This document shows positions 1 to 53,298 of a DNA stretch of 53,298 nt, in pieces. The position numbers and the translations under genes were made by a program. Position 1 is the stretch's first letter; the number at the start of each line of letters is the position of its first letter. Below the pieces are notes generated by a model. It did no database searches. It was not told the DNA's origin and saw only the letters and a program-made list of their open reading frames with translations. Source of the DNA: Rhodopila globiformis (lineage in GTDB: Bacteria > Pseudomonadota > Alphaproteobacteria > Acetobacterales > Acetobacteraceae); assembly GCF_002937115.1 (NCBI RefSeq), contig NZ_NHRY01000243.1:1-53298 (forward strand), given 5' to 3'.

Positions 1-227
1 AACAGGTCGGTATCGCGCATGGATGATGGCTCCGGTCGGTTCGTTCCCAAGCCATGCCAGACAGCGCGTTATGCGCAAACCCCCGTCTGCGCCAGATGCC
101 GTCAAACCAAATTCGGCTTCGTGGCTAGCCAGCGCTTGGCCGACAAGCGCTCCCAGACACTCAACCTCTGCGTGCGGGCCACCCATCCGAAATAGCGAGG
201 AGCCTGGTATTTCTTACCCATGCCAGC

Positions 228-1253
228 ATGAGAGAATTTTCTGGCGGGTTGCTCTGGCAGATCAATCCTTACGGTCAGGATGCTGTCACGGTATTCTTTG
301 TTCTTTCAGGCTTTGTAATCGCCTATGTCACCCATCGCCGTGAGACTGACGCGGGCACCTATGCCTTGCACCGCGCGGCCAGGATCTACTCAGTTGCCGT
401 GCCAGCGTTACTTCTGACGTTGATGCTGGATTCCCTCAGTAGCCACTTTGGAAAATCAACATCGATACTCACACATTGGACTGCCGCTCGTGATGCGATC
501 TCCTTCCCCTTGGGCGTGGCGTTTTTGGGTGAGGTTTGGAGTGGTCATCTTTTTCCAGGGACCAACGGGCCTTACTGGTCGCTGGGCTTTGAGGTGCCCT
601 ACTACCTGATTTTCGGAATCGTCCACTTTGGGCGGCGCCCCTGGAACTGGATCGGCGCCCTTCTGCTGCTGGCTGTCTTCGGTCCCAAGATAGCCCTTAT
701 GTTTGCATCCTGGCTCATTGGGCTTACATGCTATCGGGTGAGCATCCGCGTCCCGTGCAGCTACACGCGCACTGGCTTGGTACTATGGCTGACCTCGACT
801 GTTGCCTTAATTGCCATCGCAGCGTTAGAGACGGTCGGGGTCCCCATTTACCAGCCGCTTGAACTGACCTTAGCGGACATGCACTCATACCTGCATTACC
901 TGCTACTCAGCCTGATGGTCGGCATCAACATCCTTGGCCTGCATCTGGCCAGTGACGCCCTTCTCCCGGTGGCGCGCCGCATTGGCCGTCCGATCGGATG
1001 GTTGGCCGGGGCATCATTCTCGCTCTATTTGTTTCATATGCCGTTAATAATCTTTGTTGCTGAGGTCTCGCCTTGGCCGGTTACCGCGTGGCCGACACGC
1101 ACAATGGTCTTTATCGGAGTGCCGCTGGCCGCCCTGGCGCTCGCGGAGATTACGGAGCGGCGGAAGGACCTATGGCGCGACGGCTTGCTAACGATGGCCA
1201 ACAGGCTCCGCCTCGTGTCATGGGCCGTGATATTACGTGGCGGCGGACCCTGA
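228..1253 (+). CDS. Acyltransferase-3 family membrane protein, N-terminally truncated
   Basis: OafA/YrhL-type integral membrane O-acyltransferase; the family transfers acyl groups to surface sugars. The hallmark VFFVLSGFVIAY lies at residues 22-33, and further hydrophobic segments run to the C-terminal SLYLFHMPL near residue 268. Intact members begin about 40-60 residues earlier with a helix carrying a conserved Arg/His pair. Here the frame stays open back to base 129 (stop at 126-128) and encodes LVFLTHAS just before the ATG, which resembles the end of that first helix, but no ATG/GTG/TTG start is available upstream in this frame. I infer a 5'-damaged remnant or a frameshifted gene. The family call is fairly secure; functionality is doubtful. 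Confidence 0.6.
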   Translation: MREFSGGLLWQINPYGQDAVTVFFVLSGFVIAYVTHRRETDAGTYALHRAARIYSVAVPALLLTLMLDSLSSHFGKSTSILTHWTAARDAISFPLGVAFLGEVWSGHLFPGTNGPYWSLGFEVPYYLIFGIVHFGRRPWNWIGALLLLAVFGPKIALMFASWLIGLTCYRVSIRVPCSYTRTGLVLWLTSTVALIAIAALETVGVPIYQPLELTLADMHSYLHYLLLSLMVGINILGLHLASDALLPVARRIGRPIGWLAGASFSLYLFHMPLIIFVAEVSPWPVTAWPTRTMVFIGVPLAALALAEITERRKDLWRDGLLTMANRLRLVSWAVILRGGGP

Positions 1254-1913
1254 CGGCAGAGCGGGCTGATTCCGCGCAGCGAACGGCCTGGAAGGCTCGA
1301 CGATTGAGGCTCGCCAATTCCGGCTCTTCATAGGTCTGATGGTATTGATTCCAATCATCGGGTGAAGATCCTGTGCGATGCGAAGCCCTTTATCTCTTCT
1401 GACGGGCCTCCTGTTCACGACACCAAGCCACCGTCGGCCTGATCGGATTACGATGCCTAGCTGATGCCATCGCTCGCGAACTATGAGCTGGAGCGCTCCC
1501 GTCCAGGACAGAAGCGTTCCAGCAGGCGGTACCGATTCCGCTTGAGCGTGTCCGGGTGGTCGCGCACGCGCAGGTATTTGAAGATGCCGCAGCGTTTTCG
1601 CCGTTGTTGGTGCGTGCGTAACTAACTAGTACCTCTGGACAGTGATCTCGATAGGTTGAGCGTTGGCGGAACGGTTCGGAGATGTCGGGCCGATCCAGCT
1701 TGGTCACAACCTCAACATGTAGCGGCGGCAAACCCTCAAAAAGAACCTTCGTTCCCAGATTTAGTCGCCTTTCGGCCGTCGAAACCCCATTGCCTATTCA
1801 ACGTCATGTGCAACGGGGCGGGCTGGGCAACCGGTCATAACCTCTGTGCAGAGGCACTACCCGGTTCACCCACAGGGATGAACCCGCCGGCACCCGCCGG
1901 GACAGGAGGAAAC
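1254..1913. other. Gene-poor stretch upstream of pcaH
   Basis: No reading frame here resembles a known protein, and short frames on both strands have no convincing start. Base composition is visibly less GC-rich than the housekeeping part of the window. The only structure I can support is the nested inverted repeat at 1829-1866, plus a strong ribosome binding site (AGGAGG) at about 1903-1908 that serves pcaH. The stretch probably marks the boundary of the truncated acyltransferase segment. Confidence 0.5.
1829..1866. promoter_or_regulatory. Nested inverted repeat before pcaHG-quiC, candidate operator
   Basis: Two concentric inverted repeats share one centre: AACCGG (1829-1834) pairs with CCGGTT (1861-1866), and CCTCTG (1841-1846) pairs with CAGAGG (1849-1854). 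The element sits about 48 bp before the pcaH start. Position and two-fold symmetry suggest a binding site for a transcriptional regulator of protocatechuate catabolism, but no regulator gene is adjacent. The sequence is not the PcaQ consensus as I know it. It could alternatively fold as an RNA hairpin in the leader. Confidence 0.4.
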
Positions 1914-2621
1914 ATGACAACAAACACCGCGCCTTTCCGGCCGATGACCGCCGGATCCCAGCCGCCGAACGACACGCCGGAGTATGGCAGCACCCGCCTA
2001 CGCCATCCGACGCGGCCACTGTTGCGCATCCCGCAGGGCGTGACGGAAACCACCAGCCCAATATTTGCCGAATCACGCTTCCCGCCGATCGCCGATTTGT
2101 CCATGGCCACCGGCAAGCCCGCGCTGGGCGAGCGCATCATCGTCCGCGGCCGCGTCATCGACGAGGACGAACGGCCGGTCCCGAACACCATGATCGAGAT
2201 CTGGCAGGCCAACGCCGCCGGCCGCTACGACCATCCGGGTGACCAGCACGACGCGCCGCTGGACCCGAACTTCCACGGCGAGGGGCGGGTGTTCACCGAT
2301 ACCGACGGCTGGTACCAGTTCGTCAGCGTCAAGCCGGGCTCCTATCCCTGGGGCAACCACTACAACGCCTGGCGCCCGAACCACATCCACTACTCGCTGT
2401 TCGGCACCGGCTTCGGGCAGCGGCTGATCACCCAGATGTATTTCCCCGGCGACCCGTTGCTGGCGCTCGACCCGATCTACCTGTCGGTGCCCGACCCCGC
2501 GGCGCGGGAGCGGCTGATCGCCAGGTTCGACCTCGACATCACCGCGCCGGCCCGGGCGCTGGGCTACCGGTTCGATTTCGTCTTGCGCGGCCGCAACGCC
2601 ACGCCAATCGAGCAGGCCTGA
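1914..2621 (+). CDS. pcaH: Protocatechuate 3,4-dioxygenase beta subunit
   Basis: Catalytic subunit of the non-haem Fe(III) intradiol dioxygenase that cleaves protocatechuate to 3-carboxy-cis,cis-muconate. The 235-residue protein has the usual beta-subunit length. The iron ligands can be placed by family spacing at Tyr105, Tyr144, His157 and His159 (RPNHIHY), with Arg154 matching the active-site Arg. The ATG at 1914 is chosen over upstream in-frame starts because GACAGGAGG precedes it at ideal spacing. It is first in a tight cluster: pcaG begins 1 bp after its stop, then quiC overlaps pcaG. No pcaB, pcaC or pcaD is in the window. Confidence 0.95.
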   Translation: MTTNTAPFRPMTAGSQPPNDTPEYGSTRLRHPTRPLLRIPQGVTETTSPIFAESRFPPIADLSMATGKPALGERIIVRGRVIDEDERPVPNTMIEIWQANAAGRYDHPGDQHDAPLDPNFHGEGRVFTDTDGWYQFVSVKPGSYPWGNHYNAWRPNHIHYSLFGTGFGQRLITQMYFPGDPLLALDPIYLSVPDPAARERLIARFDLDITAPARALGYRFDFVLRGRNATPIEQA

Positions 2622-2622
2622 G

Positions 2623-3144
2623 ATGGCCGTCGCAACCGCCAACCAGACCATCGGCCCATACTGGCACCTGATCGAGGACGCATCCTGGGCGGACCTGACC
2701 CGGTTCGGCGCGGCCGGAGACAGGATCGTGCTGACCGGCACGGTCACCGACGGCGCCGGCGACCGGGTGACCGACGCCGCGATCGAGATCTGGCAGAGCA
2801 GCCCGCCGGCCTCGCCCGACTTCCCCGCCTATGGCCGCTGCCGCACCGACGGCACCGGCGCCTTCCGCTTCATCACGCTGAAGCCGGGGCCGGTCGCGGG
2901 GGTGGGGAACGCACAGCAGGCGCCGCACATCGCCATTACCATCTTCGCCCGCGGCCTGCTGCAGGCGCTGACGACCCGGCTGTATTTCCAGGATGAGCCT
3001 CTGAACGAAACCGACCCGGTGCTGTCGCTGATCGAGGACGCGGCCCGGCGCCGGACGCTGATCGCCCAACCGGTCGCGCCCGGCGCCTGGCACCTCGACA
3101 TCCGCCTGCAAGGGGACAACGAGACAGTCTTCATGGAGGTCTGA
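2623..3144 (+). CDS. pcaG: Protocatechuate 3,4-dioxygenase alpha subunit
   Basis: Non-catalytic partner of PcaH in the (alpha-beta)n holoenzyme. It shares the intradiol dioxygenase fold: AAIEIWQSSP and the TDGTGAFRF strand mirror the beta-subunit motifs, while the iron-binding Tyr/His set is incomplete, as expected for alpha. At 173 residues it is somewhat shorter than the common alpha subunit of about 190-200. Its ATG lies 1 bp after the pcaH stop, so translation is probably coupled, and its TGA shares one base with the quiC ATG. Confidence 0.92.
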   Translation: MAVATANQTIGPYWHLIEDASWADLTRFGAAGDRIVLTGTVTDGAGDRVTDAAIEIWQSSPPASPDFPAYGRCRTDGTGAFRFITLKPGPVAGVGNAQQAPHIAITIFARGLLQALTTRLYFQDEPLNETDPVLSLIEDAARRRTLIAQPVAPGAWHLDIRLQGDNETVFMEV

Positions 3145-5009
3145 TGGCGCCCTTGCCGAAGTCGATCGCGACGGTCTCGATCAGCGGCATGCTTGCGGAA
3201 AAGCTGGAGGCGATCGCCGCCATCGGCTTCGACGGGGTGGAGATCTTCGAGAACGACCTGCTGACCTTCGACGGCACGCCCGGGGACGTGCGCTACCTGG
3301 CCGAGAGCCTGGGCCTGGCGATCACCTGCTTCCAGCCGTTCCGCGACTTCGAGTCGATGCCGGAGCCGCAGCGCACCCGCAACCTGGACCGGGCGGAGCG
3401 CAAGTTCGACGTCATGCAGGAACTCGGCACCGACCTGCTGCTGGTGTGCAGCAACGTCTCGCCGGCGGCCATCGGCGACGACCAGCGGGCCGCGGCGGAC
3501 CTGGCGGAAATCGCCGAACGCGCGCACCGCCGCGGCCTGCGCGTCGGGTTCGAGGCGCTGGCCTGGGGGCGCCATATCAGCACCTGGCGGCATGCGTGGC
3601 AGGTGGTGGCGGTGGCCGGCCACCCGGCGCTCGGCTTGATCCTGGACAGTTTCCACACCCTGGCGCTGGGGGATGACCTGTCGGCGCTGCCGATGGTGCC
3701 GGCGGAGAAGATCTTCTTCGCCCAGTTGGCCGACGCGCCGAAGCTGTCGATGGACGTGCTGTCCTGGAGTCGGCATTTCCGCAACTTCCCCGGCCAGGGA
3801 CAGTTGCCGGTCGCCGCCTTCGTGCGCGACCTTATCGCGGCCGGCTATCGCGGCCCGCTGTCGCTGGAAATCTTCAACGACGAGTTCCGCGCCGCCCCCG
3901 CCCGGTTGATGGCGCGCGACGGGCTGCGCTCGCTGCTGCTGGTGGAGGCCGAGGCCGGCGCGACCACGCTGCCCGACGTGCCGCGCTGCGACGGCATCGA
4001 GTTCCTGGAATTCGCCGTCGATGACGACAGCGGCCGTCGCCTTGGCGAGGCCCTGCGCTCTCTCGGCTTCCACTATGCCGGCCGGCACCGCTCGAAATCC
4101 GTCGATCTGTTCCGCCAGGGGCGGATCAACCTGATCCTGAACAGCGAGCAGGACAGCGCCGCGGCCGAGCATTTCCACTTCCACGGTCCCTCGGTCTGCG
4201 CCATGGCGTTCCGGGTGGACGACGCGCAGCGCGCGGTCCGCCGGGCCGAGGCGCTGCTCTGCCCGGAATGGCGCGAGCGCACCGGCCCCGGCGAGCGGCA
4301 GATCGCGGCGCTGCGGGCGCCGGACGGCACGCTGCTTTACTTGGTGGAGCCGGCCGCCGACGGGTCCACGATCTATGACGTCGATTTCCAGATGTTCGGG
4401 GACGCCGCCCCCGCGCCGCTGCTGGACGCGGTCGATCACGTGGCGCAGGCGCTGCCGGTGGGACGGATGGACAATTTCGTCCTGTTCTACCGCGCGCTGT
4501 TCGGCTTCAGGCCGGAGCCGCTGTGGGAAATCCCCGACGCGATGGGGCTGATCCAGAGCCGGACGATGACCAGCGCCGGGCAGACGATCCGGCTGCCGCT
4601 GAACGTCTCGGAAAGCCGGGAAACGGCAACGGGCCGGTTCCTGACCACCTTCTCCGGCGCCGGGGTGCAGCACATTGCGATGGCGAGCCCGGATATCCAG
4701 CACGCGGTGGTGCAGCTTGAATCGCGCGGCGCGCAGTTTCTGCCGATCCCTGGGAACTACTACGAAGACATCGCGGCTAAATGGGGCCTGGCGGACGCCC
4801 ACGTGGCCATGTTGCAGGCGCACAACATCCTGTTTGACCGCGACGAGGCAGGCGATTTCCTGCACGCCTACACCCATCCGTTCGATGACCGGTTCTTCTT
4901 CGAGATCGTGCAGCGCATCGGCGGCTACCGGCAGTATGGCGCGGCGAATGCCTCGGTCCGCCTGGCGGCGCAGGCGAAACGACGGCCGGGTGCCGGTTTG
5001 CGCGCATGA
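3144..5009 (+). CDS. quiC: Fused 3-dehydroshikimate dehydratase / HPPD-like VOC protein
   Basis: Two-domain protein of 621 residues, matching the fused QuiC1 type. The N-terminal TIM barrel (about 1-260) is the AP-endonuclease-2-like 3-dehydroshikimate dehydratase that makes protocatechuate. Metal ligands Glu137 (GFEA), Asp168 (LILDSFH), Gln194 (FFAQLAD) and Glu242 (SLEIFND) have the family spacing. The C-terminal half (about 280-610) is a vicinal-oxygen-chelate domain related to 4-hydroxyphenylpyruvate dioxygenase, with candidate metal residues His432, His510 and Glu587. The start overlaps the pcaG stop by one base. Product and substrate coupling with PcaHG is direct: dehydroshikimate to protocatechuate to ring cleavage. 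The role of the C-terminal domain is not settled by sequence. Confidence 0.92.
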   Translation: MAPLPKSIATVSISGMLAEKLEAIAAIGFDGVEIFENDLLTFDGTPGDVRYLAESLGLAITCFQPFRDFESMPEPQRTRNLDRAERKFDVMQELGTDLLLVCSNVSPAAIGDDQRAAADLAEIAERAHRRGLRVGFEALAWGRHISTWRHAWQVVAVAGHPALGLILDSFHTLALGDDLSALPMVPAEKIFFAQLADAPKLSMDVLSWSRHFRNFPGQGQLPVAAFVRDLIAAGYRGPLSLEIFNDEFRAAPARLMARDGLRSLLLVEAEAGATTLPDVPRCDGIEFLEFAVDDDSGRRLGEALRSLGFHYAGRHRSKSVDLFRQGRINLILNSEQDSAAAEHFHFHGPSVCAMAFRVDDAQRAVRRAEALLCPEWRERTGPGERQIAALRAPDGTLLYLVEPAADGSTIYDVDFQMFGDAAPAPLLDAVDHVAQALPVGRMDNFVLFYRALFGFRPEPLWEIPDAMGLIQSRTMTSAGQTIRLPLNVSESRETATGRFLTTFSGAGVQHIAMASPDIQHAVVQLESRGAQFLPIPGNYYEDIAAKWGLADAHVAMLQAHNILFDRDEAGDFLHAYTHPFDDRFFFEIVQRIGGYRQYGAANASVRLAAQAKRRPGAGLRA

Positions 5010-5054
5010 GGCGATGCGGCGTCCGGCCCGGACAGGAATTACAAGAGGAACGGA

Positions 5055-6290
5055 ATGACACAGGATACGTCCGGCTTGCTCGTTCCGCGCCGCAAGGCCC
5101 TGCTGGGCGCCGCCGCCCTGGCCGCTGCGCCGCTGGCCGCGCCGCACATTGCGCGCGCGGTGGAGCCGATACGCATCGGCCTGCTGCTGGCCAAGACCGG
5201 GCAGATCGCGACGCAGACGGATTATCTCGCCAACGGTACGTTCCTGGCGATGCACGAACGCGGCAACACCATCGCCGGGCGGCCGGCCGAGCTGGTCTGG
5301 CTGGATGAGCCAACGCCACAGGCGGCGATGCAGGCCATGCAGGAACTGGTGCAGGAGGACAAGGTCTGCGCTGTGCTGGGCGGATCGCTGTCGTCGAACG
5401 CCCTGGCCGAGGAAGCCACCGCGGCGCGGTTGCAGATCCCGTTCGTCTGCAACAATGCCGCGGCGACCGATATCACCGGAAAGAACTGCAACCGCTACAC
5501 GTTCCGGCTGAACACGCCGGTTGTCGTGCAGCAGCGCATGCTGGCGCCGTATGCGCTGAAAAGCGGCAAGCGCTGGTACCACATCACCGCGTCCTGTGCA
5601 TTCGGGCAGGACATCCTGCGCACCTCCCGCGCCCTGCTGAAAGCCGCCGGCGGGACCGAGATCGGCGCGGACGAGGTGCCGCAGAACACGGCCGATTTCA
5701 GTTCGTTTATCCTGAAGATCCGCGAGGCGCGGCCGGATGTGGTGGTGGGCGGCCTGCCCGCGGAGGACCTGTCCACGTTCCTGAAGCAGTGGAACGCACT
5801 TGGCATGAAGGGGCGGATTCCATTCATGGAGATCGCCATCGGCGATACCGACATCTGGGCGATTGGTCCGGAAGCGGCGACCGGAACGTTCACCACGATG
5901 TGGTATTACAGGAATCCCGCCAATCCGCCCGAGGAACAGGCATTTGCCGCCGCCTATACAAAGAAATACCGCAAGCCCCCGGCGGACAGTGCGTGGATGG
6001 GCTGGATCGCCGCCCGTTCCCTATTCGAATCGATCGACGCGGCGCGTTCGACCGGGCCGATGGCGATCATCGAGGCCTTGGAAGCGTGGAAGGTGCAGGC
6101 CGGTCCGTTGACTTACGGCTATCGCCGGTTCGATCACCAGATGCTGGCGCGGAACCTGGCGGTGACGGTAAAGGCGAAGCTCGCCGATCGCTGGGATTAT
6201 TTCGATGTAGATGCGACGCTGCCGGAGAATATCACCGATTTGAATAAGGTTTTTGGGACGCGGGAGGAGATTGGGTGCGAGTTGGGATAG
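5055..6290 (+). CDS. ABC transporter substrate-binding protein, LivJ-type, Tat-exported
   Basis: Periplasmic type-I binding protein of the branched-chain-amino-acid (HAAT) family, whose members also bind aromatic acids. The N-terminus carries a twin-arginine signal: Arg12-Arg13 followed by the hydrophobic stretch ALLGAAALAAAPLAA, with cleavage likely near residue 35. The mature part begins with PIRIGLLLAKTGQIA, typical of the family, and ends near a normal length of 411. A Shine-Dalgarno-like GAGGAACGG precedes the ATG. It lies 45 bp after quiC, so a role in capturing quinate, shikimate, hydroxybenzoate or protocatechuate is a reasonable inference. The permease and ATPase partners are not in the window. 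Confidence 0.85.
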   Translation: MTQDTSGLLVPRRKALLGAAALAAAPLAAPHIARAVEPIRIGLLLAKTGQIATQTDYLANGTFLAMHERGNTIAGRPAELVWLDEPTPQAAMQAMQELVQEDKVCAVLGGSLSSNALAEEATAARLQIPFVCNNAAATDITGKNCNRYTFRLNTPVVVQQRMLAPYALKSGKRWYHITASCAFGQDILRTSRALLKAAGGTEIGADEVPQNTADFSSFILKIREARPDVVVGGLPAEDLSTFLKQWNALGMKGRIPFMEIAIGDTDIWAIGPEAATGTFTTMWYYRNPANPPEEQAFAAAYTKKYRKPPADSAWMGWIAARSLFESIDAARSTGPMAIIEALEAWKVQAGPLTYGYRRFDHQMLARNLAVTVKAKLADRWDYFDVDATLPENITDLNKVFGTREEIGCELG

Positions 6291-6452
6291 GGTGGCTGTG
6301 CAACCCTGGCCGGACTTGTTCCGTTGCTCGCTCGTCATGGCCGGGCGATCCACCTCCCGCCGGCGACTCGTTGCGGATGGCAGCCCGGGTGGATTTGACG
6401 ATCGGCTTCGGCTGACCGAACCTGGGGCGGTCCAGGGAACAGGAGCCGCCCC

Positions 6453-7598
6453 ATGTCGCTGCGCGAAGCAGGCGCCATCACCGGCGTTGGTGAAACGAAA
6501 TATCTGCGCGGAACCGACCGCACGCCGCTGTCGCTGCAGCTGGAAGCCTCGCTGGCCGCGGTTCGCGATGCCGGGCTGAAGCCGTCGGACATCGATGGCC
6601 TGATCCCATATGGCCATGGCGCGGTGGCCGAGGATTTCATTACCAACTTCGGCATCAGGGATCTGCGGCTTTCCGCCACCACGCCGATGGGCGGCGCCTC
6701 GGCGGTGGCATCGATCCAGTGCGCGCTGGCGGTGATCCAGGCGGGGATCTGCCGGCACGTGCTGCTCTCGCTCGGCCGCACCGGCTATTCCGGCGGCCGT
6801 ATCGGCACGCGGGTGCAACAGATGCCGCAGTTCCGCGTCATCGGCGAGTTCGAGATGCCGCTCGGCGCCATCGCCCCGGCGCAGCTCTATGCCCCGATGG
6901 CGCGGCGGCACATGGAACTGTACGGCACGACGTCGCGCCAGTTCGCCGAGATCGCGGTGACGACGCGGCAACACGCCTCGCTGCAGAGCAACGCTACCAT
7001 GCGGACGCCGATCACCATCGCGGACCACCAGGCCTCGCGCATGATTTCGGAACCGTTGCGGCTGCTGGATTGCTCATTGGAAAGCGACGGCGGCGCGGCG
7101 GTGGTGATCAGCGCGCCGGACCGCGCGCGCGACCTGGCGAAGCGGCCGATTATGGTGATGGGCGTGGCCGAGGGGCATCCGGATTCGCCGTCCGCCATCA
7201 CGCAGCGTCCGGACCTGACGACGCTGGGTCTCGCCAAGGCGGCGCCGAAAGCCTTCGCCATGGCGGGCGTGACGCACGGCGAGATCGACGTGGCGGAGAT
7301 CTACGACTGCTTCACCTACATCGTCCTGTGCCAGCTTGAGGATCTTGGCTTCTGCAAGAAGGGCGAGGGCGGCGGGTTCGTCGAGAACGGCGCGCTCGGC
7401 CTGAACGGACGGCTGCCGGTGAACACCCATGGCGGCCTGCTGTCTCAGGCGCACATGGCCGGCATGAACCACATCGTCGAACTGGCCCGCCAGTTGCGCG
7501 GCGAGGCCGAGGCGCAGGTGCCGGACGCGGAAATCGGCCTTGTCACCGGCTATGGCGACATGGGCGACGGCGCGCTCGCGATCATGCGGAGGGCCTGA
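6453..7598 (+). CDS. Thiolase-superfamily protein without the nucleophilic Cys (possible acyl-CoA aldolase)
   Basis: Thiolase-fold protein of 381 residues, SCP2-thiolase-like. Where active thiolases carry the nucleophilic Cys (NNNC-type motif), this protein reads TTPMGGAS at 77-84, so the Cys position is Met79/Gly80. The C-terminal NTHGG (324-328) keeps the conserved His326, but the usual second active-site Cys is replaced by GYGDMG with Tyr367. Tyr284 lies in AEIYDCFT. Cys-less thiolase-like proteins that pair with a DUF35 partner include the Ltp2/ChsH2 retro-aldolase type, which uses two tyrosines. The DUF35 gene follows 3 bp after the stop. I infer a carbon-carbon lyase or a non-canonical thiolase acting on an acyl-CoA. 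Confidence 0.85.
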   Translation: MSLREAGAITGVGETKYLRGTDRTPLSLQLEASLAAVRDAGLKPSDIDGLIPYGHGAVAEDFITNFGIRDLRLSATTPMGGASAVASIQCALAVIQAGICRHVLLSLGRTGYSGGRIGTRVQQMPQFRVIGEFEMPLGAIAPAQLYAPMARRHMELYGTTSRQFAEIAVTTRQHASLQSNATMRTPITIADHQASRMISEPLRLLDCSLESDGGAAVVISAPDRARDLAKRPIMVMGVAEGHPDSPSAITQRPDLTTLGLAKAAPKAFAMAGVTHGEIDVAEIYDCFTYIVLCQLEDLGFCKKGEGGGFVENGALGLNGRLPVNTHGGLLSQAHMAGMNHIVELARQLRGEAEAQVPDAEIGLVTGYGDMGDGALAIMRRA

Positions 7599-7601
7599 GC
7601 G

Positions 7602-8009
7602 ATGGACGCCTACGACAAGCTGGTGCCGTCGCCGACGCCCGATACCCAGCCGTACTGGGACGGGCTGAACGAACACAGGCTGCGCCTGCAACGTTGCGCC
7701 GATTGCGGCAAGGTGCGGCACTACCCTCGTCCGGTCTGCGACGCCTGCTGGTCGATGAACGCGGACTGGATCGACGCCTCGGGCAAGGGCACGGTGCACA
7801 GCTGGACGGTCACGCACTACGCCTTCCATCCTGGCTTCAAGGGCGACCTGCCCTATATTTTGCTGACCGTGGACCTGCCGGAAGGCGTGCGGATGAATGC
7901 CCGGGCACGCGGGCTCGCGGCGGCGGACCTGCGGGTGGGAATGCCGGTGCAGGTGGCGTTCGAGGCGGTGAAGGACGGGCTGACGCTGCCGGTGTTCGAG
8001 GCGGCCTGA
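7602..8009 (+). CDS. Zn-ribbon/OB-fold (DUF35) acyl-CoA-binding partner protein
   Basis: Small 135-residue protein with a rubredoxin-like zinc ribbon (Cys32, Cys35, Cys46 and Cys49, in CADCGK and CDACW) followed by an OB fold from about residue 60 (GKGTVHSWTVTHYAFHPGF). This is the standard partner of thiolase-like proteins and is thought to help bind the CoA substrate. It starts 3 bp after the thiolase-like gene, so the two almost certainly form one functional unit. Its stop is followed immediately by a 24-bp duplicated segment shared with the 3' end of the opposite-strand gene. Confidence 0.88.
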   Translation: MDAYDKLVPSPTPDTQPYWDGLNEHRLRLQRCADCGKVRHYPRPVCDACWSMNADWIDASGKGTVHSWTVTHYAFHPGFKGDLPYILLTVDLPEGVRMNARARGLAAADLRVGMPVQVAFEAVKDGLTLPVFEAA

Positions 8010-8017
8010 TCCGGACG

Positions 8018-8062
8018 CCGCTCAGGCCGCCTTGCGGCACACCGCTCAGGCCGCCTTGCGGC
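8018..8062. repeat. 24-bp-period tandem duplication at the 3' end of the 8046-8492 gene
   Basis: The 21-bp segment CCGCTCAGGCCGCCTTGCGGC occurs at 8018-8038 and again at 8042-8062. The right copy contains the last codons and the stop of the leftward gene; the left copy lies just beyond that stop. This looks like a small local duplication that moved or added a terminus, and it fills the gap between convergent genes. Confidence 0.7.
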
Positions 8063-8492
8063 GGCGCCGGCCCGGCTTGGGGGGCGGCTCGATCGTCTGC
8101 TTGTACACATAGATGTCATCGACAAGCTCACCATTGGCGATCTGGTTGGTGAACCGCTCCCCGCCAAGTTCGGGCCCTGTCGTCACCACTTCGGAGACAG
8201 TCTGGAAAATCCGGCGGTTCGGCCCGAGGATACCGACATCGTATGTCTTGAAGGCTGGCTCCGGCGCAAACCTGTCCAGGATGACATGGGCTTTCCCATA
8301 CAATTCCTGCCAGCCGATCCTGCCGATATCCGGCGTTGCGATAAACAGGCGCCACCGGCCGAATTCCGCCTCAAGGTACCAGAAGGCAGCCAGGATCGTC
8401 ACGTCGTCCTGTTCCAGGGCGCGCACGAATGCCGCGCCCTGCTCGATCATCTTCCGGGTCAGCGGTGCCATCACCACCACTGTTTCAGCCAT
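8046..8492 (-). CDS. Uncharacterised protein paired with a HEPN-domain gene
   Basis: A 148-residue soluble protein I do not recognise. The N-terminal half (VVMAPLTRKMIEQGAAFVRAL) is helical; the middle (RWRLFIATPDIGRIGWQELYGKAHVIL) alternates beta and alpha; the C-terminus is a basic tail (GRRRRKAA). It overlaps the upstream HEPN gene by 22 bp, so the two are co-translated. HEPN genes are commonly coupled to nucleotidyltransferases or act as toxins. This partner shows no obvious nucleotidyltransferase GS-DxD motif, so it may be an unusual antitoxin or effector partner. Confidence 0.65.
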   Translation of the reverse strand: MAETVVVMAPLTRKMIEQGAAFVRALEQDDVTILAAFWYLEAEFGRWRLFIATPDIGRIGWQELYGKAHVILDRFAPEPAFKTYDVGILGPNRRIFQTVSEVVTTGPELGGERFTNQIANGELVDDIYVYKQTIEPPPKPGRRRRKAA

Positions 8493-8875
8493 GGCAAAAT
8501 GCCTCCACGTTCAGCAACCGCATGCAGAAGCTTCCGACATTCATCCGCATCGGTTCCTGACCCATATCGCACTTCGACGCTCCAGGTGGAAACCACATCC
8601 CAGTTTTTCTGGACAGACAGCGGTGCCTGTTCCAGTTCCCGCTTCAGCAATGCCAGTTCCAGCAGCTTCTTCAGATCGTGCGTAAACGCCCTCTCGGCCG
8701 TCCGTCGGTCCGGAAACTCATACCGTATCGTCGCCTGCGCAACCCGTGCCTTCAGCGCGCACTCGACCGCCAGCCCCGCCAGGTAATACGCCGCGTCGTA
8801 TCGTCCCGCGGCGAACAACACCTTTGCGTCCGCCACGCGCGCAAGTGCGAGCCTCTGGAAGTCACGCCGGAGCAT
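8471..8875 (-). CDS. HEPN-domain protein
   Basis: All-helical protein of 134 residues. The segment RYDAAYYLAGLAVECALKA (about residues 25-43) is the signature helix of the HEPN family (PF05168 type), and THDLKKLLELA forms the next conserved helix. The ribonuclease motif R-x4-6-H of toxic HEPN proteins is not visible, which points to a nucleotidyltransferase-associated or non-nuclease HEPN. It is upstream of, and overlaps, the 148-residue partner gene. Toxin-antitoxin behaviour is possible but not shown. Confidence 0.75.
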   Translation of the reverse strand: MLRRDFQRLALARVADAKVLFAAGRYDAAYYLAGLAVECALKARVAQATIRYEFPDRRTAERAFTHDLKKLLELALLKRELEQAPLSVQKNWDVVSTWSVEVRYGSGTDADECRKLLHAVAERGGILPWLKQWW

Positions 8876-8998
8876 CTTGGATCATGCCGCACACCACACA
8901 CCCCGGCTCCTAAACCCCCTTCCTTAACACCCCCTTAACGCCCCCGACCCGGCATAAACCCTTGCCCCTGCCTCCCTCATCCGCTAAACGCCCCACCG

Positions 8999-9022
8999 CG
9001 CCGGCACCCCTGGAGGCCGGCG
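8999..9022 (+). promoter_or_regulatory. Hairpin in the rplY leader
   Basis: CGCCGGC (8999-9005) pairs perfectly with GCCGGCG (9016-9022) and is followed by TTTGTCATT, 21 bp before the rplY start. It may be a leader structure or attenuator, or the terminator of transcripts entering from upstream. The ribosome binding site AGGAG follows at about 9032-9036. Confidence 0.45.
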
Positions 9023-9043
9023 TTTGTCATTCAGGAGCATATC

Positions 9044-9709
9044 ATGGCCAACGTTGTGACCATCGAGGCCGAGGTACGCGCGCGAAGCGGTAAGGGGGCG
9101 GCGCGCGCGACCCGGCGGGCAGGCAAGGTGCCTGCTGTCATCTATGGCGGTAAGCAGGAACCCAGCCTGATCGCGCTCGACCCCCGCGTCGTGATCCGCG
9201 AACTGCACCGGGCCGGCTGGCAGTCCCGCCTGTACGAGATCCAGACCGGTGCCGAACCGATCCGCGCGCTGATCCGCGGCGTGCAGTTCCACCCGGTCTC
9301 CGACGCGCCCGAGCACGTCGATTTCCAGCGCCTCGTCGGCGGCCAGCAGATCAAGGTTGCGGTGCCGGTCCACTTCGAGAACGACGGCATCAGCCCCGGC
9401 CTGAAGCGCGGCGCCGTGCTGAACGTCGTCCGCCATGCGGTCGAGGTGTACTGCGATTCGGACCATATCCCCGAGCAGTTCACCGCCGACCTCGGCCCGC
9501 TGGACTTCAACGACAACGTCCGCTGGCATGACCTGAAGGGCACCGAGAACGTCAAGCCGGTGATCGCCCGCGACTTCGTGGTGGCCACCGTCGTGCCGCC
9601 GACGAAGATCGAGGTCGCCGCCACTGACGCCGCCGCTGGCGCGGCTCCCGCCGCCGGTGCCAAGGCGCCCGCGAAGGCCCCCGCCAAGGCGGCGGCCAAG
9701 AAGGGCTGA
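9044..9709 (+). CDS. rplY: 50S ribosomal protein L25/Ctc, long form
   Basis: 5S rRNA-binding protein L25 in the two-domain Ctc/TL5 form, 221 residues. The N-terminal domain (about 1-95) contains the [22 protein letters not shown] start and [21 protein letters not shown]; the C-terminal domain (95-190) has VPVHFENDG and [14 protein letters not shown]. The tail from about 195 is Ala/Lys/Pro-rich and low-complexity. A good AGGAG site lies before the ATG. It is followed by pth (5 bp gap) and ychF, the usual alphaproteobacterial order. Confidence 0.96.
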
Positions 9710-9714
9710 TCATC

Positions 9715-10296
9715 GTGACCCTGCTCTGGATCGGCCTCGGCAATCCGGAGCCCGGGATGGCGGCCAACCGCCACAACATCGGCTTCATGGCCCTCGATGC
9801 GATTACCGCCCGCCACGGCTTCTCGCCGTGGCGGCGGCGCTTCAAGGGCGTGACCGCCGAAGGCACCATCGCCGGCCACAGGATCCTGGCGCTGAAGCCG
9901 CTGACCTACATGAACGCCTCGGGCGAGTCGGTGCAGGAGGCCGCGGCGTTCTACAAGCTGCCGATCGAGGCGATCACCGCGTTCCATGACGAGCTTGACC
10001 TTGCTCCCGGCAAGGTGCGGGTCAAGCAGGGCGGCGGCGCGGCCGGGCACAACGGCCTGCGCAGCATGGACCGGATGCTGGGGACGCAGAACTACTGGCG
10101 GGTCCGCCTGGGCATCGGCCATCCCGGCTCGAAAGAGCGGGTGCTCGGCTACGTGCTGGGCGATTTCGCCAAGGCCGACAAGCCGTGGCTGGAGACGCTG
10201 CTGGACGCGGTGGCGGATGCCGCGCCGTTCCTGGCGCAGGGCAAGCCGGCGGATTTCATGACCAGAGTCGCATTGCTGACACAGGATAACGGCTGA
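9715..10296 (+). CDS. pth: Peptidyl-tRNA hydrolase
   Basis: Releases peptides from stalled peptidyl-tRNA. All catalytic residues are present at textbook positions: Asn10 (GLGNPE), His20 (NRHNIGF), Asn67 (YMNASG), Asp92 (HDELD) and the GHNGLRS motif near 112. The start is GTG, five bases after the rplY stop; no upstream ATG fits. The 193-residue length is normal. Its TGA overlaps the ychF ATG by one base. Confidence 0.97.
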
Positions 10297-11390
10297 TGGG
10301 TTTCAACTGCGGCATTGTCGGGCTGCCGAACGTCGGCAAGTCCACCCTGTTCAACGCCCTGACCGCGACCGCCGCGGCGCAGGCGGCGAACTACCCGTTC
10401 TGCACCATCGAGCCGAATGTCGGCCGCGTCGCCGTGCCCGACCCGCGCCTGGAGGTGCTGGGCGAAATCGGCAAGTCGGTGAAGATCGTCCCGACCAGCC
10501 TGGAATTCGTCGACATCGCCGGCCTGGTGCGCGGCGCGTCCAAGGGCGAGGGCCTGGGCAACCAGTTCCTGGCCAACATCCGCGAGGTGGACGCCATCAT
10601 CCACGTGCTGCGCTGCTTCGAGGACAGCGACATCACCCATGTCGAAGGCTCGATCGACCCGCTGCGCGACATCGAGGTGGTGGAAACCGAGTTGATGCTG
10701 TCCGACCTGGAAAGCCTGGAACGCCGGCTGACCCAGGCGCAGAAGCGCGCCCGCGGCGGCGACAAGGAGAGCATCGCCGCGATCGCCATCATGGAGCCCC
10801 TGGTTGCCGCCCTGCAGGAAGGCAAGCCCGCCCGCACCGCCATCCCGCCGGGCGAGGAGGAAGCCGTCCGCCGCCTGCAGCTGCTGACCTCCAAGCCCGT
10901 GCTGTACGTCTGCAACGTCGAGGAAGCCTCGGCCGCCAGCGGCAACGCGTTCTCCGAGCGGGTGCGCACCTGGGCCGCGGAACAGGGCGCCCCGACGATC
11001 GTCGTCTCCGCCGCGATCGAGGCCGAGGTGTCGCAGCTGCCGCCGGAGGACCGCCGGGAATTCCTGGACGGCCTGGGCCTGACGCAGAGCGGCCTGGATA
11101 AGGTGATCCGCGCCGGCTACGACCTGCTGGAGCTGGTGACCTATTTCACCTGCGGCCCGAAGGAAACCCACGCCTGGACGATCACCAAGGGCACCCGTGC
11201 GCCGCAGGCCGCCGCCGTGATCCACAAGGACTTCGAGCGCGGCTTCATCGCCTGCGAAACCATCGCCTATGACGACTACGTCGCCTGCCGCGGCGAGCAG
11301 GGCGCCAAGGAAGCCGGCAAGATGCGGGTCGAGGGCAAGGCCTACGTGGTCAAGGACGGCGACGTGCTACTGTTCCGCTTCAACGTGTGA
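10296..11390 (+). CDS. ychF: Ribosome-associated Obg-like ATPase YchF
   Basis: TRAFAC-class P-loop protein that binds ribosomes and prefers ATP. It has the P-loop GLPNVGKS (9-16), DIAGLV for switch II, and NVEE in place of the usual NKxD, the change that gives adenine specificity. A coiled-coil insert (about residues 130-190) and a C-terminal TGS domain (from about 275, TYFTCGPKETHAWTI) complete the family layout at 364 residues. It is translationally coupled to pth by a TGATG overlap. Confidence 0.97.
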   Translation: MGFNCGIVGLPNVGKSTLFNALTATAAAQAANYPFCTIEPNVGRVAVPDPRLEVLGEIGKSVKIVPTSLEFVDIAGLVRGASKGEGLGNQFLANIREVDAIIHVLRCFEDSDITHVEGSIDPLRDIEVVETELMLSDLESLERRLTQAQKRARGGDKESIAAIAIMEPLVAALQEGKPARTAIPPGEEEAVRRLQLLTSKPVLYVCNVEEASAASGNAFSERVRTWAAEQGAPTIVVSAAIEAEVSQLPPEDRREFLDGLGLTQSGLDKVIRAGYDLLELVTYFTCGPKETHAWTITKGTRAPQAAAVIHKDFERGFIACETIAYDDYVACRGEQGAKEAGKMRVEGKAYVVKDGDVLLFRFNV

Positions 11391-11472
11391 CACCGCCTAT
11401 GGTCGCGGTGCGTGTGCGCGCAACCGGCGAAGTGGATGGTTTCGTGCGGAGACGTTCTCCGGGAGGATGACG

Positions 11473-11660
11473 GCAGACCGCAGGCCGGTTGGAACGGGAC
11501 GACGGCGCGTGTTCATCGTCATGGCGGGCGCAGGGCCCATTGGCGTTAGAATAGCGGCGCGGCGGCACGATGCTTGCCATTCCGTCATGGCCCGGCTTGT
11601 CCGGGCCACCTGTCGCGGCACAGTGCTGGAATAGGTGGCCCGGACAAGCCGGGCCATGAC
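11473..11660. repeat. Dispersed repeat with a 28-bp perfect inverted repeat
   Basis: The core consists of 28-bp arms at 11584-11611 and 11633-11660, exact reverse complements with a 21-bp loop, beginning and ending with GTCATGGCCCGGC and its complement. About 60-110 bp to the left lies a module starting GCAGACCGCAGGCCGG (11473-11524) that recurs at 15138-15188. Short protein frames that cross it are by-products of the repeat. It sits between the converging ychF and gatA and may act as a bidirectional terminator. Confidence 0.75.
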
Positions 11661-11721
11661 GATGAAGCAACAGCCAGACCTGATTTAACGCCAATGCTGT
11701 CCATCCCTGCGGGGTGGGGCG

Positions 11722-13200
11722 TCAGCCCCCGGCCCGCACCTGCGGCAGCGCGCTGAACCCCGCTGCCTGCTCGATCGCCGCGGAAACGGCGAACACCGTC
11801 TCCTCGTCGAACGGCTTGCCGATGACCTGCAGCCCGAGCGGCAGCCCGTTGGCGTCCAGCCCGGCCGGGATCGAGATCGCCGGCACGCCGGCCAGGTTGG
11901 CCGGCACGGTGAACACGTCGTTCAGGTACATCTTGATCGGGTCGTCCATGTTCTCGCCCTGGGCGAAAGCGGCGGACGGCGCCGTCGGGGTCAGCAGCGC
12001 GTCCACCCGGGTGAAGGCGTCGGTGAAGTCCTTCAGGATCAGCGCCCGGATCTTCTGCGCACGTAGGTAATACGCGTCGTAGTAGCCCGCCGACAGCACA
12101 TAGGTGCCGATCAGGATGCGGCGGCGAACCTCGGGGCCGAAGCCCTCGGCGCGTGTGCGTTCATACAGGTCGCGCAGGTCCTTGCCGTCCTGCCGCAGGC
12201 CGAAGCGCACGCCGTCGTAGCGGGCGAGGTTGGACGACGCCTCGGCCGGCGCGACGATATAGTAGGTGCCGAGCCCGTATTTCGTGTGCGGCAGCGAGAC
12301 GTCGACGATCTCGGCCCCCGCGGCGCGCAGCCAGTCCAGGCCCTGCTGCCACAGCGCCTCGATCTCCGACGGCATGCCGTCCGAGCGGTATTCCTTCGGC
12401 ACGCCGATGCGCAATCCCTTCACGCCGCGGGCGCAGGCAGCCTCGAAATCCGGCACCGGCACCGGGGCCGAGGTGGAATCCTTCGGGTCATGCCCGGCCA
12501 TCGACCCCAGCAGGATGGCGCCGTCGCGCACCGTGCGGGCGAATGGCCCCGGGTGGTCCAGCGACGAAGCGAACGCCACCACGCCCCAGCGCGAGCAGCG
12601 CCCGTATGTCGGCTTGACCCCGACCAGGCCGCAGAACGAGGCCGGCTGGCGGATCGAGCCGCCGGTGTCGGTTCCCGTCGCCCCCATCGCCAGCCGCGCC
12701 GCGACCGCCGCCGCGGAGCCGCCGGAGGAGCCGCCCGGCACCAGCACGGCAGCCTGGTCCTGCCTGCGCTTCCACGGGTTCTCCACCGGGCCATAGGCCG
12801 AGGTCATGTTCGACGAGCCCATGGCGAACTCGTCCAGGTTCGCCTTGCCCAGGAACACCGCGCCGTCGCGCAGCAGGTTGGCGGTGACGGTGCTTTCGTA
12901 GGGCGGCACGAACGGGCCCAGCATCTTGCTGCCTGCGGTGGTGCGCACGCCCTCGGTGCAGAACAGGTCCTTGATCGCCAGCGGGATGCCGGTCAGCGCC
13001 CGCCCTTCCCCGGCCGCAAGGGCGGCGTCGGCGGCGCGGGCCTGGTCCAGCGCCCGGGCATGGCTGACGGTGATGTAGGCGTTCAGCCGCGGGTTCAGCG
13101 CCTCGATGGCGTGCAGGTGCGCCATCGTCAGCTCCTCGGCGGAGAAGTCCTTCGCCCGCAGCCCGTCGCGGGCCGCGGCGATCGTCAGGTCGGTCAGCAT
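11722..13200 (-). CDS. gatA: Asp-tRNA(Asn)/Glu-tRNA(Gln) amidotransferase subunit A
   Basis: Amidase-signature subunit that releases ammonia from glutamine for transamidation of mischarged tRNA. The Ser-cisSer-Lys triad is visible at Lys77 (LAIKDLF), Ser158 (PGGSSGGSA) and Ser182 ([12 protein letters not shown]). I choose the ATG at 13200 because it forms a TGATG overlap with the gatC stop; a GTG one codon earlier is possible. The 492-residue length is normal. gatB is not in the window, which is common in alphaproteobacteria where it lies elsewhere or further downstream. Confidence 0.96.
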
Positions 13201-13487
13201 CACTCGACAACCTTTGGCACGGCGTAGAAATTCCCGATCCGTTCGGGGGCGTTGGACAGGATCTTGTCCGGATATCCGCCATCGGTGACGACATCCTCGC
13301 GCATCGCCAGCGCCATGGTGGCGGCGCCGGTCAGCGGCGCGATGCCGGTGACGTCGACCTCGTTCAACTGCTCGATCCAGCCGAGAATGCCATTGAGTTC
13401 ATTGCGCAGGTTCTCGACCTCGTGCTCTTCCACCCGGATGCGGGCGAGCGAGGCGATGCGGCGGACGGTCGCGTGATCGAGCGACAT
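13200..13487 (-). CDS. gatC: Asp-tRNA(Asn)/Glu-tRNA(Gln) amidotransferase subunit C
   Basis: Small 95-residue scaffold protein that wraps around GatA-GatB. It has the characteristic N-terminus [19 protein letters not shown], the central [16 protein letters not shown] and the C-terminal motif ending FYAVPKVVE. It is directly upstream of and overlaps gatA, and is transcribed divergently from ruvX with only about 50 bp between their starts. Confidence 0.95.
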
Positions 13488-13537
13488 GCGATGGGATTTC
13501 CTTGGCTGGACGAGAGGGCGGGACCATAACGACGCGC

Positions 13538-14062
13538 ATGGCGGTATTCAACCTGAGGGAGTTGCTGGCGTCGCTCGGCGGCGACCAGCGCGTGCTGGGC
13601 ATCGACCCGGGCAGCAAGACCATCGGCCTCGCTTTGTCCGATGTGCGGCGGCGGCTGGCCTCGCCCTATGGCAGCCTGAAGCGGGGCAAGCTGAAGGCGA
13701 ACGCGGCCGAGATCGCGACGATCGCGTTGCGCGAAGGCGTCTATGGCCTGGTCGTCGGCCTGCCGCTGTCGATGGACGGCACCGCCGGCCCGGCGGCGCA
13801 GGCGGCGCGCGACTGGACGCACGCCCTGTCGGACGCCATCGGCCTGCCGGCGGCGCTGTGGGACGAGCGGCTGTCGAGCGCTGCGGTGAACCGGTTTCTC
13901 ATCCAGGAAGCCGATCTGACGCGGGCGAAGCGGGCCGAGGCGGTGGACCGGGCGGCAGCGGCGTGGATGCTGCAGGCGGCGCTGGACAGTTGCCGGCAGG
14001 CGGTGGACGCAGGCGATACCGCCGGGATTGACGACATCGCGCCGTCGTTGCGCGGCAAGTAG
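13538..14062 (+). CDS. ruvX: YqgF/RuvX-type Holliday-junction resolvase-like nuclease
   Basis: RNase H-fold protein implicated in pre-16S rRNA 5'-end processing. The first acidic motif is LGIDPGSKTIGLALSD; VVGLPLSMDGTAGPAAQAAR and WDERLSSAAVNRFLI follow in family order, with a final Asp in AVDRAAAAW. The ATG at 13538 (MAVFNLREL) is preferred over a TTG at 13502 because it matches the family length of about 174. The intergenic region with gatC must hold both divergent promoters. Confidence 0.92.
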   Translation: MAVFNLRELLASLGGDQRVLGIDPGSKTIGLALSDVRRRLASPYGSLKRGKLKANAAEIATIALREGVYGLVVGLPLSMDGTAGPAAQAARDWTHALSDAIGLPAALWDERLSSAAVNRFLIQEADLTRAKRAEAVDRAAAAWMLQAALDSCRQAVDAGDTAGIDDIAPSLRGK

Positions 14063-14135
14063 CGGCGCGGCTTCCTGCGGCGGCAAGAGATGACAACCCG
14101 GTGCTGGATCGGCGGCGGGTTGCCGGTGCCGCCCG

Positions 14136-15017
14136 TCATCGCTTGCTGGCGGATGCCCCACTCCAGACCGTTGCTCCCTTGATCTGATGCGAGTCCTGCC
14201 GCTTGGTGGTGCTGACCCAGACCTCGTCGCGGGGTGGCTTCGCCTCCTGCACCAGGATCTGCATCCGTTCCTGTGCCGACGGCGGCTTGTCCGGCACCGG
14301 CTTGCCCAGCGACAGCCCGATCGTCTGCTCCGCCATATCGTTGATCGCCTTCACCGCGACGGCCGATCCGCGAGTCATTTCCAGCGAGATCGCGGTCGCC
14401 TCCTCGGCGAAATGGCGCAGGTCGCGTGACAGTGCCACCGCCTCGCGATGCGCGGCGGTACCGCCCGCGGCCAGCCGATCGCTGCGCTCCGCCAGGTCGC
14501 CGGCCAGATCGGCGATCCGGTTGACCTCCTTGACGGTGCTGGCATTGGCCTTCATCCGCTCGGGCACGCTCGCCAGCGTCTGCGACAACGGCCGCAGCCG
14601 CGCGCGCACGGCGGCCGCATCCGCCAGGGTATCGATGTCCCGCGCCAGCCGGGCGATGTCCTCGGCATGCGCGCCGATGGCCTGGGCGACCTCCCGGCCC
14701 AGCAGCGCCTCCTCGCCGGCGCGCTTCGCCGCCGCGGCGACGTCGGCCGCGAAGGCCTTCACGTCGGCGACCACGGCATCGACGTCGCGCCGCGACAGCG
14801 GAGCCCGGCCGTCGGTCAGCTGCCAGGACCGCTCAGCGATCCGTTCCGCCCGCACGGCCAGCGTCGTGATTTTCAGCGCGGCGTCCTGCTGCGCCTGCAT
14901 CCGGGCGGACAGGGCGGTCAGGGCGCGGGACAACCCGGTCAGGATGTCCCGCTTGGCCTCTGTCTCTGGTTTCACGCGGTGGTTCACGACGGACAGGATT
15001 CCGGACCTGACGGCCAT
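14136..15017 (-). CDS. Uncharacterised helical protein with chemoreceptor-like coiled coil
   Basis: About 293 residues, almost entirely amphipathic helix rich in Ala, Glu, Arg and Asp. Repeated segments such as AEDIARLARDIDTLADAA and VKEVNRIADLAGDLAERSDRLAAG resemble the heptads of methyl-accepting signalling domains. There is no membrane segment and no recognised HAMP or sensory domain. The C-terminal SLGKPVPDKPPSAQERMQ is linker-like. I place the start at the ATG at 15017; a TTG at 15062 is possible. The function is unknown; a cytoplasmic signalling or structural role is only a guess. Confidence 0.6.
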   Translation of the reverse strand: MAVRSGILSVVNHRVKPETEAKRDILTGLSRALTALSARMQAQQDAALKITTLAVRAERIAERSWQLTDGRAPLSRRDVDAVVADVKAFAADVAAAAKRAGEEALLGREVAQAIGAHAEDIARLARDIDTLADAAAVRARLRPLSQTLASVPERMKANASTVKEVNRIADLAGDLAERSDRLAAGGTAAHREAVALSRDLRHFAEEATAISLEMTRGSAVAVKAINDMAEQTIGLSLGKPVPDKPPSAQERMQILVQEAKPPRDEVWVSTTKRQDSHQIKGATVWSGASASKR

Positions 15018-15137
15018 CGGCGGCCGGCATATCCAGCCTTTATGGACGACGGCGCCTAACAAGCGGTTAACCGGCGCAATAACCGGTTATTTTTCAGCCA
15101 CCGCCCGATGCCCGGTGCCGTCGTCCTTGGCGCTACA

Positions 15138-15360
15138 GCAGACCGCAGGCCGGATGAGACCGGGCGACGGCGCGTCCTTATTGTCATGGCCCGGCTCGTC
15201 CGCATCGGCGCTGGCTTAGAGAAACAGGGCCCGGTCCGTTGCCCCTCCGTCATGGCCGGGCGCGTCCCGGCCATGACGGAGGGGCAACGGACCGGGCACC
15301 AAATCCTTCTCCAACCGTCGCCCTATCCTGATACGCATGGGGACGCGCCCGGCCATGACG
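15138..15360. repeat. Second copy of the dispersed palindromic repeat
   Basis: A left module, starting GCAGACCGCAGGCCGG at 15138, matches the one at 11473. It is followed by a 32-bp perfect inverted repeat with arms at 15229-15260 and 15266-15297 and only a 5-nt loop (CGCGT). A third CCCGGCCATGAC unit follows at about 15349-15360, flanked by an imperfect CCCTATC/GATAGGG pair. The element lies upstream of the 14136-15017 gene and downstream of hss. No transposase is present, so it behaves like a non-autonomous or REP-like element. Confidence 0.75.
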
Positions 15361-15414
15361 ATAGGGAGACGACCATGCCCGGTTCCCCCTGAAGTCAGCG
15401 CCTATGGGGCCGCG

Positions 15415-16815
15415 TCACCCCACGCGAAAATTCCCGAACTGCCAGGGGCACGACGCATCGACGGCTTCCGGGAACAGCAGCCCGCGGTCCAGCAGCGGGG
15501 TCCAGTCGCTGTAGGCGCCCGCCATGTCGCCCAGATAAGGCTCGGCCACCGCCAGCACCCGCTCATGATCCAGGTGGTCGGCCTCCACGGCGCCGGCGCG
15601 CGGGTTCTCGATCGCCCAGACCAGGCCGCCCAGCACCGCCGCCGTCACCTGCAGGCTGGTGGCGTTGTTGTGCGGCGCCAGGGCGCGGGCCTGCTCGATC
15701 GACAGCCGCGAGCCGTACCAGTAGGCGCCCTTGGCGTGCCCCATCAGCAGCACGCCCAGCTCGTCGATGCCGGAGACGATCTCGTCCATCATCAGCCGCT
15801 GCGTCGGCTGCTGCCGCCAGTTGCATCCGGCCAGTTCATGCACCGACAACACCGCGTCGTCGCAGGGGTGATAGGCGTAGTGTACCGTCGGGCGGTACTG
15901 CACCGTGCCAGCCTCGACCACGGAATAGTAGTCGGCGATCGAGATCGACTCGTTGTGGGTGACCAGGAAGCCGTGCAGCGGGCCGGCCAGCGGCGTCCAG
16001 GTGCGCACCCGCGTCCCGGCGCCCGGGCGCAGCAGGTAGATCGCCGCGTCGCAGCCGAACTCGTGGCGGCGCGCGTCCGGCGGCATGACCTTCTCGTGCG
16101 TGCCCCAGCCCAGTTCGCTCGGCTGGCAGCCCTCGCCGACGAAGCCGTCGATCGACCAGGTGTTGACGAACTCGCCCGGCTGCTTGGGCATCGATGCGAG
16201 CTGGGTGTCGCGCTCGGCGATGTGGATCACCTTGACGCCCAGGCCGCGCGACAGCGCCGCCCAGCCCGCCCGTGTCGCCGGGACATCCGTCTCGACACCC
16301 GTATCGCGCGCGATGTGCAGCAGCGCCCGCTTGACGAAATGCGACACCAGGCCGGGATTGGCGCCGTGCGTCAGCACCGCCGTCGGGCCGGGCTCGCCGG
16401 CCAGGGCCAGCGCGCTCTCGCGCAGCGCGTAGTTGGAGCGCTGCGACGGCGTCAGCGACGGATCGGTGTAGCCGCCGGCCCAGGGCTCGATGCAGGTGTC
16501 CAGGTACAGCGCGCCGCGCTCGCGGGCGAAGGCGATCAGCGCGACCGAGGAGACGTCCACGCTCAGATTGAGCAGGAAGTCTCCGGCGCCGAGCAGCGGG
16601 GTCAGCACGTCGCGGTAATTGTCGCGCGTCAGGGGCAGCACGGTGAACGGGATGCCGTATTCCGCGGCAATGTCCTGCCCGCGCGGGTCGCCGGACACGA
16701 TGGTGATGTTCTCCCGCGGCATGTCGATATGGCGGAGGATCAGCGGCATGACTCCCTGGCCAATGCTGCCGAAGCCGAGCATGACGAGGCGGCCGCCGAA
16801 AGCGACGTGTTTCAT
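15415..16815 (-). CDS. hss: Homospermidine synthase
   Basis: NAD-dependent enzyme that makes sym-homospermidine from two putrescines, or from putrescine plus spermidine. It has an N-terminal Rossmann motif (MLGFGSIGQGVMPLI, about 12-26), then LSVDVSSVALIAFARERGALYLDTCIEPW-type sequence of the saccharopine-dehydrogenase-like fold, and VLTHGANPGLVSHFVK, which is conserved in Hss. Its 466 residues match the roughly 470-residue bacterial enzymes. It lies downstream of an ornithine decarboxylase on the same strand, which supplies its substrate. A 9-bp-stem hairpin lies just before its start. Confidence 0.92.
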   Translation of the reverse strand: MKHVAFGGRLVMLGFGSIGQGVMPLILRHIDMPRENITIVSGDPRGQDIAAEYGIPFTVLPLTRDNYRDVLTPLLGAGDFLLNLSVDVSSVALIAFARERGALYLDTCIEPWAGGYTDPSLTPSQRSNYALRESALALAGEPGPTAVLTHGANPGLVSHFVKRALLHIARDTGVETDVPATRAGWAALSRGLGVKVIHIAERDTQLASMPKQPGEFVNTWSIDGFVGEGCQPSELGWGTHEKVMPPDARRHEFGCDAAIYLLRPGAGTRVRTWTPLAGPLHGFLVTHNESISIADYYSVVEAGTVQYRPTVHYAYHPCDDAVLSVHELAGCNWRQQPTQRLMMDEIVSGIDELGVLLMGHAKGAYWYGSRLSIEQARALAPHNNATSLQVTAAVLGGLVWAIENPRAGAVEADHLDHERVLAVAEPYLGDMAGAYSDWTPLLDRGLLFPEAVDASCPWQFGNFRVG

Positions 16816-16848
16816 TGATCGAATACCCTTACAAATACGAGCATGCGG

Positions 16849-16870
16849 CGTTACCGGCTAACCGGTAACG
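16849..16870 (-). promoter_or_regulatory. Perfect hairpin between the decarboxylase and hss
   Basis: CGTTACCGG (16849-16857) pairs with CCGGTAACG (16862-16870) around the loop CTAA, 34 bp before the hss ATG. It could be an operator or a weak intrinsic terminator that trims read-through from the upstream decarboxylase gene; there is no T-run. It is too compact and symmetrical to be chance. Confidence 0.45.
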
Positions 16871-16916
16871 TGCCTACTACGGGGTCATTGGTCCTTACGG
16901 GTGTGAATATACCGGG

Positions 16917-18179
16917 TCAGGCGGCAATGCGCAGCGACTCGGTGCCGCAGGCCGGGCCGTCCAGCATCGGCCGATCGGCCACCTCGACGATGCGCGCGCG
17001 GTCGAAGCCGTTGAAGGCGGTGCGCAGGCAGGCGCCATAGGCCCCAAGCTGGCCGATTTCGATCCAGTCGCCCTCCGCGACGTCGGCCGGCAGCACAAAC
17101 GGCCCGCGCATCACATCCGCACTGTCGCAGGTCGGCCCGTACAGCGAGAACTCTGTCAGCGCGCCGATCGGCTTGGCATCCGGGCGGATCATACGCACCG
17201 GATAGCGGAAGCCGAGCGCCCCCGCGTCCGACAGGCTGCCATACACGCCGTCATTGACATACAGCATCGCGCCACGGCGGGCCTGGACCTGCACGACGAC
17301 CGAGGCGCCGGAGGCCACCAGTACGCGTCCCGGCTCGGCCCACAGCCGCGCCGCGGGCACGCCGAGGCGGTCGAACCCCTCCTCGATCTCGGCGAAGAAG
17401 GCCCCCAAAGCCGGCGGCTCCTGGTCAGGGTAGGAAACGGGAAAGCCGCCGCCGACGTCGACGACGTCGATCGCCACGCCGGCGGTGCGGATCACCTGCC
17501 CGGCGAGGCCGAGCGCCGCGCGCCAGGCCAGCGGATCGAGGCACTGCGAACCGACATGGAAGCTGACCCCGAGCGTCGCCGCGCAGCCGCGGGCGGCCCG
17601 CAGCAGGGCGGCCGCGTCTTCGGGCTCGGCGCCGAACTTGCCGGACAGGTCAAGCCGCGCCCCGCCCTTCGGCAGCGCGATGCGGACGATCAGGCCCAGA
17701 CGCCCGGGCAGGCCGGTGGCGGCGGCCTCGGCGCGGATCTTCGCCAGTTCCTCGGCGCTGTCGAGCACGAAGTCGCGCACGCCGTGGCGTTCCCAGGCCT
17801 CGCGGATGGCGCCGCGGGCCTTGACCGGGTGCATGAAGTGGATCGCCGCGTCCGGGAACATGTCGCGGACGAGGCGAACCTCCTGCAGCGAGGCGCAGTC
17901 GAAATGCCGCACGCCGCCCGCATGCAGCGCGCGCAGCACCGCCGGATCGGGGTTGCACTTCACGGCGTACAGCGCGTCGCCGGGGAAAGCCTCGACGAAG
18001 GTGCGGGCGTTGGCGGCAATGACGGCCGGGCGCAGGCAGTGCACCGGTTCCTCGGGCCGCTCGGCGGCGATGAACTGGTCCACGGTGGGGCGGCGGACGA
18101 CCGCGGCCGCGGCCTGGCGGCGAAGCGGCGAGACGGCGGCACGGGGGCGGAACGAAGCGGTACGGGCAACAACAGACAT
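16917..18179 (-). CDS. Fold-III PLP-dependent ornithine decarboxylase
   Basis: Alanine-racemase-fold decarboxylase, most likely ornithine to putrescine (alphaproteobacterial speC/speF or ODC type). Numbered from the ATG at 18179, PLP-binding Lys74 lies in LYAVKCNPD, His208 in SFHVGSQ, the phosphate-binding glycines at 243-245 (DVGGGFP), Glu282 in AEPGR, and the catalytic Cys351 of the partner active site in GPTCDSADVM. The ATG at 18179 has a GAGGA site at good spacing; an in-frame ATG at 18200 lacks one. Diaminopimelate or lysine specificity cannot be excluded, but the GPTCDS motif and adjacent hss favour ornithine. Confidence 0.9.
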   Translation of the reverse strand: MSVVARTASFRPRAAVSPLRRQAAAAVVRRPTVDQFIAAERPEEPVHCLRPAVIAANARTFVEAFPGDALYAVKCNPDPAVLRALHAGGVRHFDCASLQEVRLVRDMFPDAAIHFMHPVKARGAIREAWERHGVRDFVLDSAEELAKIRAEAAATGLPGRLGLIVRIALPKGGARLDLSGKFGAEPEDAAALLRAARGCAATLGVSFHVGSQCLDPLAWRAALGLAGQVIRTAGVAIDVVDVGGGFPVSYPDQEPPALGAFFAEIEEGFDRLGVPAARLWAEPGRVLVASGASVVVQVQARRGAMLYVNDGVYGSLSDAGALGFRYPVRMIRPDAKPIGALTEFSLYGPTCDSADVMRGPFVLPADVAEGDWIEIGQLGAYGACLRTAFNGFDRARIVEVADRPMLDGPACGTESLRIAA

Positions 18180-18278
18180 CGCGGGAATCCTCGCGAACAT
18201 TCGGACGCGCAGTGACGCGGCCGTGACGAAACGACGGGGAAAACCGGAACCGGCGCGCGGCGGCGCTGCGGGTTCGGG

Positions 18279-18326
18279 TCAGACGATGCTGGTGGTACTT
18301 CGCATCGCGCGGGTGCGGACGGACAT
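18279..18326 (-). CDS. Possible 15-residue leader peptide of the decarboxylase gene
   Basis: A short frame encoding MSVRTRAMRSTTSIV lies in the 5' leader, ending 99 bp before the decarboxylase ATG, with an AGGA site 8 bases before its start. It is rich in Arg (3 of 15). Polyamine-synthesis genes are often controlled by arginine- or ornithine-sensitive leader peptides, and alphaproteobacterial ornithine decarboxylase genes are known to carry a conserved leader RNA (the speF motif). I cannot verify that consensus here. It may be a chance frame. Confidence 0.3.
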   Translation of the reverse strand: MSVRTRAMRSTTSIV

Positions 18327-18549
18327 AGGCGTGTTCCTAAACGACCCCGGCCCACGGTTGGCCGAGTCCATCGAAAAGGACGCGTTTACGTCGTTGCTGT
18401 GCTCATCACCGGGATTGTCCGGCCAAGGCTCGCGGCACGTGCGGATGCGTCACCGCCCCCGAAAACGAGGGCGAGGTCCCCATATAGGGGCCAGGGTCCG
18501 GCAGATGCTATGCATTTTTGCTGATTGGGCCAGTCGTCTGCCGCATAGG

Positions 18550-19440
18550 TCAGGCGCCGAGCAGCGCCAGGTATTCCCAGGCCACGGTGGCGGCGGCAAG
18601 AGCGGTGATTTCCGCCACGTCGTAGGCCGGCGCGACCTCCACCACGTCCATGCCGGCGAAGCGGACCTGCCGCAGGCGGCGCAGGATCGCCTGCACCTGC
18701 CAGGACGCCAGGCCGCCGATTTCCGGCGTGCCGGTGCCCGGCGCGAAGGCCGGATCGAGCGCGTCGACGTCGAAGCTCAGATAGGCCGGGACATCGCCGA
18801 CGACCTCCTGGATCCGCGCCGCGACGGCGGCCGGGGTGGCAGCGTGGACGTCCTGGGCCGACAGCACCGTCGCCCCGCGCGACAGGGTCCAGTCCATCAC
18901 CGTCTTCTGCACAGGCGATCGTATGCCGATCTGGATCATGCGACGGGGATCGACCAAGCCCTCGTTCAGGGCGTGGTAGAACGGCGAGCCGTGCGCGTAG
19001 GCCTGGCCGAAATTGTCCGGCCAGGTGTCGAGGTGGGCGTCGAAATGCACCAGCGCGACCGGATAGCCGAGGCGCTGCGCCAGGGCGCGCAGCAGCGGCA
19101 GGGTAAGGCTGTGCTCGCCGCCCAGGGCGATCAGGTGGCCGATGCGCCCGGCCTGCGACTGGATCGCCGCCAGGCTGGCCGGGATGTCGCCCAGCGCCAG
19201 GTCGAAGTCGCCGATGTCGGCGATGGACATGCTTGCCGGCTCGACCCAGTGCTCGGGGTGTTCGCCGTCGGTCAGCATGCGGCTGGCGCGGCGGATCGCG
19301 GCGGGACCCTCGCGGGTGCCGGCGCGGTTGGTGGTGCCGATGTCCATCGGGATGCCGGCGACGACGTAGTCCGCATCGGGATCGCGGCGGGTGATGCCGA
19401 GGAAGCCCGGCGGAACCGCATACGTTGGCACACCGCCCAT
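18550..19440 (-). CDS. speB: Agmatinase-family ureohydrolase
   Basis: Binuclear Mn hydrolase of 296 residues. Metal ligands appear as GGEHS (His110), HFDAHLDTW (Asp134, His136, Asp138) and SFDVDALDPAFAPG (Asp224, Asp226), the complete arginase/agmatinase set. Agmatine to putrescine plus urea is the likely reaction; guanidinobutyrase or a related guanidino-acid hydrolase is an alternative that sequence alone does not exclude. It lies upstream of the decarboxylase on the same strand with a gap of about 370 bp, giving a second route to putrescine next to hss. Confidence 0.88.
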   Translation of the reverse strand: MGGVPTYAVPPGFLGITRRDPDADYVVAGIPMDIGTTNRAGTREGPAAIRRASRMLTDGEHPEHWVEPASMSIADIGDFDLALGDIPASLAAIQSQAGRIGHLIALGGEHSLTLPLLRALAQRLGYPVALVHFDAHLDTWPDNFGQAYAHGSPFYHALNEGLVDPRRMIQIGIRSPVQKTVMDWTLSRGATVLSAQDVHAATPAAVAARIQEVVGDVPAYLSFDVDALDPAFAPGTGTPEIGGLASWQVQAILRRLRQVRFAGMDVVEVAPAYDVAEITALAAATVAWEYLALLGA

Positions 19441-19707
19441 GTCCGACTCCGGTTGCAGCGGCCGGGGTTATAGGCGGCGCGCATGCCCTGCGCCAGAACC
19501 CGGGATTGCCGGTGGTGATCACCTTCAGCCGGGACAGCAGCGAAATGCTTGACCAGCCCGCCCGCGCCCGTGGATGGTTGCCGCCGGACAACGTCGCCGG
19601 CGGAACGGCCGGCAGGCGGTCCGGCCGGGCATGGCCGGCGCCGGCAACGTCGGGGAGGCAAGGCCAGTGAACCAAGGCGCTGATGCCGCCGCGTGGGGCG
19701 CGACGGC

Positions 19708-19915
19708 GCGGACACGGCCGGAGGAGCCAAGAGAGTGATGCTGATCTGCCAGCTGACCGACCTGCACGTTCGTCCGCGGGGGGTCCCCTGCAACCGCGTG
19801 TCGGAAACCAAGCGGACACGGCCGGAGGAGCCAAGAGAGTGATGCTGATCTGCCAGCTGACCGACCTGCACGTTCGTCCGCGGGGGGTCCCCTGCAACCG
19901 CGTGTCGGAAACCAA
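19708..19915 (+). repeat. 104-bp perfect tandem duplication over the start of the phosphodiesterase gene
   Basis: Bases 19708-19811 are repeated exactly at 19812-19915. The unit contains the ribosome binding site (GGAGGAG), the start codon and the first 25 codons of the downstream gene. Because 104 is not a multiple of three, the first copy encodes only a 34-residue frame (19738-19842) that ends in TGA, and that TGA overlaps the second ATG as TGATG. The second copy is in frame with the full gene. It is either a very recent slippage or recombination event, or an assembly artefact. Confidence 0.9.
19738..19842 (+). pseudogene. Truncated first copy of the phosphodiesterase 5' end
   Basis: The upstream member of the tandem duplication reads MLICQLTDLHVRPRG like the real protein, then runs into the repeated leader and stops after 34 residues. 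It retains its own strong ribosome binding site, and its stop overlaps the start of the intact gene by one base, so if translated it would be coupled to it. A functional product is unlikely. Confidence 0.6.
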
Positions 19916-20669
19916 CATGCTGACCGAGCGCGCCTGCCGTGTCGTCGCGCGCTTCACGCCGCGGCCGGACGTGGTGGTGATCACCGGCGACCTGACGGAC
20001 TGCGGGCTTCCCGCCGAGTACGAGAACGTGGCGGCGATCCTGCGCCGCACCCTGTCGCTGCCAATCTACGTAATCCCGGGCAACCACGATCGCCGGGAGA
20101 ACCTGCGGACGGGGCTGGCTCACCTGCCGCATGTCACGGACGATCCGGACTTCGTGCAGTATGTGGTGGACGACTATCCGGTTCGTCTGGTGATGCTGGA
20201 CACCCTGGTGCCCGGCGCCAACCACGGCGCGCTGTCGGAGGGGCAGCTGGCCTGGCTCGACCAGACGCTGGCGGCCGCGCCGTCGAAGCCGACGCTGGTG
20301 GCGATGCACCATCCGCCGTTCATGACCGGGCTTGTCCACCTGGACGACATCGCGCTGCGGCAGGCCGAGCGGTTCCGGGCCGTGATCGCGCGGCACAGGC
20401 AGGTGGCGCGGATCATCGCCGGCCACCACCACCGGCCGATCATCGGACAGTGCGCCCATGCGGTCGTATCGATTTCCCCGTCGGTGGCACATCAGGTCGA
20501 GCTGTCGTTCGATCCGGCCGCCAGCGGCGCGTTCAACTTCGAGCCACCGGCGTTTCAGTTGCATGCCTGGGACGAGGCCTCCGGCTTCGTTTCTCACACT
20601 ATCTACACGTCGGCCTATGACGGGCCGTTTCCTTTCCTGAGCGATCCGGATCACCCCGCCACGGACTAA
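19839..20669 (+). CDS. cpdA: Calcineurin-like phosphodiesterase, CpdA type
   Basis: Binuclear metallophosphoesterase of class-III cyclic-nucleotide phosphodiesterase type, about 276 residues. Motifs in order: QLTDLHV (D-x-H), ITGDLTD, IPGNHDRRE, MHHPPF and AGHHHRP. A GTG at 19839 (8 bases from GGAGGAG) and an ATG at 19842 are both plausible starts. The probable role is hydrolysis of 3',5'-cAMP in the cytoplasm; other phosphodiester substrates are possible. The gene start is affected by the 104-bp tandem duplication. An AT-rich 97-bp gap separates it from the next gene. Confidence 0.87.
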   Translation: MMLICQLTDLHVRPRGVPCNRVSETNMLTERACRVVARFTPRPDVVVITGDLTDCGLPAEYENVAAILRRTLSLPIYVIPGNHDRRENLRTGLAHLPHVTDDPDFVQYVVDDYPVRLVMLDTLVPGANHGALSEGQLAWLDQTLAAAPSKPTLVAMHHPPFMTGLVHLDDIALRQAERFRAVIARHRQVARIIAGHHHRPIIGQCAHAVVSISPSVAHQVELSFDPAASGAFNFEPPAFQLHAWDEASGFVSHTIYTSAYDGPFPFLSDPDHPATD

Positions 20670-20766
20670 TTGCTTTTTAGTACTGACCCGCGATTACACG
20701 CGCTGTTGTTTACCGTTTGTTAAGATTTGGCCCGTATAAAACACGACCACTTTCGAGTCATGCACC

Positions 20767-21339
20767 GTGCAGACGATCTGGATGACCTATCTGGTCGCGG
20801 CCAGCGCGGCCTCGATCATCTTTGCCGCCGCCACCTGGCGCGGCCGGCAGCCCGCTTCGGCGCCGTCATCTGCGCCGCGGACGACTTACCCGGTCGCCGG
20901 TTCGCGCCATTCCGTAGCCGATCCGGCCGCATCCGCCGCCGCACGTGACGATGTCGCCGGCGCGGTTGCCGTCGCGCTGGCGCGCCTGGCCCCGATCATC
21001 ACCAGCCAGTTCGTCAAGATCGACGTCGCGGTGCGTCCCGGCCTGCGGACGCAGATGCGCGGCCATGTGCTCGCCGACACGCTGGAGGATCTGTTGGCCG
21101 TCGTCCTGCGCGCCGCCCCGGCCAGCCGTCTGCTGGTGACCGCTGTGGCGCAGGGTGATCATATCGACATCGGCGTGACCGACGACATGCCCGCAGCCGA
21201 TGCGGCACTGCGCCAGGGCCAGGTCAGGACTCTGGCCGAACGGGCGGCAGCCCGCGGCGACGCGCTGATGGTTGACGTGAGTCCGGGGGAGGGCACGACC
21301 ATGACGCTGCGGCTGGCTGCCGGCGCCGCCAGCGCGTAG
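20767..21339 (+). CDS. Membrane-anchored protein with degenerate histidine-kinase-type ATPase domain
   Basis: A 190-residue protein starting at GTG. One N-terminal membrane helix (about residues 4-22, WMTYLVAASAASIIFAAAT) is followed by an Ala/Pro linker and a C-terminal region like HATPase_c. LEDLLAVVLRAAPASRLLV aligns with the N-box but lacks the essential Asn, VTDDMPAADAA resembles a broken G1 box, and GEGTTMTLRLA matches the G2/G3 end. No dimerisation/phosphoacceptor His domain is present. It is therefore unlikely to be an active kinase; it may be a scaffold or a nucleotide-free regulatory domain. Confidence 0.6.
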   Translation: MQTIWMTYLVAASAASIIFAAATWRGRQPASAPSSAPRTTYPVAGSRHSVADPAASAAARDDVAGAVAVALARLAPIITSQFVKIDVAVRPGLRTQMRGHVLADTLEDLLAVVLRAAPASRLLVTAVAQGDHIDIGVTDDMPAADAALRQGQVRTLAERAAARGDALMVDVSPGEGTTMTLRLAAGAASA

Positions 21340-21537
21340 CCTGCAGCCGCCGCGGCGTCATGGCGTAATCCGCAGCGCACCGGACGGCACCTGATATCGC
21401 GTGCCGGAGATCCGGATTCCACCCGAGCCGGTTCCGGCGGTTATCCGGATCGGCCCGTGGCAATAGACGCGGGACGTCCTTTCCTCGATCCGGGCTATTG
21501 CGCGAAATGCGGGCGCTGACTGCACGCGCGGCGAACG

Positions 21538-21939
21538 TTACCCGGCGTTGCGGATTCGCAGGATACGCACCTCGGCTGCTGCCTCCACGCGATCGTCCAA
21601 GTGCCGCTCTGCGGTGACGACGGTCGTGCCCCGCTCCCATCCAAGGGCAAGGCAGGCGCGGTCTCCCAGCGACAGCCCGAAGGCCTTTGTCAGTGGCCGA
21701 AGCGCCCCGGCACGGAGCGCGAGCCCCTCTGAATGAGGGACGATTTCCACACCGAGGCATTGGATCGCCTGCATTGCGGCGTCGGGTGGGACGCCTCGCT
21801 CGCAGAGCTTCGAGATGACCTCCGTCAGGTTGACCGAGCCGATGAGCGCCGCCGGAAGGACGGCTGAAACCGTCTCGTGGCCGGGTTCGCGGTTCAGCAG
21901 TGCGAGAACCGCCGAGGCATCGAGGACCGGCTCATTCAC
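21538..21939 (-). CDS. PIN-domain ribonuclease toxin, VapC type
   Basis: A 133-residue PIN-fold RNase with Asp5 in VLDASAVLALL, Glu in LTEVISKL, Asp in LGDRACLALG and a final acidic residue in TAERHLDD, the four-acid metal site. The start is GTG at 21939, which overlaps the antitoxin 3' end by 8 bp; no ATG fits. It is co-transcribed with the AbrB-type antitoxin upstream. The usual mode is cleavage of tRNA or rRNA when released from the antitoxin. Confidence 0.88.
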   Translation of the reverse strand: MNEPVLDASAVLALLNREPGHETVSAVLPAALIGSVNLTEVISKLCERGVPPDAAMQAIQCLGVEIVPHSEGLALRAGALRPLTKAFGLSLGDRACLALGWERGTTVVTAERHLDDRVEAAAEVRILRIRNAG

Positions 21940-22177
21940 CCTCGGCCTCGCGCTGCCTGTCGTCGGTGAGTTCGTCCACCAGGCTGACGCCCTCCGGCAC
22001 GTAGCGGCGGACGATGGCCTGCGCGCGGGCAACGGCCGCCTGGATGGGCTCAAGATGGATCTGCCCGTCCTCGACGTGGACGATAAAGTTCCCGCCGTTC
22101 TGCATGCCAAGCTCGGACCTGACGGCGGCCGGGATGACGAGCCGGCCGTTGGAGGCCATGACAACATGCTGAGGCAT
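21932..22177 (-). CDS. AbrB/MazE-type antitoxin of the VapBC pair
   Basis: An 81-residue antitoxin with an N-terminal swapped-hairpin DNA-binding domain (VMASNGRLVIPAAVRSELGM, residues 6-25) and a charged, flexible C-terminus (VDELTDDRQREAEGE) expected to neutralise the toxin. Translation is coupled to the toxin gene. An inverted repeat overlapping the promoter at 22194-22218 is the likely site of autorepression. Confidence 0.88.
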   Translation of the reverse strand: MPQHVVMASNGRLVIPAAVRSELGMQNGGNFIVHVEDGQIHLEPIQAAVARAQAIVRRYVPEGVSLVDELTDDRQREAEGE

Positions 22178-22193
22178 GACATACTCTCTCTAA

Positions 22194-22235
22194 GTGGCAC
22201 ATGTTTGCATTATGCCACAAACGCCAGGTCGTCAA
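22194..22235 (-). promoter_or_regulatory. Promoter and operator of the first vapBC
   Basis: On the minus strand a -35 box TTGACG (22230-22235) is followed after 17 bp by TAATGC (22207-22212). The inverted repeat GTGGCA-N13-TGCCAC (22194-22199 and 22213-22218) overlaps the -10 region, so antitoxin binding would block polymerase. This matches the standard conditional-autorepression design of type II toxin-antitoxin operons. Confidence 0.6.
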
Positions 22236-22380
22236 TCATTGCCCCGGGTTTCATAGGGTCATCCGAACAGGCCTGATCAGGGCACCATGGAACGCGGACT
22301 GAGGCGTATCGCTGGAGCATGCACTTTTGGCTGACGACACGACAGCGAACCGCAGATTGGTTGGGACGTGATGCGTTGCC

Positions 22381-22480
22381 CTCTCGTCATGGCGGGCCTG
22401 CGCCTACCATGACGGTGTAGACACGACCGTGCCGCCCATCCCGCTATTTCAGCGCCTATGCGGCCTGCGCCGGCCATGAC
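22381..22480. repeat. Degenerate copy of the GTCATGGCC dispersed repeat
   Basis: CTCGTCATGGCGGGCCTG with CCATGACGG nearby, and GGCCATGACG at about 22467-22476, resemble the palindromic elements at 11.6 and 15.2 kb but in a worn form. It lies in the gap between the convergent tail of the MFS gene and the vapBC promoter. A solo half-site, GTCATGGCCGGGCG, occurs at about 6335-6348. Confidence 0.45.
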
Positions 22481-22505
22481 GTGGAGGGCACGCCGTCGGC
22501 CCGTC

Positions 22506-23873
22506 TCAACCTAGCTGCGGTTTGGTGTAGCCGGCGGCGGCGTGGCCGGCCTCCTCCGGCGTCGCCTCCAGGCGGCGGTCGTGGCCGAGCGCCACCAGGA
22601 TGATGCCGGCCACCAGGGTGCCCATGGCGATCGACAGCAGCCCGATGTTGAAGCTGCCGGTCGCATCCTTGATGGCACCCATCATGTAGGGGCCGAGGAA
22701 GCCGCCCAGGTTGCCGACCGCGTTGATCAGCGCGATGCCGCCTGCGGCGGCGGTGCCGGACAGCATGGCCGTCGGCAGCGTCCAGAATGTCGGCGCGATC
22801 GCCGCCTGGCCCATCTGCGACAGGATGATGGCGATCATCAGCAGCACCGGGCTGTGCAGAAAGATGCACACTGCCAGGCCGGCGAAGTTCAGGAAGCAGG
22901 CGGCGGCGGTATGCAGGCTGCGTTCCCCGGTGCGGTCGGAGTGCAGGCCCCACAGCACCATGGCCACCGCGGCGAAGGCATAGGGCAAGGCGCTGAGCAG
23001 GCCGTTCACTCCGACGCCGACACCAAAGCGGTGGACGATCTGCGGCAGGAACAGCACCAGCCCGTAGCCCGCCACGTTCTGGCCGAAATACACCAGCGTC
23101 AGCAGCCAGACCCGCGGGTTGCGCATGGTCTCGCCCAGCGAGTAGTCGCGGATGGACTCGCGCTGCGCGCGCTCGGCCGCCAGCCGCTTGATCAGCCAGG
23201 TCCGCTGCTCCGGCGCCAGCCACTTCGCCTGTTCCGGCCCGTCGGTCAGGTACACCATCACGACGACGCCCAGGATCGCCGCGGGCACGGCCTCCAGGAT
23301 GAACAGCCACTGCCAGTCCGCCAGCCCGCCCCACGCGCCGAGCCGCAGGATCTGGCTGGAAACCAGGGAGCCGGTGACGATCGAGATCGGGATCGCGGTC
23401 ATGAACAGGCCGATGATGCGGGAGCGGTAGTAGGACGGAAACCACCAGGTCAGGTACAGGATGATGCCCGGGTAGAAGCCGGCCTCGGCCAGGCCGAGCA
23501 GGAAGCGGATGCCCAGGAACGACCAGGTGCCGCGCACCAGCGCCGTCAGGCCGGAGATCACGCCCCAGGTGATCAGGATGCGGGCGATCCAGCGCCGCGC
23601 GCCGACTTTCGACAGGATCAGGTTGGAGGGGATTTCCGCCAGGAAGTAGCCGAAGAAGAAGATGCCGCTGCCGATGCCGTAGATCTCGGCGGAGAAGCCC
23701 AGGTCCTTGTTCATGCTCAGCGACGCGAAGCCGACGTTCACCCGGTCGAGATAGGCGACGAAATAACTGACCATCAGCAGCGGGATCAGCCGGCGGGTGA
23801 CATGCCGAATGGTCTCCCGCTCGATCGGCGCGACGACGGGCGAGCCTGGGGTGGTGGCGACGCTGGATCCCAT
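22506..23873 (-). CDS. MFS transporter, anion:cation symporter family
   Basis: A 455-residue, 12-helix permease of the ACS family (phthalate, tartrate and sugar-acid transporters). The family signature is near residues 35-70 (YLDRVNVGFASLSMNKDLG, then FFFGYFLAEIPSNL), with the inter-domain DGPEQAKWL loop in the middle. The start at 23873 has GGGAGCA upstream; longer frames to 24233 are not supported by similarity. The likely substrate is a carboxylate such as a sugar acid or aromatic acid, in keeping with the catabolic gene sets in the window, but it is not in an operon with any of them. Confidence 0.87.
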   Translation of the reverse strand: MGSSVATTPGSPVVAPIERETIRHVTRRLIPLLMVSYFVAYLDRVNVGFASLSMNKDLGFSAEIYGIGSGIFFFGYFLAEIPSNLILSKVGARRWIARILITWGVISGLTALVRGTWSFLGIRFLLGLAEAGFYPGIILYLTWWFPSYYRSRIIGLFMTAIPISIVTGSLVSSQILRLGAWGGLADWQWLFILEAVPAAILGVVVMVYLTDGPEQAKWLAPEQRTWLIKRLAAERAQRESIRDYSLGETMRNPRVWLLTLVYFGQNVAGYGLVLFLPQIVHRFGVGVGVNGLLSALPYAFAAVAMVLWGLHSDRTGERSLHTAAACFLNFAGLAVCIFLHSPVLLMIAIILSQMGQAAIAPTFWTLPTAMLSGTAAAGGIALINAVGNLGGFLGPYMMGAIKDATGSFNIGLLSIAMGTLVAGIILVALGHDRRLEATPEEAGHAAAGYTKPQLG

Positions 23874-24299
23874 TTGGACGGTGCTCCCGGGGGCGTTGTT
23901 GTCTGTGGGTCGCCGGTTGGCGGGACAACAACGCGGGAGTGGCGAGCCGGTTCGCCCGCAGCCGAGCCGCAACACGGGCCGACGAGTATTGTGTCCGGCA
24001 TTCTGTCTTTCCCCGCCGAATTGTCCTGCAATCCTTGCCAACCGGAGGCAGGATCGCCACACGCGGGCGATGCGCATTGGCAATGATAGACTCAAGCCGC
24101 TACAGAGTTGGAAACGTGCCGCCGCGCTCAGCCGTGCATGGCCCGGCTCGAGTTCATTGCCCAAGACGTTGTTGATCAGATCGACCGGCAGCGGGCCAAG
24201 GTCAATGGCGGGATAGAAGTCTGCTGGCGGCACGCATGCTGATCCTTGGTGGGCTACGCGCCAGTTGCCGGCGCTTCCTTAAAATAGCGAAACGTCGCG
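23874..24299. other. Gap upstream of the MFS gene with a possible gene remnant
   Basis: No intact gene. On the minus strand 24129-24233 encodes MPPADFYPAIDLGPLPVDL and a short continuation, which reads like natural protein rather than antisense noise but has no recognisable partner sequence before or after; it may be debris linked to the adjacent decayed vapC. The MFS promoter must lie within the first 200 bp. Confidence 0.35.
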
Positions 24300-24698
24300 A
24301 CGCTGACCAGCCGACGACCGTCAGGTCCAGCAGGATCTCCATCGGATCAAAATCACGGTCGCCCTGCAACAGTCAATGATGTCGTTCAATGCAGAGGATG
24401 CCGATGGGCAGATCGGTCGTCCTGCGGACGGTGATGCCGCGCGCTTGCAAATCGCGATGAACGCGCCTTGCCGCGGCAGCGATGTGCCCGCTCATCATGC
24501 CTCGGCGGTATGCTGGCGGAGGCTACGCTCAATGCGCTGAGCGTGCACCTCATCCCGCGCGCTTTCAGAACCTCCGTCATGACCAGGCCGCCAGCAATCA
24601 GCGGTTTGCAGGCGGACCGTTCGAGCGGTCGTGCCACCGCCGGGGCCGGCGGGCTGCTCAAACGCGGCGATCCAGGCCGAACTGTCCACCACAATCAC
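24300..24698 (-). pseudogene. Decayed VapC PIN-domain toxin
   Basis: Pieces of one VapC can be read in order across frames. IVVDSSAWIAAFEQPAGP is in frame from GTG 24698; PLIAGGLVMTEVLKARG is in the +1 frame; DEVHAQRIERSLRQHTAEA is back in frame and ends in a stop; then IAAAARRVHRDLQARGITVR and TTDLPIGILCIERHH follow in another frame, with an internal TGA before LLQGDRDFDPM. At least three frame changes and one nonsense codon are needed, so no full toxin can be made. The upstream vapB is intact and overlaps the start by 4 bp. Confidence 0.8.
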
Positions 24699-24841
24699 GA
24701 GCGACCTTCCCGGCTGGCTTCCAGGTCGCCGTCCCAGCCCAGGCCGATCATGTCCTCGACCACAGCCTTCCTGGTCGAGGCACCAGTGACGCGAAGGGCC
24801 TCGGTCGGCAGGGCATCATCGATATCGATGGTGATGCGCAT
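24695..24841 (-). CDS. VapB-type antitoxin, intact but with a dead partner
   Basis: A 48-residue ribbon-helix-helix-type antitoxin: MRITIDIDDALPTEALRVTG followed by STRKAVVEDMIGLG, the typical VapB pattern, with a GRS C-terminus. Its TGA overlaps the vapC GTG (GTGA, 4 bp). The cognate vapC is a pseudogene, so this may be an orphan antitoxin able to neutralise related toxins, or simply a gene on its way out. Confidence 0.8.
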   Translation of the reverse strand: MRITIDIDDALPTEALRVTGASTRKAVVEDMIGLGWDGDLEASREGRS

Positions 24842-24890
24842 GGTGGGATTGGTGTGTATCCAGGAAGAAATTCATACACATCAAAACCAT

Positions 24891-25607
24891 TCATTGCGTG
24901 TTCCTGTCCCGCGCCCTGCTCTCCCGCGCCATCCGAGCCAGGTCCGCCCGGATTTCCGCCGCGTCCTTCACCGGCGCGGACCACGGGATGCGGATGATCC
25001 GTTCCTCCAGGGCAAGGTCGAAGCCGTCCACGTCCACGGCGACCATCTGCCAGTCCCCGGGCGAGCCGGCGATCGCGGCCAGTGCCGGCGCATGGTCGCG
25101 GTTGCAGTGTTCCAGCACCTCCCGCTCCGCCGCCAGCACCGCTGCCATGGCTTCGGGATCGGGCGTCACGTCGCTGCCTCTCAGCCGGTAGGCGCGTCCG
25201 AACCCGCCGACCAGCCGCACCGCCGCCGGCTTCAGCCGCCAGAAGCTGAAGTCGCCGAAGCCGGCATACAGCGAGGCGTACGGATGAATAGTCAGATACC
25301 GCGCCTTCAGTGCCCGGTCGTTCACCGCCTCGGCCACGCCGATCACCGTGGCCCGCGGCGCGGTCTGCGGATTGACCGTCTCCGCCGTCCCGGCGACCAG
25401 GATCGAGCAGCGGGCATCGGCCTCCAGATGCCGGGTATGCTCCGACAACCGGGAGATCAGGATCGCCAGCGACCCGTCCGGCATGCAGGCCGGGGTCACC
25501 AGGGACGCGAACGGATGCCCCTTGTCGCTTGTCGCCAGGGTCCCGACCCGGGCGGCGCGTAGCAACTGGCGTGCAACCCACGGCGGGTCATAATCGTCAT
25601 CAGCCAT
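24891..25607 (-). CDS. HugZ-like pyridoxamine 5'-phosphate oxidase-fold protein with DUF2470
   Basis: A 238-residue protein. The N-terminal FMN-binding split-barrel region (about 10-150) includes RVGTLATSDKGHPFASLV and ILISRLSEHTRHLEADARCS, typical of the HugZ/pdxH-like family. The C-terminal DUF2470 (about 155-225) contains EHCNRDHAPALAAIAG. Related proteins bind or degrade haem, or act in stress responses; enzymatic activity is not certain. The ATG at 25607 gives the family N-terminus. Monocistronic, divergent from chvI. Confidence 0.82.
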   Translation of the reverse strand: MADDDYDPPWVARQLLRAARVGTLATSDKGHPFASLVTPACMPDGSLAILISRLSEHTRHLEADARCSILVAGTAETVNPQTAPRATVIGVAEAVNDRALKARYLTIHPYASLYAGFGDFSFWRLKPAAVRLVGGFGRAYRLRGSDVTPDPEAMAAVLAAEREVLEHCNRDHAPALAAIAGSPGDWQMVAVDVDGFDLALEERIIRIPWSAPVKDAAEIRADLARMARESRARDRNTQ

Positions 25608-25743
25608 GATTCGTTCACTCCATGTGCGGCAGGCCGCCACAATCATCGGCGATAACAAACCGCCATGCCAGAGCAATATAAGTCCGGCCGGATCGCATCC
25701 TGATGCGATCAGGCCAATGAAATTGCTCGCGAAATGTGCGCCG

Positions 25744-25771
25744 GAGCGTTTCTCTCATAGCGGAAACACTC
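25744..25771. promoter_or_regulatory. Inverted repeat upstream of chvI
   Basis: GAGCGTTTC (25744-25752) and GGAAACACTC (25762-25771) form an imperfect inverted repeat about 65 bp before the chvI ATG. A close relative with the identical right arm occurs at 28410-28437, just after chvG. The placement suggests an operator, perhaps for ChvI autoregulation, but I do not recognise it as the published ChvI box. Confidence 0.4.
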
Positions 25772-25836
25772 TAGACTGTTAACGCCGCCTGGGGCATGTC
25801 CCCAGGCTACGTCCTGGGAGACGCAAGGAACATACG

Positions 25837-26538
25837 ATGAAGCAGACCATCGCCCTGGTTGACGACGACCGCAACATCCTCACCAGCGTGTCCATGACGC
25901 TGGAGCAGGAGGGTTTCACCGTCCGCACCTACACCGATGGCGAAAGCGCGCTCCAGGGCCTGAGTTCCCGGCCGGTGGACCTTGCGGTGCTCGACATCAA
26001 AATGCCGCGCATGGACGGGATGGAGCTGCTGCAGCGCCTGCGCCAGCGCAGCAGCATCCCGGTGATCTTCCTCACCTCCAAGGACGAGGAGGTGGATGAA
26101 CTCATGGGCCTGCGCCTCGGCGCCGACGACTACATCACCAAGCCGTTCAGCCAGCGCCTGCTGCTGGAGCGTATCCGCGCCCTGCTGCGCCGGAACGAGA
26201 CAAGCAAGGCGGAAGGCTCGGGCGCCACGCCGGGCGGGGTGATGGTGCGCGGCGACCTGGTGCTGGACGAGACCAAGCACCAGTGCACCTGGAAAGGCCA
26301 CGACATCCAGCTGACCGTCACCGAGTTCCTGCTGGTCAAGGCGCTGGCCGCCCGGCCCGGCATGGTGAAAAGCCGCGACCAGCTGATCGACGCGGCCTAT
26401 GGCGAGAACATCTACGTGGACGACCGCACCATCGACAGCCACGTCAAGCGCATCCGCAAGAAATTCCGCACCGGCAACGAGGAATTCACCCAGATCGAGA
26501 CGCTCTACGGCATCGGCTACCGCTACAAGGAGCAGTGA
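25837..26538 (+). CDS. chvI: Response regulator ChvI
   Basis: OmpR-family regulator of 233 residues. The receiver domain has Asp10/Asp11, phospho-acceptor Asp53 ([11 protein letters not shown]), Thr80 and Lys102 (TKPF). The C-terminal winged helix ends with [13 protein letters not shown] and YGIGYRYKE. Together with ChvG it controls envelope, exopolysaccharide, acid-stress and host-interaction genes in alphaproteobacteria. The start has a GGAGAC-type site upstream (CTGGGAGACGCAAGGAAC). The chvG GTG follows its stop directly. Confidence 0.94.
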
Positions 26539-28215
26539 GTGCCCGAAGGCACCATCCTGGCTGCCCAGCCCCGCGCCGCGGTGCCCCGTCCACGCTTCCG
26601 CCAGCGCTGGGTGTCGCCCTTGCTGCGCCGCATCCTGCTGGTCAACGCCCTGCCGCTGGCGTTGCTGGTGGTGTCGCTGCTCTACCTCGACCAGTACCAG
26701 AACGGCCTGCTGGAAGCGCAGGTCACTGCGCTCCGCGAACAGGCGCGGGTGTTCGCCGGCGCCCTGGGCGAAAGCGCGGTCAACACCAGCGACCCGAAGG
26801 ATCCCAAGCTGGTCGCAGAAGTCGCCGGCTCGCTGCTCCGCCGCCTGACCGAGCCGACGCCGGACGCGCACGCCAAGCTGTATGCGCCCGACGGCACGGT
26901 GCTGGCCGATTCGCGCATGCGCGAGGGGCCCGGGGGGCCGATCACCACGGACATGCTGCCGCCGCCGGTGGACCGCGGGCCGGTGCTGCGGATGATCGGG
27001 TCGATCTACGACAAGGTGCTGTCCTGGCTGCCGCACCGCGCGCCATCGACCACCGTTGACCTGACCCCTTCGGCCGGCGGCCCCGACTGGCAGCCGGACG
27101 TCAAGGAAGAGCTGCGCCTGAGCAGTTCGGGCAACAGCAACGAGACCGCGCCCTATATCCGCCGCACCCGCGACGACCGCCTGCTGGTCACCGTCGCCGT
27201 GCCGGTGGAGCGCGACAAGCACACGGTCGGCATCATCTCCCTGACCCGCGAGGCACGGGAGGTGGACGAAAGCCTGTTCACCGTGCGGATGTCGATCCTG
27301 GCGCTGTTCGGCATGGCGCTGGCGCTGACCGTGCTGCTGTCCTGGTACCTGTCGCTGACCATCGCCCGCCCGATCCTGCGGCTTGCCCAGGCCGCGGCCG
27401 ACATGCGCGAGGGCGGCGGCCGATCCGGCAACTTGGCGCCGGCGCTGCTGAAGCGGCGGGACGAGGTGGGCGCCCTGGCCTCGGCGCTGGCCAACTCCGC
27501 CGCCGCACTGTGGGAGCGGATGGACGCCACTGAGCGCTTCGCCGCTGATGTGGCGCACGAACTGAAGAACCCGCTGTCGTCGATCCGCAGCGCTATCGAA
27601 ACGTTGCGGCGGATCGAGGACATCGACCGGCAGCGCCAGTTGCTGACGATCATCGCCCAGGACGTTACGCGTATGGATCGGCTTATCAGCGACGTCAGCG
27701 ACGCCTCGCGCCTGGATGCCGAACTGTCGCGGGTGACCATCGAGCCGATCGACGTTGTGGCGATCCTGCGTACCCTGCAGCAACTGGACGAGGCGACGCG
27801 CGATGCCGAGCAGGATCCGCGGCTGGAGGTCATTGCCCCGCCCAACGGCCTGTCTGTGTGGGCGGTGGAGGATCGCCTGGTGCAGGTTCTGCGCAACCTG
27901 ATCGGCAACGCCCAGTCGTTCAGCCCGCCGCGCGGCCGGATCATCGCCCGTGTGCGCGACGCCGGCGGCATGGCGGAATTGTGCATCGAGGACGAAGGTC
28001 CCGGCATCCCGGACGCCAACCTGGAGCATATTTTCGATCGGTTCTATTCCGAGCGGCCGACCGGAGAGAAATTCGGCCAGCATTCCGGCCTGGGTCTTTC
28101 GATCAGCCGGCAGATCGTCGAAGCGCTGCACGGGCAGATTTCCGCCGAGAACCGCCGCGACGGCGCCGGGCGGGTGGTGGGCGCGCGCTTCATCGTCCGG
28201 CTGCCGATGGTCTGA
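26539..28215 (+). CDS. chvG: Sensor histidine kinase ChvG
   Basis: A 558-residue membrane kinase. TM1 spans about 29-50, a large periplasmic sensor 51-249, TM2 250-270, HAMP to about 325, then the phospho-acceptor His340 (FAADVAHELKNPLSSIRSAI), N-box (LRNLIGNAQSF), G1 (EDEGPGIPD) and G2 (GQHSGLGLSISRQI). It starts at GTG immediately after the chvI TGA. In many alphaproteobacteria hprK and PTS genes follow; here none do. The N-terminal Pro/Arg-rich segment is typical. Confidence 0.94.
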   Translation: MPEGTILAAQPRAAVPRPRFRQRWVSPLLRRILLVNALPLALLVVSLLYLDQYQNGLLEAQVTALREQARVFAGALGESAVNTSDPKDPKLVAEVAGSLLRRLTEPTPDAHAKLYAPDGTVLADSRMREGPGGPITTDMLPPPVDRGPVLRMIGSIYDKVLSWLPHRAPSTTVDLTPSAGGPDWQPDVKEELRLSSSGNSNETAPYIRRTRDDRLLVTVAVPVERDKHTVGIISLTREAREVDESLFTVRMSILALFGMALALTVLLSWYLSLTIARPILRLAQAAADMREGGGRSGNLAPALLKRRDEVGALASALANSAAALWERMDATERFAADVAHELKNPLSSIRSAIETLRRIEDIDRQRQLLTIIAQDVTRMDRLISDVSDASRLDAELSRVTIEPIDVVAILRTLQQLDEATRDAEQDPRLEVIAPPNGLSVWAVEDRLVQVLRNLIGNAQSFSPPRGRIIARVRDAGGMAELCIEDEGPGIPDANLEHIFDRFYSERPTGEKFGQHSGLGLSISRQIVEALHGQISAENRRDGAGRVVGARFIVRLPMV

Positions 28216-28874
28216 AGCAGACCGCGGACAGGGTGGGACAGGCGGCGTCTCAACCCGGGGCCCGAGCCGAAATAACTGATCCACCGGAGCCGGCGCACCG
28301 GCTGCTCCACGTCATGATGAAGGCCCGCCATGACTGTTGAGGCGTCCGTGTGCCGACCGGATCGCGCGGCGAGCCCGGGCCGATGAAATTTCGTATGAAA
28401 TATCAGTAGGAATGTTTCCCGCAAAATGGAAACACTCTGGCGTCCGGAACCGGAACTCCGCTACTGTCGGGGCATTTCCGGTTCAGGATGCCTGCTCTTT
28501 GTTTTCGGCGACCTGCCTGTCCCCTGCATCGGCCGCAGAACGCGGCGAATTAGTCGGGACAGGACATCAGGCCGCCGCGTCGCCTGACGGCGACGGTATG
28601 TCGGTTGTTGCGCACGCCGCATTGGCCCATGGCCGGTATGGTGCAGGCAGTTTCCGCCTTGATGGGCATATTCCGAAGCACGATTATCGGTGCCTTGACC
28701 ACCAAAGTGTGACGCGTTCTCCCGTCTATGGGACTTGCGCCCTGCGGCTAGTTCGGTTCGGGAACGATACATACAAGCGATGGTGAGGGTGATCCAGGCA
28801 ACTTATCGTGCGCTATGAACAAACGAGGCGAAAACATGGTTAACCTGTCGCCCTGCAACCCTGGGAGGCACCCA
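28216..28874. other. Long gap after chvG with a chvI-like inverted repeat
   Basis: No convincing gene on either strand; the open frames have unusual composition and no recognisable motif. The notable element is GAATGTTTCC (28410-28419) facing GGAAACACTC (28428-28437) with an 8-bp spacer, a near copy of the element before chvI. It lies over 400 bp upstream of the next gene. A small RNA driven from here would fit the gap but is not demonstrated. Confidence 0.4.
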
Positions 28875-29318
28875 ATGCCGTTTGATGGAATTGGCTATCT
28901 CACCTCACCTGCGAAGCCTTCACTTTGGACGCGTCTATCGAATTTCGTGCTCGGCGCACCGCCGGTGGCGAAGTCGATTCCGCTGCACGCCTTTCAGCCG
29001 CTGCCTGCCGGTCAGCCGGATGCAGTGACGCTTCAGGTCCTGACAATCGGCCGCGCGCTGATCGAGGACCGCAAGGACTGGGTGCAGCGTCGTTACGAAA
29101 CCCGCGATGGCCGGCGTTGCGCTGTCGGCGCCCTGCGGGGGGCAGCTCGCCTGCTGAACCTGCATGGGCCGCAAACCGGCGCCAATACCATTCTGCTCTC
29201 GGTGGCCATGAGCCGCGGCTTCAATGACATCGAAAGCATGAACGACAACTCCAGCCATCGGCAGGTTCTTTCTGCCTTTGACGAGGCGATTGCCCGGGCC
29301 CGTCAATATTCGGGCTGA
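28875..29318 (+). CDS. DUF6197-like protein of unknown function
   Basis: About 147 residues. The core pattern GRALIEDRKDWVQRRYE, CAVGALRGAARLL, then SMNDNSSHRQVLSAFDEAI matches the DUF6197 layout (an I-D-W helix, a C-x-x-GAL helix and an ND...VL..FD.AI end), whose role is unknown. The ATG at 28875 follows GGGAGG at ideal spacing; in-frame ATGs at 28836 (with GAGG) and 28815 are alternatives that add 13 or 20 residues. Convergent with zwf. Confidence 0.65.
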   Translation: MPFDGIGYLTSPAKPSLWTRLSNFVLGAPPVAKSIPLHAFQPLPAGQPDAVTLQVLTIGRALIEDRKDWVQRRYETRDGRRCAVGALRGAARLLNLHGPQTGANTILLSVAMSRGFNDIESMNDNSSHRQVLSAFDEAIARARQYSG

Positions 29319-29368
29319 TAGCGTTGAAGAGAGGCTCAGGGGCCTTCGACTCGATACTCGGCGCATGG

Positions 29369-29393
29369 CGTGGTCTGGATCTTCCAGACCACG
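29369..29393. terminator. Hairpin between convergent DUF6197-like gene and zwf
   Basis: CGTGGTCTGG (29369-29378) pairs perfectly with CCAGACCACG (29384-29393) around ATCTT. Its position between two converging genes suggests a bidirectional terminator, although neither side has a long T-run, so Rho-independent activity may be weak. Confidence 0.5.
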
Positions 29394-29422
29394 ACAACCA
29401 CGCCCCCAGACGTGGCAATCCG

Positions 29423-31009
29423 CTATCGCAAGGCTGAGTTTGTATCCGCCACCGGACGCCAGGCACGGCCGCTTCGCTCAAGTAACATATCCGCCTCGGC
29501 CGGCCCATCACTGCCGGCGGCATAGCTCGGGAAGTCTTCGGGCTTTCGGGCCTCCCAGTCCTCCAGCACCGCGCTGACGACGCGCCAGGTTTCCTCGACC
29601 ATGTCGGCGCGGTTGAACAGGGTCTGGTCGCCCATCATGACATCGTAGATCAGCGTCTCGTAGCCGACGTTCGGCTCCTTGGGGAACCAGTCGGCGTACT
29701 TGAATGCCATCCGCACCGCGGCGAGGTCCACCACCGGACCGGGACGCTTGACCTCGAACTGCAGGGCGATGCCTTCGTCCGGCTGGATCTGCAGCAACAG
29801 CCAGTTGGGCGGCAGGGCGGCGACGTTGGTCGCCTCGAACGGCGCCTGCGGCGCCGGCTTGAAGCGGATGGCGATTTCGGTGACGCGGCGGGACATGCGC
29901 TTGCCGGTGCGCAGGTAGAACGGCACGCCTGCCCAGCGCCAGTTGTCGATCGCCACCTGCATGGCGACATAGGTTTCGGTACCTGAATCCGGCGCGACAT
30001 CCTTTTCCTGGCGATAACCGGGCGCGCCGTTCGGAGCGGGCCCGTATTGGCCGCGCACCGCGCATTCCGGCGCCACGGTCCGCATCGCCGCGAACACGTC
30101 GGACTTGCGGCTGCGCACCGCGCGCGCGTTGAAGCCGGCGGGCGGCTCCATCGCCACCATCGCCAGAAGCTGGAACACGTGGTTCGGCACCATGTCGCGC
30201 AGCGCGCCGGTCTTTTCGTAGAAGCGGCCGCGGCTTTCCACGCCGACGGTCTCGGCCACGGTGATCTGCACGTGGTCGATGCGGTCGCGGTTCCATATCG
30301 GCTCGAACATGCCGTTGGCGAAGCGCAGCGCCATGATGTTCTGCACCGTTTCCTTTCCCAGGAAATGGTCGATGCGGTAAATCTGGTGCTCCTCGGCGTT
30401 GCGCAGGATGGTGGCGTTCAGCTCGCGTGCCGAGGCGCGGTCGTGGCCGAACGGCTTCTCGATGACGAGATGGCGCCAACGTTCCGGCTTCGTGCCGTCC
30501 GGGTCCCAGTGTTCCTCCAGCAGGCCGGCCTTGCCCAGGTGCGCCGTCACCGGGCCGAAGAAGCGGTCCGCGACGGCGAGGTAGAACAGGCAGTTGCCGC
30601 CGGTGGGCGACGGCCGCTCGATGTGCTGGGCCAGTCTTTCATACAGGCCGTCGTCGTTCAGGTCGCCCCGGATGTAGGTGATGGCGCCGGTCAGGTGCTG
30701 CCACGTTGCCGCATCGATCTTGTCGATCCGGCTTTCGCTCGCGGCGTTACCGACGAAACTCTCCAGCATGGCGTGCAGGCTGTCGCGCCAGCGATCGGCA
30801 TCCAGGTCGGCCATGTCGACGCCAATGAGTTCGAAATGCTCGGGCAGCAGGCCGGTGTGGGCCAGATTGTACAGGGCCGGAACGAGCAGCCGTTTCGTCA
30901 GGTCGCCGCCGGCGCCGAAAATGACCATGGCGCACGGACCGGGTGGCTTGGCCGCGCGGCGAGGCGGGGCTTGCATAATTTGGCCTGGGGTATGGATCAT
31001 GTCGGACAT
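29423..31009 (-). CDS. zwf: Glucose-6-phosphate 1-dehydrogenase
   Basis: Oxidises glucose 6-phosphate to 6-phosphogluconolactone with NADP (or NAD), the entry to the oxidative pentose phosphate and Entner-Doudoroff pathways. Nucleotide-binding FGAGGDLTKR (31-40), EKPFG (184-188) and the active-site RIDHFLGKE (212-220) are all intact. At 528 residues it is slightly long, owing to an N-terminal Pro-rich extension of about 24 residues. No pgl, edd or gnd is adjacent; the next gene on the strand upstream is an enoyl-CoA hydratase. Confidence 0.95.
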   Translation of the reverse strand: MSDMIHTPGQIMQAPPRRAAKPPGPCAMVIFGAGGDLTKRLLVPALYNLAHTGLLPEHFELIGVDMADLDADRWRDSLHAMLESFVGNAASESRIDKIDAATWQHLTGAITYIRGDLNDDGLYERLAQHIERPSPTGGNCLFYLAVADRFFGPVTAHLGKAGLLEEHWDPDGTKPERWRHLVIEKPFGHDRASARELNATILRNAEEHQIYRIDHFLGKETVQNIMALRFANGMFEPIWNRDRIDHVQITVAETVGVESRGRFYEKTGALRDMVPNHVFQLLAMVAMEPPAGFNARAVRSRKSDVFAAMRTVAPECAVRGQYGPAPNGAPGYRQEKDVAPDSGTETYVAMQVAIDNWRWAGVPFYLRTGKRMSRRVTEIAIRFKPAPQAPFEATNVAALPPNWLLLQIQPDEGIALQFEVKRPGPVVDLAAVRMAFKYADWFPKEPNVGYETLIYDVMMGDQTLFNRADMVEETWRVVSAVLEDWEARKPEDFPSYAAGSDGPAEADMLLERSGRAWRPVADTNSALR

Positions 31010-31044
31010 GTCGGGACAATGCCGCGCCGCGCGTCAAGTTGGAC

Positions 31045-31854
31045 TCACGTTGCCGCGACCGCGGGAGGTTTGTACCACGCCGGCCGCCGTTTTTCGCGGA
31101 AGGCGGCGGTGCCCTCATGCCCGTCCGGCGAGTGGCGCTGCGTCCAGCCCTCGTGCGCCAGCATCGCAACGGCGCGTTCGTCCAGCAGCAGATCGTTGGC
31201 GCCGAGGAAACTGCGCTTGGTCGTTTCGATAGCGGTGGGGCTGCCCAGGAAGATCGCATCCAGCACCGCCTGCAGCTTCGCCTCCATCATGTCCGCCGTA
31301 ACGACTTCGTGGACCAGGCCGATGCGCTCGGCCTCACGCGCATCGAACCGTTCGCCGGTCAGGGCGTAGCGGCGGGTGTGCCGCAGGCCGATGGCGTTGA
31401 CCATATGGGTGGAGATCGGCGTCGGTGCTACACCGACACGAATTTCCGTAATGCCGAATTGCGAATCCGGCGTGGCGAAGGCGACGTCGACGCAGCAGAC
31501 GAGGCCGATCCCGCCGCCGAAGCAGGCGCCGTGCACCAGGGCGATGGTCGGCTTCGGGAATTCGTTCAGCAGCTGCATGGCGCGCGTGGTGGCGATCGAG
31601 GCGGCGTAGTTCTCGGCGGGCGGATAGCCGGCGACCTCGCCGAGCCAGCGGATGTCGGCGCCCGCCTGGAAATGCTTGCCGGCGCCCCGGATGACCACGC
31701 AGCGGACGGCGGGGTCTGCGGCCAGGCGGGTCAGTCCCTGGATCAGGGCGTCGAGCATGGCGGCGTTGTAGGCATTGCCGACCTCCGGGCGGTTGAGGGT
31801 CACGGTGGCGACGCCGCGGGGATCGGTGGCGACAAGGACGATGGGTTCGGTCAT
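31045..31854 (-). CDS. Enoyl-CoA hydratase/isomerase family protein
   Basis: Crotonase-fold protein of 269 residues. The oxyanion-hole segments are GKHFQAGADIRWL (about 60-72) and HGACFGGGIGLVC (about 107-119), and FGITEIRVGVAP contains the conserved Glu. This pattern, with LVCCVDVAFAT, resembles the methylglutaconyl-CoA hydratase/short-chain crotonase branch, so leucine or short-chain acyl-CoA catabolism is possible. The start at 31854 matches the family N-terminus; a longer upstream frame is not similar to anything. Ends 35 bp before zwf begins, possibly co-transcribed. Confidence 0.87.
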   Translation of the reverse strand: MTEPIVLVATDPRGVATVTLNRPEVGNAYNAAMLDALIQGLTRLAADPAVRCVVIRGAGKHFQAGADIRWLGEVAGYPPAENYAASIATTRAMQLLNEFPKPTIALVHGACFGGGIGLVCCVDVAFATPDSQFGITEIRVGVAPTPISTHMVNAIGLRHTRRYALTGERFDAREAERIGLVHEVVTADMMEAKLQAVLDAIFLGSPTAIETTKRSFLGANDLLLDERAVAMLAHEGWTQRHSPDGHEGTAAFREKRRPAWYKPPAVAAT

Positions 31855-32624
31855 GACGTTTCCAGATGGCTTGGTGTTCTTCTTCGGATGGCCGCTTCCC
31901 GTTTGGCTGTGCTCTCGCCTGCTCCGACCTGGCGCGCAGGAACGACGATGCCGGGCCCGCCGCGCTACTGTGCAGGCTCGATAAAGTTGCCCGCGAGGGA
32001 GGGCGGAGATCCATCCGCATGCCAATTGATGATTGCGACCACGGTGCAGCGGCGCCGGACGCGGATGATGTGTGGGCCGCCCGGCGCGGCGACAATGCCC
32101 GGGACGGTCATGCGCGCCCTGAGTCACAAACATTGATCATCGGCCATCCGGACATTCCTGTGGCCCCCATCCCTGGTGGAGCAGGTGGTTGTGCGCTTTG
32201 CAACCGTAATCCGGTTACGTTATCCTGATGGCGACAGGAGGCGGGCGTGGCGGATCGAACAGCGGCAAAACGGGTCAGGCGATATCGGTCCGGCCACCGC
32301 AATCGTGGTGTCGGGCGCGTGGAACTGGTCGCCCCTTTGTGGGCCATCGTTTTCTGCGACGAGACGCTGCCGACTCTGTCCTGAGCTTCCTGCAAAACTG
32401 GCAATGCAGGCCACAACGGTAGCCATTCCTGGTTGTCGCCCGCCATCGGCGCGCCGGCCTTACACCTGACGCGGACCGCCCCCGGCGTCCGCTCCGCTGA
32501 TCGGGAGCGGCGCTGCGGCTACGAGGCGTGAATGCCCGGCCGGACCTATGCCCGGGCCTGTCCCCGGTAGCCGGCATGGCGAAAAGGCAACGGCCGCATC
32601 CTGCTCCGGCTGCAGCCGCCAGGC
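31855..32624. other. 770-bp gap between manC and the hydratase gene
   Basis: I see no supported gene: frames on both strands lack recognisable motifs and plausible starts. An inverted repeat, CCGCTCC (32489-32495) with GGAGCGG (32504-32510), lies about 115 bp after the manC stop and could help terminate manC. The promoter of the hydratase gene should be in the right part close to 31855-31950. Confidence 0.4.
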
Positions 32625-34046
32625 CTAGGCGCGGCCGTAGGTATCCTCCAGCCGGACGATGTCATCCTCGCCCAGATAGGCCCCGGACTGCACCTCGATC
32701 AGCGTCAACGGAATCTTGCCTGGGTTCTCCAGCCGGTGGACGCAGCCCAGCGGCAGGTAGACGCTCTCGTTTTCCCGCACGATCAGGGTTTCCGCATCGC
32801 GGGTGACCCGGGCGGTGCCGTTCACCACCACCCAGTGCTCGGCACGGTGGAAATGGCTCTGCAGCGACAACTGCCGGCCGGGCGACACGACGATGCGCTT
32901 CACCTGGAACCGCTCGCCCTGGATCAGGCATTCGTAGTAGCCCCAGGGCCGATAGCAGCGGTTGTGCGCCACCGCTTCCGTTCGGCGGGCGGCCTTCAGG
33001 CGCTCGACGATCTTTTTCACGTCCTGCGCCTGGCCGCGATGCATCGCCAGCACGGCGTCCTCGGTCACCACCACGACCGCATCCCTCAGGCCGACGACCG
33101 CGGCCAGCATGCCGTCGCTGCGGACATAGCAGTTCTCGGCGCCTTCCAGCACCACGTCGCCCAGCGCGACGTTGCCGCGGGCGTCCTTCTCGCCCAGTTC
33201 CCACAACGCGCCCCAGCTGCCGACATCCGACCAGCCCAGGGCGGCCGGCACCACCGCGGCGCGGCTGGTGCGTTCCGCCACGGCGTAGTCGATGCTGATC
33301 GACGGGCAGGCCTTGAACGCCTCGGTCTCCAGCCGGATGAAATCCAGGTCGTCCTGCCGGTTGGCCATGGCCTGGCGGACCCGCGGCAGGACGTCGGGGG
33401 CGTGCGTCTCCAGCTCGCGCAGCAGGGTGCGGGCGGTGAAGACGAACATGCCGGAGTTCCACAGATGCCGTCCGCTGGCGACGAAACGCTCGGCCGTGGC
33501 GGCGTCCGGCTTCTCCAGGAAGCGGGCGACGCCATAGACGCCATCGGCCGGCAGCGGATCGCCGAGCTCGATATAGCCGTAGCCGGTTTCCGGCGCCGTC
33601 GGCTGCATGCCGAAGGTCACCACATAGCCCTCACGCGCCGCCGCCGCCGCCGCGTCCAGGGCGCGCCGCAGCGCCGCAGTATCGGTGATCGACGAATCGG
33701 CCGCCATCATCCACAGCACCGCGTCCGGGTCATCCTCCGCCACCAGCAACGCCGCGGCGGTGATCGCCGGCGCGCTGTTGCGGCCAATCGGCTCCAGCAG
33801 GATGCGCGGCGTGCGGATGCCGGCGTCGCGCAGCTGCTCGGCGATCAGGAACCGGTGCTCGTTGTTGCAGACCACAATCGGCGGGGCGAAGCCCGGGCCG
33901 TCGGCACGCAGGGCGGTTTCCTGCATCAGCGTCCGCTCCGACACCAGCGGCCAGAGCTGCTTGGGAAAGCTTTCCCGCGAGACCGGCCACAGCCGCGTGC
34001 CGGAGCCGCCGGACAGGATAACGGGTACGATGCGATGTTCGGTCAT
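32625..34046 (-). CDS. manC: Mannose-1-phosphate guanylyltransferase / mannose-6-phosphate isomerase
   Basis: Bifunctional type-II enzyme making GDP-mannose for surface polysaccharides. The N-terminal nucleotidyltransferase has GGSGTRLW (13-20) and SFPKQ. The C-terminal cupin carries the type-II isomerase motif QSHFHRAEHWVVVNGTA. At 473 residues it is full length. The ATG at 34046 gives MTEHRIVPVILSGG, the family start. It is divergent from hppA across a 270-bp region. It may feed the glycan genes at 40-45 kb, but no other GDP-mannose gene is nearby. Confidence 0.95.
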   Translation of the reverse strand: MTEHRIVPVILSGGSGTRLWPVSRESFPKQLWPLVSERTLMQETALRADGPGFAPPIVVCNNEHRFLIAEQLRDAGIRTPRILLEPIGRNSAPAITAAALLVAEDDPDAVLWMMAADSSITDTAALRRALDAAAAAAREGYVVTFGMQPTAPETGYGYIELGDPLPADGVYGVARFLEKPDAATAERFVASGRHLWNSGMFVFTARTLLRELETHAPDVLPRVRQAMANRQDDLDFIRLETEAFKACPSISIDYAVAERTSRAAVVPAALGWSDVGSWGALWELGEKDARGNVALGDVVLEGAENCYVRSDGMLAAVVGLRDAVVVVTEDAVLAMHRGQAQDVKKIVERLKAARRTEAVAHNRCYRPWGYYECLIQGERFQVKRIVVSPGRQLSLQSHFHRAEHWVVVNGTARVTRDAETLIVRENESVYLPLGCVHRLENPGKIPLTLIEVQSGAYLGEDDIVRLEDTYGRA

Positions 34047-34316
34047 GGCTTCATCCAGATGCGCCGCGCCTTTTTGGCCCATCAACCATGCCGTTTCCAG
34101 GCGGCGAGCACAATCCAGGGTCGCGACCATCGGTCAAAAGATGCGGAACAATATCGAATTGCCCTGGGCGCTGCAGCCCGGGCAATATCCTGTTTATAAG
34201 AATCTTGCGCCGATTGCCGGATCGTCACGCATCTGGCATACGCCCGAGCCGCGGCGCCAGATCGAATGCTACGGGAAATTCGGCGCCGGCGAATAACGTG
34301 GAAGGGGAAATCCCGG

Positions 34317-36416
34317 ATGAGTGCGGCGCAATTTCTGATCATAGCCTGCGGCCTCGCGGCCCTGGTCTATGGTCTTATAACCACTCGGCAGGTTCTTGCC
34401 GCGGACGCCGGAACGGCGCGCATGCAGGAAATTGCCTCGGCCGTGCAGGAAGGCGCCCGCGCCTACCTGAACCGGCAGTACACGACCATCGGCCTGGTCG
34501 GGATCGTCATCCTGATCGTTCTGGGCCTGTTCCTGGGTATCAAGACCGCCATCGGCTTCTTCATCGGCGCGGTGCTGTCGGCCTCGGCCGGCTATATCGG
34601 CATGAACGTCTCGGTCCGTGCCAACGTGCGCACCGCGCAGGCGTCGCGCCGCGGCCTGGCCGCCGGGCTCGACATCGCCTTCAAGGCGGGCGCCATCACC
34701 GGCCTGTTGGTCGTTGGCCTCGGCCTGATTGGCGTGGCCGGCTACTACTTCATCCTGCGCTCGGGCGTCGGGCCGGACGCCGACGTGCGCCCGGTGCTGG
34801 AGGCAATGGTCGCGCTGGGCTTCGGCGGGTCGCTGATCTCGATCTTCGCCCGGCTTGGCGGCGGCATCTTCACCAAGGGCGCCGACGTGGGCGCGGACCT
34901 CGTGGGCAAGGTCGAAGCGGGTATTCCCGAGGATGACCCCCGCAACCCCGCCGTGATCGCCGACAACGTGGGCGACAACGTCGGCGACTGCGCCGGCATG
35001 GCCGCGGACCTGTTCGAAACCTATGCCGTGACCATCGTCGCCACTATGCTGCTGGCGGCGATCGAGTTCTCCGGCGTGGTGCGCGACAACCTGCTGATGC
35101 TGCCGCTGGGCATCTGCGCGGTGTGCATTGTGACCTCCATCGCCGGCACCTACTACGTCAAGCTCGGGCCGGACAACGGCATCATGAAGGCGCTGTACCG
35201 CGGCCTGATCGTCACCGGCGGGGCATCGGCCGTGAGCATCCTGGTGGTGACGATCCTGGCGGCCGGCCTGTTCACGCCGCTGAAGATGGCCTCGGGCGGT
35301 ACGGTCAACGGCTTCGAGCTGTACATCTGCGCCCTGATCGGCCTGATCGTGACCGGGCTGATCGTGGTGATCACCGAGTACTACACCTCCACCGCGTATC
35401 GCCCGGTGCGCTCGATCGCGCTGAGCTCCACCACCGGCCACGGCACCAACGTGATCCAGGGCCTGGCGGTGTCGATGGAGGCGACGGCGCTGCCGGTGGT
35501 GGTGATCAGCGTCGGCATCATCCTGACCTCGATGATCGCCGGCCTGTACGGCATTGCCGTGGCGGCGACGACGATGCTGTCGCTGGCCGGCATGATCGTC
35601 GCGCTGGACGCCTATGGCCCGGTGACCGACAACGCCGGCGGCATCGCCGAGATGGCGGACCTGCCGGCCGAGGTACGGGTGACGACCGACGCGCTGGACG
35701 CGGTGGGCAACACCACGAAGGCGGTGACCAAGGGCTATGCCATCGGCTCGGCCGGCCTGGCGTCACTGGTGCTGTTCGCGGCCTATACCCAGGACCTGGC
35801 GCACTACTTCCCGGCGCTGAAGGTCAATTTCACGCTGCAGAACCCGTACGTGGTCGTCGGGCTGTTCATCGGCGGCATGATGCCGTACCTGTTCGGCGCG
35901 ATGGGCATGACCGCGGTGGGCCGGGCGGCCGGCGCCGTGGTGGTGGAAGTCCGCCGCCAGTTCCGCGAGATCAAGGGCATCATGGAAGGCACCGGCAAGC
36001 CGGAATACGGCCGCGCCGTGGACCTGCTGACCAAGGCCGCGATCAAGGAGATGATCCTGCCGTCGCTGCTGCCGGTCCTCGCGCCGATTGCGCTGTGGAT
36101 CATCATCGCGATCATCGCCGGCAAGGCCTCGGCCTTCGCGGCGCTGGGCGCGATGCTGCTGGGCACGATCGTGACCGGCCTGTTCGTCGCCATCTCGATG
36201 ACATCGGGCGGCGGCGCGTGGGACAACGCGAAGAAGTACATCGAAGAGGGCAACTACGGCGGCAAGGGCTCCGAGGCGCACAAGGCGGCGGTGACCGGTG
36301 ACACCGTGGGCGACCCGTACAAGGACACCGCCGGCCCGGCGGTGAACCCGATGATCAAGATCACCAACATCGTGGCGCTGCTGCTGCTGGCGATCCTGGC
36401 GGGCCTGATCCACTAA
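34317..36416 (+). CDS. hppA: K+-insensitive proton-pumping membrane pyrophosphatase
   Basis: Integral membrane H+-PPase of 699 residues and about 16 helices that couples PPi hydrolysis to proton export. The substrate-binding [11 protein letters not shown] starts at residue 190 and continues with the acidic [19 protein letters not shown]. Lys468 in [16 protein letters not shown] marks the potassium-independent subclass; K+-dependent enzymes have Ala there. A GGAAGGGG site before the ATG at 34317 decides the start against an in-frame ATG at 34266. A strong intrinsic terminator follows. Confidence 0.96.
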
Positions 36417-36440
36417 GACGGGTCGGGTTGATTAAGGAAG

Positions 36441-36471
36441 AAGCCCCGGGCGCAGGTCCGGGGCTTTTTTT
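36441..36471 (+). terminator. Rho-independent terminator of hppA
   Basis: AAGCCCCGG (36441-36449) pairs with CCGGGGCTT (36458-36466), an 8-nt loop, then a run of T to 36471. It lies 25 bp after the hppA stop and is the clearest intrinsic terminator in the window. Confidence 0.92.
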
Positions 36472-36507
36472 CTTGGGTTGGGAGGACGGCCGGCCCTCTC
36501 CCGGGCA

Positions 36508-37205
<698 letters not shown>

Positions 37206-37283
37206 TTATGACCACCAGCGACAAGATTCTTCGCGCCAGATTGCCGGCGGGCATCCCGCCATCGTCGCCATGGGTGACCGCCA

Positions 37284-37736
37284 TCAAGCCTGGAGCGGCA
37301 CCCGCAGATGCACCACCGGCTGCCCGGTTTCCGCGGCAATCATCTCGGCAACCAGCCGGCGGTGACAGGTGGTGGGGTCGTGCTCGAAGCACAGCAGGCA
37401 GGCCGCCCGTTCCCGCGCCAGCATCGTCGCCTGCGCCAGTTCCGCCTGCGGCCGATCGGCTTGCATGTGGTCGCGGTAGATGGCCTCCATCCGGTCGGGA
37501 TGGCCAGAGCGGACGGCGTCGCGGCCCGGCTTCGGCGTGCCGAGCGCCTGCAGGTGCACATAGGCGATCCCGGCCTCGTCCAGCGCCGCGGCAAGCTGGC
37601 GCTTGGAGAAACCCGGCTTGCGCGACTGCGGCACGGCACGGACGTCGATCAGCAGCCCGGCGCCGGCCTGCTTCAGGGCTGCAACCACCCTGTCGATGGT
37701 GCAGCCTTCATAGCCGATGGTCAGCAGGGCGGGCAT
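37284..37736 (-). CDS. DUF488 domain protein
   Basis: A 150-residue protein with the DUF488 signature: LLTIGYEGCTIDRVVAALK at the N-terminus, VDVR-like LLIDVRAVPQSRKPGFSK, then CLLCFEHDPTTCHRRLVAE with two conserved cysteines. The family's function is unknown; proposals include nucleic-acid-related or redox roles. The ATG shares one base with the nudC stop, so it is translated with nudC. A 117-bp gap separates it from the antitoxin start. Confidence 0.88.
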   Translation of the reverse strand: MPALLTIGYEGCTIDRVVAALKQAGAGLLIDVRAVPQSRKPGFSKRQLAAALDEAGIAYVHLQALGTPKPGRDAVRSGHPDRMEAIYRDHMQADRPQAELAQATMLARERAACLLCFEHDPTTCHRRLVAEMIAAETGQPVVHLRVPLQA

Positions 37737-38659
37737 CAGGCGACGAGCCAGTCCTCGATCAGCCGCCGCGCGATGCTGTCCACGCGCGGCAGGTCGAAGC
37801 CGCGTTCGTGGCGGTTGCGGATGTCGTCGCGGCTGAACCAGCGGGCGTCCTTCAGTTCGTTCGTGTCGATGGTAATCTGTTCGGTCAGCGCCTCGGCGTA
37901 GAAGCCGAGCATGATGTTGCCGGGGAACGGCCAGGGCTGGCTGGAGTGGTAGTGCACGGCGCCGACGCTGATGCCGGACTCCTCCTGCACTTCGCGGCGG
38001 ACGGCTTCTTCCAGCGATTCCCCGGGTTCGACGAAGCCGGCGAGGGTGGAATACATCGTCGCCTTCGGGAAGCGGGCGGAGTGCCCGAGCAGCGCGCGGT
38101 CACCGCGATGCACCAGCATGATGACGGCCGGGTCGGTGCGGGGGAAATGCTGGGCGTTGCACACGGTGCATTGCATCACGTGGCCGGCGCTGTGCGATTC
38201 GCAGGCGCCGCCGCACACGCCGCAGAACCTGTGCCGCTGCCGCCAGTGCAGCAGCCCGCGGGCATGCGCCAGCACGGACGCCTCGGGCCGCGGCACGCCC
38301 CAGCCGACGGAGCGCAGGTCGACGAAGCTGCCGAGCGAGTCCGGCAACAGCGGCACCGGGTCCTCCGCCGCCGAGATGTCGACGGCGAACACCGCGCGAT
38401 CCTCCAGCGTGCCGAGGAAGGCCCAGGGCCCCTCCTGCATCCGCAACGCGGCGGCCATTTCACCAGAGATATAAACGGCTTCCGGATTGCCGTCGGCGGC
38501 GCCGCGCACCAGGCTGCGTGATCGCCAGACCGGAACGAACAGCGAGTCCGGATCGCGCAGGCGATCATTGATCCAGTCCGGGTCCTCGCGCCGGTGGGCG
38601 AGTCGGTCGAGCGGGCTGGACGAATAGACGTTCGGGCGGCTGGCGAGGATCAGGGTCAC
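37736..38659 (-). CDS. nudC: NAD+ diphosphatase / NAD-RNA decapping Nudix hydrolase
   Basis: A 307-residue NudC. The zinc ribbon uses Cys146, Cys149, Cys164 and Cys167; the Nudix box GFVEPGESLEEAVRREVQEE starts near 209; SQPWPFP just after it is the NADH pyrophosphatase signature. It hydrolyses NAD(H) to NMN and AMP and removes NAD caps from RNA. Coupled to the DUF488 gene downstream. Confidence 0.95.
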   Translation of the reverse strand: MTLILASRPNVYSSSPLDRLAHRREDPDWINDRLRDPDSLFVPVWRSRSLVRGAADGNPEAVYISGEMAAALRMQEGPWAFLGTLEDRAVFAVDISAAEDPVPLLPDSLGSFVDLRSVGWGVPRPEASVLAHARGLLHWRQRHRFCGVCGGACESHSAGHVMQCTVCNAQHFPRTDPAVIMLVHRGDRALLGHSARFPKATMYSTLAGFVEPGESLEEAVRREVQEESGISVGAVHYHSSQPWPFPGNIMLGFYAEALTEQITIDTNELKDARWFSRDDIRNRHERGFDLPRVDSIARRLIEDWLVA

Positions 38660-38744
38660 GTTGCGGGTCCGTGGTTGCGGGGCCTGGGACGCCGGAGGGT
38701 GCCACGGAGGTGGGAGCGGAGCAATGCGTGAGGGTTGTCGAAAG

Positions 38745-38793
38745 AACCACAGGAATTCTGGTTCGGCAAGATCACCGGGACTTGCCGGTGATT
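38745..38793 (-). terminator. Pair of hairpins between the secreted-protein gene and nudC
   Basis: ATCACCGG (38772-38779) pairs with CCGGTGAT (38786-38793), and GAACCA (38745-38750) with TGGTTC (38760-38765). On the minus strand the second is followed by TTTC. Together they may end transcription of the 38846-39850 gene before nudC; the T-tract is short, so this is tentative. Confidence 0.4.
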
Positions 38794-38845
38794 CCCGTGG
38801 ACGCGGTCCTGCACCTGCCGCCGGCTGTTGGCACCTTGTGGGCGG

Positions 38846-39850
38846 TTACCGGTAGCCGGTCATGGAGTGCCTGATCACGCTGAGAGCCGACTTCGTGAAG
38901 GTGCACGTGCGGGAGTTTTCGGGCAGAGTTCGCGACGGTGCCGCGATCCAGCTTTGGACCACGATCTGGTCAGGATGAATTTGCAAGTTGCGAACCGTCG
39001 TTTCTTGTACCGAAAGCTGATTGCACCAAATCTCCTCACTGACGAGGCCCTCGTTGGGGAGCCCATGGGAGCGCATGTAGGAGTGCAGGAAGGGCCAGCC
39101 CGACGCCCAGTAAATGAGGCTGAAGGGCAATCCCTGTTGATGGACAGCGTCGGAGAGCGACTTGATGTCAGCCCAACTGCCGCGATGGAGGCGGATAAGA
39201 GCCATGCCGTTGACGTCGGATCTGTAGAAGTCCAGGGGCGCCACCTGTTCAGCGCGCAGGCGATCCTGCAGGCGCCGAATCCAGTTGACCTGATCTGCGA
39301 CCGACAGCGAAGGATATGGTTCGATATCGCCGATCAGCAGTGCCGGATACTTCTGGCGGACCAGGGCCACGAACCGGGCTGTCTGCTCGACTGCATAGTC
39401 ATCTGGCCGGTGCAGCTTGTCACGGGTCGCGAAAAGGGGCTCATCCATGACGATGGAATGCAAATCGGCGCCCAGCCTCATGGCTTTATCCCATATGGGT
39501 GCCTCCACGCGAAACGTCTGTTCGGCCGTTGGTCCCCACTCCTTGATTGCGCCAACCGCCAGCTCGAGTTGGATGTGCCAGGACCGCATGGTCGCAAACC
39601 ACTGCCGCCAGTCGGCATCACTGTAACGTTTCAGCAAGTGATCGGCCTGTATGATGGCGCCCGTATGGGCGCGGACTTTGGTCCATTCATCTGGGTGCTG
39701 AAACATTTCGCGTATGCCGTCACCAGGCGGGCCCAACACGAGTCGCGGAAGTTCACTTCGCGATTGTTCAGCGGCAAGTGCGGGACACAGTATCAGCCAG
39801 GCCATGGCCAATCCGCTGAAGCAGAACCGATGCCAGGAGTTGTGCGCCAT
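38846..39850 (-). CDS. Secreted protein of unknown function, TIM-barrel-like
   Basis: About 334 residues with a signal peptide (hydrophobic stretch FSGLAMAWLILCPALAAEQ; cleavage after ALAA). The body alternates beta strands and helices, e.g. LPRLVLGPPG, IQLELAVGAIKEWG, DLHSIVMDEPLF, LLIGDIEPYPSL, DFYRSDVNG and FSLIYWASGW, an (alpha/beta)8-like rhythm with acidic residues at strand ends as in glycoside hydrolases. I do not recognise a specific family. The ATG at 39850 follows GGAG at 6 bp. It is next to glycosyltransferase and GSCFA genes, so a role in extracellular polysaccharide turnover is plausible. Confidence 0.7.
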   Translation of the reverse strand: MAHNSWHRFCFSGLAMAWLILCPALAAEQSRSELPRLVLGPPGDGIREMFQHPDEWTKVRAHTGAIIQADHLLKRYSDADWRQWFATMRSWHIQLELAVGAIKEWGPTAEQTFRVEAPIWDKAMRLGADLHSIVMDEPLFATRDKLHRPDDYAVEQTARFVALVRQKYPALLIGDIEPYPSLSVADQVNWIRRLQDRLRAEQVAPLDFYRSDVNGMALIRLHRGSWADIKSLSDAVHQQGLPFSLIYWASGWPFLHSYMRSHGLPNEGLVSEEIWCNQLSVQETTVRNLQIHPDQIVVQSWIAAPSRTLPENSRTCTFTKSALSVIRHSMTGYR

Positions 39851-40149
39851 GCAGGACTCCATCCGTGGTTACGATCGGGCAGGCCAAATCATAAGGCACG
39901 ATTAGGAGGAACAGCAACCGAAACCCACCGGCGTTACAGCCGGACGTCCCTTGCATGGGTTGAGTTCGCCTCGGCTCCAGGTCATAATGGCAGGCACGTA
40001 CCGATGTGCCGAACCGAAGCCCCGCAGTGGCGCGCGGATTTTCGTTCAAGGACATTGGCCTGTCTTGTTGATTGGCCTGCTTTGTGTCCCAGGCCTGTCG
40101 CAGGACATGACGCGCTTCAAGAGCGGGGCAACAGCCAAGGATTGCACTC
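39851..40149. other. Divergent promoter region
   Basis: About 300 bp between the leftward secreted-protein gene and the rightward glycosyltransferase gene. It must carry both promoters. I see no supported gene in it; AT-rich bases lie mainly near 39880-39925. AAGGATTG before the GTG at 40150 is the probable ribosome binding site of the glycosyltransferase gene. Confidence 0.4.
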
Positions 40150-41484
40150 GTGCGGATTGCCTGCCTGGTCCTTGCATATGCCGCGGCTCCTGTCCTGAAG
40201 GTGGCAATTCCGCTCATGCGGACAGCCGGGTTTGACGTATTCGTCCATGTCGACGCCAAGCTCAGCCGCTTGGATTATGCAACCGGGCTGGGTGAAAGCG
40301 CAGCCCAGTGCCAATTCGTGGAACACCCTGTTCGCGTTTACTGGGGCGGATATTCAATGATCCAGGCCGAGATCGGCCTTATCGAAACCGCCCGCGCCGC
40401 CGGGCCTTACGACAAGTATATACTGCTGTCGGACGATTCGCTTCCGGCCGTTCCGCCTCTGGCGTTGCAGGCTCATTTTGCGAACGAGGAGGATCAGGTT
40501 GCAATTCATCGGCAGGATCAGGCGTCGCCGTTTCATGCCCGGTACAGAGATTTCTTCTGCTACGACCATGACGCCACGAGCATTCGCGGCCGATCAGGCG
40601 ATCGAAATTCGGGTCTGCGGCTAATCGACGAGGATCTTGAACACAAGATTGCCGAGATCGCGGTACTGAGAAGAATCGGCAAGAAAGAGATTCCGGTGTA
40701 TTATGGCTCGCAATTCTGGGGGCTGACGTCGCGGAGCGTCGACGTCCTGCTGGATACGTTATCGAGCGACCTTCATCTCAGGAAATCCTTCGAGTACTCC
40801 GCCTTGCCGGACGAGACGATGTTCCAATCGATCCTGGGCAATTATTTGTATAACAGGAGACTGGATAGCGGGCCGGTCTATGTGGACTTTTCCGGTGGCG
40901 GCCCCCGGGTGATCAGCCGCATCGGGGATCTTCCTCGGGATCTTCAGAAATCACATGCTTTCATCAGGAAGTTTTCATCCCGGGACCCCACGTTCCTGCA
41001 AGCTGTGGCATTCCGGCTGAGCTCGGGACTGACAATTCTCGGAGGGCCGGTAGGTTCGCCGCCGCCACTGCAGCAGACAATCGACGATCTCGGACGGCAT
41101 CACGTCGTCATCCGCCTGTGCGCGCCTGAAAGAGACCCCGGGCCGGCATGGCACGGGATCGAGTCCTTCTGGGGGCGTCGCTTTCGCTGGACGGCAAGCG
41201 AGCGTGTAACCTGGGAAGTCAACGCCAGCCTGCCTCCTGGCGTGCTCAGGTTTGTTATCGTTACGGTTATATCCTGCCGAAGCGAATGGCAGTGCGAGTG
41301 CAGGCTGCGCTGCAACGACATCTCGATGCCGCTGCAGGCGGCGGGCGGAGAATTCTTTGCCGAAATCGAGCATGACGGCCTTCAGGTTGACGAAGTCGAA
41401 TTGATAACGCCCGCCTTGATATCGCCAAGCGAAACAAGCGGGTCAAGCGACAGGCGCAAGCTGGGTTTGTCCATTGCCTTATGA
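40150..41484 (+). CDS. Core-2/I-branching-type beta-1,6-N-acetylglucosaminyltransferase family protein
   Basis: GT14-like enzyme: RIACLVLAYAAAPVLKVAI at the N-terminus, FVHVDAKL, RVYWGGYSMIQAEIGLIETA, YILLSDDSLPAVPP and later YYGSQFWGLTSRSV with LPDETMFQSIL, all in family order within about 265 residues. The C-terminal 150 residues are a beta-rich region I do not recognise (LPPGVLRFVIVTVISCRSEWQCECR). Start is GTG. Bacterial members act on surface glycans or protein-linked sugars. The DNA is less GC-rich than the housekeeping genes, suggesting transfer. Confidence 0.85.
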   Translation: MRIACLVLAYAAAPVLKVAIPLMRTAGFDVFVHVDAKLSRLDYATGLGESAAQCQFVEHPVRVYWGGYSMIQAEIGLIETARAAGPYDKYILLSDDSLPAVPPLALQAHFANEEDQVAIHRQDQASPFHARYRDFFCYDHDATSIRGRSGDRNSGLRLIDEDLEHKIAEIAVLRRIGKKEIPVYYGSQFWGLTSRSVDVLLDTLSSDLHLRKSFEYSALPDETMFQSILGNYLYNRRLDSGPVYVDFSGGGPRVISRIGDLPRDLQKSHAFIRKFSSRDPTFLQAVAFRLSSGLTILGGPVGSPPPLQQTIDDLGRHHVVIRLCAPERDPGPAWHGIESFWGRRFRWTASERVTWEVNASLPPGVLRFVIVTVISCRSEWQCECRLRCNDISMPLQAAGGEFFAEIEHDGLQVDEVELITPALISPSETSGSSDRRKLGLSIAL

Positions 41485-41588
41485 AACTTATGCAATGCCG
41501 CCGCCCGATGTCGTGACGATCACAACTGGAAGAGCCGTGGCCCGATGAACCGAATCAGGTCCGCCCGAAGCTCTTTCCTGCCGTTTCG

Positions 41589-42659
41589 TTAGCGGTCCAG
41601 AGCTTCCTCGTCGCACATGACGGCGATGGCTTCGCCGATGGCAATCTCTTGTTCGGACGACATGGCCTGGGAATCCTTCCGGACAGGAGGTGCCTCCGGC
41701 ACGGCCTGCGCATAATGTTGCATGAACAGTTCCATGACCCGGCTGACGCCTTCCTCGGTCACCGACCGAAGATCAGCCGCGAAGTATTTGCCACGGGCAT
41801 GCTGGCCCGTGATGATTTCATAGGACGGAAAATAGGCGATATTCTCATCCTTGTCCGCAATCTCCTGCGCGGCGACGCGCAGGACGGACTTCGAGTAGGT
41901 TGTCGAGACGATCACGCTTCTGTCCGCGGCCGTGGCAACCAGAGGAACAGGTGAGACGGTCAGGATAAAGCGGCTTGCCGGATTACGGACCCGGATGAAT
42001 TCGATTGCTTCGCGCAGATCCGCACAGACCTCGGCCACGGTCAGGTTCACAAACCGGTGGCGTCGCTCATCGAAGGTCCCGCCCGCTACGCCCGGACAGA
42101 CGGGATATACGGAACCGTCCTCCTCCGAGGCCCAGGTTTCCGTCAGCCCGAGCGTGAAGACAAAAACATCCAGTTCCTCGATAGCCCGCCGAACCGCCGC
42201 AAAATGCTGCTGTCGATCAGCAAGGTATTCGGCGAGAGATGCAAAGCCGTCGGGCTGTATCTGAGGGCGATATGGATCGACGAGAGAGCCGTTCTTTTTG
42301 TGCCAGACATCTTCCACCGGCTGAAACAGGCCATAGGCCCGCTTCAGAAGCTGAAGAAGCTGGCGCGACGTATAGATGTTGCCATATCTCGCCGTGAACA
42401 GACCGTATCCGTATTCGGCAGCCAGATTTCCGGGAATAACCGGATTTTCTCTTTCAGAGACGAAATAGTTGAAGCCTGACATGGCCAGGTGTCTTGCGAT
42501 ATGCTGCGCAAAGCAGCTTCCGGCGGTCGCCACGCGATCCATCTGGTTGATGTGGAACTTGCCCCGTACAACCGGATCGACCTTGTCGGCGGGGACTTCA
42601 GCGACCGAGCGCTTCCAGAAACTCGCTGCGGGAAGGTTCCGATAGGGATGATCGCTCAC
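41589..42659 (-). CDS. GSCFA-domain protein
   Basis: A 356-residue member of the GSCFA family, related to SGNH/GDSL esterases, with the name-giving motif at 47-51 in ATAGSCFAQHIARHL and conserved FVFTLGLTETWASEEDGSVYPVCPG and FILTVSPVPLVATA. GSCFA proteins occur in polysaccharide loci and may remove or transfer O-acyl groups; no biochemical role is certain. Its start overlaps the stop of the SGNH-like gene by 4 bp, implying the two work together. Confidence 0.88.
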   Translation of the reverse strand: MSDHPYRNLPAASFWKRSVAEVPADKVDPVVRGKFHINQMDRVATAGSCFAQHIARHLAMSGFNYFVSERENPVIPGNLAAEYGYGLFTARYGNIYTSRQLLQLLKRAYGLFQPVEDVWHKKNGSLVDPYRPQIQPDGFASLAEYLADRQQHFAAVRRAIEELDVFVFTLGLTETWASEEDGSVYPVCPGVAGGTFDERRHRFVNLTVAEVCADLREAIEFIRVRNPASRFILTVSPVPLVATAADRSVIVSTTYSKSVLRVAAQEIADKDENIAYFPSYEIITGQHARGKYFAADLRSVTEEGVSRVMELFMQHYAQAVPEAPPVRKDSQAMSSEQEIAIGEAIAVMCDEEALDR

Positions 42660-43438
42660 GACGAGGCTCCTTCAACCAAACCTTCACAGAGGACGCCGCT
42701 GATCTGCTGCAGCAGCGCCTTGCCGTAGTTTATGTTGCCGTGAAACAAATCGCTTCGGAATTCCGGCCGCAGAAACCCGCCTGGATCGAAAGACGCATAT
42801 GGTGGCTCAAGAAACCGAATGCGGTTGCTTTGATAGAGCGTCCGAAGCGCCAGCGTGTGCAGCTTCCATATCCGTTGACGCCAAGGGGCAGGTGGCAGAC
42901 CAAATCTTTCGATAGTCTCCGCGATCTCTGCATGCTTGGTGTCTGTTTGCAGGATCTGCCGCACGTCTTCCGCCGGCGGTGGCGGACAGCACGCAAGCGA
43001 CGCGTCCGGCAGGCAGTGCCTTATCCTGGGGATAAAATTCCCGATAAGCTCGTACCGTAGCAGGGTTGCCTTGAGCATCAGGTCAAACGGGATGATCTCA
43101 TAGGCGTGGTTCGCGGCCGTGTCTTGGTCGCCAGGGAAGAAGCAGTCGTAGTATTTCTCCGGTACGGTAAGCCCTGTGAGTATGATCTGCTCTCCTTGCA
43201 GCATCATGACAACCAGGTCGGGCCTGAGCTCGACAATAATGTCGGTCAGTTCGCGCTCGATCTCAGGGTTATACTGCCAGGTCTTGTCAATCTTCACGAT
43301 GTGTGGACGATCGTTCCGTAGGAACTGATATGTGGTCAGTTCATAGGACAGATCCGAGGTGCGTTTCTGCTGCTCGTATGCCGCAATGAGCGGACCCAGG
43401 TGACTATGACCAAACGCGAAGACTCTTCGAGCAGTCAT
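42656..43438 (-). CDS. SGNH-hydrolase-like protein
   Basis: A 260-residue protein. The N-terminus RVFAFGHSHLGPLIAAY has a GHSH block (10-13) in the place of the SGNH block-I Ser, and the C-terminal DLFHGNINYGKALL looks like the catalytic D-x-x-H of SGNH enzymes. The middle (PDLVVMMLQGEQIIL) resembles the strand leading to block III. It is probably a divergent esterase or acyltransferase partner of the overlapping GSCFA protein. Only distant family resemblance is visible. Confidence 0.7.
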   Translation of the reverse strand: MTARRVFAFGHSHLGPLIAAYEQQKRTSDLSYELTTYQFLRNDRPHIVKIDKTWQYNPEIERELTDIIVELRPDLVVMMLQGEQIILTGLTVPEKYYDCFFPGDQDTAANHAYEIIPFDLMLKATLLRYELIGNFIPRIRHCLPDASLACCPPPPAEDVRQILQTDTKHAEIAETIERFGLPPAPWRQRIWKLHTLALRTLYQSNRIRFLEPPYASFDPGGFLRPEFRSDLFHGNINYGKALLQQISGVLCEGLVEGASS

Positions 43439-43536
43439 GGCGATTCATGCCTTTCTGAATTGGAGCGGTCGCCACCTCTGCCAGCATCAATGAAATAATG
43501 CCCGAGTATACCTTGCGACGCGGCCGCGAGCAAGGC

Positions 43537-44655
43537 TCAGGCTCGGCATTGGCCATGCAACTGTGCCAGTAATCGCGTGGACTCTGAAGTTCGTCCCAGC
43601 GCCGCCAGCGCCGCCGCCCCAAGCTCATAGCCCTCGCGACACGCCGGAAAACAGGCTCGTAGCGTGGACCAGCGTTGGTCGGCCAACGCGAAGTCGCCCG
43701 CACGATGCGCCAGCAATGCGTACTCCTTGAGGCAGACAGGATCGTCCGGGATTCTATCTATGCCTTCAAGCAGGACAGCCTCGATTTGTTCGCGATCTGC
43801 AACTCTTGCCAGAACCGGAAGGCTGGAAACATAGCCAACCGCCCGCTGCGGAAATCGTTTGCGAACCACCGCCCATCGAGAGGCTGCCTCTTCCCAGTCG
43901 CCTTTGCCTTCCGATATACGAGCAAACTGCAACCAGATCAGCATTTCAGCGCTGAACTTGTGCAATCTGCTTGAAAGCAGGCTTTCGGCCTCTTCGTATC
44001 GACCAAGCATTGTCAGTGCGCTGGCCGCACCCGCGGCTCCGGCTACGTGGCCATGAACCTCGTCCACATAGGTCCACCGCTCCAACGCCGCGAGCCAATC
44101 CTTTCTCCTCTCGGCAAGCTTCGCGTACTCAATCCTCATGCCAACGTCGTGTGGCAGCGCATTGAGCCCCTTTGCGATGACCGTCTCGGCTTCCGTGAAG
44201 CGATTCATCAAGCTTAGGCTTGCGGCGGCTGTCCGGTAACCGACAGTACTTCGTGGATATTTTCTGTATAATACTGTCGCGCGCTGAAATGCTTCGTCCA
44301 GGTTGCCGCGTTCGTACGCGACCTGTGCCGCCCCTTCCGCGAAGCGGGCATCGTTGGGATACCGGTCATGACCCGCCTTCATCAGCGCTTCAATATCGTC
44401 GTAGCGTTGCAGGCGGAACAGGAGCTTCAGCGCCAGATCGGATTTCACGGCTTCATCCGGAAACACCGCACGGGCATGGTCCCATATCTCTGCGGCCCGC
44501 TTCGGCTGATCCCGGTCCAGCACTTCCAGTGCTTCAATCATGCGGTTCCTGAACGCCCAGTGACCTTCGACGCGCTCGGACCTTTCCATCGAACGTAGCT
44601 CGCGCATCGTCCGGTATCGCTGGAGGATCTCGGTGACAGAGCTTGGCCAGTTCAT
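43537..44655 (-). CDS. Tetratricopeptide-repeat protein
   Basis: A 372-residue protein of helical repeats of about 34 residues, e.g. LLFRLQRYDDIEALMKAGHDRYPNDARFAEG-type and RGNLDEAFQRATVLYRKYP, with the TPR pattern of small and large residues. No signal peptide or membrane helix. It is likely an interaction scaffold. It is on the same strand as the GSCFA/SGNH genes and the methyltransferase gene, with gaps of about 100-200 bp. TPR genes of this kind are common beside glycan-modification genes. Confidence 0.8.
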   Translation of the reverse strand: MNWPSSVTEILQRYRTMRELRSMERSERVEGHWAFRNRMIEALEVLDRDQPKRAAEIWDHARAVFPDEAVKSDLALKLLFRLQRYDDIEALMKAGHDRYPNDARFAEGAAQVAYERGNLDEAFQRATVLYRKYPRSTVGYRTAAASLSLMNRFTEAETVIAKGLNALPHDVGMRIEYAKLAERRKDWLAALERWTYVDEVHGHVAGAAGAASALTMLGRYEEAESLLSSRLHKFSAEMLIWLQFARISEGKGDWEEAASRWAVVRKRFPQRAVGYVSSLPVLARVADREQIEAVLLEGIDRIPDDPVCLKEYALLAHRAGDFALADQRWSTLRACFPACREGYELGAAALAALGRTSESTRLLAQLHGQCRA

Positions 44656-44856
44656 TCCCGCCTCTGTTCGATGGCTTGCTCAGCATTCCAGCACATGTCC
44701 AGGCGGAGGGAAAAGTTCCGAAGCCTGCCCTGACGGGGAACGTTCTTTGGAATTCTCGAGCCAACCTAGGAGAAAGGCAGGGATTTCCTTGTAAGGCAAC
44801 CAACTCGATCCGGTTGATCGAATGTTCCGCAGAACCATCCCCTTGTTCAGGACCCG

Positions 44857-45465
44857 TCAGGCCCGGTTCACGACATTTCCGAAACGACACCCATTGGCAA
44901 AAATCATGCCCGTTTTGGCCAGATATATCGCGCCCTCACGCTGGGCCAGGGCACGGATGCGTCGGGTATCCTCAGACATAAGACGACACCCGCGCTGCGT
45001 CAGATGGTCGATCCAGTACTCCGATGGCTGCAGGTTGACGTGGTGATGTCCGTCCTGACCAGGAACAGCATGCGTCATAAGAATGAACTTGCCGGTCATC
45101 AGGGTGCCCAGCAGGTTTTCGAGGTACTCTTCTTCGATATGCTCGACAACTTCCTGGCAGTGAACAAGATCAACGCTGGTCAAGATGGGACCCTTGGTCA
45201 GGTCATGTTGAATGGCAGGATACAGCGACGATGTTACGCTATCTTTCAGCCCTTCGACCGCCAGGACCCGGACGCCCTTCTTGAACATGTAATCACTCGC
45301 ATTGCCACAACCGCTGCCAATATCAAGTGCCGAGCCGATGCAGAAGCGGCTGAGGACATAGTCCCATACCAGAGGCGCATACGTGAACGGATCCCCCGCC
45401 GTAATGCTGCCGCCCAGATGCGGGGCTGAGGCAGACTTAGCGAATTCGAGGCCAACGTAGCTCAT
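44857..45465 (-). CDS. Class I SAM-dependent methyltransferase
   Basis: A 202-residue Rossmann methyltransferase. Motif I is SALDIGSGCGNASDYMFKKG (about 45-64), a motif-II-like acidic Glu in VLAVEGLKDSV, and post-II TSVDLVHCQEVVEHIEEEYL. The substrate is unknown; context suggests a sugar or small surface metabolite. It is the first gene in the leftward accessory block, with lower GC than the rest of the window. Confidence 0.85.
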   Translation of the reverse strand: MSYVGLEFAKSASAPHLGGSITAGDPFTYAPLVWDYVLSRFCIGSALDIGSGCGNASDYMFKKGVRVLAVEGLKDSVTSSLYPAIQHDLTKGPILTSVDLVHCQEVVEHIEEEYLENLLGTLMTGKFILMTHAVPGQDGHHHVNLQPSEYWIDHLTQRGCRLMSEDTRRIRALAQREGAIYLAKTGMIFANGCRFGNVVNRA

Positions 45466-45645
45466 GCATCGTCCCTCATGTTGGTGACGGAATTACGCCA
45501 AAGTATGGTCTTAAATGCGACGCATAGTTCGATGTCAACACGAAAGCCATCGCTCTTGCGGAAATTCGTTTGTCGCACGCCAACTCTGCCGCGCCTACCC
45601 TGGATCGATGGCGGAGAATTCAGCGAATGCGGCATTGCTCACAGA

Positions 45646-46788
45646 TCAGCCGGCGATCTCGATCGATCCCCTGTAGACGCGCCGCGCATTCTCCATGAAC
45701 ACCCCCCGCCGCTGCGCTTCCGTCATCCTGAACGGCAGCGCATGCGCGGGATCATCGAAATCCCAGTGCGGATAATCCGTCGCGAACAGCACGCGGTCCC
45801 AGCCGATCCAATCGATCGCCTCGGCCAGATGCATCCGCGGCTCCGGCTCCTCGATCGGCTGCGTGGTGAACCACACGTTCGTGCGGATATACTCCGACGG
45901 CGCCCGCTTCAGCCCCGGCACCTCCTGCTTCAGCTTCCGCCACTGTCGATCCAGCCGCCAGCCCAGCGCCGCGGCCCAGGCCAGGCCGCCTTCGACCAGC
46001 ACCACCCGCAGCTTCGGGATCGCCTCGAACACGCCTTCCAGGATCATGCTGGTCAGCAGCGCCTGTTGCGAGGCCGAGTGGCCGACCATCTCCTCAATGT
46101 AGTAGCTGCCCCAGCCGCCGGCGGTGTTCGGCCAGCCGCCGTTGCCGAACGCATGTATCCCCACCGCCAGATCGGCCGCAGCCGCCGCCTCATAGATCGG
46201 CCAGTAGCGCCGCTGGCCCAAAGGCTCCGCCGTGCGGCTCAGCAGCAGAACCTGCGAGAATTCCCGGTCGTCCGCCCGGGCCTCGATCTCCTTCACAGAT
46301 GCTGCGGCGTCCTCGTACGGGATCACCACTGACCCGCGCAGCCGCGGCTCCTGCGACGTCCACTCCGCCTTCTGCCATTCATTCGTTGCATGCGCAATTG
46401 CCGCGGACAGCCCCGGATTCGTCGCCCCCTGGCCGCTGGTCAGCGGATTCAGGATGCCCAGCGCCACATTGTTCGGGTCGAGGTGCTGCTGCGCCATGAA
46501 GCGCAAATCGCTGCCGGGCGAGCCGCCGTCGGGCAGGAACGCGTCCCGCCGGCACGCCTGCGGCTGGTTCTTCGGATAGGCAGCGCCTTTTTCCCACGGC
46601 TGGCGGTAGGTGATGCCGAATGCCTCGACATGCTCAATCCAGCGCTGCGACAAATATGGATACAGCGACTTGCTGACCCCGCCGATGCCCACGCCGGCCG
46701 GGCGCGGATGGATGTCGCAATCGGCGATCGCCATTTTGGTTGACGACACGATCGGGGCGGCCGAGCGGTTCAGGACGTCCACATTCAT
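45646..46788 (-). CDS. Amidohydrolase-2 family protein (decarboxylase/hydrolase type), first of pair
   Basis: A 380-residue metal-dependent TIM-barrel protein of the ACMSD/gamma-resorcylate decarboxylase-like group. The first metal motif is DCDIHPRP near residue 23, with Asp in place of the first His; GIHAFG and ATDYPHWDFDDP near 340 supply the other ligands. Members decarboxylate or hydrolyse aromatic ring products. Its start overlaps the stop of the next gene by 4 bp (46785-46788), so the two paralogues are co-translated, perhaps as a heteromer. Confidence 0.87.
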   Translation of the reverse strand: MNVDVLNRSAAPIVSSTKMAIADCDIHPRPAGVGIGGVSKSLYPYLSQRWIEHVEAFGITYRQPWEKGAAYPKNQPQACRRDAFLPDGGSPGSDLRFMAQQHLDPNNVALGILNPLTSGQGATNPGLSAAIAHATNEWQKAEWTSQEPRLRGSVVIPYEDAAASVKEIEARADDREFSQVLLLSRTAEPLGQRRYWPIYEAAAAADLAVGIHAFGNGGWPNTAGGWGSYYIEEMVGHSASQQALLTSMILEGVFEAIPKLRVVLVEGGLAWAAALGWRLDRQWRKLKQEVPGLKRAPSEYIRTNVWFTTQPIEEPEPRMHLAEAIDWIGWDRVLFATDYPHWDFDDPAHALPFRMTEAQRRGVFMENARRVYRGSIEIAG

Positions 46789-47858
46789 GGCGTTGTCTCC
46801 CTGTCGTTGAGTCGAACATAGGTCCGCAGCGGGTTCTCCGCCATTATTTTTCGCGCAATGCTTGCATCCAGCCCCGCGGGCAGCGCATCCGTGCCATCGA
46901 ACTGCCAGTGCGGATAATCCGTCGAGAACAGCAGCATCTCGTCCGAGCCGACATGCTCCATCAGCCGCATCACCGACGCTGCATCCGGTGGCGCATCAAA
47001 TGGTTGCAACGTCAACCGCACCCGTTCCCGCACGATGGAACTGGGCGGATCCGCCACCCATGGGATCTCGCTGCGCAGTCCCTTCCAGAATTTCGTCAGC
47101 CGCCACATCCAGGCCGGCAGCCAGGACACGCCTGATTCCATCAGCACAACGGTCAGCGACGGAAACTTGGCGAACACGCCTTCGGCGATCAGGCTGGTCA
47201 GTTGCGATTGAAACGCCGTTGCCTGGTTGACGTATTCCTCGGTGAACGTCGTCGGCCAGCCCACCGGCGTCATCGGATGGCGGTACATCGAGCCCGCATG
47301 AATCCCCACCGGCAGCCCATGCCGTTCCGCCGCCGCATAGATCGGCCAGTTCTGCCGCCTCCCCAGCGTCACCTCCGAGCCCACCAGCAGCAGCACCTGA
47401 ACGAACCGCTTATCGGCTGCACAACGATTGATTTCGTCAACCGCCAGCTCGGCATTCTGCATCGGCACGACGATCGAAGCGCGCAGCCGGGGATCGCGGT
47501 CCAGCCACTCCCGCGCGATCCAGTCGTTCAGCGCCCGGCTCATCGCCACGCCCAGGTCCTCGCTGTACTGCGCCTGCACGCCGTACAGGCAGTTGCAGAT
47601 CGCCAGCCGCGTGCCGAACGGGTCCAGCGCCTGCCGCCCCAGCGTTGCCGCATCCATCGCGGTGCGGCCGGACTCGTCGCGCCAGTCCTGTCGGAAGCTC
47701 AACGGATTGCGCGTCGGGTAGCTGATCGTCGTCAGGCCCTCGATGCCGCGCCGGACCACCGCTTCCTGCCAGTGATCGTCCAGGTACGGCAGCAACGCCT
47801 TGATGTCCGGGACGACCGGATGGACGTCGCAATCGATCGGGGCTGGGCGGTCGCTCAT
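46785..47858 (-). CDS. Amidohydrolase-2 family protein, second of pair
   Basis: A 357-residue paralogue of the downstream gene: IDCDVHPVVPD at the N-terminus, VGIHAGSMYRHP and LLLFSTDYPHWQFDG near the C-terminus carry the metal ligands. The ATG at 47858 overlaps the ferredoxin gene stop by 4 bp. Paralogue pairs of this family in oxygenase operons are usual in uncharacterised aromatic pathways; the substrate is not predictable. Confidence 0.87.
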   Translation of the reverse strand: MSDRPAPIDCDVHPVVPDIKALLPYLDDHWQEAVVRRGIEGLTTISYPTRNPLSFRQDWRDESGRTAMDAATLGRQALDPFGTRLAICNCLYGVQAQYSEDLGVAMSRALNDWIAREWLDRDPRLRASIVVPMQNAELAVDEINRCAADKRFVQVLLLVGSEVTLGRRQNWPIYAAAERHGLPVGIHAGSMYRHPMTPVGWPTTFTEEYVNQATAFQSQLTSLIAEGVFAKFPSLTVVLMESGVSWLPAWMWRLTKFWKGLRSEIPWVADPPSSIVRERVRLTLQPFDAPPDAASVMRLMEHVGSDEMLLFSTDYPHWQFDGTDALPAGLDASIARKIMAENPLRTYVRLNDRETTP

Positions 47859-48172
47859 CCCGGCAACTGCACCAGCACGTCGTCGCCCTCGACCTTCACC
47901 GGATAGACGGGGATGTCCTCGTCTGCCGGCGCGCTCAGCGCCTTGCCGGTGCGCACGTCGAACTGCGCGGCGTGCAGCGGGCACTCGATGCAGCCGTTCT
48001 CCAGCCAGCCGTCCGACAGCAGGGCGTATTCGTGCGAGCAGACGTTGGAGGTGGCATGAAACTCGCCGCCGGGCAGGTGATACAGCGCCACGTCCTTGTC
48101 GCCGACGCGCACGCCCAGGACGGCATTTTCGGCGATGTCGCTTTTCGCGGCAACGCGTACCCAATCACCCAT
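47855..48172 (-). CDS. Rieske [2Fe-2S] ferredoxin of an oxygenase system
   Basis: A 105-residue Rieske protein of the BphF/NahAb type. Cluster ligands Cys45-x-His47 (NVCSHEYALL) and Cys64-x2-His67 (CIECPLHAAQFD) are present. It would pass electrons to the terminal oxygenase encoded at 51.2-52.4 kb. The second ATG (48172) is favoured by AAGGAGAGG spacing. No ferredoxin reductase gene is in the window, so a shared reductase is presumably used. Confidence 0.92.
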   Translation of the reverse strand: MGDWVRVAAKSDIAENAVLGVRVGDKDVALYHLPGGEFHATSNVCSHEYALLSDGWLENGCIECPLHAAQFDVRTGKALSAPADEDIPVYPVKVEGDDVLVQLPG

Positions 48173-48245
48173 CATCCTCTCCTTGCGGTTGTTGCCACCA
48201 GCATGCCAGCGGATTTCGTTCAGGCCAAATCCGGCCCTTCGTCCA

Positions 48246-49028
48246 TCAGAACACTGCTCCCCGGTTGGCCGCGCCGCCGTCGATGGTGATGATCGTTCCG
48301 GTTGTGTAGGCCGAAACGTCCGAGGCCAGGAACGCGACCATCGCGCCGATTTCCTCCGGCTTTCCCGCACGGCCCATCGGCAATGGTTTCATCAGCTCTT
48401 CCCAGCGGTTTTCGTCGCCAAGCCGCGCCTGCGCCCACGTTCTCATCAGCCCGAGCAGCCGGTCGGTGGCGATCGCGCCGGGGTTGATGCCGACGACGCG
48501 CAGCCCGTCGTCGCCGGCGGACCCGCCCAGCGCCCGGGTGAACGCCATCAGCCCGGCATTGCCGGTGGAGCCGGCGATGTAGCCGGGGTCCATCTTCTCC
48601 CCGGCCATACCCAGGATGTTGATGATCACCCCGCGGCCGCGCGCTTTCATTGCGGTATAGAAACCGCGGCACATGTTGATGTAGCCGAACACCTTCAGGT
48701 CCCAGGCGGTGCGCCAGCGCGCCTCGTCAATCGCCCACAGGTCGCCGCCGGGGATCGCGCCGGCGTTGTTCACCAGGATGTCGATGTCCGGATGTTCCGC
48801 CACCAGCCGATGGACGTTCCGGCTGTCGGACAGGTCATAGGCATGAATCCGCACCCCGACGTTGTGCCGCCCGGCGATCCGTTGCCGCGCCGCCTCCAGA
48901 TCGGCCTCGGTGCGGGAGACCAGGATGACATTGACGCCCTCAGCCGCCAGGCATTCCGCGCTGGCAAAGCCGATGCCCTTGGAGGCGCCGGTGATCAGCG
49001 CCGTCCGGCCGCGAAGCTGCAGATCCAT
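48246..49028 (-). CDS. Short-chain dehydrogenase/reductase with non-canonical active site
   Basis: A 260-residue SDR with cofactor-binding TGASKGIG (13-20) and NNAG (87-90). The catalytic region reads INILGMAGEKMDPGYIAGSTGNAGL: Tyr150 is kept, but the Lys four residues later is Ser154 and the Ser of the tetrad is replaced near Gly140. The YIAGS variant also occurs, as I recall, in a subset of SDRs in catabolic operons. It likely belongs to the dihydrodiol or acyl-CoA step of the ring-hydroxylating pathway, but its chemistry may differ. Start at 49028 follows GAGGAAACG. Confidence 0.87.
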   Translation of the reverse strand: MDLQLRGRTALITGASKGIGFASAECLAAEGVNVILVSRTEADLEAARQRIAGRHNVGVRIHAYDLSDSRNVHRLVAEHPDIDILVNNAGAIPGGDLWAIDEARWRTAWDLKVFGYINMCRGFYTAMKARGRGVIINILGMAGEKMDPGYIAGSTGNAGLMAFTRALGGSAGDDGLRVVGINPGAIATDRLLGLMRTWAQARLGDENRWEELMKPLPMGRAGKPEEIGAMVAFLASDVSAYTTGTIITIDGGAANRGAVF

Positions 49029-49085
49029 TGCCGTTTCCTCGCCGTTATCCGCCAAGGGATAAAGCGCCCGGCCGGTTGCGGCAAA

Positions 49086-49472
49086 TCAGGGCTCGGAAAC
49101 GGCTATCCCCGCTGTGGTGGCGCCCTTGATCAGCCCGAGGTCGAACGTCACGAACCGTTCTGCTGTCCGCCCGGACGCAAGGTGCAGCGCGTCGGCGAAA
49201 TCCAGGTTCGCGCGGTTCCATTCCAGCGCCTGCCGCACCGCCGGTTCATCCTCGCACCGCACATTGGGCAGCGACAGCAACGACTCGAAGGCGCGGATGA
49301 TCGGCAGGCGCTCCAGCCGGTACAGCCGCCGCAGCACCCATTCGGCTTCCAGCAGCACCGTTTTCGGCAGGAAGACCGTCTCGGTTTCAAACAGCCGGCG
49401 GGCCTGTTCCGTCTGCCGCGGCTCGTCCGCCGTCAGCAGGCGGACGATGATGTTAGTATCGGCCGCGATCAC
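49086..49472 (-). CDS. PIN-domain toxin VapC inserted in the catabolic operon
   Basis: A 128-residue PIN RNase beginning at GTG 49472: VIAADTNIIVRLLTADEP (Asp5), LEAEWVLRRLYRL (Glu), LDFADALHLA (Asp) and FVTFDLGL (Asp). It overlaps the antitoxin by 20 bp. It lies between the SDR and an amidohydrolase of the oxygenase operon, all on one strand. Confidence 0.88.
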   Translation of the reverse strand: MIAADTNIIVRLLTADEPRQTEQARRLFETETVFLPKTVLLEAEWVLRRLYRLERLPIIRAFESLLSLPNVRCEDEPAVRQALEWNRANLDFADALHLASGRTAERFVTFDLGLIKGATTAGIAVSEP

Positions 49473-49725
49473 GGCGGTCGCGCAACTCAGCGGCGATGGC
49501 GTCATCCATCTCTGCGATGCTGCGCGCCGAACCTTTCACCGGCAGGCAGCCGACCACATCCTCCAGCCGGCTGGGCTGGCCTTTCCGGATCGGCCGCAGC
49601 AGTACGCCGTCGCCGGTATTCTCGACCGAAAAATCGGTGCCGGGCCCCCAGCGATGCGTATCCCGCACCGCCTTGGGCAGGATGATCTGGCCTTTCGAGG
49701 AGAGCCGGGTGGTTTCCATGCTCAT
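49453..49725 (-). CDS. AbrB/VapB-type antitoxin
   Basis: A 90-residue protein with SpoVT/AbrB N-terminal fold: TTRLSSKGQIILPKAVRD (about 5-22), a central GTDFSVENTGDGVLLRPI and an acidic C-terminal tail (AEMDDAIAAELRDRRDRGRY). Starts at ATG 49725; 49719 is an alternative. Just upstream, two copies of GGTAAG 10 bp apart (49729-49734, 49739-49744) and a TTGACA hexamer on the minus strand (49750-49755) may form its promoter and operator. That hexamer overlaps the stop of the next gene. Confidence 0.85.
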   Translation of the reverse strand: MSMETTRLSSKGQIILPKAVRDTHRWGPGTDFSVENTGDGVLLRPIRKGQPSRLEDVVGCLPVKGSARSIAEMDDAIAAELRDRRDRGRY

Positions 49726-49751
49726 CGAGGTAAGGCGTGGTAAGATGTATG

Positions 49752-50681
49752 TCAAGCCTTCGGCGGCAATGTGATCCGGTAGAATGCCAAGGCATTGTCG
49801 GCAAACAGCTTGCACTGATCCTCCGGCGGCAGGCCGGCGGTGACGTCCTTGAACTGCGTGTAGATCCAGTTCCAACTCGCCTTGACCCCGTCCACCGGAT
49901 AGTTCGAGGCGAACATGCACCGATCCACGCCGAACATGCCGATGGTCTCACGGATCACCGCGCCGTTGACTTGCAACGTCCAGGGCTGTCCCTTAACCGT
50001 CAGGCCGGAGATCTTGCACCAGACATGCGGGCAGGACGCCAGCGCCTCCATTCCCCGCCGCCACACCGCAAGCTGCTCCTTCGAGCGGTCCAGCGGATAG
50101 CCGGTGTGGTTCAGCACGATACGCAGCCCGGGATGCTCGCGGCAGACTTCGGCGGCTTCCTCCAGATGGTACCACGGCACGCGCAGGTCCCAGGACAGGC
50201 CGTATTTCGCCAGCAGGCCCAGGCCCTTGCGCCAGGCCGGGTCTTGCAGGCTGCGCTTTTCGCCGCGCACGGACTCCCCGGGTCCTGACGCGATCACCGG
50301 CTTGGTGCGGATGCCGCGGACCAGCGGATTGGCCGCCTGTGCCGCGATGATCTCCTCGGCGTCCGGCGTATCGACCCAGGCGTGGGCGACGATGGCGTTC
50401 GGCATCCCGGTCTCCGCCGCGATGCGGGTCAGCCATTCGGTTTCCGCGAGTTGCTGGCTGCGGTCGGCCTCGGCCTCGATGTGGACGGTAGCGATGACGG
50501 TGTGCAGGGCCGTGTCGCGGCGGTACTCGGCTGGCAGGTAGCTGCGCCGCAGGCGGGAATAGTCGCCCAGCCAGAGGTGCTCGCCACTCGCCAGCCAGGG
50601 GTAGCGTAACGCGCCCTCCAGGTTCCACAGGTGGTGGTGGGCATCGACAATCGGCAGGTCCTTGTCCGTCTCGACCGGCAA
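49752..50681 (-). CDS. Amidohydrolase-2 family lactonase/hydrolase-like protein
   Basis: A 309-residue TIM-barrel hydrolase of the L-fuconolactonase/2-pyrone-4,6-dicarboxylate hydrolase-like group. DAHHHLWNLEG near residue 13 carries the HxH; RIVLNHTGYP and FASNYPVDG supply later ligands. It is distinct from the ACMSD-like pair in the same operon (true HxH rather than DxH). It may open a lactone formed after ring cleavage. Closely spaced after the oxygenase beta gene (26 bp). Confidence 0.87.
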   Translation of the reverse strand: MPVETDKDLPIVDAHHHLWNLEGALRYPWLASGEHLWLGDYSRLRRSYLPAEYRRDTALHTVIATVHIEAEADRSQQLAETEWLTRIAAETGMPNAIVAHAWVDTPDAEEIIAAQAANPLVRGIRTKPVIASGPGESVRGEKRSLQDPAWRKGLGLLAKYGLSWDLRVPWYHLEEAAEVCREHPGLRIVLNHTGYPLDRSKEQLAVWRRGMEALASCPHVWCKISGLTVKGQPWTLQVNGAVIRETIGMFGVDRCMFASNYPVDGVKASWNWIYTQFKDVTAGLPPEDQCKLFADNALAFYRITLPPKA

Positions 50682-50707
50682 AGCGGGGTCCTCCCAAAGC
50701 CGCGCGG

Positions 50708-51154
50708 TTACAGCGGAATCGCGACCAGCGTATCGAAATGCGAGGAATCGCAGATGACGATCCGTTTGGCGAAGCGCAGCAGACCGTTCTCGTCATGCAG
50801 CCGATCGCGGTAGCGGCCGGCGGCGAACAGGTCCATCCGTCCGTCGCGCATCGTCCGCACCACGAGGAACGGCGTCTCGGCGGAGGCGGAGCCGGTCAGC
50901 CGCGGCGTGCCGACGATGTGGCGGTAGGTCTGCCGCTCATAGACATTCGCCCGCCGCAAGGCCACCACCCGATCGGCCAGCATCGCCCGGCTGTCGGCAT
51001 AGACAATGCCGGCTTCGTTGCCGTCCCGCAGATTGTCGGCCGAGGTGATCTTGTAGAGGCACGCCTCGCGGAAGAAGCCCGGCCATTCCTCCAGGCGATC
51101 GTCGTCGATGGCGGCGGCGTATTCGGCGTTCAGGGCGGCGATACGGGACAGCAT
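50708..51154 (-). CDS. Ring-hydroxylating dioxygenase small (beta) subunit
   Basis: A 148-residue SnoaL/NTF2-fold subunit: LNAEYAAAIDDDRLEEWPGFF at the N-terminus, YKITSADN and VYERQTYRHIVGTPRL follow the family plan. It has a structural role in the alpha3beta3 oxygenase. It begins 4 bp after the alpha subunit stop, so both are expressed together. Confidence 0.9.
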   Translation of the reverse strand: MLSRIAALNAEYAAAIDDDRLEEWPGFFREACLYKITSADNLRDGNEAGIVYADSRAMLADRVVALRRANVYERQTYRHIVGTPRLTGSASAETPFLVVRTMRDGRMDLFAAGRYRDRLHDENGLLRFAKRIVICDSSHFDTLVAIPL

Positions 51155-51158
51155 GCCA

Positions 51159-52391
51159 TTACATCCCCATCATCGATCGCCACAGCTTCCAGAAGCCGCG
51201 GATGGCGGTCTCGGTCGCCCGCGTGTCCTGGCTTTCCGTCCCGGCGCCGCCCATTTCCATCAGGGATGACGCATTCGCCGCCACCGCGGCGCCGCGCTCG
51301 ACGAAGTTGCCGATACAACCATCCTCCATGGAAACGAACCCGGCCGGCCCGGCGAGGTTCAACTGCTTCAACCGGCGCCGCCGCAGGTCCGGCGGATCGT
51401 CGGCATAGCCCAGGTAGATCCAGTTCAGGTCGGTGCGGTCCACGCCGCGCGGCACGAACTGGCGGATCGCCAGGACATTATAGGTGCGCTGCATGGCGAA
51501 ACTCGGGAACACCGACACGATCTGCTGCCGCACCCGGTCGCCGTGCTCGTCCACCGCGTCCAGCAGGCTGGGATCGGCCAGGCGCAGCCCGTCATCCACC
51601 GAGCGCATCCCGTCATAGGCGGTGTCGGTCTCTTGTTCCGGCGCCAGCGTGGTGGAGACGTGGCAGCCGCCGTTTGCACTGACGCTGACGCCGCCGCCCT
51701 GGCTGAGGCGGTTGATGCGGAAGGTGGCGAAGAACACGTGCAGCAGGCTGGCGTGGTAGGTATCGCGCACGTTCTCGGCGTACAGCTTCCAGTTGTTCGG
51801 CAGGACTTCGGTGAACCGGCCAATGACGGTCAGGGGTCGCGAAGCGTTGATCCGCAGCGCTGCCAGGACCTCCGGCCCCAGATAGGTTTCGATGTCCGGT
51901 GTGCGATCACAGGCCGTGCCGAACACCAGGCCACTGACGGTGGCGATGCGCAGCTTGCGGGTGACGTGTTCCTCTGGCCGGAAGCTGTCCGGCATGCCGC
52001 CCTTGCCGTTGACGCCCTTGCGGAAGGCGACGGATTTCAGCGTGCCGTCCAGGCCGTAGCGCCAGGCGTGATAGACGCAGGTGAAATCGCGTGCGTGGCC
52101 GGCATTGTCGAAGCAGATCAGCGAACCGCGGTGCAGGCAGCGGTTCTCGAACGCCGCGATCGTTCCGCTTTCCGTTCGAGCCACCACCACCGGCATGCGG
52201 CCAACGAAGGTGGTGCGCCAGTCGCCGGGGTTCGGGATGTCGGCCTCGAGGCACAGGTAGTTCCAGACGGGACCCTCGAAGACGTCCCGCTGTTCATGGT
52301 CCAGAAGCGCCGGGTCCTGATACACATGGAAGGGCACCCGGGTCAGGCCGTTCCGCGTGGTGCTGGACGGATGCAGGCTTGTCTGGTCCAA
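51159..52391 (-). CDS. Rieske non-haem iron ring-hydroxylating oxygenase, large (alpha) subunit
   Basis: A 410-residue catalytic subunit. Rieske ligands: Cys85-x-His87 (NRCLHRGS) and Cys105-x2-His108 (FTCVYHAW). Mononuclear iron: ENVRDTYHASLLH gives bridging Asp210, His213 and His218 with the naphthalene-dioxygenase spacing. It would add O2 to an aromatic acid (salicylate-, benzoate- or anthranilate-type), the first reaction of this operon. The exact substrate is unknown. It is preceded by a START-domain gene on the same strand. Confidence 0.92.
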   Translation of the reverse strand: MDQTSLHPSSTTRNGLTRVPFHVYQDPALLDHEQRDVFEGPVWNYLCLEADIPNPGDWRTTFVGRMPVVVARTESGTIAAFENRCLHRGSLICFDNAGHARDFTCVYHAWRYGLDGTLKSVAFRKGVNGKGGMPDSFRPEEHVTRKLRIATVSGLVFGTACDRTPDIETYLGPEVLAALRINASRPLTVIGRFTEVLPNNWKLYAENVRDTYHASLLHVFFATFRINRLSQGGGVSVSANGGCHVSTTLAPEQETDTAYDGMRSVDDGLRLADPSLLDAVDEHGDRVRQQIVSVFPSFAMQRTYNVLAIRQFVPRGVDRTDLNWIYLGYADDPPDLRRRRLKQLNLAGPAGFVSMEDGCIGNFVERGAAVAANASSLMEMGGAGTESQDTRATETAIRGFWKLWRSMMGM

Positions 52392-52459
52392 GCGATCCTC
52401 CCGTGGTTTTGCGGGAGAGGCTAGACCCCGGGACGGATGCTGACAAACCCGGCGTCGTT

Positions 52460-52900
52460 TCAGCGTGCCGGACCGTAAAGCTGCCCGGCCCGCGTCTCGA
52501 AGCCCTTCACCGTCGTCGCCAGCATCTCCGGCAGGGCCGCGCCCAATCCCAGGCGCAGCAGGCCTGAACGGACCTCATAGGTGGCATGGCACCCGAGGCG
52601 CGTGCCGCCGGATGCGATGGGCGTGAAATGCCACGCCTGGTCGAACATGCCGAACAGCGAGTCGTGGCAGACGACGCGCAGGCGCGTTGGCGGCTCCAGC
52701 AGCGCGCGGGTGCTGAATTTCAGCCGCAGAAATCCGAGGCGGACGACCTGCTCAACCCACAGTGTGTTGTCCTTCCGCCGCCGGATGCGGGCGGAGGCGA
52801 GATGATGCAGGAATTGCGGATAGCTTTCGATGTCGGCGACGAGGGCGAAGATCTGCTGCGGAGGATAGGGCAGATCGACCTGTGCGTGGTAGGTCGCCAT
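52460..52900 (-). CDS. COQ10/RatA-like START-domain protein
   Basis: A 146-residue polyketide-cyclase/START-fold protein: YHAQVDLPYPPQQIFALVADIESYPQFL at the N-terminus matches the coenzyme Q-binding COQ10 family start, followed by STRALLEPPTRLRV and a C-terminal helix ending VKGFETRAGQLYG. It binds ubiquinone-like lipids or acts in ribosome association (RatA). The ATG at 52900 is used; upstream ATGs (52939, 52945) are possible. It lies 68 bp upstream of the oxygenase alpha gene and may simply precede that operon. Confidence 0.85.
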   Translation of the reverse strand: MATYHAQVDLPYPPQQIFALVADIESYPQFLHHLASARIRRRKDNTLWVEQVVRLGFLRLKFSTRALLEPPTRLRVVCHDSLFGMFDQAWHFTPIASGGTRLGCHATYEVRSGLLRLGLGAALPEMLATTVKGFETRAGQLYGPAR

Positions 52901-53002
52901 GTCATCGCGGCCTGTAAACGATTCGGCGCTCTGGGCCATGCGCACTGACGGCCTTATATTGCCTTATCGTTATGACTTGTGACGAATTTCCCAGGTAAAG
53001 GC

Positions 53003-53020
53003 TGGGGAAGCCGCTCCCCA
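53003..53020. repeat. Isolated hairpin upstream of the array
   Basis: TGGGGA (53003-53008) pairs with TCCCCA (53015-53020). It lies 125 bp before the main hairpin array and may be the 5' part of the same RNA or an unrelated terminator-like element. Confidence 0.4.
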
Positions 53021-53145
53021 CGCTTTTGACTGGAATGACACGTATTAAATTGGGGGCAGCGCCGTCACGTTTGCCGGACGTCGCATCAATTTCTACGTTG
53101 CAACATAACCAATTCTCTGCCGCTTTGGCCGTACCGAGTAAATAT

Positions 53146-53298
53146 CCCCCGGCAGAGCCGGGGGCTTTATAGTGTTGGCCGCTCAAAGCGGCCGGGCGGG
53201 TCGCTGACGCGGCCCGTTGAGTGTGAGCCGCTCAAAGCGGCAAGCGGGACCGCTAACGCGGTCCCGGGTTCAGTTGGCCACTAAAGTGGCCGGTTCAG
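53146..53298 (+). ncRNA. Array of six hairpins, candidate structured RNA cut by the window edge
   Basis: Stems in order: CCCCCGGC/GCCGGGGG (53146-53164), GGCCGCT/AGCGGCC (53177-53193), GGGTCGC/GCGGCCC (53198-53215, one G-T pair, allowed only in RNA), GCCGCT/AGCGGC (53227-53241), GGGACCGC/GCGGTCCC (53246-53265) and GGCCACT/AGTGGCC (53276-53291). Stems 2, 4 and 6, and stems 3 and 5, repeat at about 49-nt steps with paired substitutions. No coding frame is credible here. It might be the RNA of a transposon-encoded nuclease (ωRNA/HEARO-like), a repeat cluster or another ncRNA; the orientation is not certain. Confidence 0.55.

Follow-up and report, generated by a model that had tools for sequence, protein, structure and literature searches.

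The last bases of the window, by which we mean the whole 53,298-nucleotide stretch of Rhodopila globiformis DNA analysed here (contig NZ_NHRY01000243.1), harbour an array of six hairpins that almost certainly makes up the right end (RE) of an IS200-type, tnpA-only insertion sequence together with its 3′ untranslated region. The element is of a known kind, and its end is seen here in an enlarged version, extended by a tandem unit; the new point is a complementarity between this right end and the leader of tnpA. The reading towards which we lean, with modest confidence, joins this identity to a long-range contact, in which the 3′ arm and tail of one hairpin, H2, would pair with the apex of the leader hairpin and dampen the production of TnpA.

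All six stems are located within the last 161 bases of the window (Table 1), and their assignment to a right end is based on homologous right ends found 3′ of tnpA in relatives. The first-pass annotation had reported six stems recurring at about 49-nt steps. All of them are present, and the spacing between H2 and H2′, and between H3 and H3′, amounts to 48-50 nt, giving two units of ~50 nt each. The fold of positions 53137-53298 reaches -92.5 kcal/mol as RNA (z -5.86) and -55.3 kcal/mol as DNA (z -7.48), with 0 of 200 shuffles as good in either case. The G-U pair noticed earlier in the third stem was also recovered (T53201-G53212). The exchange that had been read in both arms of the last stem (GGCCAC/GTGGCC) has to be given up, H4 being a separate hairpin rather than a mutated H2; since relatives show this separate hairpin beside the tnpA stop, the comparison within the array is no evidence for selection on pairing.

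Table 1. Features of the hairpin array and its surroundings at the edge of the window
Feature	Position	Strand	Remark
Host flank adjoining the right end	53128..53137	.	Base after TTTAC varies among copies
Right end and 3′ region of the IS200-type element	53138..53298	(-)	tnpA orientation; element runs beyond the contig edge
H1, terminal hairpin	53146..53164	(-)	Core identical to that of the left-end hairpin
H2, outer copy	53177..53193	(-)	Without leader-complementary tail
H3, outer copy	53197..53216	(-)	T-G (plus strand), C-A (tnpA strand)
Segment complementary to the tnpA leader hairpin apex	53219..53231	(-)	12/13 positions
H2′, inner copy	53227..53241	(-)	Leader-complementary segment in 3′ arm and tail
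H3′, inner copy	53245..53266	(-)	Fold and alignment of homologues
H4, hairpin right after the tnpA stop codon	53276..53291	(-)	Fold and alignment of homologues
Putative tnpA stop codon TGA	53295..53297	(-)	By comparison with intact relatives L030, L031/L156, L033/L154

The survey of the R. globiformis genome (7.25 Mb in 278 contigs) revealed at least 26 near-identical copies, that of the window included, together with four partial ones; these numbers are lower bounds, 40 of the 86 right-end and 40 of the 63 left-end first-look candidates having been scored. All 26 copies sit at contig ends and stop at one common base. The flanks beside 25 of the 26 right ends examined are all different, and the right ends terminate in ...TTTAC. 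A repeat that breaks the contigs and has a different flank at each copy is a mobile element, and its presence in many copies explains why the assembly is interrupted at each of them. With regard to the other end, the left-end hairpin, which forms the counterpart of H1, occurs at 34 places with at most two mismatches, 24 of them exact, and 23 contig ends share at least 176 bases covering left end, leader and tnpA start; one further contig end (C275) carries a broken left end. Each copy is split into a left-end contig and a right-end contig, the window edge being on the right-end side, where the break falls at the putative tnpA stop codon.

The tnpA gene itself should lie on the minus strand just beyond the contig edge, judging from its position in relatives. 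A protein search recovered its first 12 codons on the 23 contig ends, and 11 of the 12 residues are those of ISMex34 (E 3.1, the piece being very short). The Y1_Tnp domain, the core of TnpA, had no match in the R. globiformis assembly and matched in 6 of 14 control genomes. The stretch has partial matches in nine plasmid records, which cover at most 80% of it. In three of the four examined, from Achromobacter, Methylorubrum and Acidovorax, the match lies within ~26-31 nt of the point where an annotated IS200/IS605 transposase gene ends (3′ side), and beside this gene no tnpB is annotated; the fourth, from Rhizobium (L010), has no annotated tnpA at the match, and a decayed relative is visible in its sequence. 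Intact copies are present in a Rhodopila bin (L156) and an Acetobacteraceae bin (L154). Their TnpA proteins share 81% identity with that of ISMex34 and match Y1_Tnp at 1.4e-38 and 8e-39, respectively, and the NCBIfam IS200 transposase model scores 147.5 (L156) and 138.9 bits on relatives' TnpA, for a cut-off of 55. At least 560 relatives were found and 80 loci kept; the relatives' TnpA match Y1_Tnp at 1e-35 or better and are Y1 HUH transposases of about 130-155 residues, as in the IS200 group.

Along the tnpA strand, the order is target CTAA(C), the hairpin of the left end, that of the leader, tnpA, stop codon, H4-H3-H2-H1 and TTTAC, with one H2-H3 unit in intact relatives. An alignment of 38 elements, most of them proteobacterial or acidobacterial, shows that they share the arrangement H4-H3-H2-H1. 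The H2-H3 unit is doubled, resulting in six hairpins, in the window and in ten further family sequences, several of which are cut by contig ends, and this second unit is a feature of this Acetobacteraceae lineage. The six-hairpin elements of Rhodopila-like Acetobacteraceae (L030-L034, L039-L041, L035 and L180), some of them truncated at contig ends, possess the same doubled unit as the window, but their stem sequences differ, many being kept paired by double change. ISMex34, from the Methylorubrum extorquens AM1 plasmid p2META1 (NC_012809.1), and the IS200-type elements of Achromobacter pDCA-1 resemble the window's element in being tnpA-only, in having tnpA followed by H4-H3-H2-H1 and in sharing its terminal hairpin, whereas they carry one H2-H3 unit and the window two.

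In the R. globiformis genome, CTAAC abuts 24 of the 24 left ends read. On pDCA-1 (L009 2160-4165), two same-orientation copies of a relative interrupt one transporter gene, which is whole in Delftia pLME1. Comparison of the two occupied sites with these empty ones places the insertion directly 3′ of CTAG, with no duplication, the right end reading ...GGTTAC. For the copy in the window, the search yielded no empty site: its flank (52400-53136) matches in 10 of the 40 genomes searched, and the two long matches span the neighbouring gene only, not the junction.

Several variant copies were encountered. Four-hairpin or decayed copies coexist with six-hairpin ones in the R. globiformis genome (L013, G000:C269:4873-4950) and in the same genus (L042 and L046, G004). 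Three short copies of ~200 bp, namely, L014 (G000:C254, about 16640-16825), L015 (G000:C276, about 33210-33395) and L016 (G000:C252, about 41580-41765), have both IS200-type ends and lack tnpA; they hold H1 and an H2-like hairpin (GGCCCC/GGGGCC) without H3 or H4, and are non-autonomous, MITE- or PATE-like. In a Chitinilyticum copy (L155, right end 2433-2689), an extra ~150 bp with palindromes of their own is inserted between tnpA and H3.

The alignments indicate that the pairing of the hairpins is conserved by compensatory change. Among 38 four-hairpin elements, a set that excludes L012, L013, L042, L046 and truncated or degenerate right ends, 95.6% of cells are paired, and double-sided changes occur in 10 of 28 pairs compared with 2.3 +/- 1.0 in shuffles (0/500). 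The 11 window-type six-hairpin arrays have 96.9% of cells paired, in a count from which H2′, whose columns are unaligned, is excluded. Their covariation score is 0.132 versus 0.062, reached by 0 of 500 shuffles, and double-change pairs number 5 versus 3.0 (9/500), while further pair types are not above shuffles in these arrays (10 versus 10.2, 352/500). Both sets thereby bear out the earlier expectation that homologues conserve the stems, and the selection on pairing proposed in the first-pass annotation finds its support in double-sided changes between homologues, the internal comparison on which it had relied having been discarded. H1 keeps 8 of its 8 pairs across the 38 aligned right ends, one of them varying with a double change. 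By analogy with the family, it is probably the hairpin by which TnpA recognises the right end and cuts one DNA strand. In 29 of the 38 elements, one H3 position (A2 alignment columns 39 and 50) is C-A when read on the tnpA strand and T-G when read on the plus strand; it is Watson-Crick in 8 of the remaining 9, and the kept mismatch may be the sign of a bulge read by a protein or of an antisense-strand structure.

The leader of the window's tnpA is predicted to form a hairpin in which the GGAG ribosome site is paired (unpaired probability 0.01). The match between its apex and the right end is borderline in the window's own element, where it is reached by 3 of 60 shuffles and has a p of 0.062 in the first run of the second test described below. 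Among the leaders listed, most of those from Proteobacteria and Acidobacteria have GTGAGCCGC at the apex, and the arm of H2 with its tail reads GCGGCTCAC among the listed elements. In the Rhodopila relative L156, leader apex and H2 match over 15 of 15 Watson-Crick pairs. Other clades harbour different sequences that are again complementary, over 12 nt in Paenibacillus, 15 in Limosilactobacillus, 14 in Ligilactobacillus, 17 in Desulfosarcina, 15 in Rhizobium L192, 17 in Pseudodesulfovibrio and 23, with three mismatches, in Enterococcus. Among 33 hand-chosen elements, each compared with 60 shuffles, 21 have a match reached by at most 3 of the 60, and 19 of the 33 have the partner at the leader apex; in L155 and L162, the complementarity involves another site. 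Contact was absent at this cut in 12 of the 33, including Bradyrhizobium L116 and L117, L012, L187, L189-L191 and ISMex34, in which 19 of 60 shuffles reach the match, in contrast to the Achromobacter element (1/60).

A second test used 14 divergent elements, chosen greedily below 75% TnpA identity from 70 distinct TnpA and not phylogenetically independent. The leader matched the right end at p ≤ 0.05 in 8 of them, and in 9 of 14 on repeat (Fisher 2.3e-9), the difference being due to L207, which lies on the threshold (p 0.052 versus 0.05 in the two runs). The same leaders compared with three parts of tnpA and with downstream DNA gave 0, 0, 1 and 0 of 14, and at 60% TnpA identity the figures were 5 of 7 versus 0, 0, 1 and 0 of 7. 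Excluded from the 70 TnpA were ORFs that lack the motifs, ORFs in which no Met lies 3-23 residues ahead of the conserved W, and ORFs too close to a contig end; the window's element, absent from the 14 of the repeat run, is covered by the 33-element test and the first run. When the right end was reversed as a control, p ≤ 0.05 was obtained in 2 of 15 (L194 and L200; Fisher 0.17).

The shuffle null breaks palindromes and the control regions, being less hairpin-rich than the right end, are imperfectly matched to it; palindromes common to both ends may account for some of the signal. The matches in Firmicutes are not palindromic. Within the Firmicutes cluster, three positions have changed in a compensatory manner in 8 of the 13 rows with an anchor; these 8 were kept by pairing score and are favourable by selection. 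Two of the 15 members of the cluster have no anchor, and the rows dropped were L199, L212 and L218 (9-10 bp matches), L195 (11, two G-U) and L213 (weak). At gathering score, Rfam returned no family over leaders or right ends in 13 loci.

The means by which IS200 elements silence their transposase are understood in part. In the long-range contact that we propose, H2 (H2′ in the window) would pair through its 3′ arm and tail with the apex of the leader hairpin, which is predicted to cover the tnpA ribosome site already. If the apex is kept from pairing, the ribosome site, located with a crude motif, is predicted to be equally hidden in 12 of 14 leaders and freer in two (L168 and L192), so that in most cases the contact would amount to a kissing interaction with a leader that stays closed. 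It would keep the mRNA closed and silent, or form a double strand that gets cut, and H3 and H4 may serve as spacers, terminators or stabilisers. Across 15 elements, the net contact energy is estimated at between -10.4 and +2.8 kcal/mol, with +1.0 for the window's own. We can further propose, more tentatively, that IS200-group transposons of several phyla possess a compensatorily kept 5′-3′ switch, whereby the transcript would silence translation of its own or sister copies and limit copy number; the doubled H2-H3 would then be this lineage's way of dividing the two jobs of H2. If true, the pairing of leader and right end represents an extra layer beside the leader hairpin and antisense RNA. 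The functional claim stands close to an even balance, given the weak contact of the window's own element, the clades without contact and the lack of a strand bias: symmetric scoring of 44 distinct segment pairs counted 44 G-T versus 76 A-C positions, which gives no sign of selection on the sense RNA, and many of the 76 fall in long extensions.

This symmetry of G-T and A-C counts, which does not favour RNA, suits a rather unlikely alternative, in which the extra hairpins act as single-stranded DNA and provide more sites for TnpA binding or synapsis, while the complementarity helps the ends of the excised strand to meet, with no role for RNA. IS200/IS605 elements move as single strands and are recognised through hairpins (PMC6006769; here and below, statements on cited papers concern the accessible part of each), and the tnpA-less copies L014-L016 retain H1 and the H2-like hairpin, not H3 or H4. 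However, described members need one hairpin per end, and for a pure DNA role the complementary partner would sit in an unlikely spot, the apex of the mRNA leader hairpin over the ribosome site.

The hairpins might also form a transcription barrier or insulator, stopping or stabilising transcripts that come from the flank or from tnpA, the leader complementarity being a by-product of palindromes, which we regard as improbable. H1 is terminator-like on both strands (2 found versus 0.4 in shuffles, in a scan by consensus only), and H3, which pairs fully (T-G) when read on the plus strand, whereas 29 of 38 elements have C-A in the tnpA reading, would fit an antisense structure. The sequence nevertheless contains no proper U tract, and a barrier would leave unexplained the non-palindromic complementarity, such as TGTTCAAGCC/GGCTTGAACA, and the compensatory changes.

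Guide RNAs of IS605-type elements lie at the structured right end. The array occupies a similar place, yet that it is the scaffold of a guide RNA for an IscB- or TnpB-type nuclease is barely conceivable, the adjacent gene being tnpA, OrfB_IS605 being absent from the genome and Rfam giving no family at gathering score in the window. OrfB_IS605 (PF01385) had 0 matches in the R. globiformis genome and matched in 7 of 14 controls; the TnpB zinc-ribbon (PF07282) had one match below cut-off (22.5 versus 26.3 bits; L086, G000:C232:17493-17585), unrelated to the array. The HEARO search of this genome was empty and was uninformative, as the controls likewise matched nowhere. What the first-pass annotation had favoured, a structured RNA preceding an IscB or TnpB gene beyond the edge, is retained insofar as the array is conserved and structured, belongs to a mobile element and has a gene beyond the edge; relatives show that gene to be tnpA, and the array follows its stop codon. 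On these grounds the IscB/HEARO or TnpB guide RNA was rejected.

The same annotation had rightly set the array apart from REP clusters and CRISPR. A REP/BIME with TnpA-REP was rejected, since two relatives' proteins score 46.6 and 36.5 bits on REP_Tyr_transpos (cut-off 80) and are well above the cut-off of the IS200 model. So was a CRISPR array, as the two diverged units have no spacers and CRISPR-DR23 reaches 16.7 versus 45 bits. A phage origin was discarded as well, with no match among 50,697 phage records.

IS200 elements are widespread yet described as almost immobile (PMC12594629). In those of Salmonella and E. coli, a leader hairpin likewise sequesters the ribosome site of tnpA, and the regulation described comprises this hairpin, the antisense RNA art200 and a 5′ derived small RNA, the accessible part of the paper describing no contact with the right end (PMC12594629). 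A precedent for the leader contact is provided by icaR of Staphylococcus aureus, which is controlled by pairing between its 5′ and 3′ UTRs, making a double strand for cleavage; it differs in being a host gene, and its 3′-UTR pairs with the Shine-Dalgarno region itself (PMC3868564). Complementarity of leader and right end, which may be a counterpart of the icaR pairing, reaches p ≤ 0.05 in 8-9 of the 14 divergent elements, with an own p of 0.062 for the window's element, and is missing in 12 of the 33. In ISPpu9, which has the small RNAs Asr9 and Ssr9, RNA encoded 3′ of the transposase gene also helps to control a structured 5′ UTR, but this is a different insertion sequence, and the role proposed for Ssr9 is sequestration of the antisense RNA Asr9 rather than pairing with the leader (PMC8450116). 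Several hairpins at a right end are not new as such, since the IS605 of Halanaerobium hydrogeniformans has three potential hairpins in its 132-nt right end; these are competing or overlapping structures in a tnpB-bearing element, for which the accessible text describes neither a tandem unit nor a leader contact (PMC7290912). In the accessible parts of the literature searched, which also included PMC12323649 and did not extend to the main paper on IS200 repression (Ellis 2015, NAR), neither an IS200 leader complementarity with the right end nor this tandem array is described.

Elsewhere in the window, two adjacent small ORFs at 49086-49920 (-) resemble, by eye, a PIN-domain protein and an AbrB-type antitoxin, forming a VapBC-like pair.
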